Below are positions 1 through 64,000 of a stretch of 64,000 nucleotides of DNA, piece by piece (positions within the stretch are counted from its first letter, which is position 1; every line of letters starts with the position of its first letter). The DNA is taken from NCBI GenBank assembly GCA_905182525.1, contig CAJJBV010000001.1, forward strand, positions 310,001-374,000. Reading direction: 5' to 3'. The translations under genes were made by a program, and so were the position numbers. This stretch comes from Cryomorphaceae bacterium. Lineage in GTDB: Bacteria > Bacteroidota > Bacteroidia > Flavobacteriales_D > Parvicellaceae. A model generated the notes under the pieces. It worked only from the letters and a program-made list of their open reading frames with translations, ran no database searches and was not told the origin of the DNA.

Positions 1-1386
1 TGTGGTGCAGGAGATTCAAGTAATTGGATTGGTCCAGTAAGTTTCACAACTATTCCTTTTTGTCAACAGCCAACTTCATTATCAGCAGATAGTATAACCT
101 CATCTTCTGCTAAATTATCATGGATAGCTGGTGGTACAGAAATCGAATGGAATGTTGAGTATGGAGTTACTGGATTTCCACAAGGAACGGGTTTTGGCGT
201 CTTAGTTCCTTTTATAAACAATTACAACCTAAATGGATTAAGTGATGCAACAACCTACGATTATTATGTTCAAGCAGTTTGTGGAGTTTCTGATTCTAGT
301 TTATTTTCAGGTCCATACACATTTACAACCTGCAAGGATTCTGATACTACAACTGTTTCTAGTTGCGTTTCTTACAATTGGAATGGAAATGTTTATAATA
401 CTTCTGGAACATACGCATATTCTTATTTACCGATTCTGGGATGTGGTGATACAGTAGTTGATATACTTAATTTAACAGTTGGTGGTAATTACTCAACTAT
501 GGACACAATATTAACTTGTGATTCTTATAGCTGGAATGGTAATAACTATACAACTAGTGGTACATATACAGACTCTATTCAAACAACTTTAGGATGTGAT
601 AGTATCGTAACATTAATATTAACAATCAACAATTCTCCAATAATTCAAGATAATCAGACTTCTTGTGATAGTGTATATCTATGGAACGGTAATCTGTTAA
701 ATTTAACAGGTTCGTACCTTGATACTCTTCAGTCAATAAATGGTTGTGATAGTATTGTAAAACTTAATCTTACTTTAAATTATAGCCCATCTAGTTTGAC
801 TCCACTAGTGATTTGTAAGGGAGATAGTATAAAGTTTGGCGCAATGACCTACTCATTGGCTGGTATCTATACTGATACTTTACTTTCTTCTATAGGTTGT
901 GATAGTTTAGCTAAACTAGATCTTTCAGTTACAGAAATAACTGTATCAATAGATACATCACAAGCAAATGTAACAGCAAATGTTTCTGGAGGTATAGGAC
1001 CGTATGTTTATTATTGGAGTAATGGTGATTCTAGCTCAACTTTATTTCCAGATTCTGTTGGATTATATCAAATCTTCGTTGTAGATGCTAATGGCTGTGT
1101 CTCAGATACTGCAACCTATAATGCAACATCTGTTGGTATAACATATAATACTAAGGATATTCTTAATGTATATCCTAATCCAAATAATGGCCAATTTATT
1201 ATTTCAAATTCGGAAATAATGAAAGATATCATTATAACAGATTTAAGAGGAAAGAATGTATATACAAACAAAAATTTAAATAGCAATTATTTAAATATTG
1301 AATTAGATTATTTAGATGGTGGAATGTATTTAGTTAATATTATTTCAAAAAATGGAATAATTACAAAAACTGTTATTATTCAGTAA
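1..1386 (+). CDS. T9SS-exported repeat protein, 3' part (5' end outside the window)
   Basis: The reading frame is open from base 1 to the stop at 1384-1386, so the N-terminus lies upstream of the window. The visible 461 residues begin with a fibronectin-III-like segment (start CGAGDSSNWIGPVSFTT). Four tandem repeats of about 43 residues follow (roughly bases 331-930). Each has a Cys-containing start (TCDSYSWNG), then SGTYTD, then GCDS and a beta-strand such as VTLILTIN. Next comes one SprB/PKD-like unit (GPYVYYWSNGDSSST, near base 995). The C-terminus is a T9SS type A sorting domain (NVYPNPNNGQF near base 1170, ending KTVIIQ). Proteins with this layout are exported through T9SS and attached to the cell surface or released. 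The adhesin-like role is inferred from architecture only; no enzymatic domain is visible in this part. Confidence 0.9.
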   Translation, partial: CGAGDSSNWIGPVSFTTIPFCQQPTSLSADSITSSSAKLSWIAGGTEIEWNVEYGVTGFPQGTGFGVLVPFINNYNLNGLSDATTYDYYVQAVCGVSDSSLFSGPYTFTTCKDSDTTTVSSCVSYNWNGNVYNTSGTYAYSYLPILGCGDTVVDILNLTVGGNYSTMDTILTCDSYSWNGNNYTTSGTYTDSIQTTLGCDSIVTLILTINNSPIIQDNQTSCDSVYLWNGNLLNLTGSYLDTLQSINGCDSIVKLNLTLNYSPSSLTPLVICKGDSIKFGAMTYSLAGIYTDTLLSSIGCDSLAKLDLSVTEITVSIDTSQANVTANVSGGIGPYVYYWSNGDSSSTLFPDSVGLYQIFVVDANGCVSDTATYNATSVGITYNTKDILNVYPNPNNGQFIISNSEIMKDIIITDLRGKNVYTNKNLNSNYLNIELDYLDGGMYLVNIISKNGIITKTVIIQ

Positions 1387-1411
1387 TAAATAACAAAATT
1401 TAATTAAGCTT

Positions 1412-1449
1412 AAAAGGTTGAAGTAAAATTTACTTCAACCTTTTTTTTT
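1412..1449 (+). terminator. Rho-independent terminator after the T9SS repeat protein
   Basis: A perfect inverted repeat, AAAAGGTTGAAGTA against TACTTCAACCTTTT, with a small AT loop, is followed directly by a run of T. It lies 26 bases after the stop codon and separates this gene from the chimeric gene that starts at 1477. Confidence 0.9.
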
Positions 1450-1476
1450 AATAAAAAGTAAATTTAAATTAGAAAA

Positions 1477-1659
1477 TTGAGAGCAATTGAAAAATTAATC
1501 AAAGAGTATGGCGAAAGCCACCAAAATAAGACTAACAAATTAGTTCACTGGCTTTGTGTTCCTGCGATTTTCTTTAGCATCATTGCTTTGCTTTGGTGTA
1601 TTCCATTAGGCCCTTTAGGTTTATTTAAAATAAATGACTTTAAATATATTAATTGGGCA
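1477..1659 (+). repeat. Direct repeat copy A (5' end of the Mpo1-like gene)
   Basis: This 183-base stretch aligns without gaps to 2744-2926. I count 17 mismatches (about 91% identity), including one identical run of more than 35 bases around the codons for SHQNKTNKLVHW. Similarity falls off sharply after the WA codons. Confidence 0.85.
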
Positions 1660-2688
1660 GCCATACCATTGGTTTTAGTATTTATATTCTATAATAAATT
1701 ACCAACTGCAAAAATATCATTTGGAATATTGTTGTTGATTTCAAGTTCATACTATGGTCAAGAAATGAAGGGAACCCAATTGAATTCATTAAAAAACAAT
1801 AAATATTCAGCTATCTGTGGCCCTGTTGGAACAGTTTTATGTAGTTCAGCTTCGTATCAATTGTTAGGAGCTAATATGGGAACAAATAGTGCTACAGTAT
1901 TTCCTGCTCCCTTTGGAAACTATTATAAAACTATTAAAGAACAATATTTATTCAAAGCTTCAGAAATAATTGCAGCTGGATTTACGGGGGGAGAAATTAC
2001 AGAAATAGCTTGGGAAACTATTGCACAAAATGGTGCAACCAATAATTTTAATGAATATCAAATTAGAATAGGTTGTACAAATCAAAATTATATCAATAGT
2101 TGGCAATATGGACTTTCAACTGTTTTTATAGGTCAAAATATAACAATAGCTCTTGGATTGAATAATTTTTCATTAAACAATGCATATCAATGGGACGGTA
2201 CTTCAAATTTAATAGTCGAAATATGTTATGATAATATTGTTACTGGAACGTATAGCAGTAATTGGTCAACGCCATTTGAAATTACAAATTTTAATTCAGC
2301 TATTAGTTACAGAAATGATTTTACTCCTGCATGTTCTTACTCGGATACTATTTATAGTATAACTAAAAAAAGGCCTTTAATTAGATTTAAAACTTGTCAA
2401 TCATTATCTAATCTAGAAAATGATAGAAAAAATGAACTTAATTTAAATATTTATCCAAACCCAGCTAGAAATAAATTTGAATTAGTTTTTTTATTAACCA
2501 AAAAAGAAAAAATTGAAATAAAAATGACTAATGCCTTAGGTAAAATAGTCTTCTTAAAAAAAACAGTTGACTATATAGGACAATTTAAGGAAACTATTAA
2601 TGCTAGCAATCTTTCAAAAAACATATACTTTTTACAAGTTAAAATATCTGATAAATTGTATACTAAAAAATTAGTGCTCATTAATTAG
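1477..2688 (+). CDS. Chimeric protein: Mpo1-like (DUF962) N-terminus fused to a T9SS-secreted protein
   Basis: Residues 1-61 match the N-terminus of the next gene's Mpo1-like protein almost exactly (EYGESHQNKTNKLVHW, then a hydrophobic helix). From about residue 79 the protein becomes a typical exported Bacteroidota protein. A signal-peptide-like segment (KISFGILLLISSSYYGQ, 79-95) leads into a beta-rich module (FPAPFGNYYK, WDGTSNLIVEICY) found in many T9SS cargo proteins. A type A sorting domain ends it (NIYPNPARNKFEL to KKLVLIN). The start is TTG at 1477, aligned with the ATG of the intact gene; no ATG precedes residue 97. With the N-terminus inside, helices near residues 24-44 and 58-73 and the segment at 79-95 would place the C-terminal part outside, so export is still possible. 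The real product could instead begin near residue 79 with an altered start. The fusion is seen in the sequence; its expression is unknown. Confidence 0.7.
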   Translation: MRAIEKLIKEYGESHQNKTNKLVHWLCVPAIFFSIIALLWCIPLGPLGLFKINDFKYINWAAIPLVLVFIFYNKLPTAKISFGILLLISSSYYGQEMKGTQLNSLKNNKYSAICGPVGTVLCSSASYQLLGANMGTNSATVFPAPFGNYYKTIKEQYLFKASEIIAAGFTGGEITEIAWETIAQNGATNNFNEYQIRIGCTNQNYINSWQYGLSTVFIGQNITIALGLNNFSLNNAYQWDGTSNLIVEICYDNIVTGTYSSNWSTPFEITNFNSAISYRNDFTPACSYSDTIYSITKKRPLIRFKTCQSLSNLENDRKNELNLNIYPNPARNKFELVFLLTKKEKIEIKMTNALGKIVFLKKTVDYIGQFKETINASNLSKNIYFLQVKISDKLYTKKLVLIN

Positions 2689-2743
2689 TTTAAAGTCAAT
2701 TAAGTTATTTTTTATAAATTGAAGGTGTAATTAATTTATTTGA

Positions 2744-2926
2744 ATGCGGAAAATTGAAAAATTGATCATAGAGTATGGAGAGAGCCACCAAAATAAGACT
2801 AACAAATTAGTTCACTGGTTTTGTGTTCCAGCAATTTTCTTTAGCATCATTGCTTTGGTTTGGTGTATTCCATTAGGCCCTTTAGAATTATTTAAAATAA
2901 ATGACTTTAAATATATTAACTGGGCG
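2744..2926 (+). repeat. Direct repeat copy B (5' end of the intact Mpo1-like gene)
   Basis: Partner of the copy at 1477-1659, in the same orientation and 1267 bases apart. This copy has an ATG start and continues into a full-length gene, so it looks like the parental copy. Confidence 0.85.
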
Positions 2927-3238
2927 ACTTTGTCAATAATTTTAGTGCTTTTATATTATATATTGTTATCTCCAAGATTAACATTTGGAATGTTTATTTT
3001 TTCAGTTGGTTGTTTATATTTAACTAACTTAATTGAGAATATTATATTGAATGAAAATCTAAAGGTTTCTTTATGGATGATCGCACTGAGTATATTTGCT
3101 TTTTCTTGGATAGTTCAGTTTTTAGGTCATAAAATTGAAGGTAAAAAACCATCTTTTTTAAAAGATATTCAATTTTTATTAATTGGACCTGCATGGCTAA
3201 TGCATTTCATATATGAAAAATTAAATATTAAATACTAA
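2744..3238 (+). CDS. Mpo1-like (DUF962/YGL010w) integral membrane protein
   Basis: A 164-residue protein with four hydrophobic segments. It carries the conserved features of the Mpo1/DUF962 family: an N-terminal EYGESHQNKTNKLVHW block (His15, His24) and a C-terminal QFLGHKIEGKKPSF block (His129). The family is named for yeast Mpo1, an Fe(II)-dependent dioxygenase that shortens 2-hydroxy fatty acids by alpha-oxidation. The histidines are the presumed iron ligands, and all of them are present. Length is normal for the bacterial family. It has no obvious operon partner: a chimeric gene carrying a copy of its own 5' end lies upstream and a convergent gene lies downstream. Substrate in this organism is unknown. 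Confidence 0.85.
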   Translation: MRKIEKLIIEYGESHQNKTNKLVHWFCVPAIFFSIIALVWCIPLGPLELFKINDFKYINWATLSIILVLLYYILLSPRLTFGMFIFSVGCLYLTNLIENIILNENLKVSLWMIALSIFAFSWIVQFLGHKIEGKKPSFLKDIQFLLIGPAWLMHFIYEKLNIKY

Positions 3239-3244
3239 AAATTT

Positions 3245-5295
<2,051 letters not shown>

Positions 5296-5337
5296 TTATC
5301 AAAAAAATCAATGTTAGGACAAAAGATGAATTCTGTT

Positions 5338-5345
5338 TACTTTTG
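5338..5345 (+). promoter_or_regulatory. -7 promoter element (TACTTTTG) of mnmA
   Basis: This is an exact match to the Bacteroidota -7 consensus TAnnTTTG. It lies only 4 bases before the ATG at 5350, so the transcript would start at or next to the start codon (leaderless or nearly so). No clear -33 element is seen. Confidence 0.6.
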
Positions 5346-5349
5346 AAAA

Positions 5350-6507
5350 ATGAAAACTGTAGTTGTAGGTCTTTCCGGTGGTGTAGATTCAAGTGTAGCG
5401 GCACATATCCTTAAGAAACAGGGTTATAATGTTATTGGACTATTTATGCGGAATTGGAATGATGAGTCAGTGATAATTGATGAAGATTGTCCGTGGATAG
5501 AAGATAGTAATGATGCCCTGCAAGTATCTGAAATTATTGGAATACCATTTCAAGTAATAGATTTCAGCAAAGAGTACAAAGAGAGAATAGTTGACTATAT
5601 GTTTGAAGAATATAAAAATGGAAGAACTCCCAATCCAGATATTCTTTGTAATAGAGAAATAAAATTTGATTTGTTTTTAAAAAAAGCAATTGAGCTTGGT
5701 GCAGATTTTGTAGCAACTGGTCATTATTGTAGAAAAGAAGAAGTAATAATTGATGGTAATAAAATTCAAAGACTTTTAGCAGGAAAAGACTCTTTGAAAG
5801 ATCAAAGCTATTTTCTATGTCAAGTAAATCAGTTTCAATTAAGTAAAAGTCTATTTCCAATAGGAAATATGAAAAAAAGTGAAGTAAGACAATTAGCTAA
5901 AGAAGTTGGATTAAATACTGCAGAGAAAAAAGACTCTCAAGGTCTTTGTTTTATAGGGAAAGTAAAATTACCAGTATTCTTACAACAGTTTCTAAAACCA
6001 ATTAAGGGAAAAGTAATAGAAATTGAGTCTAAAAACTCTATTTACCAAGAGAGCAATATTAATTATTTTAAACCTTTTGAATATTCATCAGAAATTGGGA
6101 AAGTTATTGGTGAACATAATGGTGCTCATTATTATACAATTGGTCAAAGAAAAGGATTAAATATTGGAGGATTCGCCTTACCTCTTTTCATTATTGGAAC
6201 AGACGTTAAAGAAAATATAATTTATGTGGGACAAGGTGAAAATCATCCTGGATTATACAGAAATGGTCTTACTGTAAATCATGAAAATATTCATTGGATA
6301 AGAACAGATCTGAAAATAAAAGCTAATACTCCAACTAATTATAAAGCCAGAATAAGATATCGTCAAAAACTCACTAGTTCTATAATTACACTTACAGATA
6401 ATAATTTGCAAGTCGATTTTAAAGACAAACAAAGAGGCATAACTCCAGGTCAATTTATAAGTTGGTATGAAAAAGATGAATTAATTGGATCTGGAATTAT
6501 AAATTAA
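5350..6507 (+). CDS. mnmA: tRNA-specific 2-thiouridylase MnmA
   Basis: MnmA transfers sulfur to U34 of tRNAs for Lys, Glu and Gln in an ATP-dependent reaction. The 385 residues begin with the PP-loop GLSGGVDSS (residues 7-15). The catalytic cysteine is Cys100 in [12 protein letters not shown] and its partner is Cys200 in SQGLCFIGK. The substrate-recognition segment GHYCRK and the C-terminal beta-barrel domain ([14 protein letters not shown], then [11 protein letters not shown]) are in place. Length is normal for Bacteroidota. A -7 promoter element sits immediately upstream. The next gene begins 21 bases after the stop, so the two may be cotranscribed. Confidence 0.97.
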
Positions 6508-6528
6508 GGGTAATCTTTGTTAATATTC

Positions 6529-7390
6529 ATGAAAGTCCTTTTATCTATACTATTTATATTAACCGGAATATATTCTTGTTTTTTTATTGAAGCTGAACAA
6601 ATACCTTTTTACAAAAACTATTTCCAAAGCTGGGTTTTAACATTATTGATATCTCATTTAATTCCTAGTTTCTATTTAATCATTGGCTGTTTATTATTTT
6701 TCACAAGACTAAATAAGATACTTTTATACATTTCATCTTTATCAATATTTTTTTTTCTAATTGAGATATTTTTACATAATTTTTTTGGATACGACATTAA
6801 TATTATTTGCCTTTTAGTTACTTTATTATTTGTCATAATATTTACATTTTTAAATTTTAAAAAAATAAATACTGAATTATTTTTAATTAAAAATGTTTTT
6901 TTAAAAAAATCAGTAACGTTAATTTTTATATTGTTGTCTCTATTAGCATCTTATATAGTATCGCCAATAGCTCAATATTCATTAGTTGATAACCCTGTTA
7001 AAAACGTGGTTGAAAGAGATTTAGCACTCTTAAGAAAGTATATTGATTTTAATACTCTTGATGAAGAAAGTGTTTTCATAGCATTATTTTCTACAAAGTG
7101 TAATTATTGTTTTGAGTCAGCAGAAAAAATTGGAATAACTCAAAAGCTAAAATCTTTCAAAAAAATAATATCAGTTTTTAATAGTGATATTGAAGATGCT
7201 AAACTTTTTATTGAAAATGCAAATTATTCTACGAGCAATAATTTTATCCTCTAAGGATGATTTTTTAAAATTAACTGACTATAATTATCCAAAGTTTTTT
7301 GTGATCAATAAAAATGGAATAATATCGTCTTATAAAGCATCTTTTTTTCAAGAAAGAACCATCGATAAACTAAGTAATGCTCAGTTATAA
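6529..7390 (+). CDS. DoxX/MauE-like membrane protein with a C-terminal thioredoxin-like domain (frameshifted)
   Basis: The N-terminal part has four hydrophobic segments (MKVLLSILFILTG, LLISHLIPSFYLIIGCLLFF, then two more) typical of the DoxX/MauE superfamily. A fifth segment (VTLIFILLSLLASYIV) follows. The C-terminal part is periplasmic in this model and thioredoxin-like: ALFSTKCNYCFESAEKIG carries a CxxC motif and NYPKFFVINKNG resembles the cis-Pro loop. The frame stops at 7254 after SNNFIL and resumes one base out of phase (SSKDDFLKLTDYNYPKFF) to 7390. One extra base in the T-run near 7240-7250 would explain it. I chose ATG 6529 over the upstream TTG at 6517. Such proteins are often thiol-redox partners; the partner here is unknown. 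Confidence 0.7.
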
Positions 7391-7597
7391 TTATTTTAAA
7401 TAGTTATTTCTTTAGTTAATTAAATTATTCCATTTTCATCACTAATATGAATTTTTTGAATAAAAATTTTATTTTAATTTACTTATTGTATTATTTACAC
7501 TATATTTATATTTAACTCTATTTTCTAAAAGATTAAAAATTATGATTTATTAATTCTATGGAAATTATCTGATTCGAAAAATGAAATATTAGTTAGT

Positions 7598-8233
7598 GTG
7601 AGCCTATGCTTATTCTGTTATAATGAGAATGAAAAAAAAGTTTTAACTGTAAGAAATAAAAGTCTTCCTTTTAAAAATGCATTAGTACTACCTAATAAAT
7701 TATTAAAATATAACCAATCATTAGATGAAGTATGCACAGAAATATTGACTGAAAATATTAGAAATCAAGAGGTTTATATTGAACAACTTAATGCTTTTGG
7801 CAAATTATACAGAAATCCTATTGGAAGAGTCATAGATATTTCGTTTTATGGACTAATTAATTTAGAAAAAGACAATATAGTTTTAAATCATGAAAATAAT
7901 GCAAAGTTTAAAAAATTAGATTCAAAACTAGAGCTAGCATTTGATCACAATGAAATGATTGAATTAGCTCTTAAGAGAATTAAAAGAAGAATGAAATATA
8001 GGCCCTTAGGGAAAAACTTATTACCTAACGAATTTACAATGAATGAGCTTGAAGGTTTATATAGCTCTTTTTTATCAAAAAAATTTGATACTAGAAACTT
8101 TAGAAGAAGAATTTTAGAAATGGACATATTAAGAGAAGTTAAAAAAGTTCAAAGAAATAAAAGAGGAAGGAAAACTATTTTATACGAATTCGATCCTAAA
8201 AAATATGAAAACTACTCAAATAATGGATTTTAA
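7598..8233 (+). CDS. NrtR-like regulator: degenerate NUDIX domain plus winged helix
   Basis: A 211-residue protein with an N-terminal NUDIX-fold domain (VLTVRNKSLPFKNALVLPNK) and a C-terminal winged-helix segment (LLPNEFTMNELEGLYSSF, NFRRRILEMDIL, RGRKTILYEFD). This is the layout of the NrtR family of transcription repressors that sense ADP-ribose or sugar-derived ligands. The NUDIX box is degraded: LDEVCTEILTENIRN lacks the catalytic REXXEE pattern, as expected for a sensor without hydrolase activity. The start is uncertain. GTG at 7598 is used here, but the same frame is open upstream and encodes SDSKNEILV before it, so the true start may be nearer 7558 with an indel in between. The regulated genes are not evident from the neighbourhood. 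Confidence 0.75.
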   Translation: MSLCLFCYNENEKKVLTVRNKSLPFKNALVLPNKLLKYNQSLDEVCTEILTENIRNQEVYIEQLNAFGKLYRNPIGRVIDISFYGLINLEKDNIVLNHENNAKFKKLDSKLELAFDHNEMIELALKRIKRRMKYRPLGKNLLPNEFTMNELEGLYSSFLSKKFDTRNFRRRILEMDILREVKKVQRNKRGRKTILYEFDPKKYENYSNNGF

Positions 8234-8234
8234 T

Positions 8235-11200
8235 TTATTCTTTTTCCCAATCTAAAATCAATCCCCTTCCAGGTGTGAAAGGCACTTTATTTTCTTCTAA
8301 ATAACTTTCAATAGCTTTTATATTATTTTCTAAAACTTTTATTTCAACAATTAAAGATTTGAAATCTATTGATGCTGACTCATAAAGAAATTTATTTGTA
8401 GCAGTTGGCTTAGACCTGCTTCTCCACATATTCCAAATTATTATACCAACCTTTGAGGAAACAGATTCTTTTTGTTCAATATCTCTTTTACTAAGTGAAG
8501 GATTTCCAGAAAGTTTCATTTCAATTTTATTGATCAAATATTCTAAATTATTAATTGTATCTAAGTAACTTAAATCTAAATTTGGATAAGTTTTAAATGC
8601 AGATTTAATATAATTTATACTTTTCTTATTATTTTTAATTACTTCAGATGAAGCATCAATTGCCTTTCTTAGTTTGTCAACTTTTATTTGAAAAGTAAGT
8701 AGAGAATCTTTATTTTCTGCTGGAATCGTTAATTCATTTAACCAGTCACACTCAAAAGGAGTCTTGTCTTCCATTAATATTGGCTTACCATTAACAACTT
8801 TATGCATAGTTACAAAGTATTTTCCAGGAAGAGCAAGTGGACCATTATTAGACTCTGAATATCTTCCAGGCTTAGAGATCTTTAATGAAATATTTGATTG
8901 AGGTGTTAATCTAAAATTCCATACTAATTGATTTAATCCAATTTTAGGTGACTCTATCATTTTTCTTATTTCTAATCCATTTTCATCAAAAATTGTAAAA
9001 ATTAAATATGGCTTTTCTTCATTATCTTCAATTATTAAATTACCCAATTTAGGATATACAACATCTAAATTTGATTTAATTTTTTTCTTTTCTATTTCTT
9101 GCCTAATTTTTTTTTGAGTCTTTAAAGTATCATTAAAAAAGTATCTTATTACCGAACCTAAAGGTGGGTTTGAAGCTGTGAAATAAGATTCTCCCTGAGA
9201 TCCTTTCCCCCTTGAGCCCAAAGGTCTGGAATCGATATACATTAGTGAATTTTTAATTGGAAATATATGTGATTTTGAACTTATTTCGTTCTTTAACTCT
9301 CTAAGAGGAGAGTAATTATCTAGCACAAAAAAACTTCTACCAAAAGTTGCTATAACTAAGTCATTTTCTCTTTTTTGAATTTCTATATCTCTTACAGCTA
9401 TGGTAGGTAATCCATTTTTAAGCTGCTTCCACTCTAGACCACCATTATATGTAAAATAAACTCCAAACTCCGTACCAACGAATAATAAATTTTCATCTTC
9501 ATGATCTTCTGCTATATCATAAACTGAACCTCTTATTGGAAGGTTTGAAGCTATAGACTTCCAAGAAATCCCTTTATCATTGGAAACCATAACATAAGGT
9601 GTAAAGTCGCCTTTTTTATGGTTATTAAAAACTGCATAAACTCTATTTGATTTATGTTGAGATGCAACTAAAGAATTAACATAAGTAAACTCGGGAATTC
9701 CTTTAAATTTCTCAAATTTAGTCCAATTATTTCCCGCATTTTCACTTACATGAATTAATCCATCATCAGTTCCTACATACAGTAAATTTTCTGTTATTGG
9801 AGATTCGTCCAATGAGACAATATTTCCATACATAGTGGTAGATTTATTTTTCATTATTGCGTCAGAACTTTGAATTCTACCCATTACTTTAATTTGATTT
9901 CTATCTAAATTTCTCGACAAGTCTGGACTTATACATTTCCACTCATCTCCTCTGTTATCACTTCTAAACAAACGATTAGCTGCAAAATATAATCTCTTGC
10001 TATTATGAGGGCTTATAAGTCAAAGGAGCATCCCAGTTCCATCGTAATGCTTCCATATTATTATTTGCCATAGGTTTTATACCTACTTTTTCTCCTGAAA
10101 GTCGATCATATCTTACTAACCAACCATATTGAGATTGTGCATAAACAATATTAGGGTTTTCAGGGTCAATTGCACTTTCGAAACCATCTCCCCCATTTGT
10201 TATATACCAATCTGAATTCATAATACCGTGATTTGAAATAGTTCTGGATGGACCTCCAAGACTGTTATTATCCTGAGTTCCACCATAAATATTATAAAAT
10301 GGGAAATTCATTATCCACAGCTACTTTATAAAATTGTGTAATTGGAAGATTTGGTTTAAAATGCCAGTTTTTAGCATGATCCCAAGTTTCATAAATTCCA
10401 CCATCACAACCTACAATCCAATGCTGAGTATCATCGGGATTTATCCAAATACAATGATTGTCTACATGTTTACTTTTTTCACCAGTTTTTACAACAGTTT
10501 TTCCTCCATCCTTGGTATGATGAAGCCACGTATCCATAAAAAAAACTTTTTTCGGATCGTTTGGGTCACAAAAAACTTCTTGATAATAATTGCCACTTGT
10601 TACATATTTATTAACTTTTCCCCAGCTTTCTCCCCTGTCTTTTGATGAATACAAACCTGACTGATCATTTTCAGATTCAACTAGTGCATATAAATAATCT
10701 GGGTTGGCAGGAGAGATATCCATACCAATTCTTCCTTTAATAGCTGAAGGAAGTCCTGATTTTAATTCTTTCCAATTTTTACCTCCATCAACAGATTTGT
10801 ATATTTTAGAACCGGGACCGCCGCCAACATAGGTAAAAACATGTCTTCTTCTTTGGTGAGCAGTTGCATAAATAATATTAGTATTTATAGGATCAATATG
10901 AACCTCATTAATTCCTGTGTTTTCATCTGTTTCCAAAATTAATTTCCAATCTTTTCCAAAATTTTCAGAAAAGTACAAACCTCTTTCTCCACCTTCATTC
11001 CACAAAGGTCCGTAAGCAGCAACATAAATTTTATTGGAATTTTTGGGATCTATTTCTATCATTCCAATATGTTCTGACTTTTTTAAACCCATATTTTCCC
11101 AGCTTTTTCCTCCGTCTAAACTTCTATAAACACCATCTCCATAAGCAACGCTTCTTTGATTATTATTTTCACCTGTGCCAACCCATACTGTGTTGTGATT

Positions 11201-11512
11201 ATTAGGATCTATAGAAATGCATCCTATACTAAAACTAGACTCATTGTCAAAAATGGGATCAAATGTATTTCCGCTATTAGATGTTTTCCAAACGCCTCCT
11301 GAAGCTACTCCAACATAATAAACTTTAGGGTTTTTAGTATCAACAGCAATATCTGCTATTCTACCTGCAGTTAAAGCCGGACCAATAGATCTAAATTTTA
11401 ATCCAGATAAATTAACTTTTTCTAGTTCAGTTTTTGGTTCTATTTTATCTTTTTTCTGAGAGAACCCGACTAGACTTAATCCTAATAATATTATTAATGC
11501 TGTTTTTTTCAT
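8235..11512 (-). CDS. Exported sortilin/VPS10-type BNR-repeat protein, interrupted by two frameshifts
   Basis: The start is ATG at 11512, followed by a signal peptide (KKTALIILLGLSLVGFSQ). The body consists of beta-propeller repeats with Asp-box motifs (KTSNSGNTFDP, RSLDGGKSWE, KSVDGGKNWKEL, SSKDRGESWG), as in VPS10/sortilin and glycosyl-hydrolase-like proteins. The family is common in Bacteroidota at about 1,000-1,100 residues, which matches this extent. The C-terminal third (after about 9300) has a helical segment and ends near WEKE. Two one-base insertions break the frame: near 10300 (NEF becomes PIL-stop instead of PFYNIYGGTQDN) and near 10013 (LTYKPS-stop instead of continuing SPHNSKRLYFAANRLF). 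Function is unknown; an exported binding or hydrolytic role is a guess. It is 9 bases downstream of the thioesterase gene in the same orientation. Confidence 0.85.
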
Positions 11513-11521
11513 TTTATTTAA

Positions 11522-11950
11522 TTAAGAATTCATATCACTTTTATCAAAAGGATACGCATTTAATGTTGCTATTCCAGTTGCAACTAAATTGTTATTTTGA
11601 TTGAATATTTCTCCTTTAACTGTGTATAATCTTTTTCCGCTTTGTATTACAAGTCCATGACCAATTAAATCATCTCCCAAAAAAACTGGTTTAAGAAAAT
11701 TAATTTTAAATTCTACAGTTGATACTAATTTTGACTCTAAAATAGCTTTTGATAAAGCAGCTGTACCAACTATTTGATCAAAAATAGCAGAGATAAAACC
11801 TCCATGAGCAGATTTTACAGTAGCAAGATGATGCTCTTTAACTGAAACTGTATACTTTACATCACCAGGCTTTAAAATCTTTATTTTTAAATCTAAATAA
11901 TTTCCAAATTGATTGGTTTGATTGTATTTTTCTAGAATATCGACTTCCAT
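11522..11950 (-). CDS. PaaI-type hotdog-fold thioesterase
   Basis: This 142-residue protein has the single hotdog domain of the PaaI/YdiI thioesterase family. The active-site region is HHLATVKSAHGGFISAIFDQIVGTAA, with the conserved HGG and the acidic residue on the hot-dog helix (Asp in FDQ). The final strands (FLGDDLIGHGLVIQSGKRLYTVKGEIF) follow the family pattern. Such enzymes hydrolyse acyl- or aryl-CoA thioesters. It lies 9 bases upstream of the sortilin-like gene and is probably its first cistron. Substrate unknown. Confidence 0.8.
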   Translation of the reverse strand: MEVDILEKYNQTNQFGNYLDLKIKILKPGDVKYTVSVKEHHLATVKSAHGGFISAIFDQIVGTAALSKAILESKLVSTVEFKINFLKPVFLGDDLIGHGLVIQSGKRLYTVKGEIFNQNNNLVATGIATLNAYPFDKSDMNS

Positions 11951-12007
11951 ATTAATACAAAGTAATGAATATTTTAAATAGGTAGTTTATAGAGAAAATC
12001 ATTTACT

Positions 12008-12015
12008 TATATTTG
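12008..12015 (+). promoter_or_regulatory. -7 promoter element (TATATTTG) of the thrS-infC-rpmI-rplT operon
   Basis: Exact match to TAnnTTTG, 20 bases before the thrS ATG at 12036. The transcript would have a leader of about 15 bases, too short for a T-box or a similar leader. Confidence 0.6.
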
Positions 12016-12035
12016 CCTTTAAGTAATTAAAAAAG

Positions 12036-13983
12036 ATGATTAAAGTAACCCTTCCAGATGGATCTGTAAAAGAAGTAGCAAAAGGAACAAATTCTTTAGA
12101 TATTGCTAAATCAATAAGCGAAGGTTTAGCTAGGAAAGTTCTTGCTGCAGAAATAAATGGAGAGATTTGGGATTTAAATAGATCACTTAACAATGATGTT
12201 AGCCTAAAGCTACTAACATTTCAAGATAATGGTGGGAAATCTACACTTTGGCATAGTAGTGCTCATATTATGGCGGAAGCTCTTGAATTTTATTACCCAG
12301 GAATTAATTTAGCTATTGGTCCTGCCATTGAAAATGGGTTTTATTACGATGTAGATTTTAAAGACTACAGCATTACCTGAAAAAGATTTAGAAAAAATAG
12401 AAAAAAAAATTATTGAACTCGCTAGAGAAAAAAATACGTTTGAAAGAAAAGAAATTTCTAAAAAAGATGCTTTAGATTATTTTAAAAACAAAAAAGACCC
12501 TTATAAACTCGAGCTTTTAAATGATTTGGATGATGGTTCTATAACATTTTACACCCAAGGAAAATTTACAGATTTATGTAAAGGTCCACATTTACCAAAT
12601 ACAGGATATATTAAATCTGTAAAGCTTTTAAACATCGCAGGTGCCTATTGGAGGGGAGATGAAAATAATCAACAACTCACTAGGATATATGGAATCACCT
12701 TTGAAAAACAGAAAGATCTTAATCTATATCTTGAAAGATTAGAAGAAGCTAAGAAAAGAGACCATAGAAAAATTGGTAAAGAACTTGAATTATTTACTTT
12801 TTCTGAAAAAGTAGGTCTGGGATTGCCATTATGGCTTCCAAAAGGAACCGAGTTAAAAGATAGATTAATGAATTTTCTTAAAAAAGCTCAAACATCTTCT
12901 GGATATCTTCCTGTTTCCACGCCTCATATTGGACATAAAGATCTTTACGTATGTTCTGGTCACTATGAAAAGTATGGTGCAGATTCATTTCAATCTATAA
13001 AAACTCCCAATGAGGGTGAGGAATTCCTTTTGAAACCAATGAATTGTCCTCACCATTGTGAGATTTATAATGCGTCACCAAAATCTTACAAAGATCTTCC
13101 ATTAAGATTGGCTGAATTTGGCACCGTTTATCGATATGAACAAAGTGGTGAATTACACGGTTTAACTAGAGTTCGAGGATTTACTCAAGATGATGCTCAT
13201 ATTTTTTGTAGACCAGATCAATTGGAAGAAGAATTTATAAAAGTCATTGATTTAGTATTATATGTTTTCAAAGCTTTAAAATTTGAAGATTTTGTTGCTC
13301 AAGTTTCATTAAGAGATCCTAAAGACCAAAAAAAATATATTGGAAGTGACGAAAATTGGGACAAAGCAGAACAAGCTATTATTAAAGCAGCAAATAAAAA
13401 AGGTCTTAAAACAGTAATTGAATATGGAGAAGCTGCTTTTTATGGCCCAAAACTAGACTTCATGGTTAAAGATGCTTTAAATAGATCATGGCAATTAGGT
13501 ACCATTCAGGTAGATTATAATCTTCCAGAAAGATTTAAATTAGAATATACTGGTTCAGATAATCAAAAACATAGACCTGTTATGATACACAGAGCTCCAT
13601 TTGGGTCAATGGAAAGATTTATAGCTTTACTGATAGAACATACCGCTGGAAAATTCCCACTTTGGCTAAATCCAGAACAGTTTATTATTCTTCCACTTAG
13701 CGAACAATTTAACGATTATGCTCTAGAAGTTTTAAAACTTCTAAAAAATTACGATATTCGCGGTCTTGTAGATTTAAGAGGAGAAAAAATAGGAAGAAAA
13801 ATTAGAGACGCTGAACTAAATAAGATTCCATTTATGCTCATTGTAGGAGAAAAAGAAACTAAACAAAAAGAGATTTCTGTTAGACAGCAAGGAGAAGGTG
13901 ATTTAGGAAGTTTTAAAATTAATGATTTTGTAAAACTTATTAATGATAAAATAGACCTAGATTTTAAGGATTTAAAAATTTAA
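12036..13983 (+). CDS. thrS: Threonine--tRNA ligase (one frameshift)
   Basis: ThrRS charges tRNA-Thr. The N-terminal TGS domain ([19 protein letters not shown]) and the editing-domain motif [12 protein letters not shown] are in the first segment, which stops at 12380. The second segment continues in another frame ([25 protein letters not shown]). It carries the class II core with zinc ligands in [10 protein letters not shown], motif 2 ([22 protein letters not shown]) and the C-terminal anticodon-binding domain. Repaired length is about 649 residues, normal for ThrRS. One extra base near 12356-12362 (TTTTAAAG) explains the break. Because the enzyme is essential and everything else is intact, I read this as a sequencing error. 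The stop is directly followed by the infC ribosome binding site. Confidence 0.93.
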
Positions 13984-13991
13984 ATAAAAAA

Positions 13992-14003
13992 AGGAGGAGT
14001 ATC
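13992..14003 (+). promoter_or_regulatory. Strong Shine-Dalgarno and AUC start codon of infC
   Basis: AGGAGG at 13992-13997 is one of very few good Shine-Dalgarno sequences in this window. It is followed three bases later by ATC at 14001. No ATG, GTG or TTG occurs in the infC frame between the upstream stop at 13965 and 14142. A start at 14142 would delete the conserved N-terminal domain. A rare start codon on infC is known from E. coli (AUU), where IF-3 discriminates against it and so controls its own synthesis. Confidence 0.65.
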
Positions 14004-14546
14004 AGACCTAGAAGACCCAACAGAGGAAGAATTATTAAAGAAGATCCGCATAGGATTAACGAGAGAATAAGAGTTCCTGAAGTAAGAGTTGTAGGAGAAG
14101 GTGTTGAACAAGGTGTTCACCCAACTCAAAAAGCTATTAAGATGGCTGAAGAAATGGATTTAGACTTGGTAGAAATATCTCCTAACGCTAGTCCTCCAGT
14201 TTGTAAAATAATAGACTATAAAAAGTTTTTATACGAACAAAAAAGAAAACAAAAAGAGCTTAAATCAAAACAGGTTAAAGTTGTTTTAAAAGAAATAAGA
14301 TTTGGACCTAACACTGATGAACATGATTTTCAATTTAAATTGAAACATGCAACAAAATTTTTAAGTGAAGGTGCAAAACTAAAAGCTTTTGTTTTTTTTA
14401 AAGGAAGGTCAATAATTTATAAAGACAGAGGAGAAATTTTACTATTGAAATTTGCTCAAGAATTAGAAGATTATGGACTTTTAGAAAAAATGCCAGAATT
14501 ACAAGGGAAGAAAATGACTATTATCATTAACCCAAAAAAGAAATAA
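14001..14546 (+). CDS. infC: Translation initiation factor IF-3
   Basis: IF-3 binds the 30S subunit, keeps it free of 50S and rejects wrong start codons. From ATC 14001 the protein has 181 residues, the usual length. It begins with the basic leader typical of Bacteroidota ([20 protein letters not shown]). The N-domain ([35 protein letters not shown]) and the linker [15 protein letters not shown] follow. The C-domain ([37 protein letters not shown]) is complete. Starting at the first ATG (14142) would lose about 47 conserved residues. The start therefore appears to be AUC, consistent with IF-3 autoregulation. The order thrS-infC-rpmI-rplT is the classic one. Confidence 0.93.
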
Positions 14547-14565
14547 CAATTTAAGAAAAACAGTT

Positions 14566-14760
14566 ATGCCTAAAATGAAAACCAATTCCAGTGCCAAAAA
14601 AAGATTTAGATTTACCGGCAGTGGGAAAATTAAAAGAAAACATGCCTTTAAAAGTCATATTTTGACTAAGAAGTCAACAAAAAGAAAAAGAAACTTAACT
14701 AAAGCTACTTTAGTTAGTAAAGCAGATGTGAAAAATATTAAGTTGCAACTTTGCGCTTAA
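14566..14760 (+). CDS. rpmI: 50S ribosomal protein L35 (bL35)
   Basis: A 64-residue basic protein starting [20 protein letters not shown], the L35 signature, followed by [22 protein letters not shown]. It lies 19 bases after infC and before rplT. Length is normal; the last few residues (QLCA) are slightly unusual, and a frame error at the very end cannot be excluded. Confidence 0.95.
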
Positions 14761-14789
14761 TAAACTCACGGTTATTAAATGTTGAACCA

Positions 14790-14831
14790 GGCTTAAAGTC
14801 AAATAGATAAGATCGCAAGACGCTTCAAGCC
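14790..14831 (+). promoter_or_regulatory. Possible structured leader of rplT
   Basis: The 84-base gap between rpmI and rplT holds nested complementary segments: GGCTT (14790-14794) with AAGCC (14827-14831), and inside them GTC (14798-14800) with GAC (14819-14821). L20 is known to repress its own operon in other bacteria by binding a leader that mimics its rRNA site. Whether this short structure does so is only a guess. Confidence 0.25.
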
Positions 14832-14844
14832 AAAAATTTAAATT

Positions 14845-15189
14845 ATGCCAAGATCAGTAAATAGTGTAGCCGCAAAAGCAAGAAGAAAAAAAATATTAAA
14901 ACTTGCTAAAGGTTACTTCGGAAGAAGAAAAAATGTTCATACTGTCGCGAAAAACGCAGTAGAAAAAGGTCTTCAATATGCTTATAGAGATAGAAGACAG
15001 AAAAAAAGAAACTTTAGAGCATTATGGATACAAAGAATTAATGCAGCTGCAAGATTGCACGGAATGAGTTATTCTGAATTTATGGGAAAAGTTAATACTA
15101 AAGGTATTGAGTTAAATAGAAAAACTCTTGCAGACCTAGCAATGAATAATCCTGAGGCTTTTAAAGCTATAGTAGATTCATTGAAATAA
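14845..15189 (+). CDS. rplT: 50S ribosomal protein L20 (bL20)
   Basis: A 114-residue basic protein with the full L20 pattern: [29 protein letters not shown], then [37 protein letters not shown]20 is an early 50S assembly protein and, in several bacteria, the autoregulator of this operon. It is the last gene of thrS-infC-rpmI-rplT and is followed by a strong terminator. Confidence 0.97.
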
Positions 15190-15198
15190 ATATTTATT

Positions 15199-16473
15199 TT
15201 AACTATATTTTAAGGGGCTTAGGCCCCTTTTTTTGTCCAAATTTCTAAAGAAAATTAACTGCTCAATAGTACTTTTAATTGGAGGGTAACCAAGTTTTAA
15301 TAAGAGAGCATTAGTATTTAAAAATAAACTACTATTAGAGTGATGGTTGTCTCTTAAGAAATGAATTAATTTTAAAATCCAAAAAGAATCATAAACGCTA
15401 AAAAACAACTTCATATATTTAATATCTGAATTAGTATTATTTAATATCATCAAATGATTTTTAGTCCATTTATCTTTAGACATAAAAGTCTTTATTAAGA
15501 CAGGGAAATTTTCATAATTAAACAATTTATTTTCAATTAATTCAATCCAATTCTTAATTGCTTCAAAAGATTTGAAATCATAGGTAAGTAATAAATTTTT
15601 TTGATTGTTAATTCCTTCATATATAGATCTACCTGTTCCAAATGGAACTCTGTCTGAAATTCTTGGAGATGGAATAACTTTAGTTTTGGTAATTTCCCCA
15701 AATTTTTCACCTTTTATAAGTTTAGTAATAAAGTAAAAATCTTCACCTGCTTTTCGTCTGTTCATTCCCCCTTGTTTTGCATATGAACTCGCGCTTACTG
15801 CAAAAGCACTTCCAATAGTATGATAAGAATATGGAAGATTAGCAAATTTCAAAGAGTTCTTATAATATCTTAAATGAAGTTCATAATTGATAATTTGTTG
15901 ATAATGAAAGTCATCAAATTCATTTCCTTGAGTAGGATGTTCAAAATGTATGGAGGCAGAATTAAAATTAGTTTTTTTAAAAAAATGATAAATTGAATTT
16001 AAATAATTAGATTCTACTGTAGTATCTGCATCAAGACCAACAATTACTCCGTCATAATTAATTTTTTTAAATCTCTGAAGAGCTAAATCCATGCCTAATT
16101 TTCTTGCCCAACCGACACCTGCATGCTTTTGATCAAGATTATTAATATAAACTGGAATTAAAGTAATATTTATAATTTGATACGTTTGAGATAATTTTTT
16201 GAGCTCTTTAAAAGTAGCTAGATTTTGCTCTTTAATCTCTAGTTTTGCATCTTCTGAGTTATTTACTAGTGTTATAACTTCAACAGAAAAAGATAAATCG
16301 TCTTGATTTATAAAAAGAGAATCTAAAGTAGCTGATATATTTTCTTCATTATATACAGGAATTACAATAATTATCTTTAAATCATTAGATGGTAATAAAT
16401 CAATTTGTATTTTTTTAGTTTGGAACCTTTTAAAATATTGATCAACTACGGAGATAAACGACTTTTCACCCAT
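15199..16473 (-). CDS. Family 2 glycosyltransferase
   Basis: A 424-residue GT-A fold enzyme. It has the nucleotide-binding start (LKIIIVIPVYNEENISATLDSL), the DxD metal site (IVGLDADTTV, about residue 147) and the acceptor-region acidic motif KAGEDFYF. No transmembrane helices are apparent, so it acts in the cytosol on a sugar nucleotide. The C-terminal 120 residues are not recognisable. Its start overlaps the pdxH end by 28 bases, so the two are translated from one message. pdxH is metabolically unrelated, and the real partner may be cell-surface polysaccharide synthesis. The acceptor is unknown. Confidence 0.85.
   Translation of the reverse strand: MGEKSFISVVDQYFKRFQTKKIQIDLLPSNDLKIIIVIPVYNEENISATLDSLFINQDDLSFSVEVITLVNNSEDAKLEIKEQNLATFKELKKLSQTYQIINITLIPVYINNLDQKHAGVGWARKLGMDLALQRFKKINYDGVIVGLDADTTVESNYLNSIYHFFKKTNFNSASIHFEHPTQGNEFDDFHYQQIINYELHLRYYKNSLKFANLPYSYHTIGSAFAVSASSYAKQGGMNRRKAGEDFYFITKLIKGEKFGEITKTKVIPSPRISDRVPFGTGRSIYEGINNQKNLLLTYDFKSFEAIKNWIELIENKLFNYENFPVLIKTFMSKDKWTKNHLMILNNTNSDIKYMKLFFSVYDSFWILKLIHFLRDNHHSNSSLFLNTNALLLKLGYPPIKSTIEQLIFFRNLDKKRGLSPLKYS
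15212..15234 (+). terminator. Terminator of the thrS-rplT operon
   Basis: The stem AAGGGGC/GCCCCTT with a 4-base loop is followed by seven T. It is the most GC-rich hairpin in the region. It overlaps the 3' coding end of the convergent glycosyltransferase gene, whose last codons it encodes. Confidence 0.92.
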
Positions 16474-17102
16474 TGATTATTTTCTTTAACATATAATATT
16501 CTATCGTGTAATCTACTTGGCCTACCTTGCCAGAACTCTATTTGATATGGGGAAAGATTATATCCTCCCCAGTTAGAGGGCCTAGGGATATTAATTCCTT
16601 TAAATTTATCTTCATAAAATTTAATTTTAGATTCTAATTCTTTTCGGTTCTTTATTTTTTGGCTTTGATCGGAAGCCCAAGCTCCAATTTGACTAGCTCT
16701 TGGCCTATCATTAAAATATTTATCTGATGTCGAATCATCAACTTTCTTGATTAATCCTTTAATTCTAATTTGTCTTTCTAATTCACCCCAAAAAACATTT
16801 AAAGCACCATAGTTGTTTTCTAAAATATCAGATCCCTTTTTAGAATCATAATTAGTATAAAAAATAAAACCATCCCTATTAAAGTCTCTTATATATAAAA
16901 TCCTAGAAGATGGTCTTCCAGAGTTATCAACAGTTGAAAGGCATGCAGCATAAGGATCTACAATATTAGAAGACATAGCTTCTTTAAACCAAATACTATA
17001 TTGTTCTACAGGATCATTAGAAGCCATTTCTTCATTGAAAGGCTTGTCAGCAAAATCTCTTCTATTTGTATTTATATATTTTTTTACTTCTTTTAATGAC
17101 AC
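16446..17102 (-). CDS. pdxH: Pyridoxamine 5'-phosphate oxidase
   Basis: PdxH is an FMN enzyme that oxidises pyridoxine- or pyridoxamine-5'-phosphate to pyridoxal phosphate. The 218 residues contain all family blocks: DPVEQYSIWFKEA, PSSRILYIRDFNRDGFIFYTN, WGELERQIRIKGLIKKV, RPRASQIGAWASDQS and the C-terminal WQGRPSRLHDRI. Length is standard. The start codon is GTG at 17102, placed four bases after an exact -7 promoter element on the same strand. Confidence 0.96.
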   Translation of the reverse strand: MSLKEVKKYINTNRRDFADKPFNEEMASNDPVEQYSIWFKEAMSSNIVDPYAACLSTVDNSGRPSSRILYIRDFNRDGFIFYTNYDSKKGSDILENNYGALNVFWGELERQIRIKGLIKKVDDSTSDKYFNDRPRASQIGAWASDQSQKIKNRKELESKIKFYEDKFKGINIPRPSNWGGYNLSPYQIEFWQGRPSRLHDRILYVKENNQWVKSRLSP

Positions 17103-17106
17103 TTTT

Positions 17107-17114
17107 CAAATTTA
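17107..17114 (-). promoter_or_regulatory. -7 promoter element (TAAATTTG) of pdxH
   Basis: Exact TAnnTTTG on the minus strand, with its final G four bases from the GTG start. This is the same geometry as at mnmA and predicts a leaderless or nearly leaderless message. Confidence 0.6.
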
Positions 17115-17198
17115 ATAAAAGTCAGGTTTACTACAAGATCTTTATAATATTACGCAAATTTTTAAGTTTTCATTGAACAGATTATATAATTTAGAAGA

Positions 17199-17972
17199 AT
17201 GAAATTGTCAACATCAAATATTCTAGGAGTGATTCCAGCTAGATTTAATTCCACTAGACTAAGTGGAAAACCTCTTAAATTGATTGGAGATAAAACAATG
17301 ATCGAGCATGTTTACCTAAGGGCAAATAAAGTTTTAGAAAATTTAGTAGTTGCTACAGATGATTCTAGAATATATGATAAAGTAAAAGAATTTAACGGAA
17401 ATGTTATTTTAACAGATATAGACCATTTAAATGGAACTAGTAGATGCCTAGAAGCTTTTGAAAAATGGTCACTAGAAATTAACAAATCGTTTAATTATAT
17501 AATTAATATTCAAGGTGACGAGCCGTTATTACATTCTGACCACCTAAATAAATTGATTGGTTGTTTTGAAGATAAAGAAGCAAATTTTGCAACGGTTGCC
17601 CTTAAAATTGATTCAAATAACAAAATGCTTAAAGAGAAAGTTTGTCTAGTAAAAGATATTCATGACTATGCATTGTATTTTTCTAGAAATAAAATTCCAT
17701 TTATCAGAAATCATAAGGAGGAAAATATTAATAACCAACAAACTTTTTTTCAGCATGTAGGTATATATGGATATAGTATAGAAGCACTAAAGAAATTTTG
17801 TAGTTTACCCTCTTCTTCTTTAGAGAATGCTGAAAAACTAGAACAACTTAGATGGTTAGAAAACGGAGGTAAAATTAAAGTTGGAATAACTAACTTTCCT
17901 TCTTATCCAGTGGACACCTTGGAAGATTTAGTTGGAATAAGAAAGAAAATTGATGAAAATCATAATTTATAA
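17199..17972 (+). CDS. kdsB: 3-deoxy-manno-octulosonate cytidylyltransferase (CMP-Kdo synthetase)
   Basis: KdsB activates Kdo with CTP for transfer to lipid A. The 257-residue protein starts with the nucleotidyltransferase motif GVIPARFNSTRLSGKPL. It also contains VATDDSRIYDKV, NIQGDEPLL and the C-terminal LEQLRWLENGGKIKVG with YPVDTLEDL, all diagnostic of KdsB. It is followed 17 bases later by kdsD and then kdsA, forming a Kdo gene group. A near-match -7 element (TAATTTAG, 17187-17194) lies four bases before the ATG. Confidence 0.97.
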   Translation: MKLSTSNILGVIPARFNSTRLSGKPLKLIGDKTMIEHVYLRANKVLENLVVATDDSRIYDKVKEFNGNVILTDIDHLNGTSRCLEAFEKWSLEINKSFNYIINIQGDEPLLHSDHLNKLIGCFEDKEANFATVALKIDSNNKMLKEKVCLVKDIHDYALYFSRNKIPFIRNHKEENINNQQTFFQHVGIYGYSIEALKKFCSLPSSSLENAEKLEQLRWLENGGKIKVGITNFPSYPVDTLEDLVGIRKKIDENHNL

Positions 17973-17976
17973 TTGT

Positions 17977-17984
17977 TACTTTTG
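17977..17984 (+). promoter_or_regulatory. -7 promoter element (TACTTTTG) before kdsD
   Basis: Exact TAnnTTTG between kdsB and kdsD, five bases before the GTG start of kdsD. It would let kdsD-kdsA be transcribed separately from kdsB as a nearly leaderless message. Confidence 0.5.
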
Positions 17985-17989
17985 AAACT

Positions 17990-18583
17990 GTGAAACTATC
18001 TGTAAATAAATATATTGATCAAGAAATTAATGCTATTAAAAATATTCCGAATGACGGAGTTTTAGATAAGGTATTAGACATTATATTTGAAAATGTCCAT
18101 AAAAAAAATGGTAAAGTTATTGTTAGTGGAATGGGAAAAGCAGGACACATAGGTATGAATATATCAACTACCCTTTCATCAACAGGTACTCCTTCTGCTT
18201 TTATTCATCCTAGTGAAGCACAGCATGGTGATTTAGGATTAATTCAAAAAAACGATGTGCTTCTTTTAATATCAAATTCTGGTAAAACAAGAGAAATCTT
18301 AGAATTCAATTTGTTGGCAAATAAGCTTTTTAATGGAATTCCTTTAATTTCTTTAACAGGAAATAATGAAAGTCCTTTAGCTAAAGTATCTAACGAATGT
18401 TTATTTACAGGAAATCCTAAAGAAATTTGTCCTCTCGGATTAACTCCAACAACTTCAACAACAGTTATGACTGTGGTAGGTGATTTATTAGTTATTGGAA
18501 TGATGAATAGAATTAAATTCACAAAAGAAGATTATGCCAAAAGACACCATAGTGGCTATTTAGGTCAAAAAGCTAAAGAATGA
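17990..18583 (+). CDS. kdsD: Arabinose-5-phosphate isomerase, single SIS domain
   Basis: This enzyme interconverts ribulose-5-phosphate and arabinose-5-phosphate, the first step to Kdo. The 197 residues hold one SIS domain: KVIVSGMGKAGHIGMNISTTLSSTGTPS, then HPSEAQHGDLGLIQKNDVLLLISNSGKT and CPLGLTPTTSTT. The tandem CBS domains found in the roughly 320-residue E. coli enzyme are absent, with no sign of truncation. This single-domain form is usual in Bacteroidota as far as I know. The start is GTG. The stop overlaps the kdsA start by 4 bases (ATGA), so the two are translationally coupled. Confidence 0.93.
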   Translation: MKLSVNKYIDQEINAIKNIPNDGVLDKVLDIIFENVHKKNGKVIVSGMGKAGHIGMNISTTLSSTGTPSAFIHPSEAQHGDLGLIQKNDVLLLISNSGKTREILEFNLLANKLFNGIPLISLTGNNESPLAKVSNECLFTGNPKEICPLGLTPTTSTTVMTVVGDLLVIGMMNRIKFTKEDYAKRHHSGYLGQKAKE

Positions 18584-19356
18584 AGAATTTTACATTAATT
18601 GCTGGTCCATGTGCCATAGAAGATGAAATTACAGGGTTAAAAATTGCTAAAGAAGTTAAAGCAATTTGTGATGAGTTATCAATCGACTATATTTTCAAAG
18701 CCAGCTATAAAAAAGCCAACAGATCTAAAAACAACAGCTTTACTGGTATTGGTGATGAGAAGGCCTTAAACATTATTAAAAGCATAGGAGATGAGCTAAA
18801 TGTAGATACTATAACCGACGTTCACGAGAGTCATGAGCCAAGTAAAGTAGCGAACTATGTAAATCATATTCAAATACCGGCTTTTCTTTGTAGACAAACA
18901 GATTTATTAATTGCAGCAGGTAAAACAGGTTTAACAATAAATATTAAAAAGGGACAATATATGTCACATGATTCTATGCAGTTTGCATTAGAAAAAGTAG
19001 TTTCAACTGGAAACAAAAATGTTTGGTTATGCGAAAGAGGAAATAGTTTTGGTTACAACGATTTAATTGTAGATGCCACAGCAATTACAAAACTTAAAAA
19101 ACATGGTTATCCTGTAGTAATGGACTGTACTCACGCAGTTCAAAAACCAAATCAAACTAGTGGAGTAACAGGAGGTGATCCTTCATTAATATCCTCTATT
19201 GTTTATAGTGCTGTTGCAAATGGTACTGATGGGCTATTTATAGAAACACATCCGGACCCAAAGAATGCTAAAAGCGATCCGCATACAATGCTAAAATTAG
19301 ATTTACTTTATCCAATATTAAAAAAAGCATTGGCAATTAGAAAAGCTATATCGTAG
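18580..19356 (+). CDS. kdsA: 3-deoxy-8-phosphooctulonate synthase
   Basis: KdsA condenses phosphoenolpyruvate with arabinose-5-phosphate to Kdo-8-phosphate. The 258 residues begin LIAGPCAIEDE and contain FKASYKKANRSK, DVHESHEPSKV, IPAFLCRQTDLL, CERGNSFGYNDL and MDCTHAVQKPN, all family blocks. Length is normal. It completes the local set kdsB-kdsD-kdsA; the phosphatase kdsC is not in this window. It ends one base before the convergent lipoprotein gene. Confidence 0.97.
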   Translation: MKNFTLIAGPCAIEDEITGLKIAKEVKAICDELSIDYIFKASYKKANRSKNNSFTGIGDEKALNIIKSIGDELNVDTITDVHESHEPSKVANYVNHIQIPAFLCRQTDLLIAAGKTGLTINIKKGQYMSHDSMQFALEKVVSTGNKNVWLCERGNSFGYNDLIVDATAITKLKKHGYPVVMDCTHAVQKPNQTSGVTGGDPSLISSIVYSAVANGTDGLFIETHPDPKNAKSDPHTMLKLDLLYPILKKALAIRKAIS

Positions 19357-20236
19357 CTATTTTACTTCTACAACTAAAAACTTACTATTTCTCCAAAAGA
19401 CATCATTGTCTAAAATCTCTAATGAATCAATTTTTTCTTTAGAAGAATTATGAAGTTTAAATGATCCAGTTGGGTGCGATGTGATTAACTTAACAGATTT
19501 AAAACCTAGTATGAGTTTTCTAAATTCAAGTCTAGAAGTATATGTGAAATAATCAGTATTTAAATTATTATTAAGTTTTCTAGACTTTACAATTCCAATA
19601 AGACCACCACTTTTAGTTAAAACACCATTATTTAAAAGTTCGGTCTTAGTGCCAATAGCAAAAGCAACTTGATTTAGCTTTTTATTTAAATCGTTAATCT
19701 TTATATTTTGAAGATTGTATTTATTAAAAACTGATTCAAATGATGCATTTATACTATTTAATTCCTCTTTTAAAAAATAAATCTCTCGATTACTTTTAGC
19801 AATTTGCTCACTTAGTTGTGTTACACTGGATGCAAACTGAGAGTTTTTATCTTTTTCCAATATTACAGCGTTACTAAGTTCTTCTATCATAGATTCATTT
19901 TCTTGTAATTTCATAGATAAAATCTTAATTGCGTTTATAACGTCAGTTGTGTCTAAAGTGATGAAGTCTGGATTATTTTTAGCATTATTTATTATACTTT
20001 CCTGTTTATTTATTTCATTAATATTTTCCTTTATTTTTTCAATGTAAAGAGCGTATTGATTTACAATTGAATCGTTATTTACTTTTTCATATTCTAAGGA
20101 TTTTAATACTTCAACCTTTGAGCTTAGTTGTGTTTTTAAGCTATCAATAATTATTTTATCATTTAAAATAGATTCATTATTAGAACTACAAGAAAATATA
20201 ATTAGTGATAATAAAAGATATTTAAAGATTTTTCAT
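19357..20236 (-). CDS. Coiled-coil lipoprotein of a conserved Bacteroidota family (frameshift at the start)
   Basis: From 20222 downwards one frame runs to the stop at 19357. It encodes a lipoprotein signal (KYLLLSLIIFSCSSNNES, Cys in the lipobox), a long coiled-coil segment (IEELSNAVILEKDKNSQF and around it) and a C-terminal domain. That domain starts QVAFAIGTKTELLNNGVLTK and ends NSKFLVVEVK. The likely ATG at 20236 (MKNL) is one base out of phase, with an extra base in the T/A run near 20221-20228. The repaired length is about 292 residues. I recognise the C-terminal pattern (xGTKxELxxxGVxTKxGG) from many uncharacterised Bacteroidota lipoproteins. Function is unknown; a periplasm-facing structural or trafficking role is only inferred. 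Confidence 0.7.
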
Positions 20237-20240
20237 ACAG

Positions 20241-20954
20241 CTAAAATAAATTCATTAAATCACTAGTTCCTATTGGTCTTTCAACTGTAAATCCCTCACC
20301 AAAACTTTTATCGATAGTTCTACCCATTAAATTTGCTTTTGACATAACAGAATCTAAAAAATCTTTACTTGATATAGGAGTGTTAGGTTCACTACTTTTA
20401 GGATTGTAAAATTGACTCTCAAATGCTTTAACAGCTTTTATTTTTTGATCTATCTCATCTGAAATATCCATAACAAAATCAGGATTTATCCACTTATCTT
20501 GTATATAGTGATAGATATTCTTTGGTCTATGAGAATCTTGCTTTTTTCCATCAATAAAAGTCTCGAATTTTGTTAATCCAGAAATAAAACATGCTTTTGA
20601 CACTAGTTCTGAAGCTATTCCATGCTCTGGATGTCTGTCTTTAACAGCATTACATAAAACTATTTTAGGCTTGTGAGTTCTTATTGCTTGAACCACTTTT
20701 TCAATAGATTTTTTAGACAGATCTATAAACGAATCGGGCATTTTAAGATTTTCACGAAAATTTGCACCAATAATTTTCATAGCATTTGCAGCTTCCATTG
20801 ATCTTATTTCGGGTGTGCCACGAGTTCCCATCTCCCCCATTGTTATATCTACTATTCCAACTGTGCTACCATTTTTAATTTGTTTAATAAGTGTGCCACC
20901 AGCGCTTAATTCTACATCGTCTGGGTGTGCGCCAAATGCTAAAATATCTACCAT
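20241..20954 (-). CDS. bshB1: Bacillithiol biosynthesis deacetylase BshB1
   Basis: BshB1 removes the acetyl group from N-acetylglucosaminyl-malate during bacillithiol synthesis. The 237 residues fit the LmbE/PIG-L zinc hydrolase family: the zinc motif AHPDDVELSAGGT (residues 8-20), DITMGEMGTRGTPEIRS, and DRHPEHGIASELV with the third zinc ligand. Many Bacteroidota use bacillithiol as their low-molecular-weight thiol. It sits 4 bases downstream of the M28 peptidase gene on the same strand, so they are probably cotranscribed; no functional link is obvious. Confidence 0.93.
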   Translation of the reverse strand: MVDILAFGAHPDDVELSAGGTLIKQIKNGSTVGIVDITMGEMGTRGTPEIRSMEAANAMKIIGANFRENLKMPDSFIDLSKKSIEKVVQAIRTHKPKIVLCNAVKDRHPEHGIASELVSKACFISGLTKFETFIDGKKQDSHRPKNIYHYIQDKWINPDFVMDISDEIDQKIKAVKAFESQFYNPKSSEPNTPISSKDFLDSVMSKANLMGRTIDKSFGEGFTVERPIGTSDLMNLF

Positions 20955-20958
20955 GAAA

Positions 20959-22347
20959 CTATTTTTTTAAAGATTTATTTTCTGGCAAACCATACTTATC
21001 TACCAAATACACTATAGAACTTATTGCAGAAGCTCCTAATTCTAATTCTCTTTTATGTACATTTTCAAACACATCGGCTTTAGAGTGATGAAAATCAAAA
21101 TATCTCTGAGAGTCTGGAATTAATCCTACCAAACACAACTTCCCATCCTTCAACGGTCCTATATCTACTCCACTATATCCTTTAGAAAAAACATGTAATT
21201 GATAAGGTTTAAATAATTTTTCAAAACTTTGTAAATATTCTAATTGTATTTTTGTTCCATCAATACTAAATCCTCTTGGACTGAAACCACCTCGATCCGA
21301 TTCTAAAGCAAATAAATGTTTTTCTCCCGTCTTTCTAACCATAGATGCATAATGTTTTCCGCCCCTATTTCCATTTTCTTCGTTCATATACATTACACAT
21401 CTTAAAGTTCTCTTAGGTTTAAATTTTAGTTTCTTAAAAGTTTCTAGTACTTGTAGACTTTGTACTACCCCTGCTCCATCGTCATGAGCACCTTCTCCAA
21501 TGTCCCATGAATCTAAATGACCACCTACTAAAACAATTTCATCTGGAAATTCTTGTCCTTTTATTTCACCAATAACATTATATGAAATAGTATCATCAAG
21601 TTGTTTACAAGATAATTCCATAAAAAGATATTTTAATTCATTGTTTTTTAAAGCTTCACTTAAATTATGAGCATCTACAGTACTTATTGCGACAGCTGGG
21701 ATTTTTTTTGTAGAATCGGCATAAGACATGGAACCTGTATGTGGAATATTATCAAATTTTAATGTCATTGATCTAACTAATACACCAATTGCTCCATACT
21801 CAACTGCTCTAGATGCACCTGAGTGCCTTTGATCTACACAACTACCATAAGCCATTCCTGTATTAATATAAGTAGGGTTCATAACACGATTAAAAAAAAC
21901 AATTTTTCCTTTAATTTTATTTTTTCCAAATTCTTCTAGTTGACTCCAATTTTTAATTTCAATAACTTCTCCATTTACTATTCCATTAGTACCTACAGAA
22001 CCTCCTAAAGCTGTACAATTAACATCAATAGTTTCACCGTTTATATTTTTCCAATAAACTTTTTCAACATCCCCTCTTTTCCAGTGGGGAACAGTAATTT
22101 GTTGTAAATAGACAGTGTCTAGATTACTATTTTTCATTAATAATTCAGCCCACTCAACAGCTTTCTGAGCAGATTTACTTCCGCTTAATCTATGACCTAT
22201 ATCCTTACAAAGTGATCTAAGGTTTTCATAACAATTACTTTGCTGTAAATTAAAATCATAAATTTCACGTAATTTCAAAGAATCAATCTCTTGAGATTTT
22301 AAAAATAATGAACAAAAAAGTATAATAATAGAAAGCAGACTTTTCAT
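20959..22347 (-). CDS. Exported M28-family zinc metallopeptidase with PA insert
   Basis: A 462-residue protein from ATG 22347, which gives a clean signal peptide (MKSLLSIIILFCSLFLKSQ); the longer upstream start lacks one. A PA-type insert (NKIKGKIVFFNRV) precedes the M28 catalytic core. The zinc ligands are in GGHLDSWDIGEGAHDDGAG, NEENGNRGG, ESDRGG and the final FHHSKADVF. Together these match the carboxypeptidase Q-like M28 peptidases, which act on dipeptides or small peptides. It presumably works in the periplasm. The gene is divergent from the peroxiredoxin-like gene, 51 bases away. Confidence 0.92.
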   Translation of the reverse strand: MKSLLSIIILFCSLFLKSQEIDSLKLREIYDFNLQQSNCYENLRSLCKDIGHRLSGSKSAQKAVEWAELLMKNSNLDTVYLQQITVPHWKRGDVEKVYWKNINGETIDVNCTALGGSVGTNGIVNGEVIEIKNWSQLEEFGKNKIKGKIVFFNRVMNPTYINTGMAYGSCVDQRHSGASRAVEYGAIGVLVRSMTLKFDNIPHTGSMSYADSTKKIPAVAISTVDAHNLSEALKNNELKYLFMELSCKQLDDTISYNVIGEIKGQEFPDEIVLVGGHLDSWDIGEGAHDDGAGVVQSLQVLETFKKLKFKPKRTLRCVMYMNEENGNRGGKHYASMVRKTGEKHLFALESDRGGFSPRGFSIDGTKIQLEYLQSFEKLFKPYQLHVFSKGYSGVDIGPLKDGKLCLVGLIPDSQRYFDFHHSKADVFENVHKRELELGASAISSIVYLVDKYGLPENKSLKK

Positions 22348-22398
22348 GTATTTACAGTAATGAAAATTTATATTTAATTTAGTCAAAATTAATCAAAA

Positions 22399-22953
22399 AT
22401 GGCAAGAACTCCCACTAATCAAATCCCCCTTGGATTTAAAGCAATAGAATTTGATTTACCCGATGTAATTACAGGGGGAAAAGTAAGTCTTAATCAAGTT
22501 TCAAAAAAAAATGGGCTTGTTGTTATTTTTATTTGTAACCATTGTCCGTATGTAATACATGTTATTGATCAAATTGTTAAACTCGCTAATGATTATTTAG
22601 ATAAAGAAATTGGTTTTGTTGCAATTAGCAGTAACGATGTGGTTAATTACCCTGATGATGATCCTAAAAAAATGAAATTATTTGCTAAAGAAAAAGACTT
22701 TCCATTTCCATATTTATATGACGAATCTCAAGATATTGCAAAACTATACGATGCTGCATGTACACCTGACTATAGTGTTTTTAACTCCGAATTAAATTGT
22801 GTATACCGAGGACAATTAGATGATTCTAGACCAAGTAATAATGAGCCTGTGAATGGTAAAGATCTTAGATTAGTTTTAGATTATATATTAGAGAATAAAA
22901 AAATTGATTTCATTCAAAAACCTTCAATTGGCTGCAATATTAAGTGGAAATAA
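22399..22953 (+). CDS. Peroxiredoxin-like thioredoxin-family protein
   Basis: A 184-residue protein of the AhpC/TSA-like branch that carries the motif ICNHCPYVIHV, a CxxC pair in a thioredoxin fold. The family pattern continues with VAISSNDVVNYPDDDPKKM, ACTPDYSVFN and the characteristic C-terminus PSIGCNIKWK. It has no signal peptide, so it is cytosolic. The substrate has not been defined for this family as far as I know. It overlaps or abuts the downstream cyclo-ligase gene and is probably cotranscribed with it. Confidence 0.88.
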   Translation: MARTPTNQIPLGFKAIEFDLPDVITGGKVSLNQVSKKNGLVVIFICNHCPYVIHVIDQIVKLANDYLDKEIGFVAISSNDVVNYPDDDPKKMKLFAKEKDFPFPYLYDESQDIAKLYDAACTPDYSVFNSELNCVYRGQLDDSRPSNNEPVNGKDLRLVLDYILENKKIDFIQKPSIGCNIKWK

Positions 22954-23524
22954 AGAAAAGTTAAGAAAAGAAGCACTTTTAAAAAGAGCTAAACTAAAGT
23001 CCTTAAAGGTTGAAAATATCTCAAAAAAAATCACTAATGAGTTATTTAAAAACTTTGATTTTGACAAACTGAATGTTCACTTATTCTATCCTATTTCCAA
23101 AAATAATGAAGTTAACACCTGGCATATTCACAATAAACTAAGTAATTCTAAGAATTTATACACAACTATTTTTGATGAAAGTAGTAAATCGTGGGATTGC
23201 ATTTGTTTTGAACCTACAGCAAAATTTAGTCCTGGAAAATTTAATATTCCATTTCCTTCTATTTATAAAATTGATTTATTTAAAAAAATTGACATCATTT
23301 TAATTCCTTTAATTGCATTTGACAAGTATGGAAATAGAATTGGATATGGAAAAGGGGTTTATGATAACATACTTAAAGAATTGAATACGAATTGTATTAA
23401 AGTTGGATTATCTTTATTTGAGGTATCATTAGAAAATATTCAACCTGAAAGTCACGATATAGCTTTAGATTATTGTCAAACTCCTAATAAACTTTTCAAG
23501 TTCAAATTAAAAGATAAAATATAA
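22904..23524 (+). CDS. 5-formyltetrahydrofolate cyclo-ligase
   Basis: This enzyme converts 5-formyl-THF to 5,10-methenyl-THF with ATP. The C-terminal active site IGYGKGVYDNIL (consensus GxGxGxYD) and the N-terminal basic segment KEKLRKEALLKRAKL identify it. The start is uncertain: TTG at 22904 and TTG at 22928 both overlap the preceding gene, and no ATG lies before the conserved N-terminus. The true start is probably near 22928-22950. The overlap points to translational coupling with the thioredoxin-family gene. Confidence 0.88.
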   Translation: MISFKNLQLAAILSGNKEKLRKEALLKRAKLKSLKVENISKKITNELFKNFDFDKLNVHLFYPISKNNEVNTWHIHNKLSNSKNLYTTIFDESSKSWDCICFEPTAKFSPGKFNIPFPSIYKIDLFKKIDIILIPLIAFDKYGNRIGYGKGVYDNILKELNTNCIKVGLSLFEVSLENIQPESHDIALDYCQTPNKLFKFKLKDKI

Positions 23525-23565
23525 TCATTAATTTTACTGTAGTATAATAGCTAACGCTATACGTT

Positions 23566-24174
23566 ATGATGAGATCTTATCTTGTAATTATATTAATAAT
23601 AACTAATTTATTTTCAGACTATTACTCTAGTGAATATGAAAATTCTAACTCATATAAATCTCATCTTGCTATATCAATAAATCCTAATTGTAACTCTCAT
23701 TATGTAAACTATGCTATTATCACTGAGTTAAACGGTAGAGTTGTGAAAAAGAGATTTATTACGGGTAGAGAATTTATATTAATTGGAATGGGGAAACAAC
23801 CTTCTCAAGCAAATTATAGCGGTGAAAATATATTTAAGAAATATGAAATTAAAGAATGTTTATATAAATACGATTCTATAGATTGTAATAAAAAACCTGA
23901 TTTAAAGTTGTTTGATCTTTGGGCTTTAAGATATAATAGAAACCCCTATTGTCCTATTGATTGTACACCAGCTGAGAATATGTTAGTGGAGGGATTCGGT
24001 CAACATCAATTTAGACCTAGCTGGCCACAAATACAAATACTCCAAAAATATGGTATAACTTATATTAATGATTTTTTTTATGGAGAAAATCTTTTTGAAC
24101 TTCTTGCAGATTTTCAAAATCCAGATTGGCGAGAAAAATATCTCAACTGCAAAAGAATAAAGTTTTTCATTTAA
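23566..24174 (+). CDS. Exported cysteine-containing protein of unknown function
   Basis: I do not recognise this 202-residue protein. It begins with a signal peptide or membrane anchor (MRSYLVIILIITNLFSDYYS). The mature part has six cysteines, including two pairs (ECLYKYDSIDC and PYCPIDCTPAE). It also has a dense block that looks conserved (LVEGFGQHQFRPSWPQIQIL, then YGITYINDFFYGENLF). The cysteines suggest periplasmic disulfides. It is followed 13 bases later by the DUF4442 gene and then the phospholipase-C-like gene on the same strand, possibly one transcript. Confidence 0.65.
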   Translation: MMRSYLVIILIITNLFSDYYSSEYENSNSYKSHLAISINPNCNSHYVNYAIITELNGRVVKKRFITGREFILIGMGKQPSQANYSGENIFKKYEIKECLYKYDSIDCNKKPDLKLFDLWALRYNRNPYCPIDCTPAENMLVEGFGQHQFRPSWPQIQILQKYGITYINDFFYGENLFELLADFQNPDWREKYLNCKRIKFFI

Positions 24175-24187
24175 AAATTAGAGTATT

Positions 24188-24673
24188 GTGAATCAAAATT
24201 CAATAAGAATAAGAAAACTAGCGGTAAAATCATTTTACTTTAAACTCTATCTACTTTTTAGATTGCCAATGGGATTTATTAGTGGAATGAGAATTAAAGC
24301 CTTAGATGAAAAGAAATGTGTTGTTTCTGTTCCTTATAAATGGCTTAATAAAAACCCTTTTAAATCTACCTTTTGGGCAGTACTAGGAATGGGTGCTGAA
24401 ATGAATACAGCTGCACTTATATTACAATATACTCTTAATCATAAACCTACTATTTCTACACTACCATTAAAATGTAATGCTGAGTTTATTAAAAAAGCAA
24501 CTGGTATTACTAAATTTATTTGTAATGATGGTCTAATGATAAAAGAAAAAGTAAATGAAGCTATAATGAGTAAAAAAGCAGTTATAATTGAAGCGTTTTC
24601 AGAAGGGATTGACAAAGAATCTCAAACTATTTGTAAGTTTAAATTTACTTGGTCAATAAAAATTAAAAGTTAA
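24188..24673 (+). CDS. DUF4442 hotdog-fold protein (putative thioesterase)
   Basis: A 161-residue protein starting with GTG. The pattern FRLPMGFISGMRIKALDEKKCVVSVPYKWLNKNPFKS, then FWAVLGMGAEMNTAALIL, is that of DUF4442, a hotdog family related to acyl-CoA thioesterases. No catalytic activity has been assigned to this branch as far as I know. It has no signal peptide. One base separates its stop from the ATG of the next gene, so the two are probably coupled. Confidence 0.8.
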   Translation: MNQNSIRIRKLAVKSFYFKLYLLFRLPMGFISGMRIKALDEKKCVVSVPYKWLNKNPFKSTFWAVLGMGAEMNTAALILQYTLNHKPTISTLPLKCNAEFIKKATGITKFICNDGLMIKEKVNEAIMSKKAVIIEAFSEGIDKESQTICKFKFTWSIKIKS

Positions 24674-24674
24674 A

Positions 24675-25646
24675 ATGTTTCTATTTAAAAGAAGTATAGT
24701 ATTTGTAATGTTTTTATCAATTACTAATGATTCTTTCTGTGGTTGGGGTTTTTTTGGTCACAAAAAAATAAATCGTATTGCGGTATTTACCATTACTGAG
24801 TCAGAGTTATTTCAATTTTATAAAAAAAATATAGATTATTTAACAATTCATGCTGTTGATCCAGACAAACGCAGATACGCTGTTAAGGGTGAAGCTGAAA
24901 AACATTATATAGATATTGATCACTATATAAAAAAAGGAGAAAACCCCTTTGAAATAATGCCTGAAAAATGGAACGATGCTATTGAAAAGTTTTCTGAAGA
25001 TACTATTAGAGCCTATGGAATTTCCCCCTGGAATATTCAACTTATGCTTTATAAATTAACAGCTGCTTTTAAGGAAAAAAATACATATAAAATTTTAAAA
25101 TATTCAGCTGAAATTGGTCATTATATTTCCGATGCTCATGTTCCCTTACATTCAACAGAAAATTACAATGGGCAATTCACTAACCAAAAAGGAATTCATG
25201 GATTTTGGGAGTCTAGAGTGCCAGAGCTTTTTTTTCAAGATTATAATTTATTTACAGGGAAAGCTGTTTATATAGATCGACCTTTAAAAGAAACATGGAG
25301 ATTCATTAAAGAAAGTTATTTTGCAGTTGACTCTGTTTTAAGTACTGAAAAAGAACTGACCGATCAATGGGCAGATGATAGAAAATATTCATTTGAAAAA
25401 CGTGGAAGAGTAACTATGAAAGTTTATAGCAGAGAGTTTAGTGAAGAATATACTAAAAGACTAAATTATATGCAAGAAAGAAGACTTAAAGCATCTATAA
25501 AATCCGTTGGATCCTTTTGGTATACAGCGTGGATTAATGCTGGCCAACCCGATCTAAGTGATTTAAAACAATTGGAAGTCAAAACTCAAAAAAACGAATT
25601 AAAAGTAAATTCAGCATTGAAAAATAAAAGAGAGCATAGCAAATAA
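24675..25646 (+). CDS. Exported zinc-dependent phospholipase C / S1-P1-type protein
   Basis: A 323-residue protein with a signal peptide (FVMFLSITNDSFCGWG) and a metal-binding fold related to phospholipase C and S1/P1 nucleases. The mature N-terminus WGFFGHKKINRIAVF puts Trp and His in the usual places. HAVDPDKRRYAVKGEAEKHYIDIDHY and ISDAHVPLHSTENYNGQ supply further His/Asp zinc ligands. The family is widespread in Bacteroidota, and the substrate there is not established. It ends 2 bases before the convergent DUF4294 gene. Confidence 0.85.
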   Translation: MFLFKRSIVFVMFLSITNDSFCGWGFFGHKKINRIAVFTITESELFQFYKKNIDYLTIHAVDPDKRRYAVKGEAEKHYIDIDHYIKKGENPFEIMPEKWNDAIEKFSEDTIRAYGISPWNIQLMLYKLTAAFKEKNTYKILKYSAEIGHYISDAHVPLHSTENYNGQFTNQKGIHGFWESRVPELFFQDYNLFTGKAVYIDRPLKETWRFIKESYFAVDSVLSTEKELTDQWADDRKYSFEKRGRVTMKVYSREFSEEYTKRLNYMQERRLKASIKSVGSFWYTAWINAGQPDLSDLKQLEVKTQKNELKVNSALKNKREHSK

Positions 25647-25648
25647 CT

Positions 25649-26278
25649 TTAATTATTTTTGTTCTTTTTTCTTTTAGACTTCTTAAGCGCTTTTCTAGCT
25701 TCATTGGTCAATGGAACTCTTTTATAATAATTCATTTTACCAGAATCAATTAAACCAATAGCTCTCTCCACTAATAAATCTTCATTTTCAGGATCATATT
25801 CTCTTTTTAAATCTTGGCCATTCACTACACATAATGCTTGAAACCAAAATGCAGTCCCTCCTCCACGATACTTTTTAATAATATCATATGCAGTAAGCCC
25901 AGTACTTCTATATATCATTTTCATAAGGTATTTACCTCTATTAATAGACATTTCTTTTATTTCGTTTCCAAATTCTTTTTTTAAAGATTTGTTACAAGAT
26001 GATAAATATTTCTTTTTTGAATGTTTATTTTCAATTTTCGCGACTGAATCTTCAAAAGAAGTCAACATCGCTGATGTAATTCTAGCATAATCATAAACAC
26101 TTTTTACATAAAATTTAGTTCTGTTCCATTTCTTTACAAAATCTGCATTTGAAGCTGTAATTTCTAAATCTGGAAGATATTGCTCAAATAATACAGAGTC
26201 TTTATTTTCTAAGTTTAAATTCTGAGAGAAAATATTAAGGGATAAAAAGAAAAATATTGAAAGTAAATAACATTTCAT
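25649..26278 (-). CDS. Exported DUF4294 protein
   Basis: A 209-residue protein with a signal peptide (CYLLSIFFFLSLNIFSQ) and the DUF4294 pattern: KKWNRTKFYVKSVYDYARI, then EMSINRGKYLMKMIYRSTGLTAYDIIKKYRGG. It has a basic tail rich in Lys. It is conserved in Flavobacteriales and without known function. It is divergent from the GWxTD gene. Confidence 0.85.
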   Translation of the reverse strand: MKCYLLSIFFFLSLNIFSQNLNLENKDSVLFEQYLPDLEITASNADFVKKWNRTKFYVKSVYDYARITSAMLTSFEDSVAKIENKHSKKKYLSSCNKSLKKEFGNEIKEMSINRGKYLMKMIYRSTGLTAYDIIKKYRGGGTAFWFQALCVVNGQDLKREYDPENEDLLVERAIGLIDSGKMNYYKRVPLTNEARKALKKSKRKKNKNN

Positions 26279-26345
26279 TGGTACAATTTATTAATTGTTA
26301 TTGGATTCAAAATTAACTTTTAATAAATTTTAACTTATTAAAAGT

Positions 26346-26353
26346 TAAATTTG
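26346..26353 (+). promoter_or_regulatory. -7 promoter element (TAAATTTG) of the GWxTD gene
   Basis: Exact TAnnTTTG, five bases before the ATG at 26359. It is one of several sites in the window that predict a nearly leaderless transcript. Confidence 0.6.
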
Positions 26354-26358
26354 CAACG

Positions 26359-27798
26359 ATGAATAAATTATTAGTATTTATAATAGTATTCTTGGTTTCT
26401 CCTTTTTACTCACAAATAGAGGCTCTTTTTGATTTAAAAAAGTTTCATTCTAATGAGAATAATTATATAGAAACCTACTTATATATATATGGAAATACTC
26501 TAACTGAGAATGAAGATTCAACTTTTAACGAAAAAGGAGTTGAAATTCTTCAGTACATTGAAAATGAAGAAAAAGAAATTGTTGCTCACAAGAAATATAT
26601 AATTAAAGAGAACTCAGACTATGTTGAAAAAGAAGGAATCATGGATTTACAAAGGTTTCCAATTCCTGTTGGAGATTACAATATTTATGTAGAGATAAAT
26701 GATATCAATAGTTCTAAAAATATAGAAAAGCATCATCAAGAATTTTCTTTAACTGAGCCTAATTCCCCCTACTTTTCTGACATTGAGTTACTTGATAGTT
26801 ATTGGAAAGAAAAGGAAAATGAAAAAAGTGAATTAAGTAAATCTGGTTTTCATATGATTCCATTAGTAACCAGTTATTTTGGAGCTGAATTTGAGAAAAT
26901 TGCTTATTATTTAGAAATATATAAAATGAATTTAGTTGATAGTACTGAATTACTATTAAAACAATTTATAAAAATAAGTGGTACAAATAGAATTGCTGGT
27001 CAATACAATAAAATTAAAAAAATACCTGCAATGAGTATTTATCCAGTTTTAAACTCTTTTGACTTAAATAATCTACCTACTGGAAATTACGAACTTTGTA
27101 TACAGCTTATAAATAAAAAAAATGAGCTTTTATATGAAAGTACTCTTGATTTTCAGAGAACGAATTTAAAAAACAGCATGAGGATAGACCGTCTTAATGC
27201 AGTTCAAATTAACAATACTTTTGTATCTAAAATCCCTAACGATTCTCTCTTATATTTAATTAACTCTTTGTCTCCAATTGCCTCTAGACTAGAACTAGAT
27301 ATTATTGATAAAAAGGTGTCAAATATTAATGACACTTTAAAAAGACAGTTTTTGTATAGTTTTTGGCTTAATAGACAACCTGAAAATCCTGAACTAGGTT
27401 GGATGAAATACAATTCTGAAGTAATTAAAAGTGATCAACTTTTTTCTACTAAAGTAAGAAGAGGTTATCAAACAGATATGGGAAGAATATATCTTAAGTA
27501 TGGACCACCTAATACAATAACAAATAGACCCAACGAACCAAGTGCATATCCATACCAAATTTGGCATTATTACAAAATTGGAAAGTTTAATAACAAAAGA
27601 TTTATCTTTTATATGCCAGACTTAGGTTCAAACGAATATACTACTCTTCACTCTACACTTCAAGGAGAATATTTTAATAGAAACTGGAAAACAGATTTAC
27701 ATAGAAGAAATACACCAGGAAGAAGTGTTGACAATACTCAAAATCCAAATGACAATCAATGGGGAAGTAATAGCAATGACTTTTTCATAAACCCCTAG
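26359..27798 (+). CDS. Exported GWxTD domain protein
   Basis: A 479-residue protein with a signal peptide (MNKLLVFIIVFLVSPFYSQ). The GWxTD domain starts near FWLNRQPENPELGWMKYN and contains GYQTDMGRIYLKYGPPNTI and YPYQIWHYYKIGKF. The domain is found in exported Bacteroidota proteins of unknown function. The N-terminal half (residues 20-300) is beta-rich and unassigned. The stop is six bases before the probable start of a glycosyltransferase, so the two are likely cotranscribed. Confidence 0.87.
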   Translation: MNKLLVFIIVFLVSPFYSQIEALFDLKKFHSNENNYIETYLYIYGNTLTENEDSTFNEKGVEILQYIENEEKEIVAHKKYIIKENSDYVEKEGIMDLQRFPIPVGDYNIYVEINDINSSKNIEKHHQEFSLTEPNSPYFSDIELLDSYWKEKENEKSELSKSGFHMIPLVTSYFGAEFEKIAYYLEIYKMNLVDSTELLLKQFIKISGTNRIAGQYNKIKKIPAMSIYPVLNSFDLNNLPTGNYELCIQLINKKNELLYESTLDFQRTNLKNSMRIDRLNAVQINNTFVSKIPNDSLLYLINSLSPIASRLELDIIDKKVSNINDTLKRQFLYSFWLNRQPENPELGWMKYNSEVIKSDQLFSTKVRRGYQTDMGRIYLKYGPPNTITNRPNEPSAYPYQIWHYYKIGKFNNKRFIFYMPDLGSNEYTTLHSTLQGEYFNRNWKTDLHRRNTPGRSVDNTQNPNDNQWGSNSNDFFINP

Positions 27799-27803
27799 AA
27801 AAT

Positions 27804-28832
27804 ATAGAAACTGCAGTTGTCATATTAAACTACAACGGAATAAGTTGGCTTGAAAAGTTTATTCCAACGTTCGTGCAAAACTCCAAAAAAGATGCTAAAA
27901 TCTATGTAATTGATAATGGATCTAATGATAACTCTGTCAATTTTTTAAAAAGTAGTTTTACAGAAATAAATATCATTGAACTACCTAATAATTTAGGTTT
28001 TGCAGGAGGTTATAATGAAGGTTTAAAAAAAATAGATTCTAAATATTTTATTATTGTTAATTCAGATATAGAAGTTACACCAAATTGGATTTCTCCATTA
28101 ATTAAAATTTTAGAAAACAATTCGAATATTTCAGCCGTTCAACCAAAAATATTATCTCATAAAAACAAAGGTCAATTTGAATATGCAGGCGCTGCTGGTG
28201 GCTTCATAGATCTTTTGGCATATACTTTTTGTAGAGGAAGATTTTTTGATCATCTAGAATTAGATAATGGACAATACGATAAACATTCAGAAATATTTTG
28301 GTCTTCAGGAGCTTGTATGGCTATAAAAGCAAAAGATTTCAATAATGTAGGTGGTTTTGATGAAGATTTTTTTGCACATATGGAAGAAATTGATTTGTGT
28401 TGGAGACTTAAGAATTTAGGTAAAAGTATATTTTACACTGGTGAATCTATAGTTTATCATGTAGGTGGGGGAACTTTAAAATACAATGCTCCAAGAAAAA
28501 CTTACTTAAACTACAGAAATAATTTATGGATGATTCACAAAAATTATAAATCTAATCTTCCTCTATTTTTATTTATTTTATTAAGAATGATTTTAGACCA
28601 AATATCTGGAATAAAACTAATACTTTCTGGGAACTTTAATGGCTATTTTTCTATATTAAAAGCTCATTTTCATTATTTATTTACTTTGAGAAAAACACAA
28701 GCAAAGAGAGTTAAATTATCAAAAAAACATTTCAAAAGCTTAAGTGGCTATTACAATAATTCAACGATTTGGGATTATTTTTTCCTGGGTAAAAAAGAGT
28801 TTTCTAAAATATTTATTTCCAGTCAGAAATAA
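27804..28832 (+). CDS. Family 2 glycosyltransferase (start codon uncertain)
   Basis: A GT2 enzyme of about 342 residues. The N-terminal nucleotide-binding strand IETAVVILNYNGISWLEKF, the segment IDNGSNDNSVNFL, the DxD-equivalent IVNSDIEVT and GGFDEDFFAHMEEIDLCWRL are all characteristic of rhamnosyl- or galactofuranosyl-type GT2. One hydrophobic segment (LPLFLFILLRMILD) is near the C-terminus. GTG at 27873 would cut off the first strand. The frame is open back to 27780 but contains no ATG, GTG or TTG before that GTG. ATA 27804 gives the expected N-terminus, or an indel has removed the start. The gene ends inside the 3' end of hutH (20-base convergent overlap). Confidence 0.85.
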   Translation: METAVVILNYNGISWLEKFIPTFVQNSKKDAKIYVIDNGSNDNSVNFLKSSFTEINIIELPNNLGFAGGYNEGLKKIDSKYFIIVNSDIEVTPNWISPLIKILENNSNISAVQPKILSHKNKGQFEYAGAAGGFIDLLAYTFCRGRFFDHLELDNGQYDKHSEIFWSSGACMAIKAKDFNNVGGFDEDFFAHMEEIDLCWRLKNLGKSIFYTGESIVYHVGGGTLKYNAPRKTYLNYRNNLWMIHKNYKSNLPLFLFILLRMILDQISGIKLILSGNFNGYFSILKAHFHYLFTLRKTQAKRVKLSKKHFKSLSGYYNNSTIWDYFFLGKKEFSKIFISSQK

Positions 28833-30303
28833 AGTCCTCCGTTTTTTTCATAATATAATGCATCACTACATCTTTTTCAATGTAAGGAACTCCTTTTCTA
28901 AAAGTGGAAAGCATATTTTCTAACTCGACTGATGTTTTCCTTGGTCTTCTGAACTCCATTCCTTGAGCTGCTGTCAAAAGTTCAATACTTAATATTCTAT
29001 GAAGGTTTTTAACTACTTCTAGTAGCTTAACTCCAGAAATAGACCCCATACTTACATGATCCTCTTGTCCATTTGATGATTCAATACTGTCAACAGAAGC
29101 TGGGTGACATAAAACTTTGTTTTTACTTACTAAACTAGCTGCAGTATACTGAGAAATCATGAAACCAGAATTTAAACCAGGATTATTAATTAAAAATGGT
29201 GGTAATCCTCTTGTTCCTGAAATTAGTTTATAAACTCTTCTTTCCGAAATACTTCCTAGTTCAGCAGCAGCTATAGCCATAAAATCCATAGCCATTGCAA
29301 TTGGTTGACCATGAAAATTACCAGCTGAAATTATCTCATCTTCTTCATCAAAAACAATAGGATTATCAGTAACAGAATTAATTTCTATTGTTAATTTCTC
29401 TTCAAAGTCTTTAAATACATCAAAACTAGCGCCATGAACCTGGGGAATACAACGAAAAGAATATGGATCTTGAACTGACTTATTTTCAGAATTTAATAAT
29501 TCACTACTTTCTAATAAACTCAAAATCTTTTGAGAACAAATCGTTTGTCCTTTAAAAGCTCTTACTAAATGAGCCTTAGGATCAAAAGGAGACAATCGAC
29601 AATTAAAAACATCTAATGAAAGTGCTGAAATTTTATGAACCCATTCAAAAAGTGAATTCAATTTTAAAAATGAATAAGTAGCATAAGCACTCATAAACTG
29701 AGTCCCGTTTAAAAGAGCTAATCCTTCTTTAGAATCTAGTTCCAGTATTGGTTCAGTAAATAAATCCAAAACATCCTTAGAATTCATTTTAGAACCCTTG
29801 TAGTTAACCTCTCCCTCACCTATTAATGTTAAAGAGATATGTGCTAAAGGTGCTAAATCACCTGAAGCTCCAAGTGAACCCGATTCAAATACAACTGGCA
29901 AAATATCATTATTAAAAAGAAAAATTAATTTTTCAACTGTCTTCAAATGGACTCCTGAATATCCCAAGGAAAGCACATTAATTTTTATTAAAAGCATTAT
30001 TTTAACAATTACTGAATCAATTTCATCACCAGTTCCACAGGCGTGTGACTTTACCAAATTAATTTGTAACTCTTTAAGTTCGCTTGGGGATATTACTTCA
30101 TTACATAAAGATCCAAAACCAGTATTTATTCCATAAAACACCTCATCATTATTTTTTAGTTTCTGGTCTAAATAATTTCTGTTTTTTTCAATTCGAAGTA
30201 TAGATTCTTGAGATAATTTAAGACTTAGCTTATCGCTTAAGATTCTTTTAATAGCTAAGAGAGATAATTCTTTTGGAGAAATAATAAATTCAGTTTCTTT
30301 CAT
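28813..30303 (-). CDS. hutH: Histidine ammonia-lyase
   Basis: HutH deaminates histidine to urocanate using the self-formed MIO cofactor. MIO residues Ala-Ser-Gly lie at about 146-148 (GSLGASGDLAPLAH). The catalytic Tyr is in VFYGINTGFGSL (about residue 57). The selectivity pair in LVKSHACGTG is Ser-His, typical of histidine rather than tyrosine or phenylalanine lyases. QDPYSFRCIPQVHGA and GSISGVKLLEVV are also present. ATG 30303 is preferred to TTG 30312; it begins two bases after the hisS stop. Length is 496 residues, normal for the family. hutG and hutF lie about 10 kb away. Confidence 0.93.
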   Translation of the reverse strand: MKETEFIISPKELSLLAIKRILSDKLSLKLSQESILRIEKNRNYLDQKLKNNDEVFYGINTGFGSLCNEVISPSELKELQINLVKSHACGTGDEIDSVIVKIMLLIKINVLSLGYSGVHLKTVEKLIFLFNNDILPVVFESGSLGASGDLAPLAHISLTLIGEGEVNYKGSKMNSKDVLDLFTEPILELDSKEGLALLNGTQFMSAYATYSFLKLNSLFEWVHKISALSLDVFNCRLSPFDPKAHLVRAFKGQTICSQKILSLLESSELLNSENKSVQDPYSFRCIPQVHGASFDVFKDFEEKLTIEINSVTDNPIVFDEEDEIISAGNFHGQPIAMAMDFMAIAAAELGSISERRVYKLISGTRGLPPFLINNPGLNSGFMISQYTAASLVSKNKVLCHPASVDSIESSNGQEDHVSMGSISGVKLLEVVKNLHRILSIELLTAAQGMEFRRPRKTSVELENMLSTFRKGVPYIEKDVVMHYIMKKTEDFISDWK

Positions 30304-30305
30304 GT

Positions 30306-31637
30306 TTACCAAATAATTTGATTTAACATGGAGGTATCTTGATTTCCTGAATCCATATCTTTAATTTCAACTGACATATTTAAATTAAAATCTTCTTTTA
30401 TAAATATTACAAAAGCAATATTCATAGAATTAGCATATTTAAGTTGTTTTTTAAGTTTGTGATCTTCTGGATACAATATACTATTAACTCCTTTTTCTCT
30501 TATAAATTGCAATAACTTAAGTCCGTTAATATTAGATTCTGACTGGTCAACAATCATAAACTTAGAAGGATTACTTAAATTATCAGGGAAAAAATTTAAA
30601 TCATTCATTAAATCATAAATCCTCTCTGCACCAAAAGAAATTCCAACTCCTGATAGATTGTTCTGGCCAAAAACCTTAGTTAAATCGTCGTAACGACCTC
30701 CTCCCACAATACTGCCCATTGAATTATTATTCAAAACTACTTCAAAAATAGATCCTGTATAATAGTCTAAGCCTCTTGCTAAAGAAAGATTAATTTTAAT
30801 ATTGTTTATTCCCAAAACATTACAGCTTTTTACAATATAGCTTAGTTCTTGAATTCCTTTTTGACCAAGTTGACTATTTTGCAACTTATTTTCCAACCAA
30901 CTTATAATCTCATTTTCAGAAACAGCAAATACTTCTTCAAATAATTGTGCAACTTCTTTATTTGGAATATTAGTCTTTAGTTCTTCAACAACTTTTTCAG
31001 TTCCAATTTTATCTACTTTATCAATAATTACAGTGATTTCAGAAAAAAACTCTGTTGCATTACAAAACTCAACTAAAGACGCTAGAATTTTCCTGTTGTT
31101 AATCATTATCGTATGGTCACTAAGCTTCAATTCATTTAAAACTTCATGAATTAAAGAAACCAATTCTACTTCACTGACCAACGATTCAGAACCCACAACA
31201 TCTGCATCACATTGGTAAAATTCACGATACCTACCCTTTTGCGGTCTATCTGCCCTCCAAACAGGTTGAATTTGATATCTCTTAAATGGAAAAACAATGT
31301 CATTCTGGTGCTGAACTATGTATCTTGCAAATGGTACTGTAAGATCGTATCTTAAAGCTTCATCGGAAAAATCATTGTCTTTTACAGTTTCAGTATTAGA
31401 CTCTGAATATGCTTTCTCAAATTTCGCACCTCTTTTCAAAACTTTAAAAAGGAGTTGATCACCTTCACTGCCATATTTACCTGTAAGAGTAGAGAGCTTC
31501 TCCATAGACGGAGTTTCTATTGGTGAAAACCCAAATTTTTCAAACTTAGATTTTATAATGTCGAATATAAAATTCCGTCTTCTTATTTCAGAAGGTGAAA
31601 AATCTCTAGTTCCTTTGGGTATAGAAGGTTTTTGCAT
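30306..31637 (-). CDS. hisS: Histidine--tRNA ligase
   Basis: HisRS charges tRNA-His. The 443 residues show class II motif 1 (PSIPKGTRDFSPSEIRRR), motif 2 (YQIQPVWRADRPQKGRYREF), the HisA motifs (ARGLDYYTGSIFEV) and motif 3 (GVGISFGAERIYDL). A C-terminal anticodon-binding domain completes it. Length is normal. It lies immediately upstream of hutH on the same strand with a 2-base gap, so the gene for histidine charging and the first gene of histidine degradation share a transcript. Confidence 0.97.
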   Translation of the reverse strand: MQKPSIPKGTRDFSPSEIRRRNFIFDIIKSKFEKFGFSPIETPSMEKLSTLTGKYGSEGDQLLFKVLKRGAKFEKAYSESNTETVKDNDFSDEALRYDLTVPFARYIVQHQNDIVFPFKRYQIQPVWRADRPQKGRYREFYQCDADVVGSESLVSEVELVSLIHEVLNELKLSDHTIMINNRKILASLVEFCNATEFFSEITVIIDKVDKIGTEKVVEELKTNIPNKEVAQLFEEVFAVSENEIISWLENKLQNSQLGQKGIQELSYIVKSCNVLGINNIKINLSLARGLDYYTGSIFEVVLNNNSMGSIVGGGRYDDLTKVFGQNNLSGVGISFGAERIYDLMNDLNFFPDNLSNPSKFMIVDQSESNINGLKLLQFIREKGVNSILYPEDHKLKKQLKYANSMNIAFVIFIKEDFNLNMSVEIKDMDSGNQDTSMLNQIIW

Positions 31638-31697
31638 GATTGTAAAAGTATGAATTTACACAAATATGTTGCAATTAGCTATAGACAATATTAGTAA

Positions 31698-32251
31698 TTA
31701 TGGTTTAATAATTATTTTATCTAAATATTGTTCAATTTCTAAAAATGAAGTCTTTGAAAGAACGATATTTCCTGTAGGATCAATCAAGAATGTTGATGGA
31801 ATATTAAAAACACCATAGTTATTAGCAATTGAAGAACTTAATACTAAGTTATGGTATTGAACGATTTGGTATTCCCATTTAAAACCAAACTTATCTACTA
31901 CCTTTTTCCATTTTTCACCTTTTTTTTCTAATGCTATGGTGATAATATCCAGCTTGGATTCCAGACCAAAAGTTTTTGATTTATATTTTTCGTTAAGTTG
32001 AACTAATTTTGGAGCATTTCTTAAGCATGGACTGCACCAAGATCCCCAAAAATATAGGATTACATAATTATCTTTAGAGTTTGAAAGTGAATAGTTATTG
32101 CCATTAACTAATTCAGTAGTAAAATCAGGAGCTTTTTCACCTTTAGATGGATTATTAAATAAGTAATACAAAACACCTAAAATTGCAAGTTAAGCAAATA
32201 AAGAAAAATACAGCTTTGAAATTTTCTATTTAAAATTTTGTAGAATGTCAT
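31698..32251 (-). CDS. TlpA-like membrane-anchored thioredoxin (frameshifted)
   Basis: The C-terminal 157 residues are a TlpA/ResA-type thioredoxin domain: KGEKAPDFTTELVNGNNYSL, LYFWGSWCSPCLRNAPKL (CxxC), then FNIPSTFLIDPTGNIV with the cis-Pro. The frame starts only at a TTG (32171). Upstream on another frame an ATG at 32251 gives MTFYKILNRKFQSC and a hydrophobic stretch that joins AILGVLYYLFNNP if one base is added near 32185-32192. The repaired protein is about 184 residues with one N-terminal membrane anchor and a periplasmic domain. Such proteins reduce disulfides outside the membrane. Confidence 0.82.
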
Positions 32252-32303
32252 GAGTATTTAAAAGATGATTTCTTAATCTTATAACTGGCATAAAATACTT
32301 GAA

Positions 32304-32330
32304 ATAAAAAAACCCCGATTAACGAGGTTT
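32304..32330 (-). terminator. Terminator of tRNA-Ser
   Basis: Read on the minus strand, AAACCTCG, a 5-base loop and CGGGGTTT are followed by a run of T. It lies just downstream of the tRNA 3' end. Confidence 0.85.
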
Positions 32331-32341
32331 GATTAAAATGG

Positions 32342-32426
32342 CGGAGAGTGAGGGATTCGAACCCCCGGTACATTGCTGCACAATAGTTTTCAAGACTACC
32401 GCATTCGACCACTCTGCCAACTCTCC
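32342..32426 (-). tRNA. tRNA-Ser(UGA)
   Basis: On the minus strand the 85-base gene has a 7-bp acceptor stem (GGAGAGT with ACTCTCC), a D arm, an anticodon loop CTTGAAA (anticodon TGA), a long variable arm as expected for serine, and the T arm GGTTCGAATCCC. The discriminator is G, and the next three bases read CCA (32341-32339). That is either an encoded CCA end or chance. Confidence 0.97.
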
Positions 32427-32513
32427 GTAAGTTGCGCAAAAATAGAAAAAACATTTTTATAGCTGCTGTTATTTGAAAATAAATTATAGAATTAATATAA
32501 CTATTTTAGCAAT

Positions 32514-33431
32514 ATGTCATGGAATGTCTACATAAGGGGTTATCAAAATTACTTGCAAATAGAAAAATCTCTTTCTAAAAATACTGTTGATGGCTACTGT
32601 AGAGATATAAAAAAGTTAAATAATTTTTTTAATGGTAATGATGATAAGAAAAAGATTGAAGATGTAAATTATCAAGATTTTCAAAACTATTTATCTTATT
32701 TAAACGATCTAAAAATAAATGCTCGATCTCAATCAAGAGTAATTTCTAGTATGAGGTCATTTTTTAAATTTTTGATTCTTGAGAAAATTATAAAAGAAAA
32801 TCCAACTGAGCTATTAGAAAATCCTAAAACAGGAAAAAAATTACCCGAATTTCTTACCATTGAGGAAATTGAATTACTTGTTAACCAAATAGACCGATCT
32901 AAAAAAGAGGGGGAAAGAAATTTAGCAATTATTGAAGTTCTTTATGGCTGCGGATTAAGAGTAACAGAGCTTATTGAACTAAAAATTTCAGAAATTTATT
33001 GGGAAGAAGGCTTTATAAGAATTATAGGAAAAGGAAATAAGGAAAGATTAGTTCCTTTGGGAAAAATTGCATCAAAGCATTTAAAAATTTATTTAAATGA
33101 AATTCGAGTTCACCAAAAGGTTAAAGATTTGTTTGTAGATCATGTTTTTATTAATAAAAATGGAAGTAAAATCTCAAGAGTAATGATATTCAAAATCGTT
33201 AAAAAACTCACTGAAAAAGCTGGAATTCAAAAAAATATTTCTCCGCATTCACTTAGACATTCATTTGCAACCCATTTAGTGGAGGGTGGAGCTGATCTTA
33301 GGTCAGTTCAAGAAATGTTAGGTCATCAATCAATTACAACTACAGAAATTTATACTCATTTGGATAAAAACTATCTAAAGCAAGCAATTTTAGATCATCA
33401 CCCTTTAGAAAAAATTAAAATGGATTGGTAG
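32514..33431 (+). CDS. xerD: Site-specific tyrosine recombinase XerD
   Basis: A 305-residue tyrosine recombinase. The N-terminal SAM-like domain starts YIRGYQNYLQIEKSLSKNTV. The catalytic residues are Arg in YGCGLRVTELIELK, His/Arg in HSLRHSFATHLVEGG, His in LGHQSITTTEIYTH and the nucleophilic Tyr within the latter. Length and sequence fit the chromosomal XerC/XerD family that resolves dimers at dif, rather than a phage integrase. No dif-like site is recognised nearby. A near-match -7 element (TATTTTAG, 32502-32509) ends four bases before the ATG. The 3' end overlaps the convergent SDR gene by 17 bases. Confidence 0.92.
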   Translation: MSWNVYIRGYQNYLQIEKSLSKNTVDGYCRDIKKLNNFFNGNDDKKKIEDVNYQDFQNYLSYLNDLKINARSQSRVISSMRSFFKFLILEKIIKENPTELLENPKTGKKLPEFLTIEEIELLVNQIDRSKKEGERNLAIIEVLYGCGLRVTELIELKISEIYWEEGFIRIIGKGNKERLVPLGKIASKHLKIYLNEIRVHQKVKDLFVDHVFINKNGSKISRVMIFKIVKKLTEKAGIQKNISPHSLRHSFATHLVEGGADLRSVQEMLGHQSITTTEIYTHLDKNYLKQAILDHHPLEKIKMDW

Positions 33432-34119
33432 CCCAAACATTTAATTCTGGAATAAAACCTCTATCATCCATTTGAATAGCAGAAATAATTACGTGAGAGA
33501 TTTCACTAGGTCTTAGTTTATTGTCTTGAACTTCCCTTTCCGTCCTGTTTTTGTCATTAAAAGCTGTGGTAACCTCACTTGGGTTAACAAGAATTACTCT
33601 AATATTATCTCTTCTTAGTTCATGTCTCCAGCACTCTGTTAGTCCTCTTAGAGCAAATTTTGAAGCACTGTAAACAGAACCAGAAGGAAACCCACTAGTT
33701 GCAGCACTAGATCCAATATTAATAATAGTACCATGTTGTTGAGTTTTAAAAAATTTAACAACTTCTTGAGTTAACATAGTTAATCCAAAAACATTGGTAG
33801 CAAAAATATTTTCAAACTGTGAAATTTTAATGTCTTCTAGCTTTGCAAATTCTCCAATACCAGCATTATTTACTAAAACATCAATTCCTCCCATAGAATG
33901 AAAAGCATCTAAAGTCTTTACAGCAATAGTGTTGTACTTACTTACATCTAAATGAATTGGTATAGCATTTATTTCACTGGCTACTCTTTCTAGTTTTTCT
34001 TTATTTCTACCAGTAATTGACACTATTGCACCCATTGAAATTAGATCTTTTGCAGTAACTCTTCCAATACCAGAGGAACCTCCAGTAATTAAAACTTTTT
34101 TACCTGATATATCTTTCAT
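33415..34119 (-). CDS. Short-chain dehydrogenase/reductase
   Basis: A 234-residue classical SDR with cofactor motif ITGGSSGIGRVTA (TGxxxGxG), the NNAG motif (VLVNNAGIGEF), catalytic Ser (IINIGSSAAT) and the YxxxK site (VYSASKFALRG). The residue after the second beta strand is Arg (ITGRNKEKLE), which favours NADPH. The substrate cannot be read from the sequence. It ends inside the xerD 3' end. Confidence 0.92.
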   Translation of the reverse strand: MKDISGKKVLITGGSSGIGRVTAKDLISMGAIVSITGRNKEKLERVASEINAIPIHLDVSKYNTIAVKTLDAFHSMGGIDVLVNNAGIGEFAKLEDIKISQFENIFATNVFGLTMLTQEVVKFFKTQQHGTIINIGSSAATSGFPSGSVYSASKFALRGLTECWRHELRRDNIRVILVNPSEVTTAFNDKNRTEREVQDNKLRPSEISHVIISAIQMDDRGFIPELNVWATNPF

Positions 34120-34184
34120 AATATCTTTTTCAATAAATATAATAAATAAGAAACTTAGATATTGTTAAGAAATCATAATAAGGG

Positions 34185-34706
34185 TTATAATAAAGAGAGT
34201 ATTTTATCTGAATCTGGTCTAGTTGAACTTCTAAACCTTCTTATAAGCAAACCTTTTTCATCTATTAAATACTTTTCAAAATTCCACATAATATCCCCTT
34301 TAAAAGATTGATTTTCTTGATGGTTTAGCCAATCAAAAAGTGGGTCAATATCTTTGCCTTTAACACTAACTTTATTAGCCATAAGAAAAGTAACACCATA
34401 ATTCTTAACACAAAAATTTTTGATTTCGCTGTTATTACCAGGCTCTTGTCCGCCAAAGTTATTGGCAGGGAAACCAATTACAACTAAATCATTTCCATAT
34501 TTACTATGAACAGCTTGTAATGCTTCATATTGGGAGGTAAAACCACATTCGCTAGCAGTGTTTACAAAAAGCATTTTTTTTCCTTTAAAGACAGATAAAG
34601 ATTGTGATTTACCATCTAAGGTTTTAATATCAAAGTCGTGTACTGAATTTTGTGATGTCATATTTAATAGGTTAAAAATTGCGAAAGATAATATTAAAGA
34701 TTTCAT
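34185..34706 (-). CDS. Glutathione peroxidase-like thiol peroxidase
   Basis: A 173-residue protein from ATG 34706, which gives a signal peptide (MKSLILSFAIFNLLNMTSQ). The longer TTG/ATG options upstream do not. Catalytic residues are Cys54 (NTASECGFTSQY), Gln87 (FPANNFGGQEPG) and Trp142 (IMWNFEKYL). It is a cysteine, not selenocysteine, enzyme. Family members of this type commonly use thioredoxin as reductant; glutathione is unlikely in a bacillithiol producer (inference). Predicted to be exported to the periplasm. Confidence 0.92.
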   Translation of the reverse strand: MKSLILSFAIFNLLNMTSQNSVHDFDIKTLDGKSQSLSVFKGKKMLFVNTASECGFTSQYEALQAVHSKYGNDLVVIGFPANNFGGQEPGNNSEIKNFCVKNYGVTFLMANKVSVKGKDIDPLFDWLNHQENQSFKGDIMWNFEKYLIDEKGLLIRRFRSSTRPDSDKILSLL

Positions 34707-34738
34707 TTTTTGTTTAATTATTTTTGTTAAATCTTGAA

Positions 34739-34746
34739 CAAACATA
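34739..34746 (-). promoter_or_regulatory. -7 promoter element (TATGTTTG) of the glutathione peroxidase gene
   Basis: Exact TAnnTTTG on the minus strand, 32 bases before the chosen ATG. Its position supports starting the gene at 34706 rather than further upstream. Confidence 0.5.
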
Positions 34747-34824
34747 GTGCATATAAGTATCAATATCACAAATGATATCTTAAATTAACTTAAATTCACA
34801 AATTAAATTTCTACGATAAATTAA

Positions 34825-36141
34825 ATGAATTCAAAAACTGCTGCATTTTATACTCTTGGATGTAAACTTAACTTTTCTGAAACTAGTACAATTTCAAGAG
34901 ATTTAGAAGAAGAAGGCTATGCAAAAATAGATTTTGAGTTAGGAGCAGATATATATATTGTTAATACTTGTTCAGTTACAGATCAAGCAGATAAAAAATG
35001 TAGAAATATTGTAAGAAAGGCACTAAAGTATAACCCAAATGCATTTATTATAGTAATAGGTTGTTATGCTCAATTAAAACCTGAAGAAATATCTACAATT
35101 GAGGGGGTAGATTTAGTGCTTGGAGCACAAGAAAAATTTAATATTGGAAAATATCTAGACGATACTAATAAAAAAAATAAGCCCGTATTATTAAATCAAA
35201 GTATTAAAAATGTAAAGACTTTTTATCCTGGATATAGTTTAGGTGACAGAACAAGATCCTTTTTTAAAGTTCAAGATGGTTGTAATTATTTTTGTTCGTT
35301 TTGTACCATTCCATTAGCGAGGGGGAAAAGCCGAAGTGGTAGTATTTCTCAAACAATCGAAAAAGCTAAAGAAATCGGAAGATCTGAAGTTAAAGAAGTT
35401 GTCTTAACTGGAATAAATTTAGGTGATTTTGGATATGGAACTAACGAGAATTTTTTTCAATTAATTAAAGAATTAGACCAGTTAAATGGAATTTACAGAT
35501 ATAGAATTTCCTCTATAGAACCAGATTTACTAAGCGAGGAAATTATACAGTTTGTAAATTCGTCTAATAAATTTGTTCCACATTTTCATATTCCCCTTCA
35601 AAGTGGATCTGATTATTTATTAAAAAAAATGAGGAGAAAATACGATACAGACTTGTATTGTTCTAGAATTAGATTAATAAAAAAATTAATGCCTCATGCT
35701 TGTATCGGAGTAGATGTAATTGTAGGTTTTCCGGGTGAAACTAAAGAAGAATTTAATAAAACTATAGAATATTTAAAATCTTTACCTATTTCTTATTTAC
35801 ATGTATTTACCTATTCAGAGAGAGCAAACACCAATGCTCCTAAGATGAATGATGTTGTTCCAATGGATATTAGAAGGAAACGAAGCAAACAACTTAGAAT
35901 TCTTAGTTTAAAACTTAAGCTTAAATTTTACAATGAAAATATAGGTTACAAAGGAAAAGTATTGCTTGAGTCTAAAGAAGAAAATAATTTGATTGGGTTT
36001 ACTGAAAATTACATAAAGGTTAAGATACCATTTGATGATAAAATGATTAATACAATTCAAGAAGTGAGAATAGAAAAAATAAACTCTGATATTGAAGCGT
36101 ACGGTAGTGTTTTAAAAAAACATGTATTATTAAACAAATAG
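34825..36141 (+). CDS. mtaB: tRNA ms2t6A37 methylthiotransferase MtaB
   Basis: MtaB is a radical-SAM enzyme that adds a methylthio group to t6A37 in tRNAs that read ANN codons. The N-terminal cluster-binding domain has three cysteines (TLGCKLNF, VNTCSVTDQ, VIGCYAQLKPE). The radical-SAM motif is GCNYFCSFCTIPLARG. A TRAM domain is at the C-terminus. The N-terminal TLGCKLNFSET distinguishes MtaB from MiaB and RimO. The 438-residue length is normal. The next gene begins 5 bases after the stop. Confidence 0.94.
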   Translation: MNSKTAAFYTLGCKLNFSETSTISRDLEEEGYAKIDFELGADIYIVNTCSVTDQADKKCRNIVRKALKYNPNAFIIVIGCYAQLKPEEISTIEGVDLVLGAQEKFNIGKYLDDTNKKNKPVLLNQSIKNVKTFYPGYSLGDRTRSFFKVQDGCNYFCSFCTIPLARGKSRSGSISQTIEKAKEIGRSEVKEVVLTGINLGDFGYGTNENFFQLIKELDQLNGIYRYRISSIEPDLLSEEIIQFVNSSNKFVPHFHIPLQSGSDYLLKKMRRKYDTDLYCSRIRLIKKLMPHACIGVDVIVGFPGETKEEFNKTIEYLKSLPISYLHVFTYSERANTNAPKMNDVVPMDIRRKRSKQLRILSLKLKLKFYNENIGYKGKVLLESKEENNLIGFTENYIKVKIPFDDKMINTIQEVRIEKINSDIEAYGSVLKKHVLLNK

Positions 36142-36146
36142 TTCAT

Positions 36147-38929
36147 ATGAAATACATTAAAACACTGGAATACATAATTTTAATTAAAATAATAGTTTTA
36201 ATTTTACTTGTATTTCCTCATAATTTTAAAAGTCAAAACATGTCTATTTTTGGCAATGTTATTGACACTTTAAACAATACCGCAAAGAAAAATGCAGTGG
36301 TTATGTTAGTAAGACTATCTGACTCGACAATGATAGACTTTAAAAGAACTGATGATAATGGAGGGTTTTATTTTAATACTCCTGTAGATACCGTAGAAAT
36401 TATTATTTCTCATTATAAAAATGATGATAAGATTATTTTCTTTTTCCCCTCTAAAGACCGATTATCTTTAAATCTAAACAACACCATTCTTCCAGAAAAA
36501 AGTGAGATGATGAATGAAGTTACCATATATGCATTTAAGGATCCTGTATTTTTTAGAGGTGACACCTTAGTTTTTTTAGCAGATTCTTTCAAAACAAAAG
36601 AGAATGCAGTTGTTGAAGATTTACTTAAAAAGTTACCTGGTATAGAAGTTGATAAAAATGGTTCAATCACTTCACAGGGAAGAGAAGTAAATAAAGTATT
36701 GGTAGATGGCGATGAATTCTTTGGTAGCGATCCAACAATTGCCACTAAGAATTTGGGTGCAAAAAGCATTGAAAGTGTAGAAATATATGAGGAAGAGAAT
36801 ACAGATTCTGATGAAACTGCTGATGAAACTATTCAAGTAATGGATTTAAGATTAAAAGAAGATGCTAAAAAGGGATATTTTGGAAGAGCTTCTGGAGGTA
36901 CTGATTTTAATAACTTCTACGAAGGAGAATTACTATTTAATAAATTTAATAGAGATTTTAAATTATCAGTTTTTTCGTTAGCCTCAAATACTCCTAGAGC
37001 AAATTTTGGATACGGTGACATAAAAAAATACGGCTTAAGTACAGATAATGGTGATTTTTTTAGTGATAATAACCGAGGCAGTTGGTATGGAGGATCTGAT
37101 GGCTTTAGTAATAATGGAATTCCTGAAACTGTTAAATCTGGTATTTTTTTCTCTGACAAATTAAATGACAAGGTGAAAATTGGATTTAACTACACCTATA
37201 ACGAATCATCTTTAAAAACAAACTCAAATAGAAATTTACAATATCTACTTCGTGACACCACCTTTTATGTAGAAGAAGATAATAATACAGATCAAACAAA
37301 CGAAGATCACCTAATTAATGCCAAAATAAATATTAAATTGGATAGCTCAACTTCGCTTGAAATTCTACCTAGTTATAGCCTATCGAAAACAATAAATAAT
37401 AATAATTTTCAAAATTCATTTATTACAGAATCTTTAGACACCAACTCTAAATCTACAGTCAACCAAAAACACAATTCTGAAAGCTATAATTTCTCTACAG
37501 AAATAAGATTAAAAAAAGATTTTAGAAAAAAAGGCAGAACACTTAAATATGCAATAAAATTTAATGATTCTGAAAACGATGAAAATCAATTTAACTTAAC
37601 TAATAATGAGTACAATCAAAACAATGTTATAAAAGATACGTTAGATCAAAATCAGAATTTCATATCAAACACAAAAAAATACCAATCTCAATTTTTATTT
37701 AAAGAACCGATTAACAAAAAATGGGGATTAGATATTGAGCATCTTTTTAAAATTAATATTGCAAATCAGAACAGATCGACAACAAATAAAGATTTAACTA
37801 ATAATGAATACAGTATTTTGGATAGTTTATTTTCGAATAATTTTGAGAATTTCAAATTAACCAATAGAGCTGGCTTATATTTTGTGTATAGACACAAAAA
37901 AGACCGTTTAAAAATTGGGGGGTATGTAAGAAATGTTCAATTAAAAAGTTTTGATGAAATGAAAAATCCACTTACAGCTCCACTAGATTTTTGGGATATT
38001 TTACCCCAATTAAATTTTAGACACAAATTCAATAACTCACAAAGATTAAGATTTTCTTACAGAACAAACTCTAGACAACCATCGCTAAATCAGCTGCAGC
38101 CGGTTCAAAACAACTCGAATCCAAATACAATTATTGAAGGAAATCCTGATCTTATTCCGGACTATTCTCATAAACTCTCATTAGGATATAACCATTGGAA
38201 AGGTTTGTCCGGAAGCTACATATGGTCAAGTATTGATCATAGAATAGTTTCAAATCCATTTTCTAATGAAGTTTCATTTGATAATTATGGAAGAAAAATT
38301 TCTAAAACAATAAATATTGAATCTTCTACGAATCAATTCAGTAGCTTTAATTTGGGGGGAAAGTACCATTAGGAAATTCATCTATGGGATTAAATATCAG
38401 AAATTTCTCTAGTTACAATGTTACTAATAGTGTAGTTGACAGGTTTAAAAATGAAACAACTACCCTATCTCAATCCAACGAATTAACATTAGAATGGGAA
38501 ACGGATTCTTTATTTATAGAAATTGGAGCTGAAATATCATTTTCAAGGCCTTCTAACAGCCTAAATATAGTTAGTCAACCATTTGTGACACAATACTACT
38601 TTTTAGATACAGAGATCGAACTGCCTTGGAAAATGACTTTATCTAGTGAATCAGGATACACAATCAATACACAAAGATCTGATGGATACAACATAAACTT
38701 TTTAATAATTAACCTCTCTTTAGAAAAAAGATTTACTAAAAGAGAGAATATCGTATTATCAATCGAAGGAAACGATATACTTAACCAAAATATAATTGCT
38801 CAAAGAATAGTACAGAATAATTTAATTATAGACAATAGAACCACTATTATATCTAGATATTTTTTAGCTAGACTTACTTATAAATTTAATAACAAAAAAA
38901 TTAAAACCCAAGATGAATCATTTCATTAA
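36147..38929 (+). CDS. Outer-membrane beta-barrel protein with N-terminal regulatory domain (frameshifted)
   Basis: A protein of about 927 residues. It has a signal peptide (IIVLILLVFPHNFKSQ), a CarboxypepD_reg-like domain (SIFGNVIDTLNNTAKKNAVV), a plug-like domain (LKKLPGIEVDKNGSITSQGREVNKVLVDGDEF) and a long barrel of alternating strands. This is the TonB-receptor-like outer membrane beta-barrel family 3, normally paired with GLPGLI proteins. The frame stops at 38372 after NLGGKYH and resumes as VPLGNSSMGLNIRNFSSYN. A missing base in the G/A run at 38354-38363 explains it. It overlaps the GLPGLI gene by 17 bases. The substrate is unknown. Confidence 0.87.
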
Positions 38930-39632
38930 GATTACTTTAAGTTTTATTCTTTTAATTAATTTTTTAATAATTAACGGACAGATAACACATGGAGTTATAC
39001 TATTTGAAAGAAAAACAAATCTTCTTAAAAAATATGATTCCCCAGAATCTCAAAGATGGTTACGAGGTGAAAAAGTGAAAATTGACAGGTTTAACTTACA
39101 TTTTTCACCAAAAAAATCTGTTTTTCTACCAATTGAATCTGCTGTGCCCTCAAAAGCAGATTGGGCTACTTCAAAAAACACTGTAATTCAAGATTTTCAA
39201 AATAATGAAAGAGTATCTATTTACAATCTTTTTGGAGAAAGTAAAGTTGTAAAAGACAATCTTGTTTTAAGAAAATGGAAAATAACAGAAAGAAAAAGAA
39301 ATATTGCAGGATACAGTTGTCGTAGAGCAATTTGGATGAAAAATGACAGTACAAAAATTTATGCTTGGTACACCGATCAATTAATCCCATCTACTGGACC
39401 AGAAACATTTAATGGATTGCCAGGTACAATTTTAGGTTTAGCTACTGAGGATGGCGGAGTAGTTTATTTTGCTAAAATTATTGAAGAGAAATTTCAAAAT
39501 ATAGATGAAATCACTTCTGATATAAAAATCAAAAACTTTTATACAGAACAAGAATTAAAAGATGAGTTAATAAAGAAAAGTAAATCTAATCCATGGATGG
39601 GAAGAGTTGTAAACTATCTTTTTGATTGGTAG
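38913..39632 (+). CDS. GLPGLI family exported protein
   Basis: A 239-residue protein with a signal peptide (ITLSFILLINFLIINGQ) and the motif that names the family, FNGLPGTILGLATEDGG, preceded by YAWYTDQLIPSTGPE. Its start overlaps the beta-barrel gene by 17 bases, the usual genomic pairing, so the two probably act together at the outer membrane. Function is not established. Confidence 0.92.
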   Translation: MNHFIKITLSFILLINFLIINGQITHGVILFERKTNLLKKYDSPESQRWLRGEKVKIDRFNLHFSPKKSVFLPIESAVPSKADWATSKNTVIQDFQNNERVSIYNLFGESKVVKDNLVLRKWKITERKRNIAGYSCRRAIWMKNDSTKIYAWYTDQLIPSTGPETFNGLPGTILGLATEDGGVVYFAKIIEEKFQNIDEITSDIKIKNFYTEQELKDELIKKSKSNPWMGRVVNYLFDW

Positions 39633-39634
39633 AA

Positions 39635-40594
39635 CTAAAGTAAGCTGTCAATAATTGAATCAATACTCATTCCATCAGCTTCAGCAACATAATTTTTAAC
39701 AATTCTGTGTCTTAAAATTGGCTTAGCTACAGCCTTAACGTCCTCAATGTCAGGAGAATATTTGCCGTTTAATAACGCATGACATTTTGCACCTAAAACT
39801 AAAAACTGAGAAGATCTCGGTCCTGCTCCCCAAGAAATATATTTCTTAATATGATCTGTAGCCATAGACTCGTTAGGCCTAGTTTGAACTGCTAATTTAA
39901 CTGCGTATTCTACTACATTCTTAGCTATTGGTGTTTTTCTAACTAGCTCTTGAAAATAAATTATTTCTTCTGCAGATATAACTTTTTGAACACTTTTTGA
40001 AACTGAACCAGTAGTTCCTTCAATAATTAATAATTCTTCTTCAAAAGTTGGATACTCAACTAAAATATTAAACATGAACCTATCTAATTGTGCTTCTGGA
40101 AGTGGGTATGTCCCCTCCTGTTCAATTGGGTTCTGAGTAGCCAAAACAAAGAAAGGGCTGTCCAATTTGTAGTTGTTACCCGCTACAGTAACACTTCTTT
40201 CTTGCATTGCCTCCAATAATGCCGCTTGAGTTTTAGGAGGAGTTCTATTAATTTCATCCGCCAAAACAATATTTGAAAAAACTGGACCTTTTAGAAATTT
40301 AAAATTTCTAGACTCATCTAATATTTCAGCTCCAATAATATCAGATGGCATTAGATCTGGTGTAAATTGAATTCTGTTAAAAGAAAGACCCATACATTCT
40401 GCGATGGTATTTATCATTAAAGTTTTAGCTAATCCGGGAACTCCAACAAGTAAAGCATGTCCTTTAGAAAAAACACTTATTAATATTTGGTCAATAACAT
40501 CATCTTGCCCTACTATTATTTTGGAAATTTCTGCTTTTAAAATTTTGAATTTCTCTAAAAAAGCATCGGCTGCTTCAACATCAGATTTGTACAT
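39635..40594 (-). CDS. MoxR family AAA+ ATPase
   Basis: A 319-residue AAA+ protein with Walker A (GVPGLAKTLM), Walker B (IVLADEINRTPPKTQAALLEAMQE) and sensor 1 (FVLATQNPIEQEGTYPLPEAQLDRF). The C-terminal lid domain contains SWGAGPRSSQFLVLGAK. MoxR ATPases are chaperone-like factors that usually work with DUF58 and von Willebrand A-domain proteins encoded next to them. Here no such partner is adjacent, since the neighbours are GLPGLI and hutG. It is 2 bases from the end of the convergent GLPGLI gene. Confidence 0.93.
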   Translation of the reverse strand: MYKSDVEAADAFLEKFKILKAEISKIIVGQDDVIDQILISVFSKGHALLVGVPGLAKTLMINTIAECMGLSFNRIQFTPDLMPSDIIGAEILDESRNFKFLKGPVFSNIVLADEINRTPPKTQAALLEAMQERSVTVAGNNYKLDSPFFVLATQNPIEQEGTYPLPEAQLDRFMFNILVEYPTFEEELLIIEGTTGSVSKSVQKVISAEEIIYFQELVRKTPIAKNVVEYAVKLAVQTRPNESMATDHIKKYISWGAGPRSSQFLVLGAKCHALLNGKYSPDIEDVKAVAKPILRHRIVKNYVAEADGMSIDSIIDSLL

Positions 40595-40698
40595 ATAAAA
40601 AGTTTTTGATAAATATATATTAATTTAAGTTTTTGAAATGTGAATATTGTAGTATATATTTCCAATGTTTGTTAAAAATTTAAATTCCTTTAAATAAT

Positions 40699-41493
40699 AT
40701 GAGTGTTTTTAATGTTGTAAAGCCTACCGCTAGTAAAGTTCCATTTATACTAAGTATTCCACATAGTGGCACAAAGATTCCTAATGACAAAATAGATTTT
40801 TTCAATATAAATCAAATTAATCAAATGGACGATACAGATTGGTTTTTGGATAAACTTTATGATTTTGCCCCTAAATTAGGAGTCACTACAGTAGTTGCAA
40901 ATTACCACAGATGGGTAATTGACTTAAATAGAGATCCTAAAAATACCCCTCTTTATGATGATGGAAGAATAATTACATCAATTTGCAGCACTACTAACTT
41001 TAATGGTGATGGTATTTATAATGAAAATTATAATTTAACTAAACCAGAAATTAGTTCTAGAATTAATACCTACTTCACACCTTATCATAATTATTTGAAG
41101 AATTTAATTGCTGATTTTTTAAAAGAATATCCTACAGTAATTATTTGGGATGGGCATTCTATCAAAAGATATGTTCCAAAAATAAATGAAAATAAATTTC
41201 CAGATTTAATAATAGGAAACAATGACAATAAGTCGTGCAATAAAAGCATAACTCAAATTACCTTACAAAACTTACAGAAATCTAAATATCAGGTTAATTT
41301 AAACACCCCATTTAAAGGAGGTTATATAACAAGGTCTTTTGGTAATCCAGAGAATGGAGTAAATTCAATTCAACTAGAAATGTCTAAAGATTTATATATG
41401 TCAGAAAATGAAAAAAAATATGACGAGAAAAAAGCATTGAACATTAAAAGTGTAATTGAATCAACGTTCGAAAAATTAATTGAAAAATTATAA
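40699..41493 (+). CDS. hutG: N-formylglutamate amidohydrolase
   Basis: This enzyme splits N-formylglutamate into glutamate and formate, the last step of the five-step histidine pathway. The 264 residues contain the family blocks ILSIPHSGTKIPNDK, MDDTDWFLDKLYDF, VANYHRWVIDLNRDP and IIWDGHSIKRYVP. Their His, Asp and Glu residues are the expected metal ligands. Its stop overlaps the start of hutF by one base (TAATG), so the genes are coupled. That linkage supports the assignment to histidine degradation. Confidence 0.92.
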   Translation: MSVFNVVKPTASKVPFILSIPHSGTKIPNDKIDFFNINQINQMDDTDWFLDKLYDFAPKLGVTTVVANYHRWVIDLNRDPKNTPLYDDGRIITSICSTTNFNGDGIYNENYNLTKPEISSRINTYFTPYHNYLKNLIADFLKEYPTVIIWDGHSIKRYVPKINENKFPDLIIGNNDNKSCNKSITQITLQNLQKSKYQVNLNTPFKGGYITRSFGNPENGVNSIQLEMSKDLYMSENEKKYDEKKALNIKSVIESTFEKLIEKL

Positions 41494-42860
41494 TGACTAA
41501 ATTTTATTTTCAAAAAATATTACAAAAAGATGGTTGGAAAAATAAGGTGAGAATTTCCATTGATAAAGACGGTTTAATTTCAGAAATAATTGAATACTAT
41601 AATGGAAATGACTACCAAATTAACATACCATTAGCTATTCCCGGAATTCCAAATGCTCATTCACATGCCTTTCAATACGCGATGGCTGGATTAACTGAAA
41701 ACCATTCTGAAAATCGATCTTCTAACTTTTGGACATGGAGAAATGAAATGTACAATTTAGCTCTAAATATAGACCCTGACAGTTTACAAGCAATTGCTAC
41801 TATGCTATATAGTGAAATGTTAAATAATGGTTACACTAGTGTAGCAGAATTTCATTATCTACACCATGATAAAGATGGAAATAAGTATTCTAATCTCTGT
41901 GAATTGGGAGAAAGACTTTTAATTGCAGCTCAAGAAGTAGGAATTAATATTACTATTGTTCCAATTTTCTATAACAAAGGAGGGTTCAATAAGAAATATG
42001 AAAATGAACAAAAAAGATTCATAAGCCAAAATACAGATGAATACCTTAGTTTATTTGAAAAAACTGTAGAAACTGCTCTAAAATATGGAAGTAAGACAGG
42101 GATTGGAGCTCATTCTATAAGAGCTGTTAATGAGAAAATGTTTGGTGAAATAAATAAATACAATGAAAATAAATATCCATTTCATTTACACATTGCAGAG
42201 CAACTTAAGGAGGTTGAAGAATCTACCAAGTATTTAGGACAAAGACCTGTTGAATGGCTTTATAACAATTTTGAAATTGGAGAAAATCATCATCTTGTAC
42301 ATGCTACTCATTTAACAGATAAAGAAACAAATTTAGTAACCTCTAATAAATCTAATGTGATATTATGCCCAATTACTGAGGGGAATCTAGCAGATGGAAT
42401 TTTTAATTATGATTTATTTCAAAAGAAAGAAGGCAATTGGTGTATTGGAAGCGATAGTAATGTTGGGTTATCCCCTTTTGAAGAGATAAGATTACTAGAT
42501 TATAGCAATAGATTAAAAACCAACAATAGAGATACGTTTAAAAATTCTGAATCTGCAAATTCAGGGGAAATAGCATTAAATGCTGTTTATAAAAATGGAC
42601 AAAAAGCAATGGGGAATATTAGAAATAATTATTTTGAAATTGGTCAACCTTTAGACTTTTTAGACATTAACCATCAACAACCTTTAATTTCTAACTCAGA
42701 TGATAAAAACTTATTAAATACTATAATTTACAGTACAGATATACGAAGTATTAAGAATACTTATACTAAAGGGATTAAAAGAGGGCAAGACTTTAAGGAG
42801 GAAGAAAAATTAATAGAGGAATATAATAACTCTATAAAAAAAATAAAACTTACAAATTAA
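41493..42860 (+). CDS. hutF: Formimidoylglutamate deiminase
   Basis: HutF converts N-formimidoylglutamate to N-formylglutamate and ammonia, feeding HutG. The 455-residue amidohydrolase has the metal motif NAHSHAFQYAMAG, then FHLHIAEQLKEVEES, HHLVHATHLT and WCIGSDSNVGLSPFEE. FWTWRNEMY after the metal motif is characteristic of HutF. It is coupled to hutG. Its stop overlaps the convergent desaturase gene by 4 bases. Confidence 0.94.
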   Translation: MTKFYFQKILQKDGWKNKVRISIDKDGLISEIIEYYNGNDYQINIPLAIPGIPNAHSHAFQYAMAGLTENHSENRSSNFWTWRNEMYNLALNIDPDSLQAIATMLYSEMLNNGYTSVAEFHYLHHDKDGNKYSNLCELGERLLIAAQEVGINITIVPIFYNKGGFNKKYENEQKRFISQNTDEYLSLFEKTVETALKYGSKTGIGAHSIRAVNEKMFGEINKYNENKYPFHLHIAEQLKEVEESTKYLGQRPVEWLYNNFEIGENHHLVHATHLTDKETNLVTSNKSNVILCPITEGNLADGIFNYDLFQKKEGNWCIGSDSNVGLSPFEEIRLLDYSNRLKTNNRDTFKNSESANSGEIALNAVYKNGQKAMGNIRNNYFEIGQPLDFLDINHQQPLISNSDDKNLLNTIIYSTDIRSIKNTYTKGIKRGQDFKEEEKLIEEYNNSIKKIKLTN

Positions 42861-43939
42861 GCTCTGCCCATTAATTTAAGATGATTGAAATGATGCCTTA
42901 GAGCACTAATAAAAGTATTATTTGAATGGTAAGGTAAATTATATTCTTTGGCTGTTTCTTTAACTATTTTTGAAATGTCGTGATAATGAACATGACAAAT
43001 GTTAGGAAAAAGATGATGCTCAATTTGATAATTTAAACCTCCAATGAACCAAGAAAAAAAAGATTTTGAGTTTGAAAAATTGGCGGTAGTTTCTAGTTGA
43101 TGAATGTACCAATTTTTCTCAACCATGCCGTCATTATTAGGTAAAGGAAAATCAGTCTGATCGACAATGTGAGCACATAAAAATACAGTTGTTAAGAAAA
43201 AACCAGCAATAAATTCCATAATAAAAAATCCAGCTATGTTAACACCAAAATTGTTAGTAACCAACGTTGGAAGAATTAAAATAAAAAACACGTAAATCGA
43301 TTTCCAAAAAATCAATGAAATTAAAGCTTTTGGAAAAGATATTCCTTGAGTTTTTAGTAAACCCTTTTTATTATATTTTATTAATTGAATAATATCCTTA
43401 CTTACTAACCAAGAAATGGTTAATAATCCATACAAAAACCAAGCATATAAATGCTGAAATTTATGATGTGATTTTTTATCTTGCTCATCCGAAAACCTTA
43501 AAACCACTCCAGCGTCAACATCTTCATCCATTCCTATAATATTCGTATAGGTATGATGAAGAACATTATGTTGTATCCTCCAGTTTAAATCATAACCACC
43601 AACAATATTTAAGAAATATCCTATCCATTTGTTAACAGTCATGTTTTTCGAATAGGCATTATGGTTTCCATCGTGCATAACAGACATACCAACTCCTGCC
43701 ATTCCAAAACCTATAAGAGCCCAAAGAATTAAGACTATTGGTGTAGAAAGATTAAGAGTTAGAATAAGAACATATGGAACAATGTAAATAGATAACATGA
43801 AAAAAGTTTTAAATATCATGTTAGCGTTATTATTTTTAGAAATATTATTGTCCTTAAAATAAGTGTTTACTCTTTTCCTGAGAACTTTTACAAACTCAGG
43901 CTTGGAAGTGTCGAATTTTATGTTTTGTGATGAATCGAT
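42857..43939 (-). CDS. Membrane fatty acid desaturase, copy 1 (start codon uncertain)
   Basis: A di-iron acyl lipid/acyl-CoA desaturase with three histidine boxes: HDGNHNAYS, HNVLHHTYTN and the last box with Gln as first residue, YQIEHHLFP. That last box is typical of front-end desaturases. Several membrane segments are present. The first ATG (43819) lacks the N-terminus seen in its neighbour. In the same frame, upstream residues FDTSKPEFVKVLRKRVNTYF align with FNRDKSTFVKTLKKRVDNYF of copy 2. Extending to ATC 43939 gives 360 residues against 361, but there is no ATG, GTG or TTG there. The gene lies in tandem with copy 2. Which double bond it makes is unknown. Confidence 0.88.
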   Translation of the reverse strand: MDSSQNIKFDTSKPEFVKVLRKRVNTYFKDNNISKNNNANMIFKTFFMLSIYIVPYVLILTLNLSTPIVLILWALIGFGMAGVGMSVMHDGNHNAYSKNMTVNKWIGYFLNIVGGYDLNWRIQHNVLHHTYTNIIGMDEDVDAGVVLRFSDEQDKKSHHKFQHLYAWFLYGLLTISWLVSKDIIQLIKYNKKGLLKTQGISFPKALISLIFWKSIYVFFILILPTLVTNNFGVNIAGFFIMEFIAGFFLTTVFLCAHIVDQTDFPLPNNDGMVEKNWYIHQLETTANFSNSKSFFSWFIGGLNYQIEHHLFPNICHVHYHDISKIVKETAKEYNLPYHSNNTFISALRHHFNHLKLMGRA

Positions 43940-43994
43940 CTCTTTTTTTTGTAAATAAAGATGTTTAACTCGTTACTTTTTTTTTGTTGAAGGT

Positions 43995-45080
43995 TTATGC
44001 AACTTTATAAGACCCTAAGTGTTTAAGAAACTTGTAATGACTATGTACTGCAGAAAACATATTTTTATATGATTTGTAAGGGACATTGAATTCTTGTGCA
44101 GTTGATTGAACAATTTTACTTAATTTTTTATAGTGAATGTGACAAATATTTGGAAACAAATGATGTTCTATTTGGAAATTTAAACCACCTATAAACCATG
44201 AAAGAATTTTAGAATTCATAGCAAAGTTGCAAGTAGAATTTAATTGGTGTATAAACCAATTCTTGTCTACTGTTCTTTTTTCATTGGGTGAATTAAACTC
44301 ATTAGGCTCCATTACATGAGCACATTGAAAAACAACTGATAATATTAAACCAGCAGTGTAGTGCATAATAAAATATCCAATTAAAACTAGCCACCATTTA
44401 TCAAATAGAATCAAAGGAAGTATCAAAGCATAAGAATAATAAATTAATTTATAAATAATTAAGAGAAACATTTGATTCTTAAAGTTTTTTTGTTGGGTTT
44501 TGAGTAGTCCATTTTTATGATACCTAATCAATTGTAAAAAATCCTTATCCATTGACCACTGGACTGTCATTAAACCGTATAAAAACCATGCATAAATATG
44601 CTGGAATCTATGGTGTTTTTTAAGCTTTTGATCTGGTGAAAATCTAAATAAAACTCCAGAGTCCAAATCTTCATCCATTGAAGATATGTTAGTATAGGTA
44701 TGGTGTAAAACGTTGTGTTGGATTTTCCAGTTAATATAACTTCCGCCTAAAAATGTAATAAAAAAACCAAAGAAGCTGTTGACTTTTTTATTTTTAGAAT
44801 AGGCGCCATGGTTTGCATCATGCATTACAGACATGCCAATACCCGCCATTCCAAAGCCCATAACAAGCCACAATAAAAGAGAATAGTATGATGCATTAAA
44901 AAAGTATAAAATTGAATACGACCCAAAATAAAATAAAACAAGAAGAACGGTTTTTAAAACCATGTTAAAATTAGCATGTTTAGATATTTTATTTTCCTTA
45001 AAATAGTTATCCACTCTTTTTTTAAGAGTTTTAACAAAAGTGCTTTTATCTCGATTAAAACTTACAGCTTTAAAGTCCAT
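43995..45080 (-). CDS. Membrane fatty acid desaturase, copy 2
   Basis: A 361-residue paralogue of the neighbouring gene, with histidine boxes HDANHGAYS, HNVLHHTYTN and FQIEHHLFP in the same spacing and strongly similar sequence throughout (HRFQHIYAWFLYGLMT). Front-end desaturases of this type introduce double bonds between an existing one and the carboxyl end. In bacteria the family also includes other regioselectivities. The start ATG at 45080 is clear. The two copies are 55 bases apart on the same strand and arose by duplication. Confidence 0.92.
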   Translation of the reverse strand: MDFKAVSFNRDKSTFVKTLKKRVDNYFKENKISKHANFNMVLKTVLLVLFYFGSYSILYFFNASYYSLLLWLVMGFGMAGIGMSVMHDANHGAYSKNKKVNSFFGFFITFLGGSYINWKIQHNVLHHTYTNISSMDEDLDSGVLFRFSPDQKLKKHHRFQHIYAWFLYGLMTVQWSMDKDFLQLIRYHKNGLLKTQQKNFKNQMFLLIIYKLIYYSYALILPLILFDKWWLVLIGYFIMHYTAGLILSVVFQCAHVMEPNEFNSPNEKRTVDKNWFIHQLNSTCNFAMNSKILSWFIGGLNFQIEHHLFPNICHIHYKKLSKIVQSTAQEFNVPYKSYKNMFSAVHSHYKFLKHLGSYKVA

Positions 45081-45163
45081 TTTTAAATTTTTAATAAAAC
45101 TAATGTATTAATATAGTTAATTATCACAATGTTTAATGGTTAATTAACATTATTATAAACACT

Positions 45164-46510
45164 TTATTTAATTTTAAGTTCACAATGTTGTTCAATAAAA
45201 TCTATTCCATATTCCTTAAGCTCGGATAAAACTGGCTCATATATTTCTTTATCAATTGGCATTAAAACTCCTCTTTTTTTAATACTTCCATTTAGCAACA
45301 TTTTAGTTGCAATGCCCAGCGGCAAACCTACAGTATCACTCATAGCTGTATATGTAGAATCTTTTCCGATGTAAGTCATATGAGAAGTTAATTCATTAGC
45401 TAATCCTTTAATTTCATAAATGACTTTATGCCACATTACAATCATATCTTTATCAGAACTTTTCAAAGACCATTTCTCGTTCAATATTTTCTGTAAAATT
45501 TGTGCAGGAGAAGCATCTTTTAAACCAATTTTCTTATCCTCAAAAATACCTAACCACACTAGTTTTTCCCACATATAATCATCTTCCTCAATTCTTAAAT
45601 AATGACGTAATTTTAATTCTACCGAGTCAGCTGGATTAAACTTTAAAAAAGAATTTATAAATTCTCTGTTGGTCATGTTTTCTGATCCTTCTATAATGTA
45701 AGAATCGTCAGTAGCTCCTAATTGAACGAATATATTCCATGCTCTACAAAACCCGACCCTTCTTAAAGTCCCTCTATACATTGTGGAAATATTTTTTAAA
45801 TCATATATAGATCTATACTTTAAAGAATCTCTATTAGGATACCCTTCAAACTTTCCAAAACCTTCAATATCAATGATTTGAGTTCTTCTAAATAGCTTAT
45901 GATATGGAATGTATTTATATTTTCCATCCTTAATAAATTTTGCTGCGCCACCTTGACCAGCCAGTACAACATTTCTAGGATTCCATGTAAACTTATAATT
46001 CCAAGGATTATCATCACTTTCTGGAGCTACTAATCCACCAGTAAAAGATTCAAAACCTATGATTTTACCACCATTTAACTCAACTTGATCAATCATTTTC
46101 TTTGCAGACATATGATCGATACCTGGGTCAAGTCCTAATTCATTTAAAACTAAAACTTTGTTTTCTAAGGCACTTTGATTTAAAGATTTAATTTCTTCTG
46201 TAATATAACTTGGTGTAATGACATGAACACCACAATCTACAGCATCTTTCAATACTTTATAGTGCATATTTGCAGGTAGCATAGATATAACAACATTGGA
46301 TTTAGAAATAAATTTTCTTCTTTCAATATCATCATTTGCATCTAATTTAAAGTAAGAGCCTTGTGGGTGATTATTTATCTTTTTTTGAGCTAATTCAATA
46401 TTAAAATCCACAACACTTACTAACCAATCCTCTTGAGTTGAATTATCTAACAAGTATTTTATAAGTGAAGTTGAAGACCTTCCAGCTCCAATTACAAGAA
46501 TTTTTTTCAT
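45164..46510 (-). CDS. Saccharopine dehydrogenase/reductase-like protein
   Basis: A 448-residue protein with an N-terminal Rossmann domain (KKILVIGAGRSSTSLIKYLL) and the family core VISMLPANMHYKVLKDAVDCG, LNELGLDPGIDHMSA and ESFTGGLVAPESDDNPWNYKFTW. These motifs match saccharopine reductases and the C-terminal half of LKR/SDH. A role in lysine metabolism through saccharopine is likely but not proven; no lysine-ketoglutarate reductase is nearby. No signal peptide, so cytosolic. Confidence 0.88.
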   Translation of the reverse strand: MKKILVIGAGRSSTSLIKYLLDNSTQEDWLVSVVDFNIELAQKKINNHPQGSYFKLDANDDIERRKFISKSNVVISMLPANMHYKVLKDAVDCGVHVITPSYITEEIKSLNQSALENKVLVLNELGLDPGIDHMSAKKMIDQVELNGGKIIGFESFTGGLVAPESDDNPWNYKFTWNPRNVVLAGQGGAAKFIKDGKYKYIPYHKLFRRTQIIDIEGFGKFEGYPNRDSLKYRSIYDLKNISTMYRGTLRRVGFCRAWNIFVQLGATDDSYIIEGSENMTNREFINSFLKFNPADSVELKLRHYLRIEEDDYMWEKLVWLGIFEDKKIGLKDASPAQILQKILNEKWSLKSSDKDMIVMWHKVIYEIKGLANELTSHMTYIGKDSTYTAMSDTVGLPLGIATKMLLNGSIKKRGVLMPIDKEIYEPVLSELKEYGIDFIEQHCELKIK

Positions 46511-46576
46511 ATTAAGAATATATTAGTAAAATTACTTTCTAAATAAAACTAATTCTAAATTTCTAAAAATAGCATT

Positions 46577-46584
46577 TATATTTG
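46577..46584 (+). promoter_or_regulatory. -7 promoter element (TATATTTG) of the DUF423 gene
   Basis: Exact TAnnTTTG, ten bases before the ATG at 46595, in the divergent region between the saccharopine dehydrogenase-like gene and the DUF423 gene. Confidence 0.55.
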
Positions 46585-46594
46585 TTCACAATAT

Positions 46595-46993
46595 ATGAAA
46601 TCAGATCGGTTATTTTTATCAATATCAATTTTAGGAGTTGCTATTGGCATATTATTTGGTGCTTTTGGTGCTCATGCTTTGAAAGATTTATTTTCAAATT
46701 ATGAAATGGATATATGGAATAAAGGAATATTTTACCAAATAACAAATTCATTAGGAATAATGATTTTACTGATTTTAAGAAAAAATAATTTCATAAAAAA
46801 AACAAATTCTCCTTTCTACTTTTTAATACTTGGGATCATTTTTTTCTCTTTTTCTTTATATGCTATTTCGTTAACTAATGTTTTTTTGAGTTCTGAACAT
46901 TGGCTTAAAACTCTAATGATTCCAGTTACTCCTCTTGGAGGAAGTTTAATAATTTTAGGTTGGGTTTTAACAGTTCTAAAAATTAATAAGTAA
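46595..46993 (+). CDS. DUF423 (YgdD/TMEM256-like) membrane protein
   Basis: A 132-residue protein with four hydrophobic segments and the family signature GILFGAFGAHALKDLF near the N-terminus. DUF423 proteins are small inner-membrane proteins of unknown function. Its own promoter lies just upstream, and the iron operator follows it. Confidence 0.9.
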   Translation: MKSDRLFLSISILGVAIGILFGAFGAHALKDLFSNYEMDIWNKGIFYQITNSLGIMILLILRKNNFIKKTNSPFYFLILGIIFFSFSLYAISLTNVFLSSEHWLKTLMIPVTPLGGSLIILGWVLTVLKINK

Positions 46994-47028
46994 AAAATAT
47001 ATTAGATTCTACAAAAAATCTTTAAACC

Positions 47029-47051
47029 TTATTTAGATTTATTCTAAATAA
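47029..47051 (+). promoter_or_regulatory. Palindromic operator (candidate iron-regulator box) before the ferric ABC transporter
   Basis: A 9-5-9 palindrome with core TTTAGA-N5-TCTAAA (47032-47048: TTTAGATTTATTCTAAA), extended by TTA/TAA on both sides. It ends two bases before the -7 element, so a bound repressor would block RNA polymerase. A 17-base match with two differences occurs at 50609-50625 before the DUF4856 gene. Confidence 0.65.
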
Positions 47052-47052
47052 A

Positions 47053-47060
47053 TATATTTG
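47053..47060 (+). promoter_or_regulatory. -7 promoter element (TATATTTG) of the ferric ABC transporter genes
   Basis: Exact TAnnTTTG directly next to the palindrome, 15 bases before ATG 47076. Its position shows that the in-frame TTG at 47058 lies inside the promoter and is not the start. Confidence 0.65.
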
Positions 47061-47075
47061 CAAATAAAAAAATCC

Positions 47076-48128
47076 ATGATTAGAATATGTACCATTTTAC
47101 TTTCATTTTTAATAATTACATCTTGTAGAAATGATGAGAATATTAATAATAAAGCTGAAGAAGAAAATAAAAAATCAGAATCACTAACTCTTTATACACA
47201 TCGTCACTACGATTCTGATAAAATGATATTTAAAAAATTTGAAGAACAGACTGGAATTAAAATTAATGTAGTAAAAGCAAATGCTGATGAGCTTATTCAA
47301 AAAATGGAATTGGAAGCAGATCAATCCCCTGCTGATTTATTAATAACAGTTGATGCAGGTCGTTTAGTTCGTGCTAAAAATAAAAACTTACTTCAGGCTG
47401 CTAATTCGGAATTATTATCTAAAGTAGTTCCTCAACATCTTAAAGATTCTGAAAACTATTGGTATGGACTAACTAAAAGAGCAAGGGTGATTGTTTATAG
47501 TAAAGAGAAAGTAAATCCAGAAGAATTAACCACATATGAAGATTTAATAAATGAAAAGTGGAGAAACAAATTACTGATACGATCTTCAAATAATATTTAC
47601 AACCAATCTTTAATGGCGTCTATTATTTCAAATAATGGGAAAGATTCTGCAAAGCTATGGGCTAATGGAATAGTTAAAAATTTTGCTAGATCTCCAAAAG
47701 GAAATGACAGGGATCAAGTGAAGGCAATATTAGCCGGAGAAGGTGAAATTGGAATTATCAATACATATTATCTAGGAAAACTTTTGAATTCTAAAGATTC
47801 TAGTGAAATTGCTGCAGGAGAATCGGTTGGTGTTTTTTTTCCAAACCAAAATGATAGAGGAACTCATATAAATATAAGCGGAATTGGAGTAGCAAAACAC
47901 TCTCTTAATAAAGATAATGCTGTTAAGTTTATAGAGTATTTAGTTACAAAAGAGGTTCAAGAAGTTTTTGCTAAAGCAAACTATGAATACCCTGTAAACC
48001 CCGAAGCTATTACTTCTGATTTATTAAAATCGTGGGGAGAATTTAAAGAAGACAAATTATCTTTAACTAAGCTAGGAGAGCTTAATAAAGAAGCTGTAAT
48101 TATATTTGATGAAGTAAAATGGCTATAG
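47076..48128 (+). CDS. Ferric iron ABC transporter, substrate-binding lipoprotein
   Basis: A 350-residue class II periplasmic binding protein of the FbpA/FutA/IdiA family. ATG 47076 gives a lipoprotein signal (MIRICTILLSFLIITSCRN). The mature protein starts LTLYTHRHYDSDKMIFKKFEEQTGIKI. It contains DLLITVDAGRLVRAKNK, YYLGKLLNS with the tandem tyrosines used for Fe(III), and FIEYLVTKEVQEVFAKANYEYPVNP, all typical of the family. It is anchored by lipid rather than free in the periplasm. It is the first gene of a three-gene transporter set behind an operator and promoter. Confidence 0.93.
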   Translation: MIRICTILLSFLIITSCRNDENINNKAEEENKKSESLTLYTHRHYDSDKMIFKKFEEQTGIKINVVKANADELIQKMELEADQSPADLLITVDAGRLVRAKNKNLLQAANSELLSKVVPQHLKDSENYWYGLTKRARVIVYSKEKVNPEELTTYEDLINEKWRNKLLIRSSNNIYNQSLMASIISNNGKDSAKLWANGIVKNFARSPKGNDRDQVKAILAGEGEIGIINTYYLGKLLNSKDSSEIAAGESVGVFFPNQNDRGTHINISGIGVAKHSLNKDNAVKFIEYLVTKEVQEVFAKANYEYPVNPEAITSDLLKSWGEFKEDKLSLTKLGELNKEAVIIFDEVKWL

Positions 48129-48150
48129 TTAAAAAAATAAGAACCAATAA

Positions 48151-49788
48151 ATGGTTTTAAAAATAAAACATCTTAAAAGAGATTTTAATAAATCATCACT
48201 TCTTATTGTTATTATTAGTCTACTATTAGCAATTCCTGTTTTTGCTATTTTAATTAGTTTATTTAAAGGAACTGGTGAAATGTGGGAACATATTACATCT
48301 TACTTTCTTATTGATTATATCCAAAACTCCATAATTCTTTTATTAGGCTCAGGAATAATATGCTTTGTAATTGGGACTTCATCTGCTTGGGTTGTATCTA
48401 GATATAAATTTAAAGGAAGAAAAATTATTGAATGGTTACTTTTCATGCCCCTTGCAATACCTTCTTACATTGTTGCCTATTCTTACGTTGGGTTATTTGG
48501 ATATGGAGGAAGTTTTATAAAATTTATAAATTATTTAGGGTTCAATAATATTGATAATATTGAAATGATGAATATTTACGGCTTGGTTTGGGTTTTAAGT
48601 TTTTCTCTTTATCCATATGTATATGCTAGTACAAGATTAATATTTCAAAGCTATCCAACTCGACTTAAAGATACTGCTTCACTACTTGGTGCTTCGAAAA
48701 ATAAATACTTTTTTAAAATTGCACTTCCTCTTGCCTCTCCTGCAATAATTGGTGGACTTTTCCTGGTATTTATGGAAGTTCTAAACGATTATGGAGCTGC
48801 TAAATATTATGGAATAAACACATTTACAACAGGAATCTTTAGAACATGGACAGCTCTTGAAGATCTTCAATCATCAATATATTTGTCTGCAATATTAGTT
48901 GTTTTAGTGTTTGTTTTAGTTTTAATCGTAAAGTGGCTTAGGGGCAGAAGATCTTATAATCTTAAAACTTATAATTCAAATGATCAAGATGAAATTTACA
49001 GGAAAGATTTAAAAGGTTTAAAAAAAATAATTTTCTTAACTATTGTTTTTGTTCCTATTTTATTTGGATTTTTATTTCCCTTTTTACAACTTATTATTTG
49101 GGGACTACAAACTTTTGAATCCATGTTTAATAGTGACTTATTAAATATTGGAATACAAACTCTTTTTTTAGGGCTTTCAACTTCAATAATTATAGTTTTT
49201 TTAGCTACTTCATTAATATATCTTTCAAAATGGAATTATTTAAAGCAATTAAATGTTACTTCAAAATTGGCCACCTTAGGCTATGTTATTCCTGGTGCAA
49301 TTATTGGAATTGGAGTTATAAAAAGTAGCCATTCTATTACAGAATATTTTAGTACCTACCACAATATTAAAATTGGGTATATTATATATAACAGCATACT
49401 AGTTTTGATTTATGCGTATGTATTTAGATTTATTGCCGTAGCATTTAATTCTATTGAATCAAATACTTTAAAACTTAGTAAATCACTTTCAGAATCTTCA
49501 AACCTACTTGGCTTTGGAAAAATTAAAACTTTTTTTAAAATTGATTTTCCTTTAATAAAAAATGCACTTTTGACTTCATTTATTTTAGTATTTATTGATG
49601 TTATTAAAGAATTACCACTAACACTAATTCTAAAACCATATAATTTAAGCACGTTGGCTATTAAAGCCTATGAATATGCAGAAGATGAAAGGGTAGCTGA
49701 AGCTGCATTACCAGCATTATTTTTGATATTTATTATTGGCAGTATGATATCTGTTGTAAATTATCGTTTCAAATTAAATAAATCATAA
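48151..49788 (+). CDS. Ferric iron ABC transporter, permease (fused two-domain FbpB type)
   Basis: A 545-residue inner-membrane protein with about twelve hydrophobic segments in two homologous halves. Each half has an EAA-type loop for the ATPase (DTASLLGASKNKYFFKIALPLASP and SSNLLGFGKIKTFFKIDFPLIK). This fused form is usual for Fe(III) transporters of the FbpB/SfuB family. Its start is 22 bases after the substrate-binding gene, and it is followed by the ATPase. Confidence 0.93.
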   Translation: MVLKIKHLKRDFNKSSLLIVIISLLLAIPVFAILISLFKGTGEMWEHITSYFLIDYIQNSIILLLGSGIICFVIGTSSAWVVSRYKFKGRKIIEWLLFMPLAIPSYIVAYSYVGLFGYGGSFIKFINYLGFNNIDNIEMMNIYGLVWVLSFSLYPYVYASTRLIFQSYPTRLKDTASLLGASKNKYFFKIALPLASPAIIGGLFLVFMEVLNDYGAAKYYGINTFTTGIFRTWTALEDLQSSIYLSAILVVLVFVLVLIVKWLRGRRSYNLKTYNSNDQDEIYRKDLKGLKKIIFLTIVFVPILFGFLFPFLQLIIWGLQTFESMFNSDLLNIGIQTLFLGLSTSIIIVFLATSLIYLSKWNYLKQLNVTSKLATLGYVIPGAIIGIGVIKSSHSITEYFSTYHNIKIGYIIYNSILVLIYAYVFRFIAVAFNSIESNTLKLSKSLSESSNLLGFGKIKTFFKIDFPLIKNALLTSFILVFIDVIKELPLTLILKPYNLSTLAIKAYEYAEDERVAEAALPALFLIFIIGSMISVVNYRFKLNKS

Positions 49789-49799
49789 ATAAGCTAATT

Positions 49800-50552
49800 A
49801 TGAAAATATTAGAAATTGAAAATTTATCTAAGTCTTATGAATCTAAACTAGAAGTTGTTTCCGATTGTAGTTTTAGTATTGAGTCTGGTAATATTTGTGC
49901 GATTGTTGGTGAAAGTGGAAGTGGTAAGTCAACATTATTTAGACTTATTGCTGGATTAGAAAGACCAGAAAAAGGTTCAATTAAAGTTAAAGAAAAAATA
50001 GTGAGCAATGATAAATTTATTGTAGCTCCTAAAAACAGAAATGTTGGACTTGTTTTCCAGGACTTTTCACTATTTCCTCATATGACTGTTAAAGAAAATA
50101 TAGAATTTGGGCTTGTTAAAAATAAGAATAAAAAAGTAGAGGAATTGTTAAAGATTATTAGAATGGAGAATTTCCTTAATAGGTATCCACATGAACTAAG
50201 TGGGGGACAACAACAAAGAGTATCATTAGCTAGATCATTGGCCCTAGACCCTTCCCTATTACTACTTGATGAACCCTTTAGTAATTTAGATACTGAATTA
50301 AAGTCAAAACTACGTAAAGATGTTAGAACCATAATTAAAGATATTGGAACATCATCAATTTTCATTACCCACGACATTCTAGATGCCTTAGATATTGCTG
50401 ATGAAATTATTTTTATGGACAATGGTAAAATAATTAGACAATGTAAAATTGAGGATATTTTTAAAGATGTCAAAAATGAAAAATTACTAAAAAGTATAAC
50501 AGAACTAAAATCAAATTCTGATTTAATTTTAAATGCTTTAAAAAACAAGTAA
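49800..50552 (+). CDS. Ferric iron ABC transporter, ATP-binding protein
   Basis: A 250-residue ABC ATPase with Walker A (VGESGSGKSTLFRL), Q-loop (VFQDFSLFPHMTV), signature (ELSGGQQQRVSLARSLA), Walker B (LLLLDEPFSNLD) and switch His (IFITHD). It is shorter than FbpC/PotA-type ATPases of about 350 residues because it lacks the C-terminal TOBE regulatory domain. Place and sequence make it the ATPase of the ferric transporter encoded just upstream. Confidence 0.93.
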   Translation: MKILEIENLSKSYESKLEVVSDCSFSIESGNICAIVGESGSGKSTLFRLIAGLERPEKGSIKVKEKIVSNDKFIVAPKNRNVGLVFQDFSLFPHMTVKENIEFGLVKNKNKKVEELLKIIRMENFLNRYPHELSGGQQQRVSLARSLALDPSLLLLDEPFSNLDTELKSKLRKDVRTIIKDIGTSSIFITHDILDALDIADEIIFMDNGKIIRQCKIEDIFKDVKNEKLLKSITELKSNSDLILNALKNK

Positions 50553-50608
50553 CAAAATCCTATTTTTTTTATAAATCACCTAAATATTAGTGATAATTTA
50601 AATCACTA

Positions 50609-50625
50609 TTTAGAATCATTCTAAA
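50609..50625 (+). promoter_or_regulatory. Palindromic operator (candidate iron-regulator box) before the DUF4856-imelysin genes
   Basis: Perfect 8-1-8 palindrome TTTAGAATCATTCTAAA, matching the operator at 47032-47048 in 15 of 17 positions. It lies about 40 bases upstream of the -7 element at 50666. A second inverted repeat (TAGTGAT/ATCACTA, 50588-50608) abuts it. Confidence 0.65.
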
Positions 50626-50665
50626 ATACCATAAAAAAGGTATTGTTGAAAGCATAGTCTTGCAC

Positions 50666-50673
50666 TATTTTTG
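50666..50673 (+). promoter_or_regulatory. Promoter (TTG ... TATTTTTG) of the DUF4856-imelysin genes
   Basis: Exact TAnnTTTG with TTG at 50646-50648 (17-base spacing) or 50643-50645 (20-base spacing) as a -33 element. It lies 43 bases before ATG 50717. Confidence 0.65.
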
Positions 50674-50716
50674 CATCGAAATTAATAAACTATATAAAAA
50701 ATTAAATCTTGAAAAA

Positions 50717-51885
50717 ATGAATAAACTCAATTTTAAACTTTTATTATCTTTTGCTCTTGTTGCGACAGTAATAAGTTGTAAAAAGAAAGGATGTACTGAT
50801 CCTTTGGCTTTAAATTATGATTCTAGTGCAGATAAAAACGAAGGATGTGAATACGAGTCAGGTATTACATATAATGTTCCATCTACTTATGTTTTTACAG
50901 ATGCAGCTGGAAACAATACTGTTTCTTATGGTGGACAAACTCAAAGAATGAATATGCTTTCAGAAATAGTTTCTTACTTAAAAACTGCTAACAATAGCAC
51001 AGCAATTCTAGACGGACAAAAGCTTAAAGATATGTACTCCAATTCTGGAACACCTGGTTGGACTGGAACATACGATGCTTCAAAGCAATTAAAAAGTAAA
51101 ACAGCTATGAGATTCCCCAAGTATTCAAGCATTATTTGAAGGATGGATGGATGCTGCAGCCGCAGCAACTCCAAGCAGTAATAATCAATATTTACAAGAT
51201 TCCAATGGACTAGAGTGGACTCAAATGATTGAAAAAGGTCTAATGAGTGCATGTTTTGTTAGTCAATTATCACAAAATTACCTTGAAAATATTGCTGATG
51301 ATGACAATACAGTAGCAGTTGATGCTTCTGCTGGGAAACATTATACTTTAATGGAGCACCACTGGGATGAAGCTTACGGTTACTTTCACTGAATGTTACT
51401 GCTTTTCCTGATACTGCCGAACAATTAGATTCTGGGGTAAATATGCTACACAGGCTTATTTAGAAAGTACTTTGGGTACTGCTACTGATATCTCTACGGC
51501 TTTTAGAACTGGTAGAGCAGCTTTAAGCGCTGGAAATATTACTCATGCTCTAGAACAAAAAGCTATTGTTTTTGAAGAAGTAAAAGACATGGTTGCAGGA
51601 ATGGCAATTCACTATTTAAAAGACGTGATTTCTAAAAAAAATGCAGGTACTTCAACCCAAGCAAAAATTAATCACAGTCTATCTGAAGCTTTAGCATTTA
51701 TAATGGGTATTCAGTTTGCTACAACTTCACCTGATACTCCATCTGCAAATGTTGTTGATTTAAATGCTAACATTGGAAACTTTACTTCTTTGGCTACTTT
51801 ACCTTCAAATGTCTCACTTCAAGAAATGATTGACGATATTGCTGCTGCAGCTGGATTTAGTGCTACGGAAGTTGCTGGTTTATAA
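50717..51885 (+). CDS. DUF4856 lipoprotein of the imelysin iron cluster (three frameshifts)
   Basis: ATG 50717 gives a lipoprotein signal (FKLLLSFALVATVISCKKK). A short Cys motif follows (GCTDPLALNYDSSADK, then CEYE). The DUF4856 domain begins YVFTDAAGNNTVSYGGQTQR. The frame is broken near 51115-51121 (extra base), 51384-51388 (missing base) and 51424-51428 (missing base). The joined sequence reads FEGWMDAAAAATPSSN, HYTLMEHHWDEAYGYF, LNVTAFPDTAEQL, WGKYATQAYLEST and FRTGRAALSAGNI, about 389 residues. DUF4856 proteins occur beside imelysins in Bacteroidota iron loci, and I infer the same role here. The Cys motif is shared with the next gene. The real gene is probably intact. Confidence 0.85.
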
Positions 51886-51913
51886 TAATTCTTGTTTAAC
51901 TAAATAATTAATT

Positions 51914-51953
51914 ATAATCACTGGATGTAATTAATCCAGTGATTATTTATTTT
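51914..51953 (+). terminator. Hairpin terminator between the DUF4856 and imelysin genes
   Basis: A 13-bp stem (ATAATCACTGGAT with ATCCAGTGATTAT), a 7-base loop and a T-rich tail. No new promoter is obvious between it and the imelysin ATG 13 bases later. It may therefore act as a partial terminator or attenuator that lowers downstream expression. Confidence 0.7.
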
Positions 51954-51965
51954 AAATTTACGGAT

Positions 51966-53158
51966 ATGATTAAGTCATTTTTAAAAATATTTTTACCAAC
52001 TACTTTATTGCTTTTTAGTGGATGCTCTAAAAAAGGTTGTAAAGATCCTAATGCTATTAATTATGACTCATCTGCTAAAAAAGATAATAACAGCTGTTTA
52101 TACGAAGAATTTGATAAAGAAGTTTTATTATCTAATATTACCAATAATTATATAATTCCATCATATAACCAGTACAATTTAAATTTAAAATCTTTAGATA
52201 GCTCAATTAAAGAATTCACTCTACAGCCGACAGTTTCAGGACTTTCTAAAGTTAGAAATTCATGGCATAATGCTCTTTTATCATGGCAGGATGTGTCTTT
52301 TATCGATTTTGGGCCTTCTACTCTTATAATACTTAAAACACAAACAAATACATTCCCAGCAGACACAGTTCAAATAGATGAAAATATTTCAAATGGCAAC
52401 TGGAATTTCAATAGCATTAATAGTATAGATATTAAAGGGTTTCAAGCATTGGATTACTTAATTAATACAAAGAGGACTTTAACAGAATCTCAGAGAGTGA
52501 CATTTTTATACTAGGGACTCTCAAAACTGCAATAGATTACTTAAATGCTATTTCGGATGAGTTAGTAAACCACATACAGCCTTATGTTGTGCGATGATTG
52601 GGCCACTTACAAAGATGAATTTCATTTCTGATTTTGCAACCACCTGCTCAGTGGTAGTTCTGTAAGTGATATTGATTAATGCTATGTGTTTACATTACGA
52701 GTTTTTTGTTAGAAGAGGGAAAATTAGGTCTTCCCTTGGGAGTATTTGATCGGTTTTTCACAACTTGATCCACTGCCTGGACTTAGTAGAGTGCTACCAC
52801 TATGGTTCTTCTCTTGACCATTTGCAATAAGATCAGTTGGATCTTTACAAAAATATATTAACGGAATTCATTACTCTTCTTCACGAAAACGGGATTGGTC
52901 TTAGACGACTACATGAATTTTGTAAATGCTACAAGTAATAGCGAAAATTTATCAGCTGTTGTTAACAGCCAGATAGACGATATTGTAATTAAACTTAATA
53001 ATCTTGAATGATCCATTTAGTTCGGAACTCTTAAATAATAAAACTCCAAGTTCAAACTACATATGAATCTATGCAAAATCTTGTACCCTATGTTAAAGTT
53101 GATATGACTTCTGCTTTGGGAGTCTCTAATTACATATGCAGATAACGACGGCGATTAG
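51966..53158 (+). CDS. Imelysin family (ICMP-like) lipoprotein, heavily frameshifted
   Basis: ATG 51966 gives a lipoprotein signal (FLPTTLLLFSGCSKK) and then the Cys motif GCKDPNAINYDSSAKK. The imelysin domain follows: LSNITNNYIIPSYNQYN, VRNSWHNALLSWQDVSFIDFGPS and IDIKGFQALDYLI (the GxHxxE-equivalent region reads GFQALDY). From 52505 the frame breaks about 13 times, yet the pieces read on: TLKTAIDYLNAISDEL, DDWATYKDEF, LHYEFFVRRGK, LDDYMNFVNA and TYESMQNLVPYVKVDMTSALGVS. The last piece is ITYADNDGD with stop 53158. Imelysins are iron-regulated periplasmic or outer-membrane lipoproteins. The dense indels look like local sequence error rather than decay. Repaired length is about 397 residues. 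Confidence 0.8.
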
Positions 53159-53161
53159 TAA

Positions 53162-54540
53162 GTGGTAAAACACATTTCAGATACAAACAGTAAATATTGC
53201 GCCGCTTGTAGTTTTTAGAATCATTTTTGGTTCTAATGATGTTCGCAAGTACTTTAAGATTCATTCTTAAAGGGTGGATAAATGACTTTTATGTAACACC
53301 AAAATATTATTTCACTTATTACGGTTTTGATTGGGTAAAACCTCTTGAAGAAAATAGTATGTATATACTTTTTGGAATATTATTACTAAGTTCATTATTA
53401 ATAGCTTTTGGTCTTTTTCTATAGAATAAGTATTGTATTATTTTTCTTGGTATTCACCTACATTGAACTCATTGACAAAACCAATTATCTAAATCATTAC
53501 TACTTCATAAGTTTAATGAGTTTTATACTTATATTCTTACCACTAAATAGACATTTTTCAATAGATGTTTATTTTCGAATATGCAAAGAGAAAACAAAGG
53601 TTCCATCATGGACAATTAATTTTATAAAATTACAAATTGCATTTGTTTATATTTTTGCAGGGATTTCAAAACTTAATTATGATTGGCTTATCGAGGCTCA
53701 GCCATTAATAAACTGGTTAAAACATCAATCAGATTTTCCAATAATTGGAAGTTTACTTTTAAATGATATTACGGCTTATTTATTTAGTTGGGGTGGTGCA
53801 ATTTTCGACTTGTTTATAGTATTTATTCTCATATCTAAAAGATGGAGAATCTATGGGTATATACTAGTTGTTATTTTTCATATTATGACTTCTTTAATGT
53901 TTCCAATTGGTGTTTTTCCACTGGTAATGATAGGAAGTACTTTAATATTCTTCTCTGAAAATTTTCACATTAAAATAATTTCATCTTATTTCCATTTTCA
54001 CTTTAAAATTGAATGAATTAAAAACTGAAAATACATACAATCTAAAAAGTTCATTTAAACCCTTTTACAAGTTGCTATTTGTTTCTTTTTTTATTCTTCA
54101 ATTAGTTTTACCACTAAGATATTTATTGTATCCAGGAAAACTTATTTTGGACTGAGCAAGGTTATAGATTTAGTTGGAGAGTGATGTTAATTGAAAAAGC
54201 AGGATATGCTCAATTTTATATTCATGAACCTGTAAAGGATAGAAAAATGTTAGTTGAAAATAGAAATTATTTAACACCTCAACAAGAAAAAATGATGGCT
54301 ACACAGCCCGACATGATTCTTCAATTTGCTCATCATATAAGTAATACATTTAAAGATTCCATAATTATCGAAAGAAATGGTGAAATCATTAATTTAGGGA
54401 AATCGCCAAAAGTTACTGCTGATATTAAAGTAAGTTTATTCAACAAAGGAAGTAGATCATTCATAGATAATAACATTAATTTAACTGGAGAAAAAAGAGG
54501 TTTTTCTAATAAATCATGGATACTAACTTATGAAGATTAA
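53162..54540 (+). CDS. HTTM domain membrane protein (vitamin K gamma-carboxylase-like), frameshifted
   Basis: A multi-span membrane protein. The N-terminal VNIAPLVVFRIIFG and MMFASTLRFILKGWINDFYVTPKYYFTYYGFDWVKPL are typical of HTTM proteins, distant homologues of vitamin K-dependent gamma-carboxylase. So is the LQIAFVYIFAGISKLNYDW block and the C-terminal YRFSWRVML-like region (RVMLIEKAGYAQFYI). Frame breaks are near 53230, 53417, 54012 and 54150. The start is unresolved; GTG 53162 is one option. In Bacteroidota this family sits between imelysin and a TonB receptor in iron loci, as here. Its chemical role there is unknown. The end overlaps the receptor start by 11 bases. Confidence 0.82.
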
Positions 54541-57001
54541 ACTCCTAATAATAATATCACTTTGCACCATTAAAGGATTTACTCAGACAGGGAAAATATC
54601 TGGAGTTATTTTAGACGAAAATAAAGATCCTATACCTTACACCACCGTATTTTTAAAAAATATTGACAAGGTTATCTACACTAATGAGTATGGGTTTTTT
54701 TCTACTCCTAAACTAAATTACAAAAGTTATATTATTGAATATTCGTCAGTTGGTTATCAAAAAATAATTGACACAATTAACCTAAACAAACCTTAATTAA
54801 AATTGATAAAAAGACACTAAAAGAAAGGAATATTAACCTTCAGGAGTTTGAATTTGTTGAACAACAAAAATTTAATATTAGAAAATTAAGAGCAATTGAA
54901 GGTGTTATGATTACTCAAGGAAAAAAAACTGAAGCTATTAATGTTGAAAATACAGACGCTAATAAAGCAACGAATCAAAGTAGACAAATTTATGCAAAAA
55001 TACCTGGGCTAAATATTTGGGAAAGTGATGGTGCAGGAATTCAACTAGGTTTAGGAGGAAGAGGGCTAAACCCAAGTAGAACTTCGAACTTCAATACAAG
55101 ACAAAATGGATATGATATTAGCGCTGATGCGTTAGGATATCCTGAAAGCTACTATACTCCCCCATCTGAAGCTATTGATGAAATTCAACTTATAAGAGGT
55201 GCTGCATCTCTCCAATTTGGACCACAGTTTGGAGGACTTTTAAATTTCAAACTTAAAGAAGGTCATCCAAACAAAAAAATAGAACTTGTAGCTAGACATA
55301 CAATTGGTTCCTATGGTTTAAATAATACATTTTTAAGTATAAGTGGAGCTTCTAAAAATTGGAGTTATTATAGTTATGGAAATTATAAAATTGGAGACGA
55401 CTGGAGACCAAACTCAAGTTTTGATCTTAAAAATGGATATATAAAAGTCAAAAACAAGATAAATAATCAATCTTTTATAAGTATTGAGGTTACAAAAATG
55501 AGTTATTTAGCCCAACAACCAGGTGGATTAACAGACAAACAATTTTTGACAAAACCAGATTCATCAGTTAGAGAAAGAAACTGGTTCAAGGTGGATTGGA
55601 ATTTAGCAGCATTACAATACGATTACGAATTTAATTCCAATACCAAGTTTAATACTCGAACTTTTGGATTAATAGCTTCTAGAGAAGCTGTAGGAAATTT
55701 AGATAAACCATTTTATGCTGATTTTATGGAAAAAAGAAATGTTATTTCAGGACAATTTAAAAATATTGGAAACGAAACAAGATTAATTCATTTATATGAA
55801 ATTGGAAGTTCTGAGTAAAAACCCATGTGCAATACTTATAGGCTCAAGATTATACAGAGGATATAATAATAATATTCAAGCAAATGGTAATAATTTAAAC
55901 ACCCCTGACTTTAATTTCACTGAGGACGTCATAAATATGAACGATTCTTCACTAAGTGAAGCAACAAACTACAAATTTCCAAGTTTAAATATTGCTTTAT
56001 TTGGAGAAAATATTTTCAATCTAAACAATAAATTAAGCTTAACACCTGGATTTAGATTTGAACACATTTCTACATCATCTGATGGTGTTTTTAGAAGACA
56101 AGAACTTGATAATGCTAATAATATAATCTTTGATTCTATTTATAGTGAAAATGATAAACAATCACGTGAATTTATAATTCTTGGATTGGGTGTGAACTAT
56201 AAATTAAAAGAGAAAATAGAATGTTATGCCAATTTTTCTCAAAACTACAGAAGTATTAATTTTTCTGATATGCAAATCACAAATCCTAACTTCCAAATTA
56301 ACCCTGAATTAAAGGATGAAAGAGGATATAATTTTGATTTAGGAATTAGAGGAAGTAAAAGCAATAAATTATATTTTGATGCATCATTGTATTATTTATT
56401 TTATAACAATAGAATTGGAACTGTATGGGTAACTCAAAATAACATTTCTAATTTTAATAATCTTCCTCAAACTACAGCACCTTACTTTCAGTTAAGAACT
56501 AATGTTTCACAGTCCAGAACAATGGGATACGAAATGATGATTGAAACAGATTGGTGGAAAATATTAATTAACGAAAATTCGAATAGTAAACTAAGTACTT
56601 TTATAAATTTCTCTTTCAATGATGCAAAATATATTGATTCCGATGAACCAGCGTATAATAATAAAAAAGTAGAGTTGGTCCCTCCTATTTCAATAAAAAG
56701 TGGTTTGTCAATTGGAAATGAAAAATATTCTCTATCCTACCAATTTAGCTATACCAAAGAACATTTTTCGGATGCTACTAATTCAGAAAGTCATCCACAT
56801 GGAATTGTAGGTCTTATTCCAACTTATTATATAATGGACTTTTCCGGAAAAGTTAGTATTAAAAAAATGCAGGTTGAATTTGGAATTAATAATATTACTA
56901 ATATTAATTACTTTACAAGGAGAGCAACCGGTTATCCTGGACCTGGAATAATTCCATCCATGCCTAGGAATTTCTACCTTTGTATTCAAATTAAAATTTA
57001 A
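54530..57001 (+). CDS. TonB-dependent receptor, FecA-like (frameshifted)
   Basis: ATG 54530 gives a signal peptide (KLLIIISLCTIKGFTQ). A CarboxypepD_reg domain (GKISGVILDENKDPIPYTT) and the plug domain follow (QIYAKIPGLNIWESDGAGIQ, LGGRGLNPSRTS, IDEIQLIRGAASLQFGPQFGG). The 22-strand barrel ends in a C-terminal aromatic region (RNFYLCIQIKI). It resembles Fe(III)-dicitrate/siderophore receptors of the FecA type. Frame breaks occur near 54790 and at 55815-55845 (one or two). Repaired length is about 823 residues. It belongs to the imelysin-HTTM iron cluster and overlaps the HTTM gene. The actual iron ligand is unknown. Confidence 0.87.
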
Positions 57002-57004
57002 AAT

Positions 57005-57457
57005 ATGGACATTTATGATATTTCATTTATTTTTTCGACATTTTGGGTAGGACCTTTTTGGATAGCTATGCTAATCAATCCTGAAAAAGATAAAACTAAA
57101 AATCTTCTTAAAGGACCATGGTTTTTCTTAGGTCCTATTGTTTTTTGGTTTATTCTAATGATTTATAATCCTCAAGGATTAATAGATCTAGCAAGTGGCT
57201 CTTCAAACTCAAACGGGTTTCTTGAAGGACTTGCAATAGGAATGGGAACTAAAGCCGGAATATCAGCAATTTGGGCACATATGGTTGCAGGTGACATATT
57301 TGTTACTCGGTGGATATGGAAAAAAAGTATAGAAATAAAAGCTAATAAATGGGTGACTAGGATATCAGTTTTTTTTGGAGTAATGCTAATGCCAGTAGGA
57401 CTAGCAATTTTTACAATATGTAATTTAAATAAGGGAAATAATAAAATAGGACAATAA
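57005..57457 (+). CDS. ABA4-like (DUF4281) membrane protein
   Basis: A 150-residue protein with four hydrophobic segments and the ABA4-like pattern: FSTFWVGPFWIAMLINP near the start and IWAHMVAGDIFVTRWIWKKS in the third quarter. The family is named for a plant protein needed for neoxanthin synthesis. Bacterial members have no known role. It begins 3 bases after the TonB receptor stop, so it is probably the last gene of the iron-cluster transcript. Confidence 0.82.
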   Translation: MDIYDISFIFSTFWVGPFWIAMLINPEKDKTKNLLKGPWFFLGPIVFWFILMIYNPQGLIDLASGSSNSNGFLEGLAIGMGTKAGISAIWAHMVAGDIFVTRWIWKKSIEIKANKWVTRISVFFGVMLMPVGLAIFTICNLNKGNNKIGQ

Positions 57458-57458
57458 A

Positions 57459-59195
57459 TTACTCTTTACCAACGAAAAATTTAATTGTTTTTTCGCTTTT
57501 GTTGCCGAGTTTATCTATCGCCTGAATATTAATTTCATAGAGCTTATTCTTTAAAAATGTATTAAGTTCAGATATATCTAAAGATTCTCCACTTGAATAA
57601 GGAACTAGTTTACCATTACCAATAGAATAAAGTATTTTATCTGTACCAACTTTTTGATCTGTTGCACCTAAATATAGTCTTGTATAGTTTGGATATACAT
57701 TTAAACTTTCACCTTTCTTATCTTTAGTTCCTGATGGTTCAATACTGAAATTATGAAAAATCTCTGGTGGAGTATTATCAACATGACATTTACTATCTCT
57801 TTGCTTATTAGAATTATTTACGTTATCAGTTGAATAAAAACTAACAGTATGTTTCCCCTCATTTTCAACAACAAATGAGCTATAATCTTTCATAGACTCG
57901 CCATCAATAGAATAAAAAGTATTTTTAACTCCAGACTCATTATCCTTAGCGTTTAGAACTATTTTAGTTTTATTCGATATAAATAATTCACCATCTTTAA
58001 AAAACTGAGGTGATCCGTACTTTATCCAGGTTTCAGGTGAAGTATTATCTAAAAATACAGTTTTGTAATAATTTTTAGAAAGATTCTCTACATTATCAAT
58101 TGCATCATACTTAATTGTGTAAAGTCCTTGCTTGTTTGGTAAATGAAAATGACCGCTATAAATATTTTTTTCTTTACCGTTTATTCTATAATGTATGTTT
58201 TTAACACCAGCCTTATTATCTGTTGAAGAAAGGTTAATTTCAGTTCTTTCACTAACATAATTGTAGTTACCAATGAAAGAATCTCCAGAAATTTCAAGTT
58301 TAGATACTGGAGCTATTTTATCTAAATAAAAAGAAAAAGTTTTAACATTATCAAGCTCACTATTTTTTACATTATCATTTGACCAATATTTAAAAATATG
58401 TTCACCATCATTTAAGCTAGATAATTTAATATTTGATTTAAAAGTTGATTTATTTAATTCATCAAATAAATAAAAAGTGTTTTTCACTCCGGATAAATTA
58501 TCTGTAGAAGTAATAACAAAACTACTACTTGGAGATAATATATTTTCTTCAAATACAATTCCTTTGATAGAATGATTGGAGGAGGGTGATGTTAAATCAA
58601 CTACAAAGCTTTTGTTTTTAATTTTTTCAGAATTTCCAACATTATCAGACGAATAATAATACAATTCGAATGTTCCCTCTTTATCCATAGTCAAATTTGA
58701 ATTGTAAACTTTAAAACTTTCAGATCCTAAAGAAAAATGAATGTTTTCTAATCCAGATCCAAAATCTTTAGCTGACAAATCAACTAGAAGACCTTTCCCA
58801 AAATAATTTTTATTTGATGTGTACCTTGGAGCATCTTTAAAAACAGAATTTGTTTTAGGAGCTAAACCATCGGCATACAATTCGTACAATATTTCTTGTT
58901 TAGGCGAAGCTATTTTTTTTGTGGTTTTATCTACTGCCCATTTACTTCTAATATAGTTAATACCTTCAGTATCTAAAAACATAGGGTTAGAATAATCCTT
59001 TGAGACTTTACTATTTAAATCATAGTTTTCACCATTAGGATCTACAGAAAATTTTAGATAAAGAGGCAATGACTTTTGTACATATGTGTTACCATTGTTT
59101 AAATAAACTCTTTTTTGATGATCTAACTTCCCAGAATTTTGTGAAAAAATTAAAATAGGAATTAGAAATATTATTGAAGCGTAAATATTTTTCAT
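57459..59195 (-). CDS. Exported Ig-like (OmpL47-type) repeat protein
   Basis: A 578-residue protein with a signal peptide (NIYASIIFLIPILIFSQ). It has five or six Ig-like repeats of about 95 residues. Each has the core D-N-x-(S/A)-G-V-K-N-(I/T), then Y, then a G-x-(H/Y)-x-(I/F)-x-Y strand and ending S-x-D-N-V-x-N-S; examples are STDNLSGVKNTFYLF and NAKDNESGVKNTFYSIDG. This matches the OmpL47-type beta-barrel/Ig repeat. No T9SS sorting domain is at the C-terminus. An envelope structural or binding role is inferred. It is 49 bases downstream of the antiporter gene on the same strand. Confidence 0.83.
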   Translation of the reverse strand: MKNIYASIIFLIPILIFSQNSGKLDHQKRVYLNNGNTYVQKSLPLYLKFSVDPNGENYDLNSKVSKDYSNPMFLDTEGINYIRSKWAVDKTTKKIASPKQEILYELYADGLAPKTNSVFKDAPRYTSNKNYFGKGLLVDLSAKDFGSGLENIHFSLGSESFKVYNSNLTMDKEGTFELYYYSSDNVGNSEKIKNKSFVVDLTSPSSNHSIKGIVFEENILSPSSSFVITSTDNLSGVKNTFYLFDELNKSTFKSNIKLSSLNDGEHIFKYWSNDNVKNSELDNVKTFSFYLDKIAPVSKLEISGDSFIGNYNYVSERTEINLSSTDNKAGVKNIHYRINGKEKNIYSGHFHLPNKQGLYTIKYDAIDNVENLSKNYYKTVFLDNTSPETWIKYGSPQFFKDGELFISNKTKIVLNAKDNESGVKNTFYSIDGESMKDYSSFVVENEGKHTVSFYSTDNVNNSNKQRDSKCHVDNTPPEIFHNFSIEPSGTKDKKGESLNVYPNYTRLYLGATDQKVGTDKILYSIGNGKLVPYSSGESLDISELNTFLKNKLYEINIQAIDKLGNKSEKTIKFFVGKE

Positions 59196-59244
59196 ATCAC
59201 TAATTTAAGTAATTAAATTTAATGAAAATTAAATGATGTTTCTG

Positions 59245-61782
59245 TTATTTAATTTCACTTTTAAAATTAGGGGCAAACTTCTCAAACTGCTTAATATTAT
59301 TTTCAGCTATCCAAACAGTAGTAAGTGGAGATTTAGAAATTATTTGACTATCTACAGTAAAATTTTTATTGCTTTTTGAAATAATAAAACCTTTATCTAA
59401 ATCGGAAGACTCTTTTGAAGAAACTATTTCACCAGTTCCTCTAACTATAATTCCTATATTATTTGTCCTCAATTCATTATCAAAATCATACTTAGGAGGG
59501 AAAATTTTAACATCCATTAGCTTAGCAATACCTTCTAATTTAGAATCATCAATTTTTTCTAACCATGGAATCTGTTTTAATAATTTTATAGCTTCTGGAA
59601 GTTTAAAAACAGGTGGTTTTGATAATATACTATTCATTTTAGCCTCTATTTCATTGGAAAATATTTCAGATTCATCTTTATCCAACCTTCCTAACTTAAT
59701 CATGCTTTTAAGTTCACTTTTTTGAAAATTCAATAAATCTCTACTTGCTTGCCTAGTCTCAATTGTGTGATAAATATCTGGAAAAGCTTTTTTTAAATTT
59801 CTTAAAAAGGTAAGTCCATGAATTTTTTTCTCGTTTACTTCATCTTTTAACTCCTTAATAACTTTACTTTGCTCTTCGGAATTAGTAGAATCTAGTTCTA
59901 GATTATTAAGTAATTTTAAAAGATTTTCCTGTGACTTAATCATAGCTCTAACAGCGTCATAATTTGTATACAATTGATCGAATAAATTAGTGTAAGAAGA
60001 TCTTTTTAAAATAGACCATTCTTTAACTTCGTTAAAAAGCTTAGAACTTCTTCCTAATAAATCAATATTAGATGATTTTGCTGTTGATAATTTACCATCT
60101 TCATCTAAAAGTTCATTATTGATTTTAGACAAAAGGTTATATGCTTTTATACCTAATAATCCACTACTAAAATATTTCCAGTAGGAAGTTTTTTCTCTAT
60201 TTAATAAATTTATTCTGAGTTCTCTAATTAAACCGTCATCTACTTTTTCTAAGATTTCATCGGAAGATGGATTCCAAATTGGTGGAAAATATTTTTCTAC
60301 TTGATTCCAGTCTGCCCCTCCCATAAAACGGTCTTTTTTCATTAATTCTAATCTCTTTTCAGAACTTTCTCTTAATTTTTCTAAAGTATTGCTTAATAAA
60401 GTTGCTTTGGAAAGAGGAATTTTGGTTAAACCAAGTCCCTTAACTAAACTTTTAATAGTAGTTGCATTGATTAAAGAAGTAAGTAAAACAATACCAGCAG
60501 TTATAAACAGAAATTGATCTCGAATTTCATGGTCAATATTTGATGTTTCAGCAACTATTAAAGCCATTGCTAATCCAATAACGCCTCTAAGTCCACCCCA
60601 CCATAAAACAATGGAATCTTTGACTGTAACACCATAACCAATTTTTCTCATTATGGGATATAATACAAAAATTATTAAAGCTCTTATTAAATGAATTCCG
60701 ATATAAACAATTCCTAAATCAATGAAATCTTCTAATTCAAATCTTGTTCTATGAGCAATAATTACACCAACAATAATAAAAATTAAAGTATTTGCAATAA
60801 AAGCAGCTAATACCCAAAATTCATGAAGAAAATGACCAACTTCTGGGCTAATCCTAGTTTTACCTCTTCCAGCCATTAACAACCCTAAAGTAACTAAACC
60901 TATAACCCCTGACCAATGTAAACTTTCCGCAATATAGAAAGTAAGATAAGCAGATCCAATAATAGCTGTTATCTCAAATAAAGCATCATTAAAAACCGTT
61001 TTAAAAAGAGCTAAAGTCAAAAACCCGATAGCAGCTCCAATTGCAGCACCTCCAAGGGTAACAATAAGAAAATCAAGAAGTGGATGAGAGAAATTATCAT
61101 CAATTGCAGTTCCTGTTATTATTGAAAAAAAGACCATAAAAATAACAATTGCAGTACCATCATTAAGAAGAGATTCACTCTCAATAAGAGTTCTTAAACG
61201 CTTACCTCCACCTAATTCTTTTAATAAAGAAACAACTGCTACAGGATCAGTGGCACAAATGACAGAACCAAACATTAAAGAAACGTACCAGTCCCAATTG
61301 CCAAACCCAATTCCAAGATACTTTATTCCCATGGCCATTGCTGCACTAATGCAAATAGCTACAATAATTCCTGGGACAGCCATTAAAAAAGCGTTCCAAA
61401 AAGATTTTTTAAAAGTATGAACATCTAAATCAAATGCAGCTTCAAAAATCAAAGTTGGAAGAAAAACATACAATATAATTTCTGGCTTAATATGGCCAGC
61501 CCAAAAAATTGAATTCTTGAGTAATTTTAGATTTTCTATCCATTCAAAACGGTCTAAAACACCTAAAAAAAGTCCTATAATAAGTAGTATAACTGTAAAT
61601 GGAATAGGTATTTTTTTTAAAAACTTTTTAGTGAAAATACCTATAAATAGACTTGCTATAATAAAGAATAATGGCGACATATCCAGCGGTTGCTGCTTTT
61701 CAATAATTTCTTCGCCTGACCATTCCCCGGCAAAAAACAAGAATGGGGAAAAAATAAAAATTGTAGTTAAAATATTTTTCAT
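59245..61782 (-). CDS. Na+/H+ antiporter (CPA1/SOS1-like) with C-terminal cyclic-nucleotide-binding-like domain
   Basis: An 845-residue protein. Residues about 30-430 form a 12-13 segment CPA1 exchanger with the ion-binding region GSVICATDPVAVVSLLKELGGGKRLRTLIESESLLNDGTA, and a second conserved loop WWGGLRGVIGLAMAL. A long helical cytosolic region follows. The C-terminal 120 residues (LPEAIKLLKQIPWLEKIDDSKLEGIAKLM, IIVRGTGEIVS) look like a CRP-type cyclic-nucleotide-binding fold. This layout is that of SOS1/NhaP-type exporters. It probably exports sodium in exchange for protons. Ligand binding by the tail is not verified. Confidence 0.9.
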   Translation of the reverse strand: MKNILTTIFIFSPFLFFAGEWSGEEIIEKQQPLDMSPLFFIIASLFIGIFTKKFLKKIPIPFTVILLIIGLFLGVLDRFEWIENLKLLKNSIFWAGHIKPEIILYVFLPTLIFEAAFDLDVHTFKKSFWNAFLMAVPGIIVAICISAAMAMGIKYLGIGFGNWDWYVSLMFGSVICATDPVAVVSLLKELGGGKRLRTLIESESLLNDGTAIVIFMVFFSIITGTAIDDNFSHPLLDFLIVTLGGAAIGAAIGFLTLALFKTVFNDALFEITAIIGSAYLTFYIAESLHWSGVIGLVTLGLLMAGRGKTRISPEVGHFLHEFWVLAAFIANTLIFIIVGVIIAHRTRFELEDFIDLGIVYIGIHLIRALIIFVLYPIMRKIGYGVTVKDSIVLWWGGLRGVIGLAMALIVAETSNIDHEIRDQFLFITAGIVLLTSLINATTIKSLVKGLGLTKIPLSKATLLSNTLEKLRESSEKRLELMKKDRFMGGADWNQVEKYFPPIWNPSSDEILEKVDDGLIRELRINLLNREKTSYWKYFSSGLLGIKAYNLLSKINNELLDEDGKLSTAKSSNIDLLGRSSKLFNEVKEWSILKRSSYTNLFDQLYTNYDAVRAMIKSQENLLKLLNNLELDSTNSEEQSKVIKELKDEVNEKKIHGLTFLRNLKKAFPDIYHTIETRQASRDLLNFQKSELKSMIKLGRLDKDESEIFSNEIEAKMNSILSKPPVFKLPEAIKLLKQIPWLEKIDDSKLEGIAKLMDVKIFPPKYDFDNELRTNNIGIIVRGTGEIVSSKESSDLDKGFIISKSNKNFTVDSQIISKSPLTTVWIAENNIKQFEKFAPNFKSEIK

Positions 61783-61877
61783 GAAAATTTTAAAGAAATA
61801 AATTTAAAAAAAAATACAATTGATTTAACCAGTAATTTTAATTAATTAGATAATACTTATACTAATCTATTTAGTAT

Positions 61878-63941
61878 TCATAAGCTTTCAGAGTTAAAAT
61901 CGTATATAAAAGCACCATCATTTTCTAATTCATGCAATAAATTTTTACCTTTCAAAAAATCAAAATTTTGTTTTTTATAAATTTTATTTCCTCTACTATT
62001 TGAAATAATAAAGAATGGTAAGTTTTCGTTTTCTATTATAGAGTTTTCTAATGCTTTAATATTCAATATTGCGAAATCAATAGTAGAATCATATTCCCAT
62101 TCATTTTCAATTAAAGCTATAGATTTATTTTCCCATTTGATAGTTTTAGACTTAAGGGTATCTAAAGAAATAAATTTAGCTCTACTCAAATCATTGTAAC
62201 TCCAGTTGTTTTTAATATTAGTATTCATTAGCTTTTTATTACTGAATAAACTTTTTTTAGCTATAAAATAATGCTCGTTTTCAGAAACTAAATCAATTGC
62301 TGTATAATTTGGTAAACTATATACAATTATTCTTTTTGATCCAGTTCTATCATAATCTTCTTTAAAATCAATACCAATAATTAGAAATGAAACAAAGAAA
62401 ATGAGATAGTATAAGACCTTTTTATGGTACTTAGTATACAATAGAACAAGAATAACTAACATATAAATTAATACTGTTTCAGATTTAGAAATATATAAAT
62501 CCTTAGTTGTAGAATAAGGTAGAGACTCTATTAAAAAAAGAAATTTAACTAAAAGTGAAATCAAGAAAGACATAACTTTAGCTAAAAAAAAAGAAATAGA
62601 GGGGGTTATACTAAATAAAATAATTAGCAAACCTAGTATCAACAAAACAAATACTGTAGGAATCACCAATAAATTACTTAAAATAAAAAAGTTTGGAAAT
62701 TGATGAAAATAATAAATACTTATCGGGAATGTGGCTACTTGAGCAGAAATTGAAACTGACGTAATTGCCCAGGTTTTACTCAATAGTTTACTTTCAAAAA
62801 ATAATAAGTTATTAATTAACGGATACATATAAATAATTCCAAATACAGCTAAGAAACTTAACTGAAATCCAACATGAACAATTAAATAGGGGTTGATAAT
62901 TAGTAATAAAATAGCTGATGATGCCAAAATATTATAAATATTAGATGACTTACTAAAAATTTCAGCCATTGAAAAAAAAGTCAACATTGTTGTTGCTCTT
63001 AATACAGATGGGGTTAATCCTGTTATAAATGCATAGAACCAGATAGTTAATATTATAATTAATTGTTTTAAAATTTTAAATTTAAATGAAGATTTAAAAA
63101 GATTAAATATTGAAGAAATAATTAAAAAAATAATTCCTACATGAAGACCTGAAACAGCGAGAACATGCATAGATCCAGTTTTAGAAAAAACACCTTTTAC
63201 ATTCTGACTTAACTCATCCTTATAACCAAAAGTAAGAGCAGAAGCAATTGCAAAATCATCTGATTTAAGACCACTATCTACAAGTATTTTCAAACATTTA
63301 TCTCTAATTATTGTAGAAAATCTTTTTATAGTTAATGAGGAGCTTATAAATTTCCAATTATTTTTAACAAAAGCTGAATATTGAATTTGCTTAGAACTTA
63401 AATAGTTTGAGTAATTAAACTGATGTGGATTCTTAGGATTAGATAATTCTTTAAAATTACATTTTACTCTAATTTCATCTCCTGGCATAAGTTTGATTGA
63501 ACTACTATCTTTTGTTAGATAAATTAAAATTTTTCCTTTTAAGTTCTTTTTTAATGAACCTTTAGTTACGGTTAATATTTCACATTTTATCTTAACTAAT
63601 TTTTCTAATATTACTATTGGCTCATATATTCTTAAGTTCGACTCAGTAGCTTTTTTACTCTCCAATATATCTTTAGAATTTCCAATATAATTTAAATACG
63701 AGGAATCATTTTTAAAATCAACTAGAATTATACCCGAAACAACAAATGAAAAAGCAATGAGAAACTCAAATAAAATTTTTTTAACGTAACTTGTATTTTG
63801 AAGAACTTTTTCAAAAAACACTAATAGGAATAAATTGAAAATAATTATTAAGTGAAATTCTTTTTGAAAAACACTAAAGGTTATCTCGCAATAAATACCA
63901 AGAATTAAAAATATTAAAATCTTAAATAGTGGGTGTTTCAA
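61878..63941 (-). CDS. ComEC/Rec2 family DNA-uptake membrane protein
   Basis: A 687-residue protein starting at TTG 63941. It has an N-terminal membrane segment and OB-like region (LMPGDEIRVKCNFKELSNPKNPHQFNYSNYL). The competence domain follows with its signature FSKTGSMHVLAVSGLHVGIIFL and TGLTPSVLRATTMLTFF, and about ten hydrophobic segments. ComEC forms the inner-membrane channel for transforming DNA. The C-terminal 150 residues do not show the HxHxDH metallo-beta-lactamase motif of Bacillus ComEC. This short form is what I expect from other Flavobacteriales. No other competence genes are nearby. Confidence 0.92.
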   Translation of the reverse strand: MKHPLFKILIFLILGIYCEITFSVFQKEFHLIIIFNLFLLVFFEKVLQNTSYVKKILFEFLIAFSFVVSGIILVDFKNDSSYLNYIGNSKDILESKKATESNLRIYEPIVILEKLVKIKCEILTVTKGSLKKNLKGKILIYLTKDSSSIKLMPGDEIRVKCNFKELSNPKNPHQFNYSNYLSSKQIQYSAFVKNNWKFISSSLTIKRFSTIIRDKCLKILVDSGLKSDDFAIASALTFGYKDELSQNVKGVFSKTGSMHVLAVSGLHVGIIFLIISSIFNLFKSSFKFKILKQLIIILTIWFYAFITGLTPSVLRATTMLTFFSMAEIFSKSSNIYNILASSAILLLIINPYLIVHVGFQLSFLAVFGIIYMYPLINNLLFFESKLLSKTWAITSVSISAQVATFPISIYYFHQFPNFFILSNLLVIPTVFVLLILGLLIILFSITPSISFFLAKVMSFLISLLVKFLFLIESLPYSTTKDLYISKSETVLIYMLVILVLLYTKYHKKVLYYLIFFVSFLIIGIDFKEDYDRTGSKRIIVYSLPNYTAIDLVSENEHYFIAKKSLFSNKKLMNTNIKNNWSYNDLSRAKFISLDTLKSKTIKWENKSIALIENEWEYDSTIDFAILNIKALENSIIENENLPFFIISNSRGNKIYKKQNFDFLKGKNLLHELENDGAFIYDFNSESL

Positions 63942-63970
63942 TCTAAAATAGTTATAAAATTATTATAAAA

Positions 63971-64000
63971 ATGAAAAAAATTTTAATACTATTTATTTTT
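63971..64000 (+). CDS. Start of an exported protein, truncated at the window edge
   Basis: ATG at 63971 begins MKKILILFIF, the opening of a signal peptide, divergent from comEC. Only ten codons are visible, so the product cannot be named. Confidence 0.4.
   Translation, partial: MKKILILFIF

Follow-up and report, generated by a model that had tools for sequence, protein, structure and literature searches.

Two adjacent lipoproteins of the window, the 64,000-nucleotide stretch of DNA that was analysed, carry the same small two-cysteine module (the tag) behind their lipid anchor, and many unrelated lipoproteins of the same bacterial family are capped by it. The module sits at the site where homologues usually have an acidic lipoprotein export signal (LES, of the C-x-K-[DE]2 type), and its presence is nearly reciprocal to that of the LES in four protein families. 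In our preferred interpretation, which is given a probability of roughly 0.48, the tag is a mobile, modular N-terminal cap that replaces the LES on surface lipoproteins, whose export to the surface is predicted from sequence. The window comes from an uncultured Flavobacteriales lineage, which is probably marine going by the names of related records.

The two lipoproteins and their neighbourhood are arranged as follows.

50717..50779, + strand: signal peptide of the DUF4856 lipoprotein, ending in the lipobox and the lipid-anchor Cys at 50777-50779 (sequence reading, lipobox scan)
50780..50857, + strand: tag 1, on DUF4856, with a Lys-rich lead, the module Cys at 50792 and a closing Cys-x-Tyr (sequence, tag profile)
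50717..51885, + strand: DUF4856 (PF16148) gene in three frames, 50717-51139, 51111-51392 and 51412-51885 (ORFs, Pfam)
51966..52025, + strand: signal peptide of the imelysin lipoprotein with the lipid-anchor Cys at 52023-52025 (sequence reading)
52026..52109, + strand: tag 2, on imelysin (alignment, tag profile)
51966..~53145, + strand: imelysin (Peptidase_M75) gene, frame 1 open to 52514 and the remainder in several frames (ORFs, Pfam); the end was placed by eye, from the C-terminal stretch and the consensus of relatives
53212..54540, + strand: HTTM / vitamin-K-dependent gamma-carboxylase-like membrane protein, broken frames, conserved neighbour
54530..57001, + strand: TonB-dependent receptor, broken frames, conserved neighbour
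47058..50552, + strand: ABC importer, with a binding lipoprotein (acidic start CRNDEN, no tag), a permease and an ATPase

The mature DUF4856 protein and the mature imelysin both begin with Cys-x-K-K-G-C-x-D-P-x-A-x-N-Y-D-S-S-A...C-x-Y, and 18 of 25 residues are identical between the two tags. This confirms the claim of the initial annotation that both proteins share one element just past the lipidated Cys. Its second claim, that the domains behind the element are unrelated, was upheld at the level of sequence: hhalign of the relatives' alignments found no relation between the DUF4856 and imelysin domains (probability 0.4%), and common descent of the host domains was discarded. The tag lies outside both Pfam matches, each of which exceeds its gathering cut-off. 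PF16148 matched the three DUF4856 pieces with E 4.7e-8, 9.8e-17 and 1.3e-12 (32.8, 61.4 and 47.9 bits; cut-off 22.3), and PF09375 matched the N-terminal piece of the imelysin with E 1.1e-11 (45.2 bits; cut-off 23.5). A weak NCBIfam match of a DUF4856 piece to an FEA1-related lipoprotein was also recorded (E 0.0015, 17.3 bits vs a cut-off of 250). At the DNA level, C-x-D-P-x-A-x-N-Y has just two perfect matches in the window; allowing up to two mismatches raises this to three, whereas 100 shuffles averaged 0.25 and a single one of them reached three.

The DUF4856 and imelysin genes are frameshifted in the assembly, while most relatives have them as single ORFs of ~385–430 aa. Broken frames are therefore atypical of these genes, and assembly indels would be the likeliest cause. 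Frameshifts run across the DUF4856, imelysin, HTTM and TonB-receptor genes (50717-57001), which are intact in most relatives. The arrangement of the locus is conserved: among 80 named loci, imelysin comes after DUF4856 in 71 of the 72 with room, and a TonB receptor was present in 57 of 58 with room. The ABC importer was found upstream in 4/62 loci only and is not a general part of the DUF4856-imelysin locus; its substrate is unsettled, the matches falling to several importer families with the best ones below their cut-offs. In the window, the gene that separates imelysin from the TonB receptor encodes a protein matching HTTM and a lumenal domain (E 2.6e-56 and 1.9e-37); of the 63 loci with room (set L058-L137), 54 have an HTTM/carboxylase-like gene downstream of DUF4856. 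Within the loci, the DUF4856 and imelysin matches of L058 (uncultured Flavobacteriales bacterium) are the same as those of G023, which belongs to the window's genus, and those of L065 (MED-G20) are the same as those of G021.

A genome census ruled out that the tag is confined to the DUF4856/imelysin pair. With a profile built from nine tags, 12 copies were detected on unrelated lipoproteins of the window's genome, the lipobox Cys standing directly before the tag in 12/12 by inspection and in 11/12 by the automatic rule. All 39 genomes of the family contain the tag, in 2–18 copies each, and 17 of the 198 genomes of an even phylum sample gave a match, the window's own included. The census recovered 70 of 74 earlier tag matches. 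Distinct tagged ORFs were gathered from the window's genome, nine relatives and the best family hits; in 102 of these 108, a simple rule placed the tag directly after the lipobox Cys. Within these 102, Lys is found at +3 in 91 and both module cysteines, the only conserved ones inside the module, are kept in 97–100%. The lead between the lipidated Cys and the module measures 3–7 residues, mostly x-K-x-G, and the module has the consensus C-T-D-P-x-A-x-N-Y-x-x-x-A-x-K-D-D-G-S-C-x-Y. The initial annotation had pointed out a resemblance to a CTDPxAxNYxxxAxxxDGSCxY motif; in sequence, the tag is clearly the same module as the GCTDPxAxNYxxxAxxDDGSCxY repeats of large or Sec-exported Bacteroidota proteins. 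In the literature collection that was searched for tag strings, the one paper returned was on alpha-synuclein and, judging from title and abstract, had no relation to the tag.

By sequence, the protein bodies that follow the tag form 30 clusters; in 28 the tag adjoins the lipid anchor (exceptions L203 and L280). Carriers comprise DUF4856, imelysin, GH16, PKD, MbnP, di-haem peroxidase, Omp28, Lcl_C, Ig-like, Lamin tail, beta-helix and unknown proteins; 20 cluster representatives were scanned for this list of domains, and a separate tagged M75 protein of G031 (L205) was counted within the imelysins. Such a range of hosts speaks against a tag specific to the pair or to iron. Two tandem module copies stand behind the anchor in L262, L152, L158, L208, L216, L256 and L269. 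A neighbouring tagged pair of MbnP and a di-haem cytochrome c peroxidase (MauG type) recurs in L210 (G004), L257 (G031) and L151 (G032).

According to the consulted parts of Lauber et al. (2016; PMC5080379), the LES of Bacteroidota surface lipoproteins is K-[DE]2 or an SDDDD-like acidic stretch, and when tested experimentally it needs acidic residues near +4/+5. In PMC12578637, surface lipoproteins are predicted by a rule that asks for at least two acidic residues among the first six behind the anchor. Untagged DUF4856 and imelysin homologues mostly have an acidic start, such as CKKEDPEEK, CSKDEEET or CKEDKDEL. In these two protein families the rule was passed by 48 of 53 untagged vs 3 of 54 tagged proteins (Fisher p 7e-21, relatedness ignored). 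The initial annotation had listed sorting to a common surface complex among the possible roles; of these, sorting is still the most favoured, in the broader sense of a tag that would replace the acidic export signal. Among the 102 anchor-proximal tagged ORFs, 8 pass the rule and 94 fail it. For the 80 named loci, whose selection depended in part on the tag, it was passed by 2/79 tagged DUF4856 proteins and 0/25 tagged imelysins vs 1/1 and 33/51 untagged ones; the contrast persists but is weaker for imelysin.

The same swap was seen in two further protein families, where the LES was present in 40/50 untagged vs 2/18 tagged MbnP proteins and in 26/29 untagged vs 0/13 tagged Omp28 proteins; these figures are contrasts and not frequencies, since tag searches supplied many of the tagged rows and the untagged ones were drawn from the Pfam matches listed, 30 loci per protein family together with 40 and 20 hand-picked stretches. 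In all, 18 rows were excluded for want of a recognised lipobox. One Omp28 row that had scored as tagged and LES-bearing (L345) was dropped, its match being at residue 328 inside a 687-aa protein, and one ORF (L031 318-980) was kept as tagged Omp28-like despite a weak profile match (E 1.9e-5) and omitted from the Omp28 tree. Four lipoproteins (L280 and L282) have the module displaced to 15–38 residues from the anchor, and all four keep an LES (CRKEDPP, CKKSEEPEP, CKKEDDTDG and CKKEEPEM); as they belong to one cluster, they count once.

Over the four trees the tag state changed twelve times, with three changes on the DUF4856 tree (54 rows) and three on the imelysin tree (99 rows), the latter without L077, a truncated ORF whose untagged state is an artefact. 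Nine independent pairs were available on well-supported branches (2+2+4+1). On average, the LES went opposite to the tag in ~5.7 of the nine (1.0+1.4+2.4+0.9), the same way in ~0 and showed no difference in ~3.3. In a sign test no single tree was significant, the independent contrasts being few.

The tag resembles the LES in its place after the lipid Cys, in the Lys at +3 and in its hosts, most untagged homologues in the four protein families having the LES there. It differs in being a conserved two-Cys module of ~23 residues that takes the place of most acidic residues, whereas the LES is short and acidic. Most tagged proteins are without acidic residues near +4/+5, so that classical surface display is not predicted for them, which counts against a stand-in for the LES. 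As a replacement, the module would most likely do the job of the LES, namely allow outer-membrane lipoproteins that cooperate with TonB receptors and with glycan systems to be displayed on the surface. The gene neighbourhood favours this: a TonB plug domain is found within 8 kb of 15 of the 39 tag clusters of five genomes, where at most 4.7 would be expected in a comparison that covered tagged lipoproteins only, and in the own genome two tagged proteins lie beside a SusD-like protein and a TonB plug (L288). The signal would perhaps be folded and closed by a disulfide, which would bring the DDGSC-x-Y end back beside the anchor, and the module may double as a stiff spacer. A bolder version takes the module as a second class of lipoprotein export signal, folded, disulfide-closed, LES-replacing and movable between unrelated lipoproteins in a marine Bacteroidota lineage; we regard this as conceivable and hold it with considerable doubt. 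For the window, it is proposed that DUF4856 and imelysin owe their tags to a shared role as surface partners of the TonB receptor encoded next to them, and not to docking with each other through the tag.

Predicted models (AlphaFold) for L058 had a pLDDT of 90.6 for imelysin and 93.1 for DUF4856, with moderate confidence in the tag (63–69 on imelysin, 75–85 on DUF4856). Residues 2–4 and 26–28 of the imelysin model are short strands, by which the tag may fold back onto its lead. This model matches known imelysin structures (4ecg, E 2.8e-10). For DUF4856 no clear structural relative was found: Foldseek gave no match at E <= 0.001, and the best hits of a second aligner were helical bundles (Z 8.1). 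The tag profile searched against the PDB hit perforin-2/MPEG1 (6u2j) over positions 3–25 with E 5.8e-6, and MPEG1 entries were the only matches up to E 10. The matched segment is named EGF-like in the consulted parts of PMC6989145 and PMC7593815, and a term search of the paper on 6u2j (PMC6753088) returned no passage on an EGF-like segment.

This likeness bears on a purely structural reading, by which the cap would be a rigid spacer or a protease-resistant N-terminal plug with no part in sorting, and the LES would have been lost since export needs another feature or none. In the consulted part of PMC6989145 the truncated EGF-like hinge of perforin-2 has a structural role; it is an internal hinge between the domains of an animal immune pore protein, and the likeness is one of sequence profiles. 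The distribution of the module outside the family counts for both readings: the settings there are of an extracellular type, in line with a cap that stands in for the LES, and the module's place at the mature N-termini of Sec-exported non-lipoproteins and in tandem arrays within large proteins suits a structural one. Across the 26 loci examined, most copies are internal to large proteins, tandem, or preceded by an ordinary signal peptide, and they lack the C-x-K lead; in the window's family the module is nearly always a lipoprotein cap. One large protein (L183) contains 20 copies, four of the 26 loci (L170, L176, L178 and L187) resemble lipoprotein caps by eye, and one of the Sec-exported module proteins scanned has a type IX sorting tail. 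Proteins of ~330 aa from another family of the class (L171-L173, L175, L177 and L180) have one module after an ordinary signal peptide, and a scan of L171 found no Pfam domain.

As the same module also caps secreted proteins that are not lipidated, a structural role without sorting has to be taken seriously. A share of the untagged homologues lacks the LES as well (10/50 MbnP, 3/29 Omp28, 5/37 imelysins of the Pfam set and 18/51 imelysins of the named loci), which also speaks for it. A structural cap leaves unexplained why the LES is mostly kept where the module is missing or displaced, yet rare where the module abuts the anchor. We consider this reading rather unlikely, though it is the strongest competitor of a cap that stands in for the LES.

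A cap that retains its proteins is improbable. It would leave tagged lipoproteins facing the periplasm, the LES having been lost as surface display was given up. The low pass rate of tagged proteins under the published rule (8 of 102) does fit with retention. Against this, parallel relocation would be required in at least four protein families, and the tag is also found in a glycan-type locus of the own genome (L288, C1:250500-267500). This locus encodes a TonB plug, a SusD-like protein, PKD- and GH16-cluster proteins and a GH3-like lipoprotein, the SusD-like and GH3-like proteins having been named by eye, and only the PKD- and GH16-cluster proteins are tagged. GH16 and PKD proteins of such glycan loci have a surface role, and the known relatives of the two tagged proteins beside the SusD-like protein act outside. 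We take the locus to recall the laminarin loci of marine Bacteroidota. Its SusD-like protein (CKKFLELDPP) is untagged and has a single acidic residue among the first six behind the anchor; as in the untagged homologues above, an LES can thus be missing where there is no tag.

Docking specific to the pair, in which the tag would assemble the two proteins either on a common TonB receptor or directly on one another, was weighed with a survey of the tag in pairs. A PF16148 search of 150 genomes of the order gave 57 with DUF4856. The DUF4856 protein was tagged in 41 of the 57 (the window and 40/56 loci), in 19/19 within the family (18 loci and the window) and in 22/38 loci outside. The adjacent imelysin was tagged in only 14 of 51 scored loci, the window being left out of this count, with 13/15 in the family vs 1/36 outside (3 and 2 loci unscored). 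These frequencies are from Pfam searches; the DUF4856 counts of the named loci (79/80 tagged) are biased, because the search pattern itself contained the tag, and were not used as frequencies. The initial annotation had tied a common role to a link with iron loci and to presence in most pairs. Unrelated, non-iron carriers were found, and absence from most pairs applies to imelysin but not to DUF4856. No tagged imelysin beside an untagged DUF4856 was met in the surveyed loci, and the reverse arrangement was common. A tagged imelysin on a long, unsure branch apart from the window's clade (L112) also has a tagged DUF4856 neighbour, which favours docking, as does the double tagging in the window and in most family loci.

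The likeness of the two tags points in the same direction, if faintly. The pair shares 18 identities in the window's genome, the highest of 66 tag pairs with no other higher or equal; 16 in G020, tied highest of 55 (5 equal); and 18 in G012, second of 28 (1 higher, 3 equal). In G017 it is ordinary with 15 among 78 (14 higher, 11 equal), and in the other three genomes the pair stands at most one residue above the next. The tags compared numbered 12, 11, 8 and 13 vs 12, 13, 10 and 18 matches listed (window's genome, G020, G012 and G017). Over 25 named loci with both proteins tagged, the mean was 15.4 identities within a locus vs 14.3 across loci, a value reached in 1 of 5000 shuffles, with shared ancestry not removed. 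This leaves a weak link between the DUF4856 and imelysin tags, which might stem from copying of the tag from one neighbour to the other, from common descent or from a partner that both proteins share. The common docking first suggested thus keeps the slightly greater likeness within loci in its favour, but the tag is found on many unrelated lipoproteins, and outside the family imelysin is untagged in most loci with a tagged DUF4856. A docking tag or an iron tag is unlikely, and pair-specific docking is a shade less probable than retention. Least probable of all is a metal- or calcium-binding mini-domain (D-D-G-S-C and N-Y-D loops) serving the chemistry of each host, for which conserved Asp/Asn positions and several metal-related carriers (imelysin, MbnP, di-haem peroxidase) might speak, but the GH16, PKD, Ig-like, Lamin tail and beta-helix carriers are not metal-related.

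The mechanism that flips Bacteroidota lipoproteins to the surface is described as an open question in the consulted part of PMC12578637. If the cap works like the LES, the acidic rule misses a class of surface lipoproteins in these bacteria, whose 39 family genomes have 2–18 tag copies apiece. LES-or-cap states on homologous proteins would then offer a clean handle on what the export machinery recognises.
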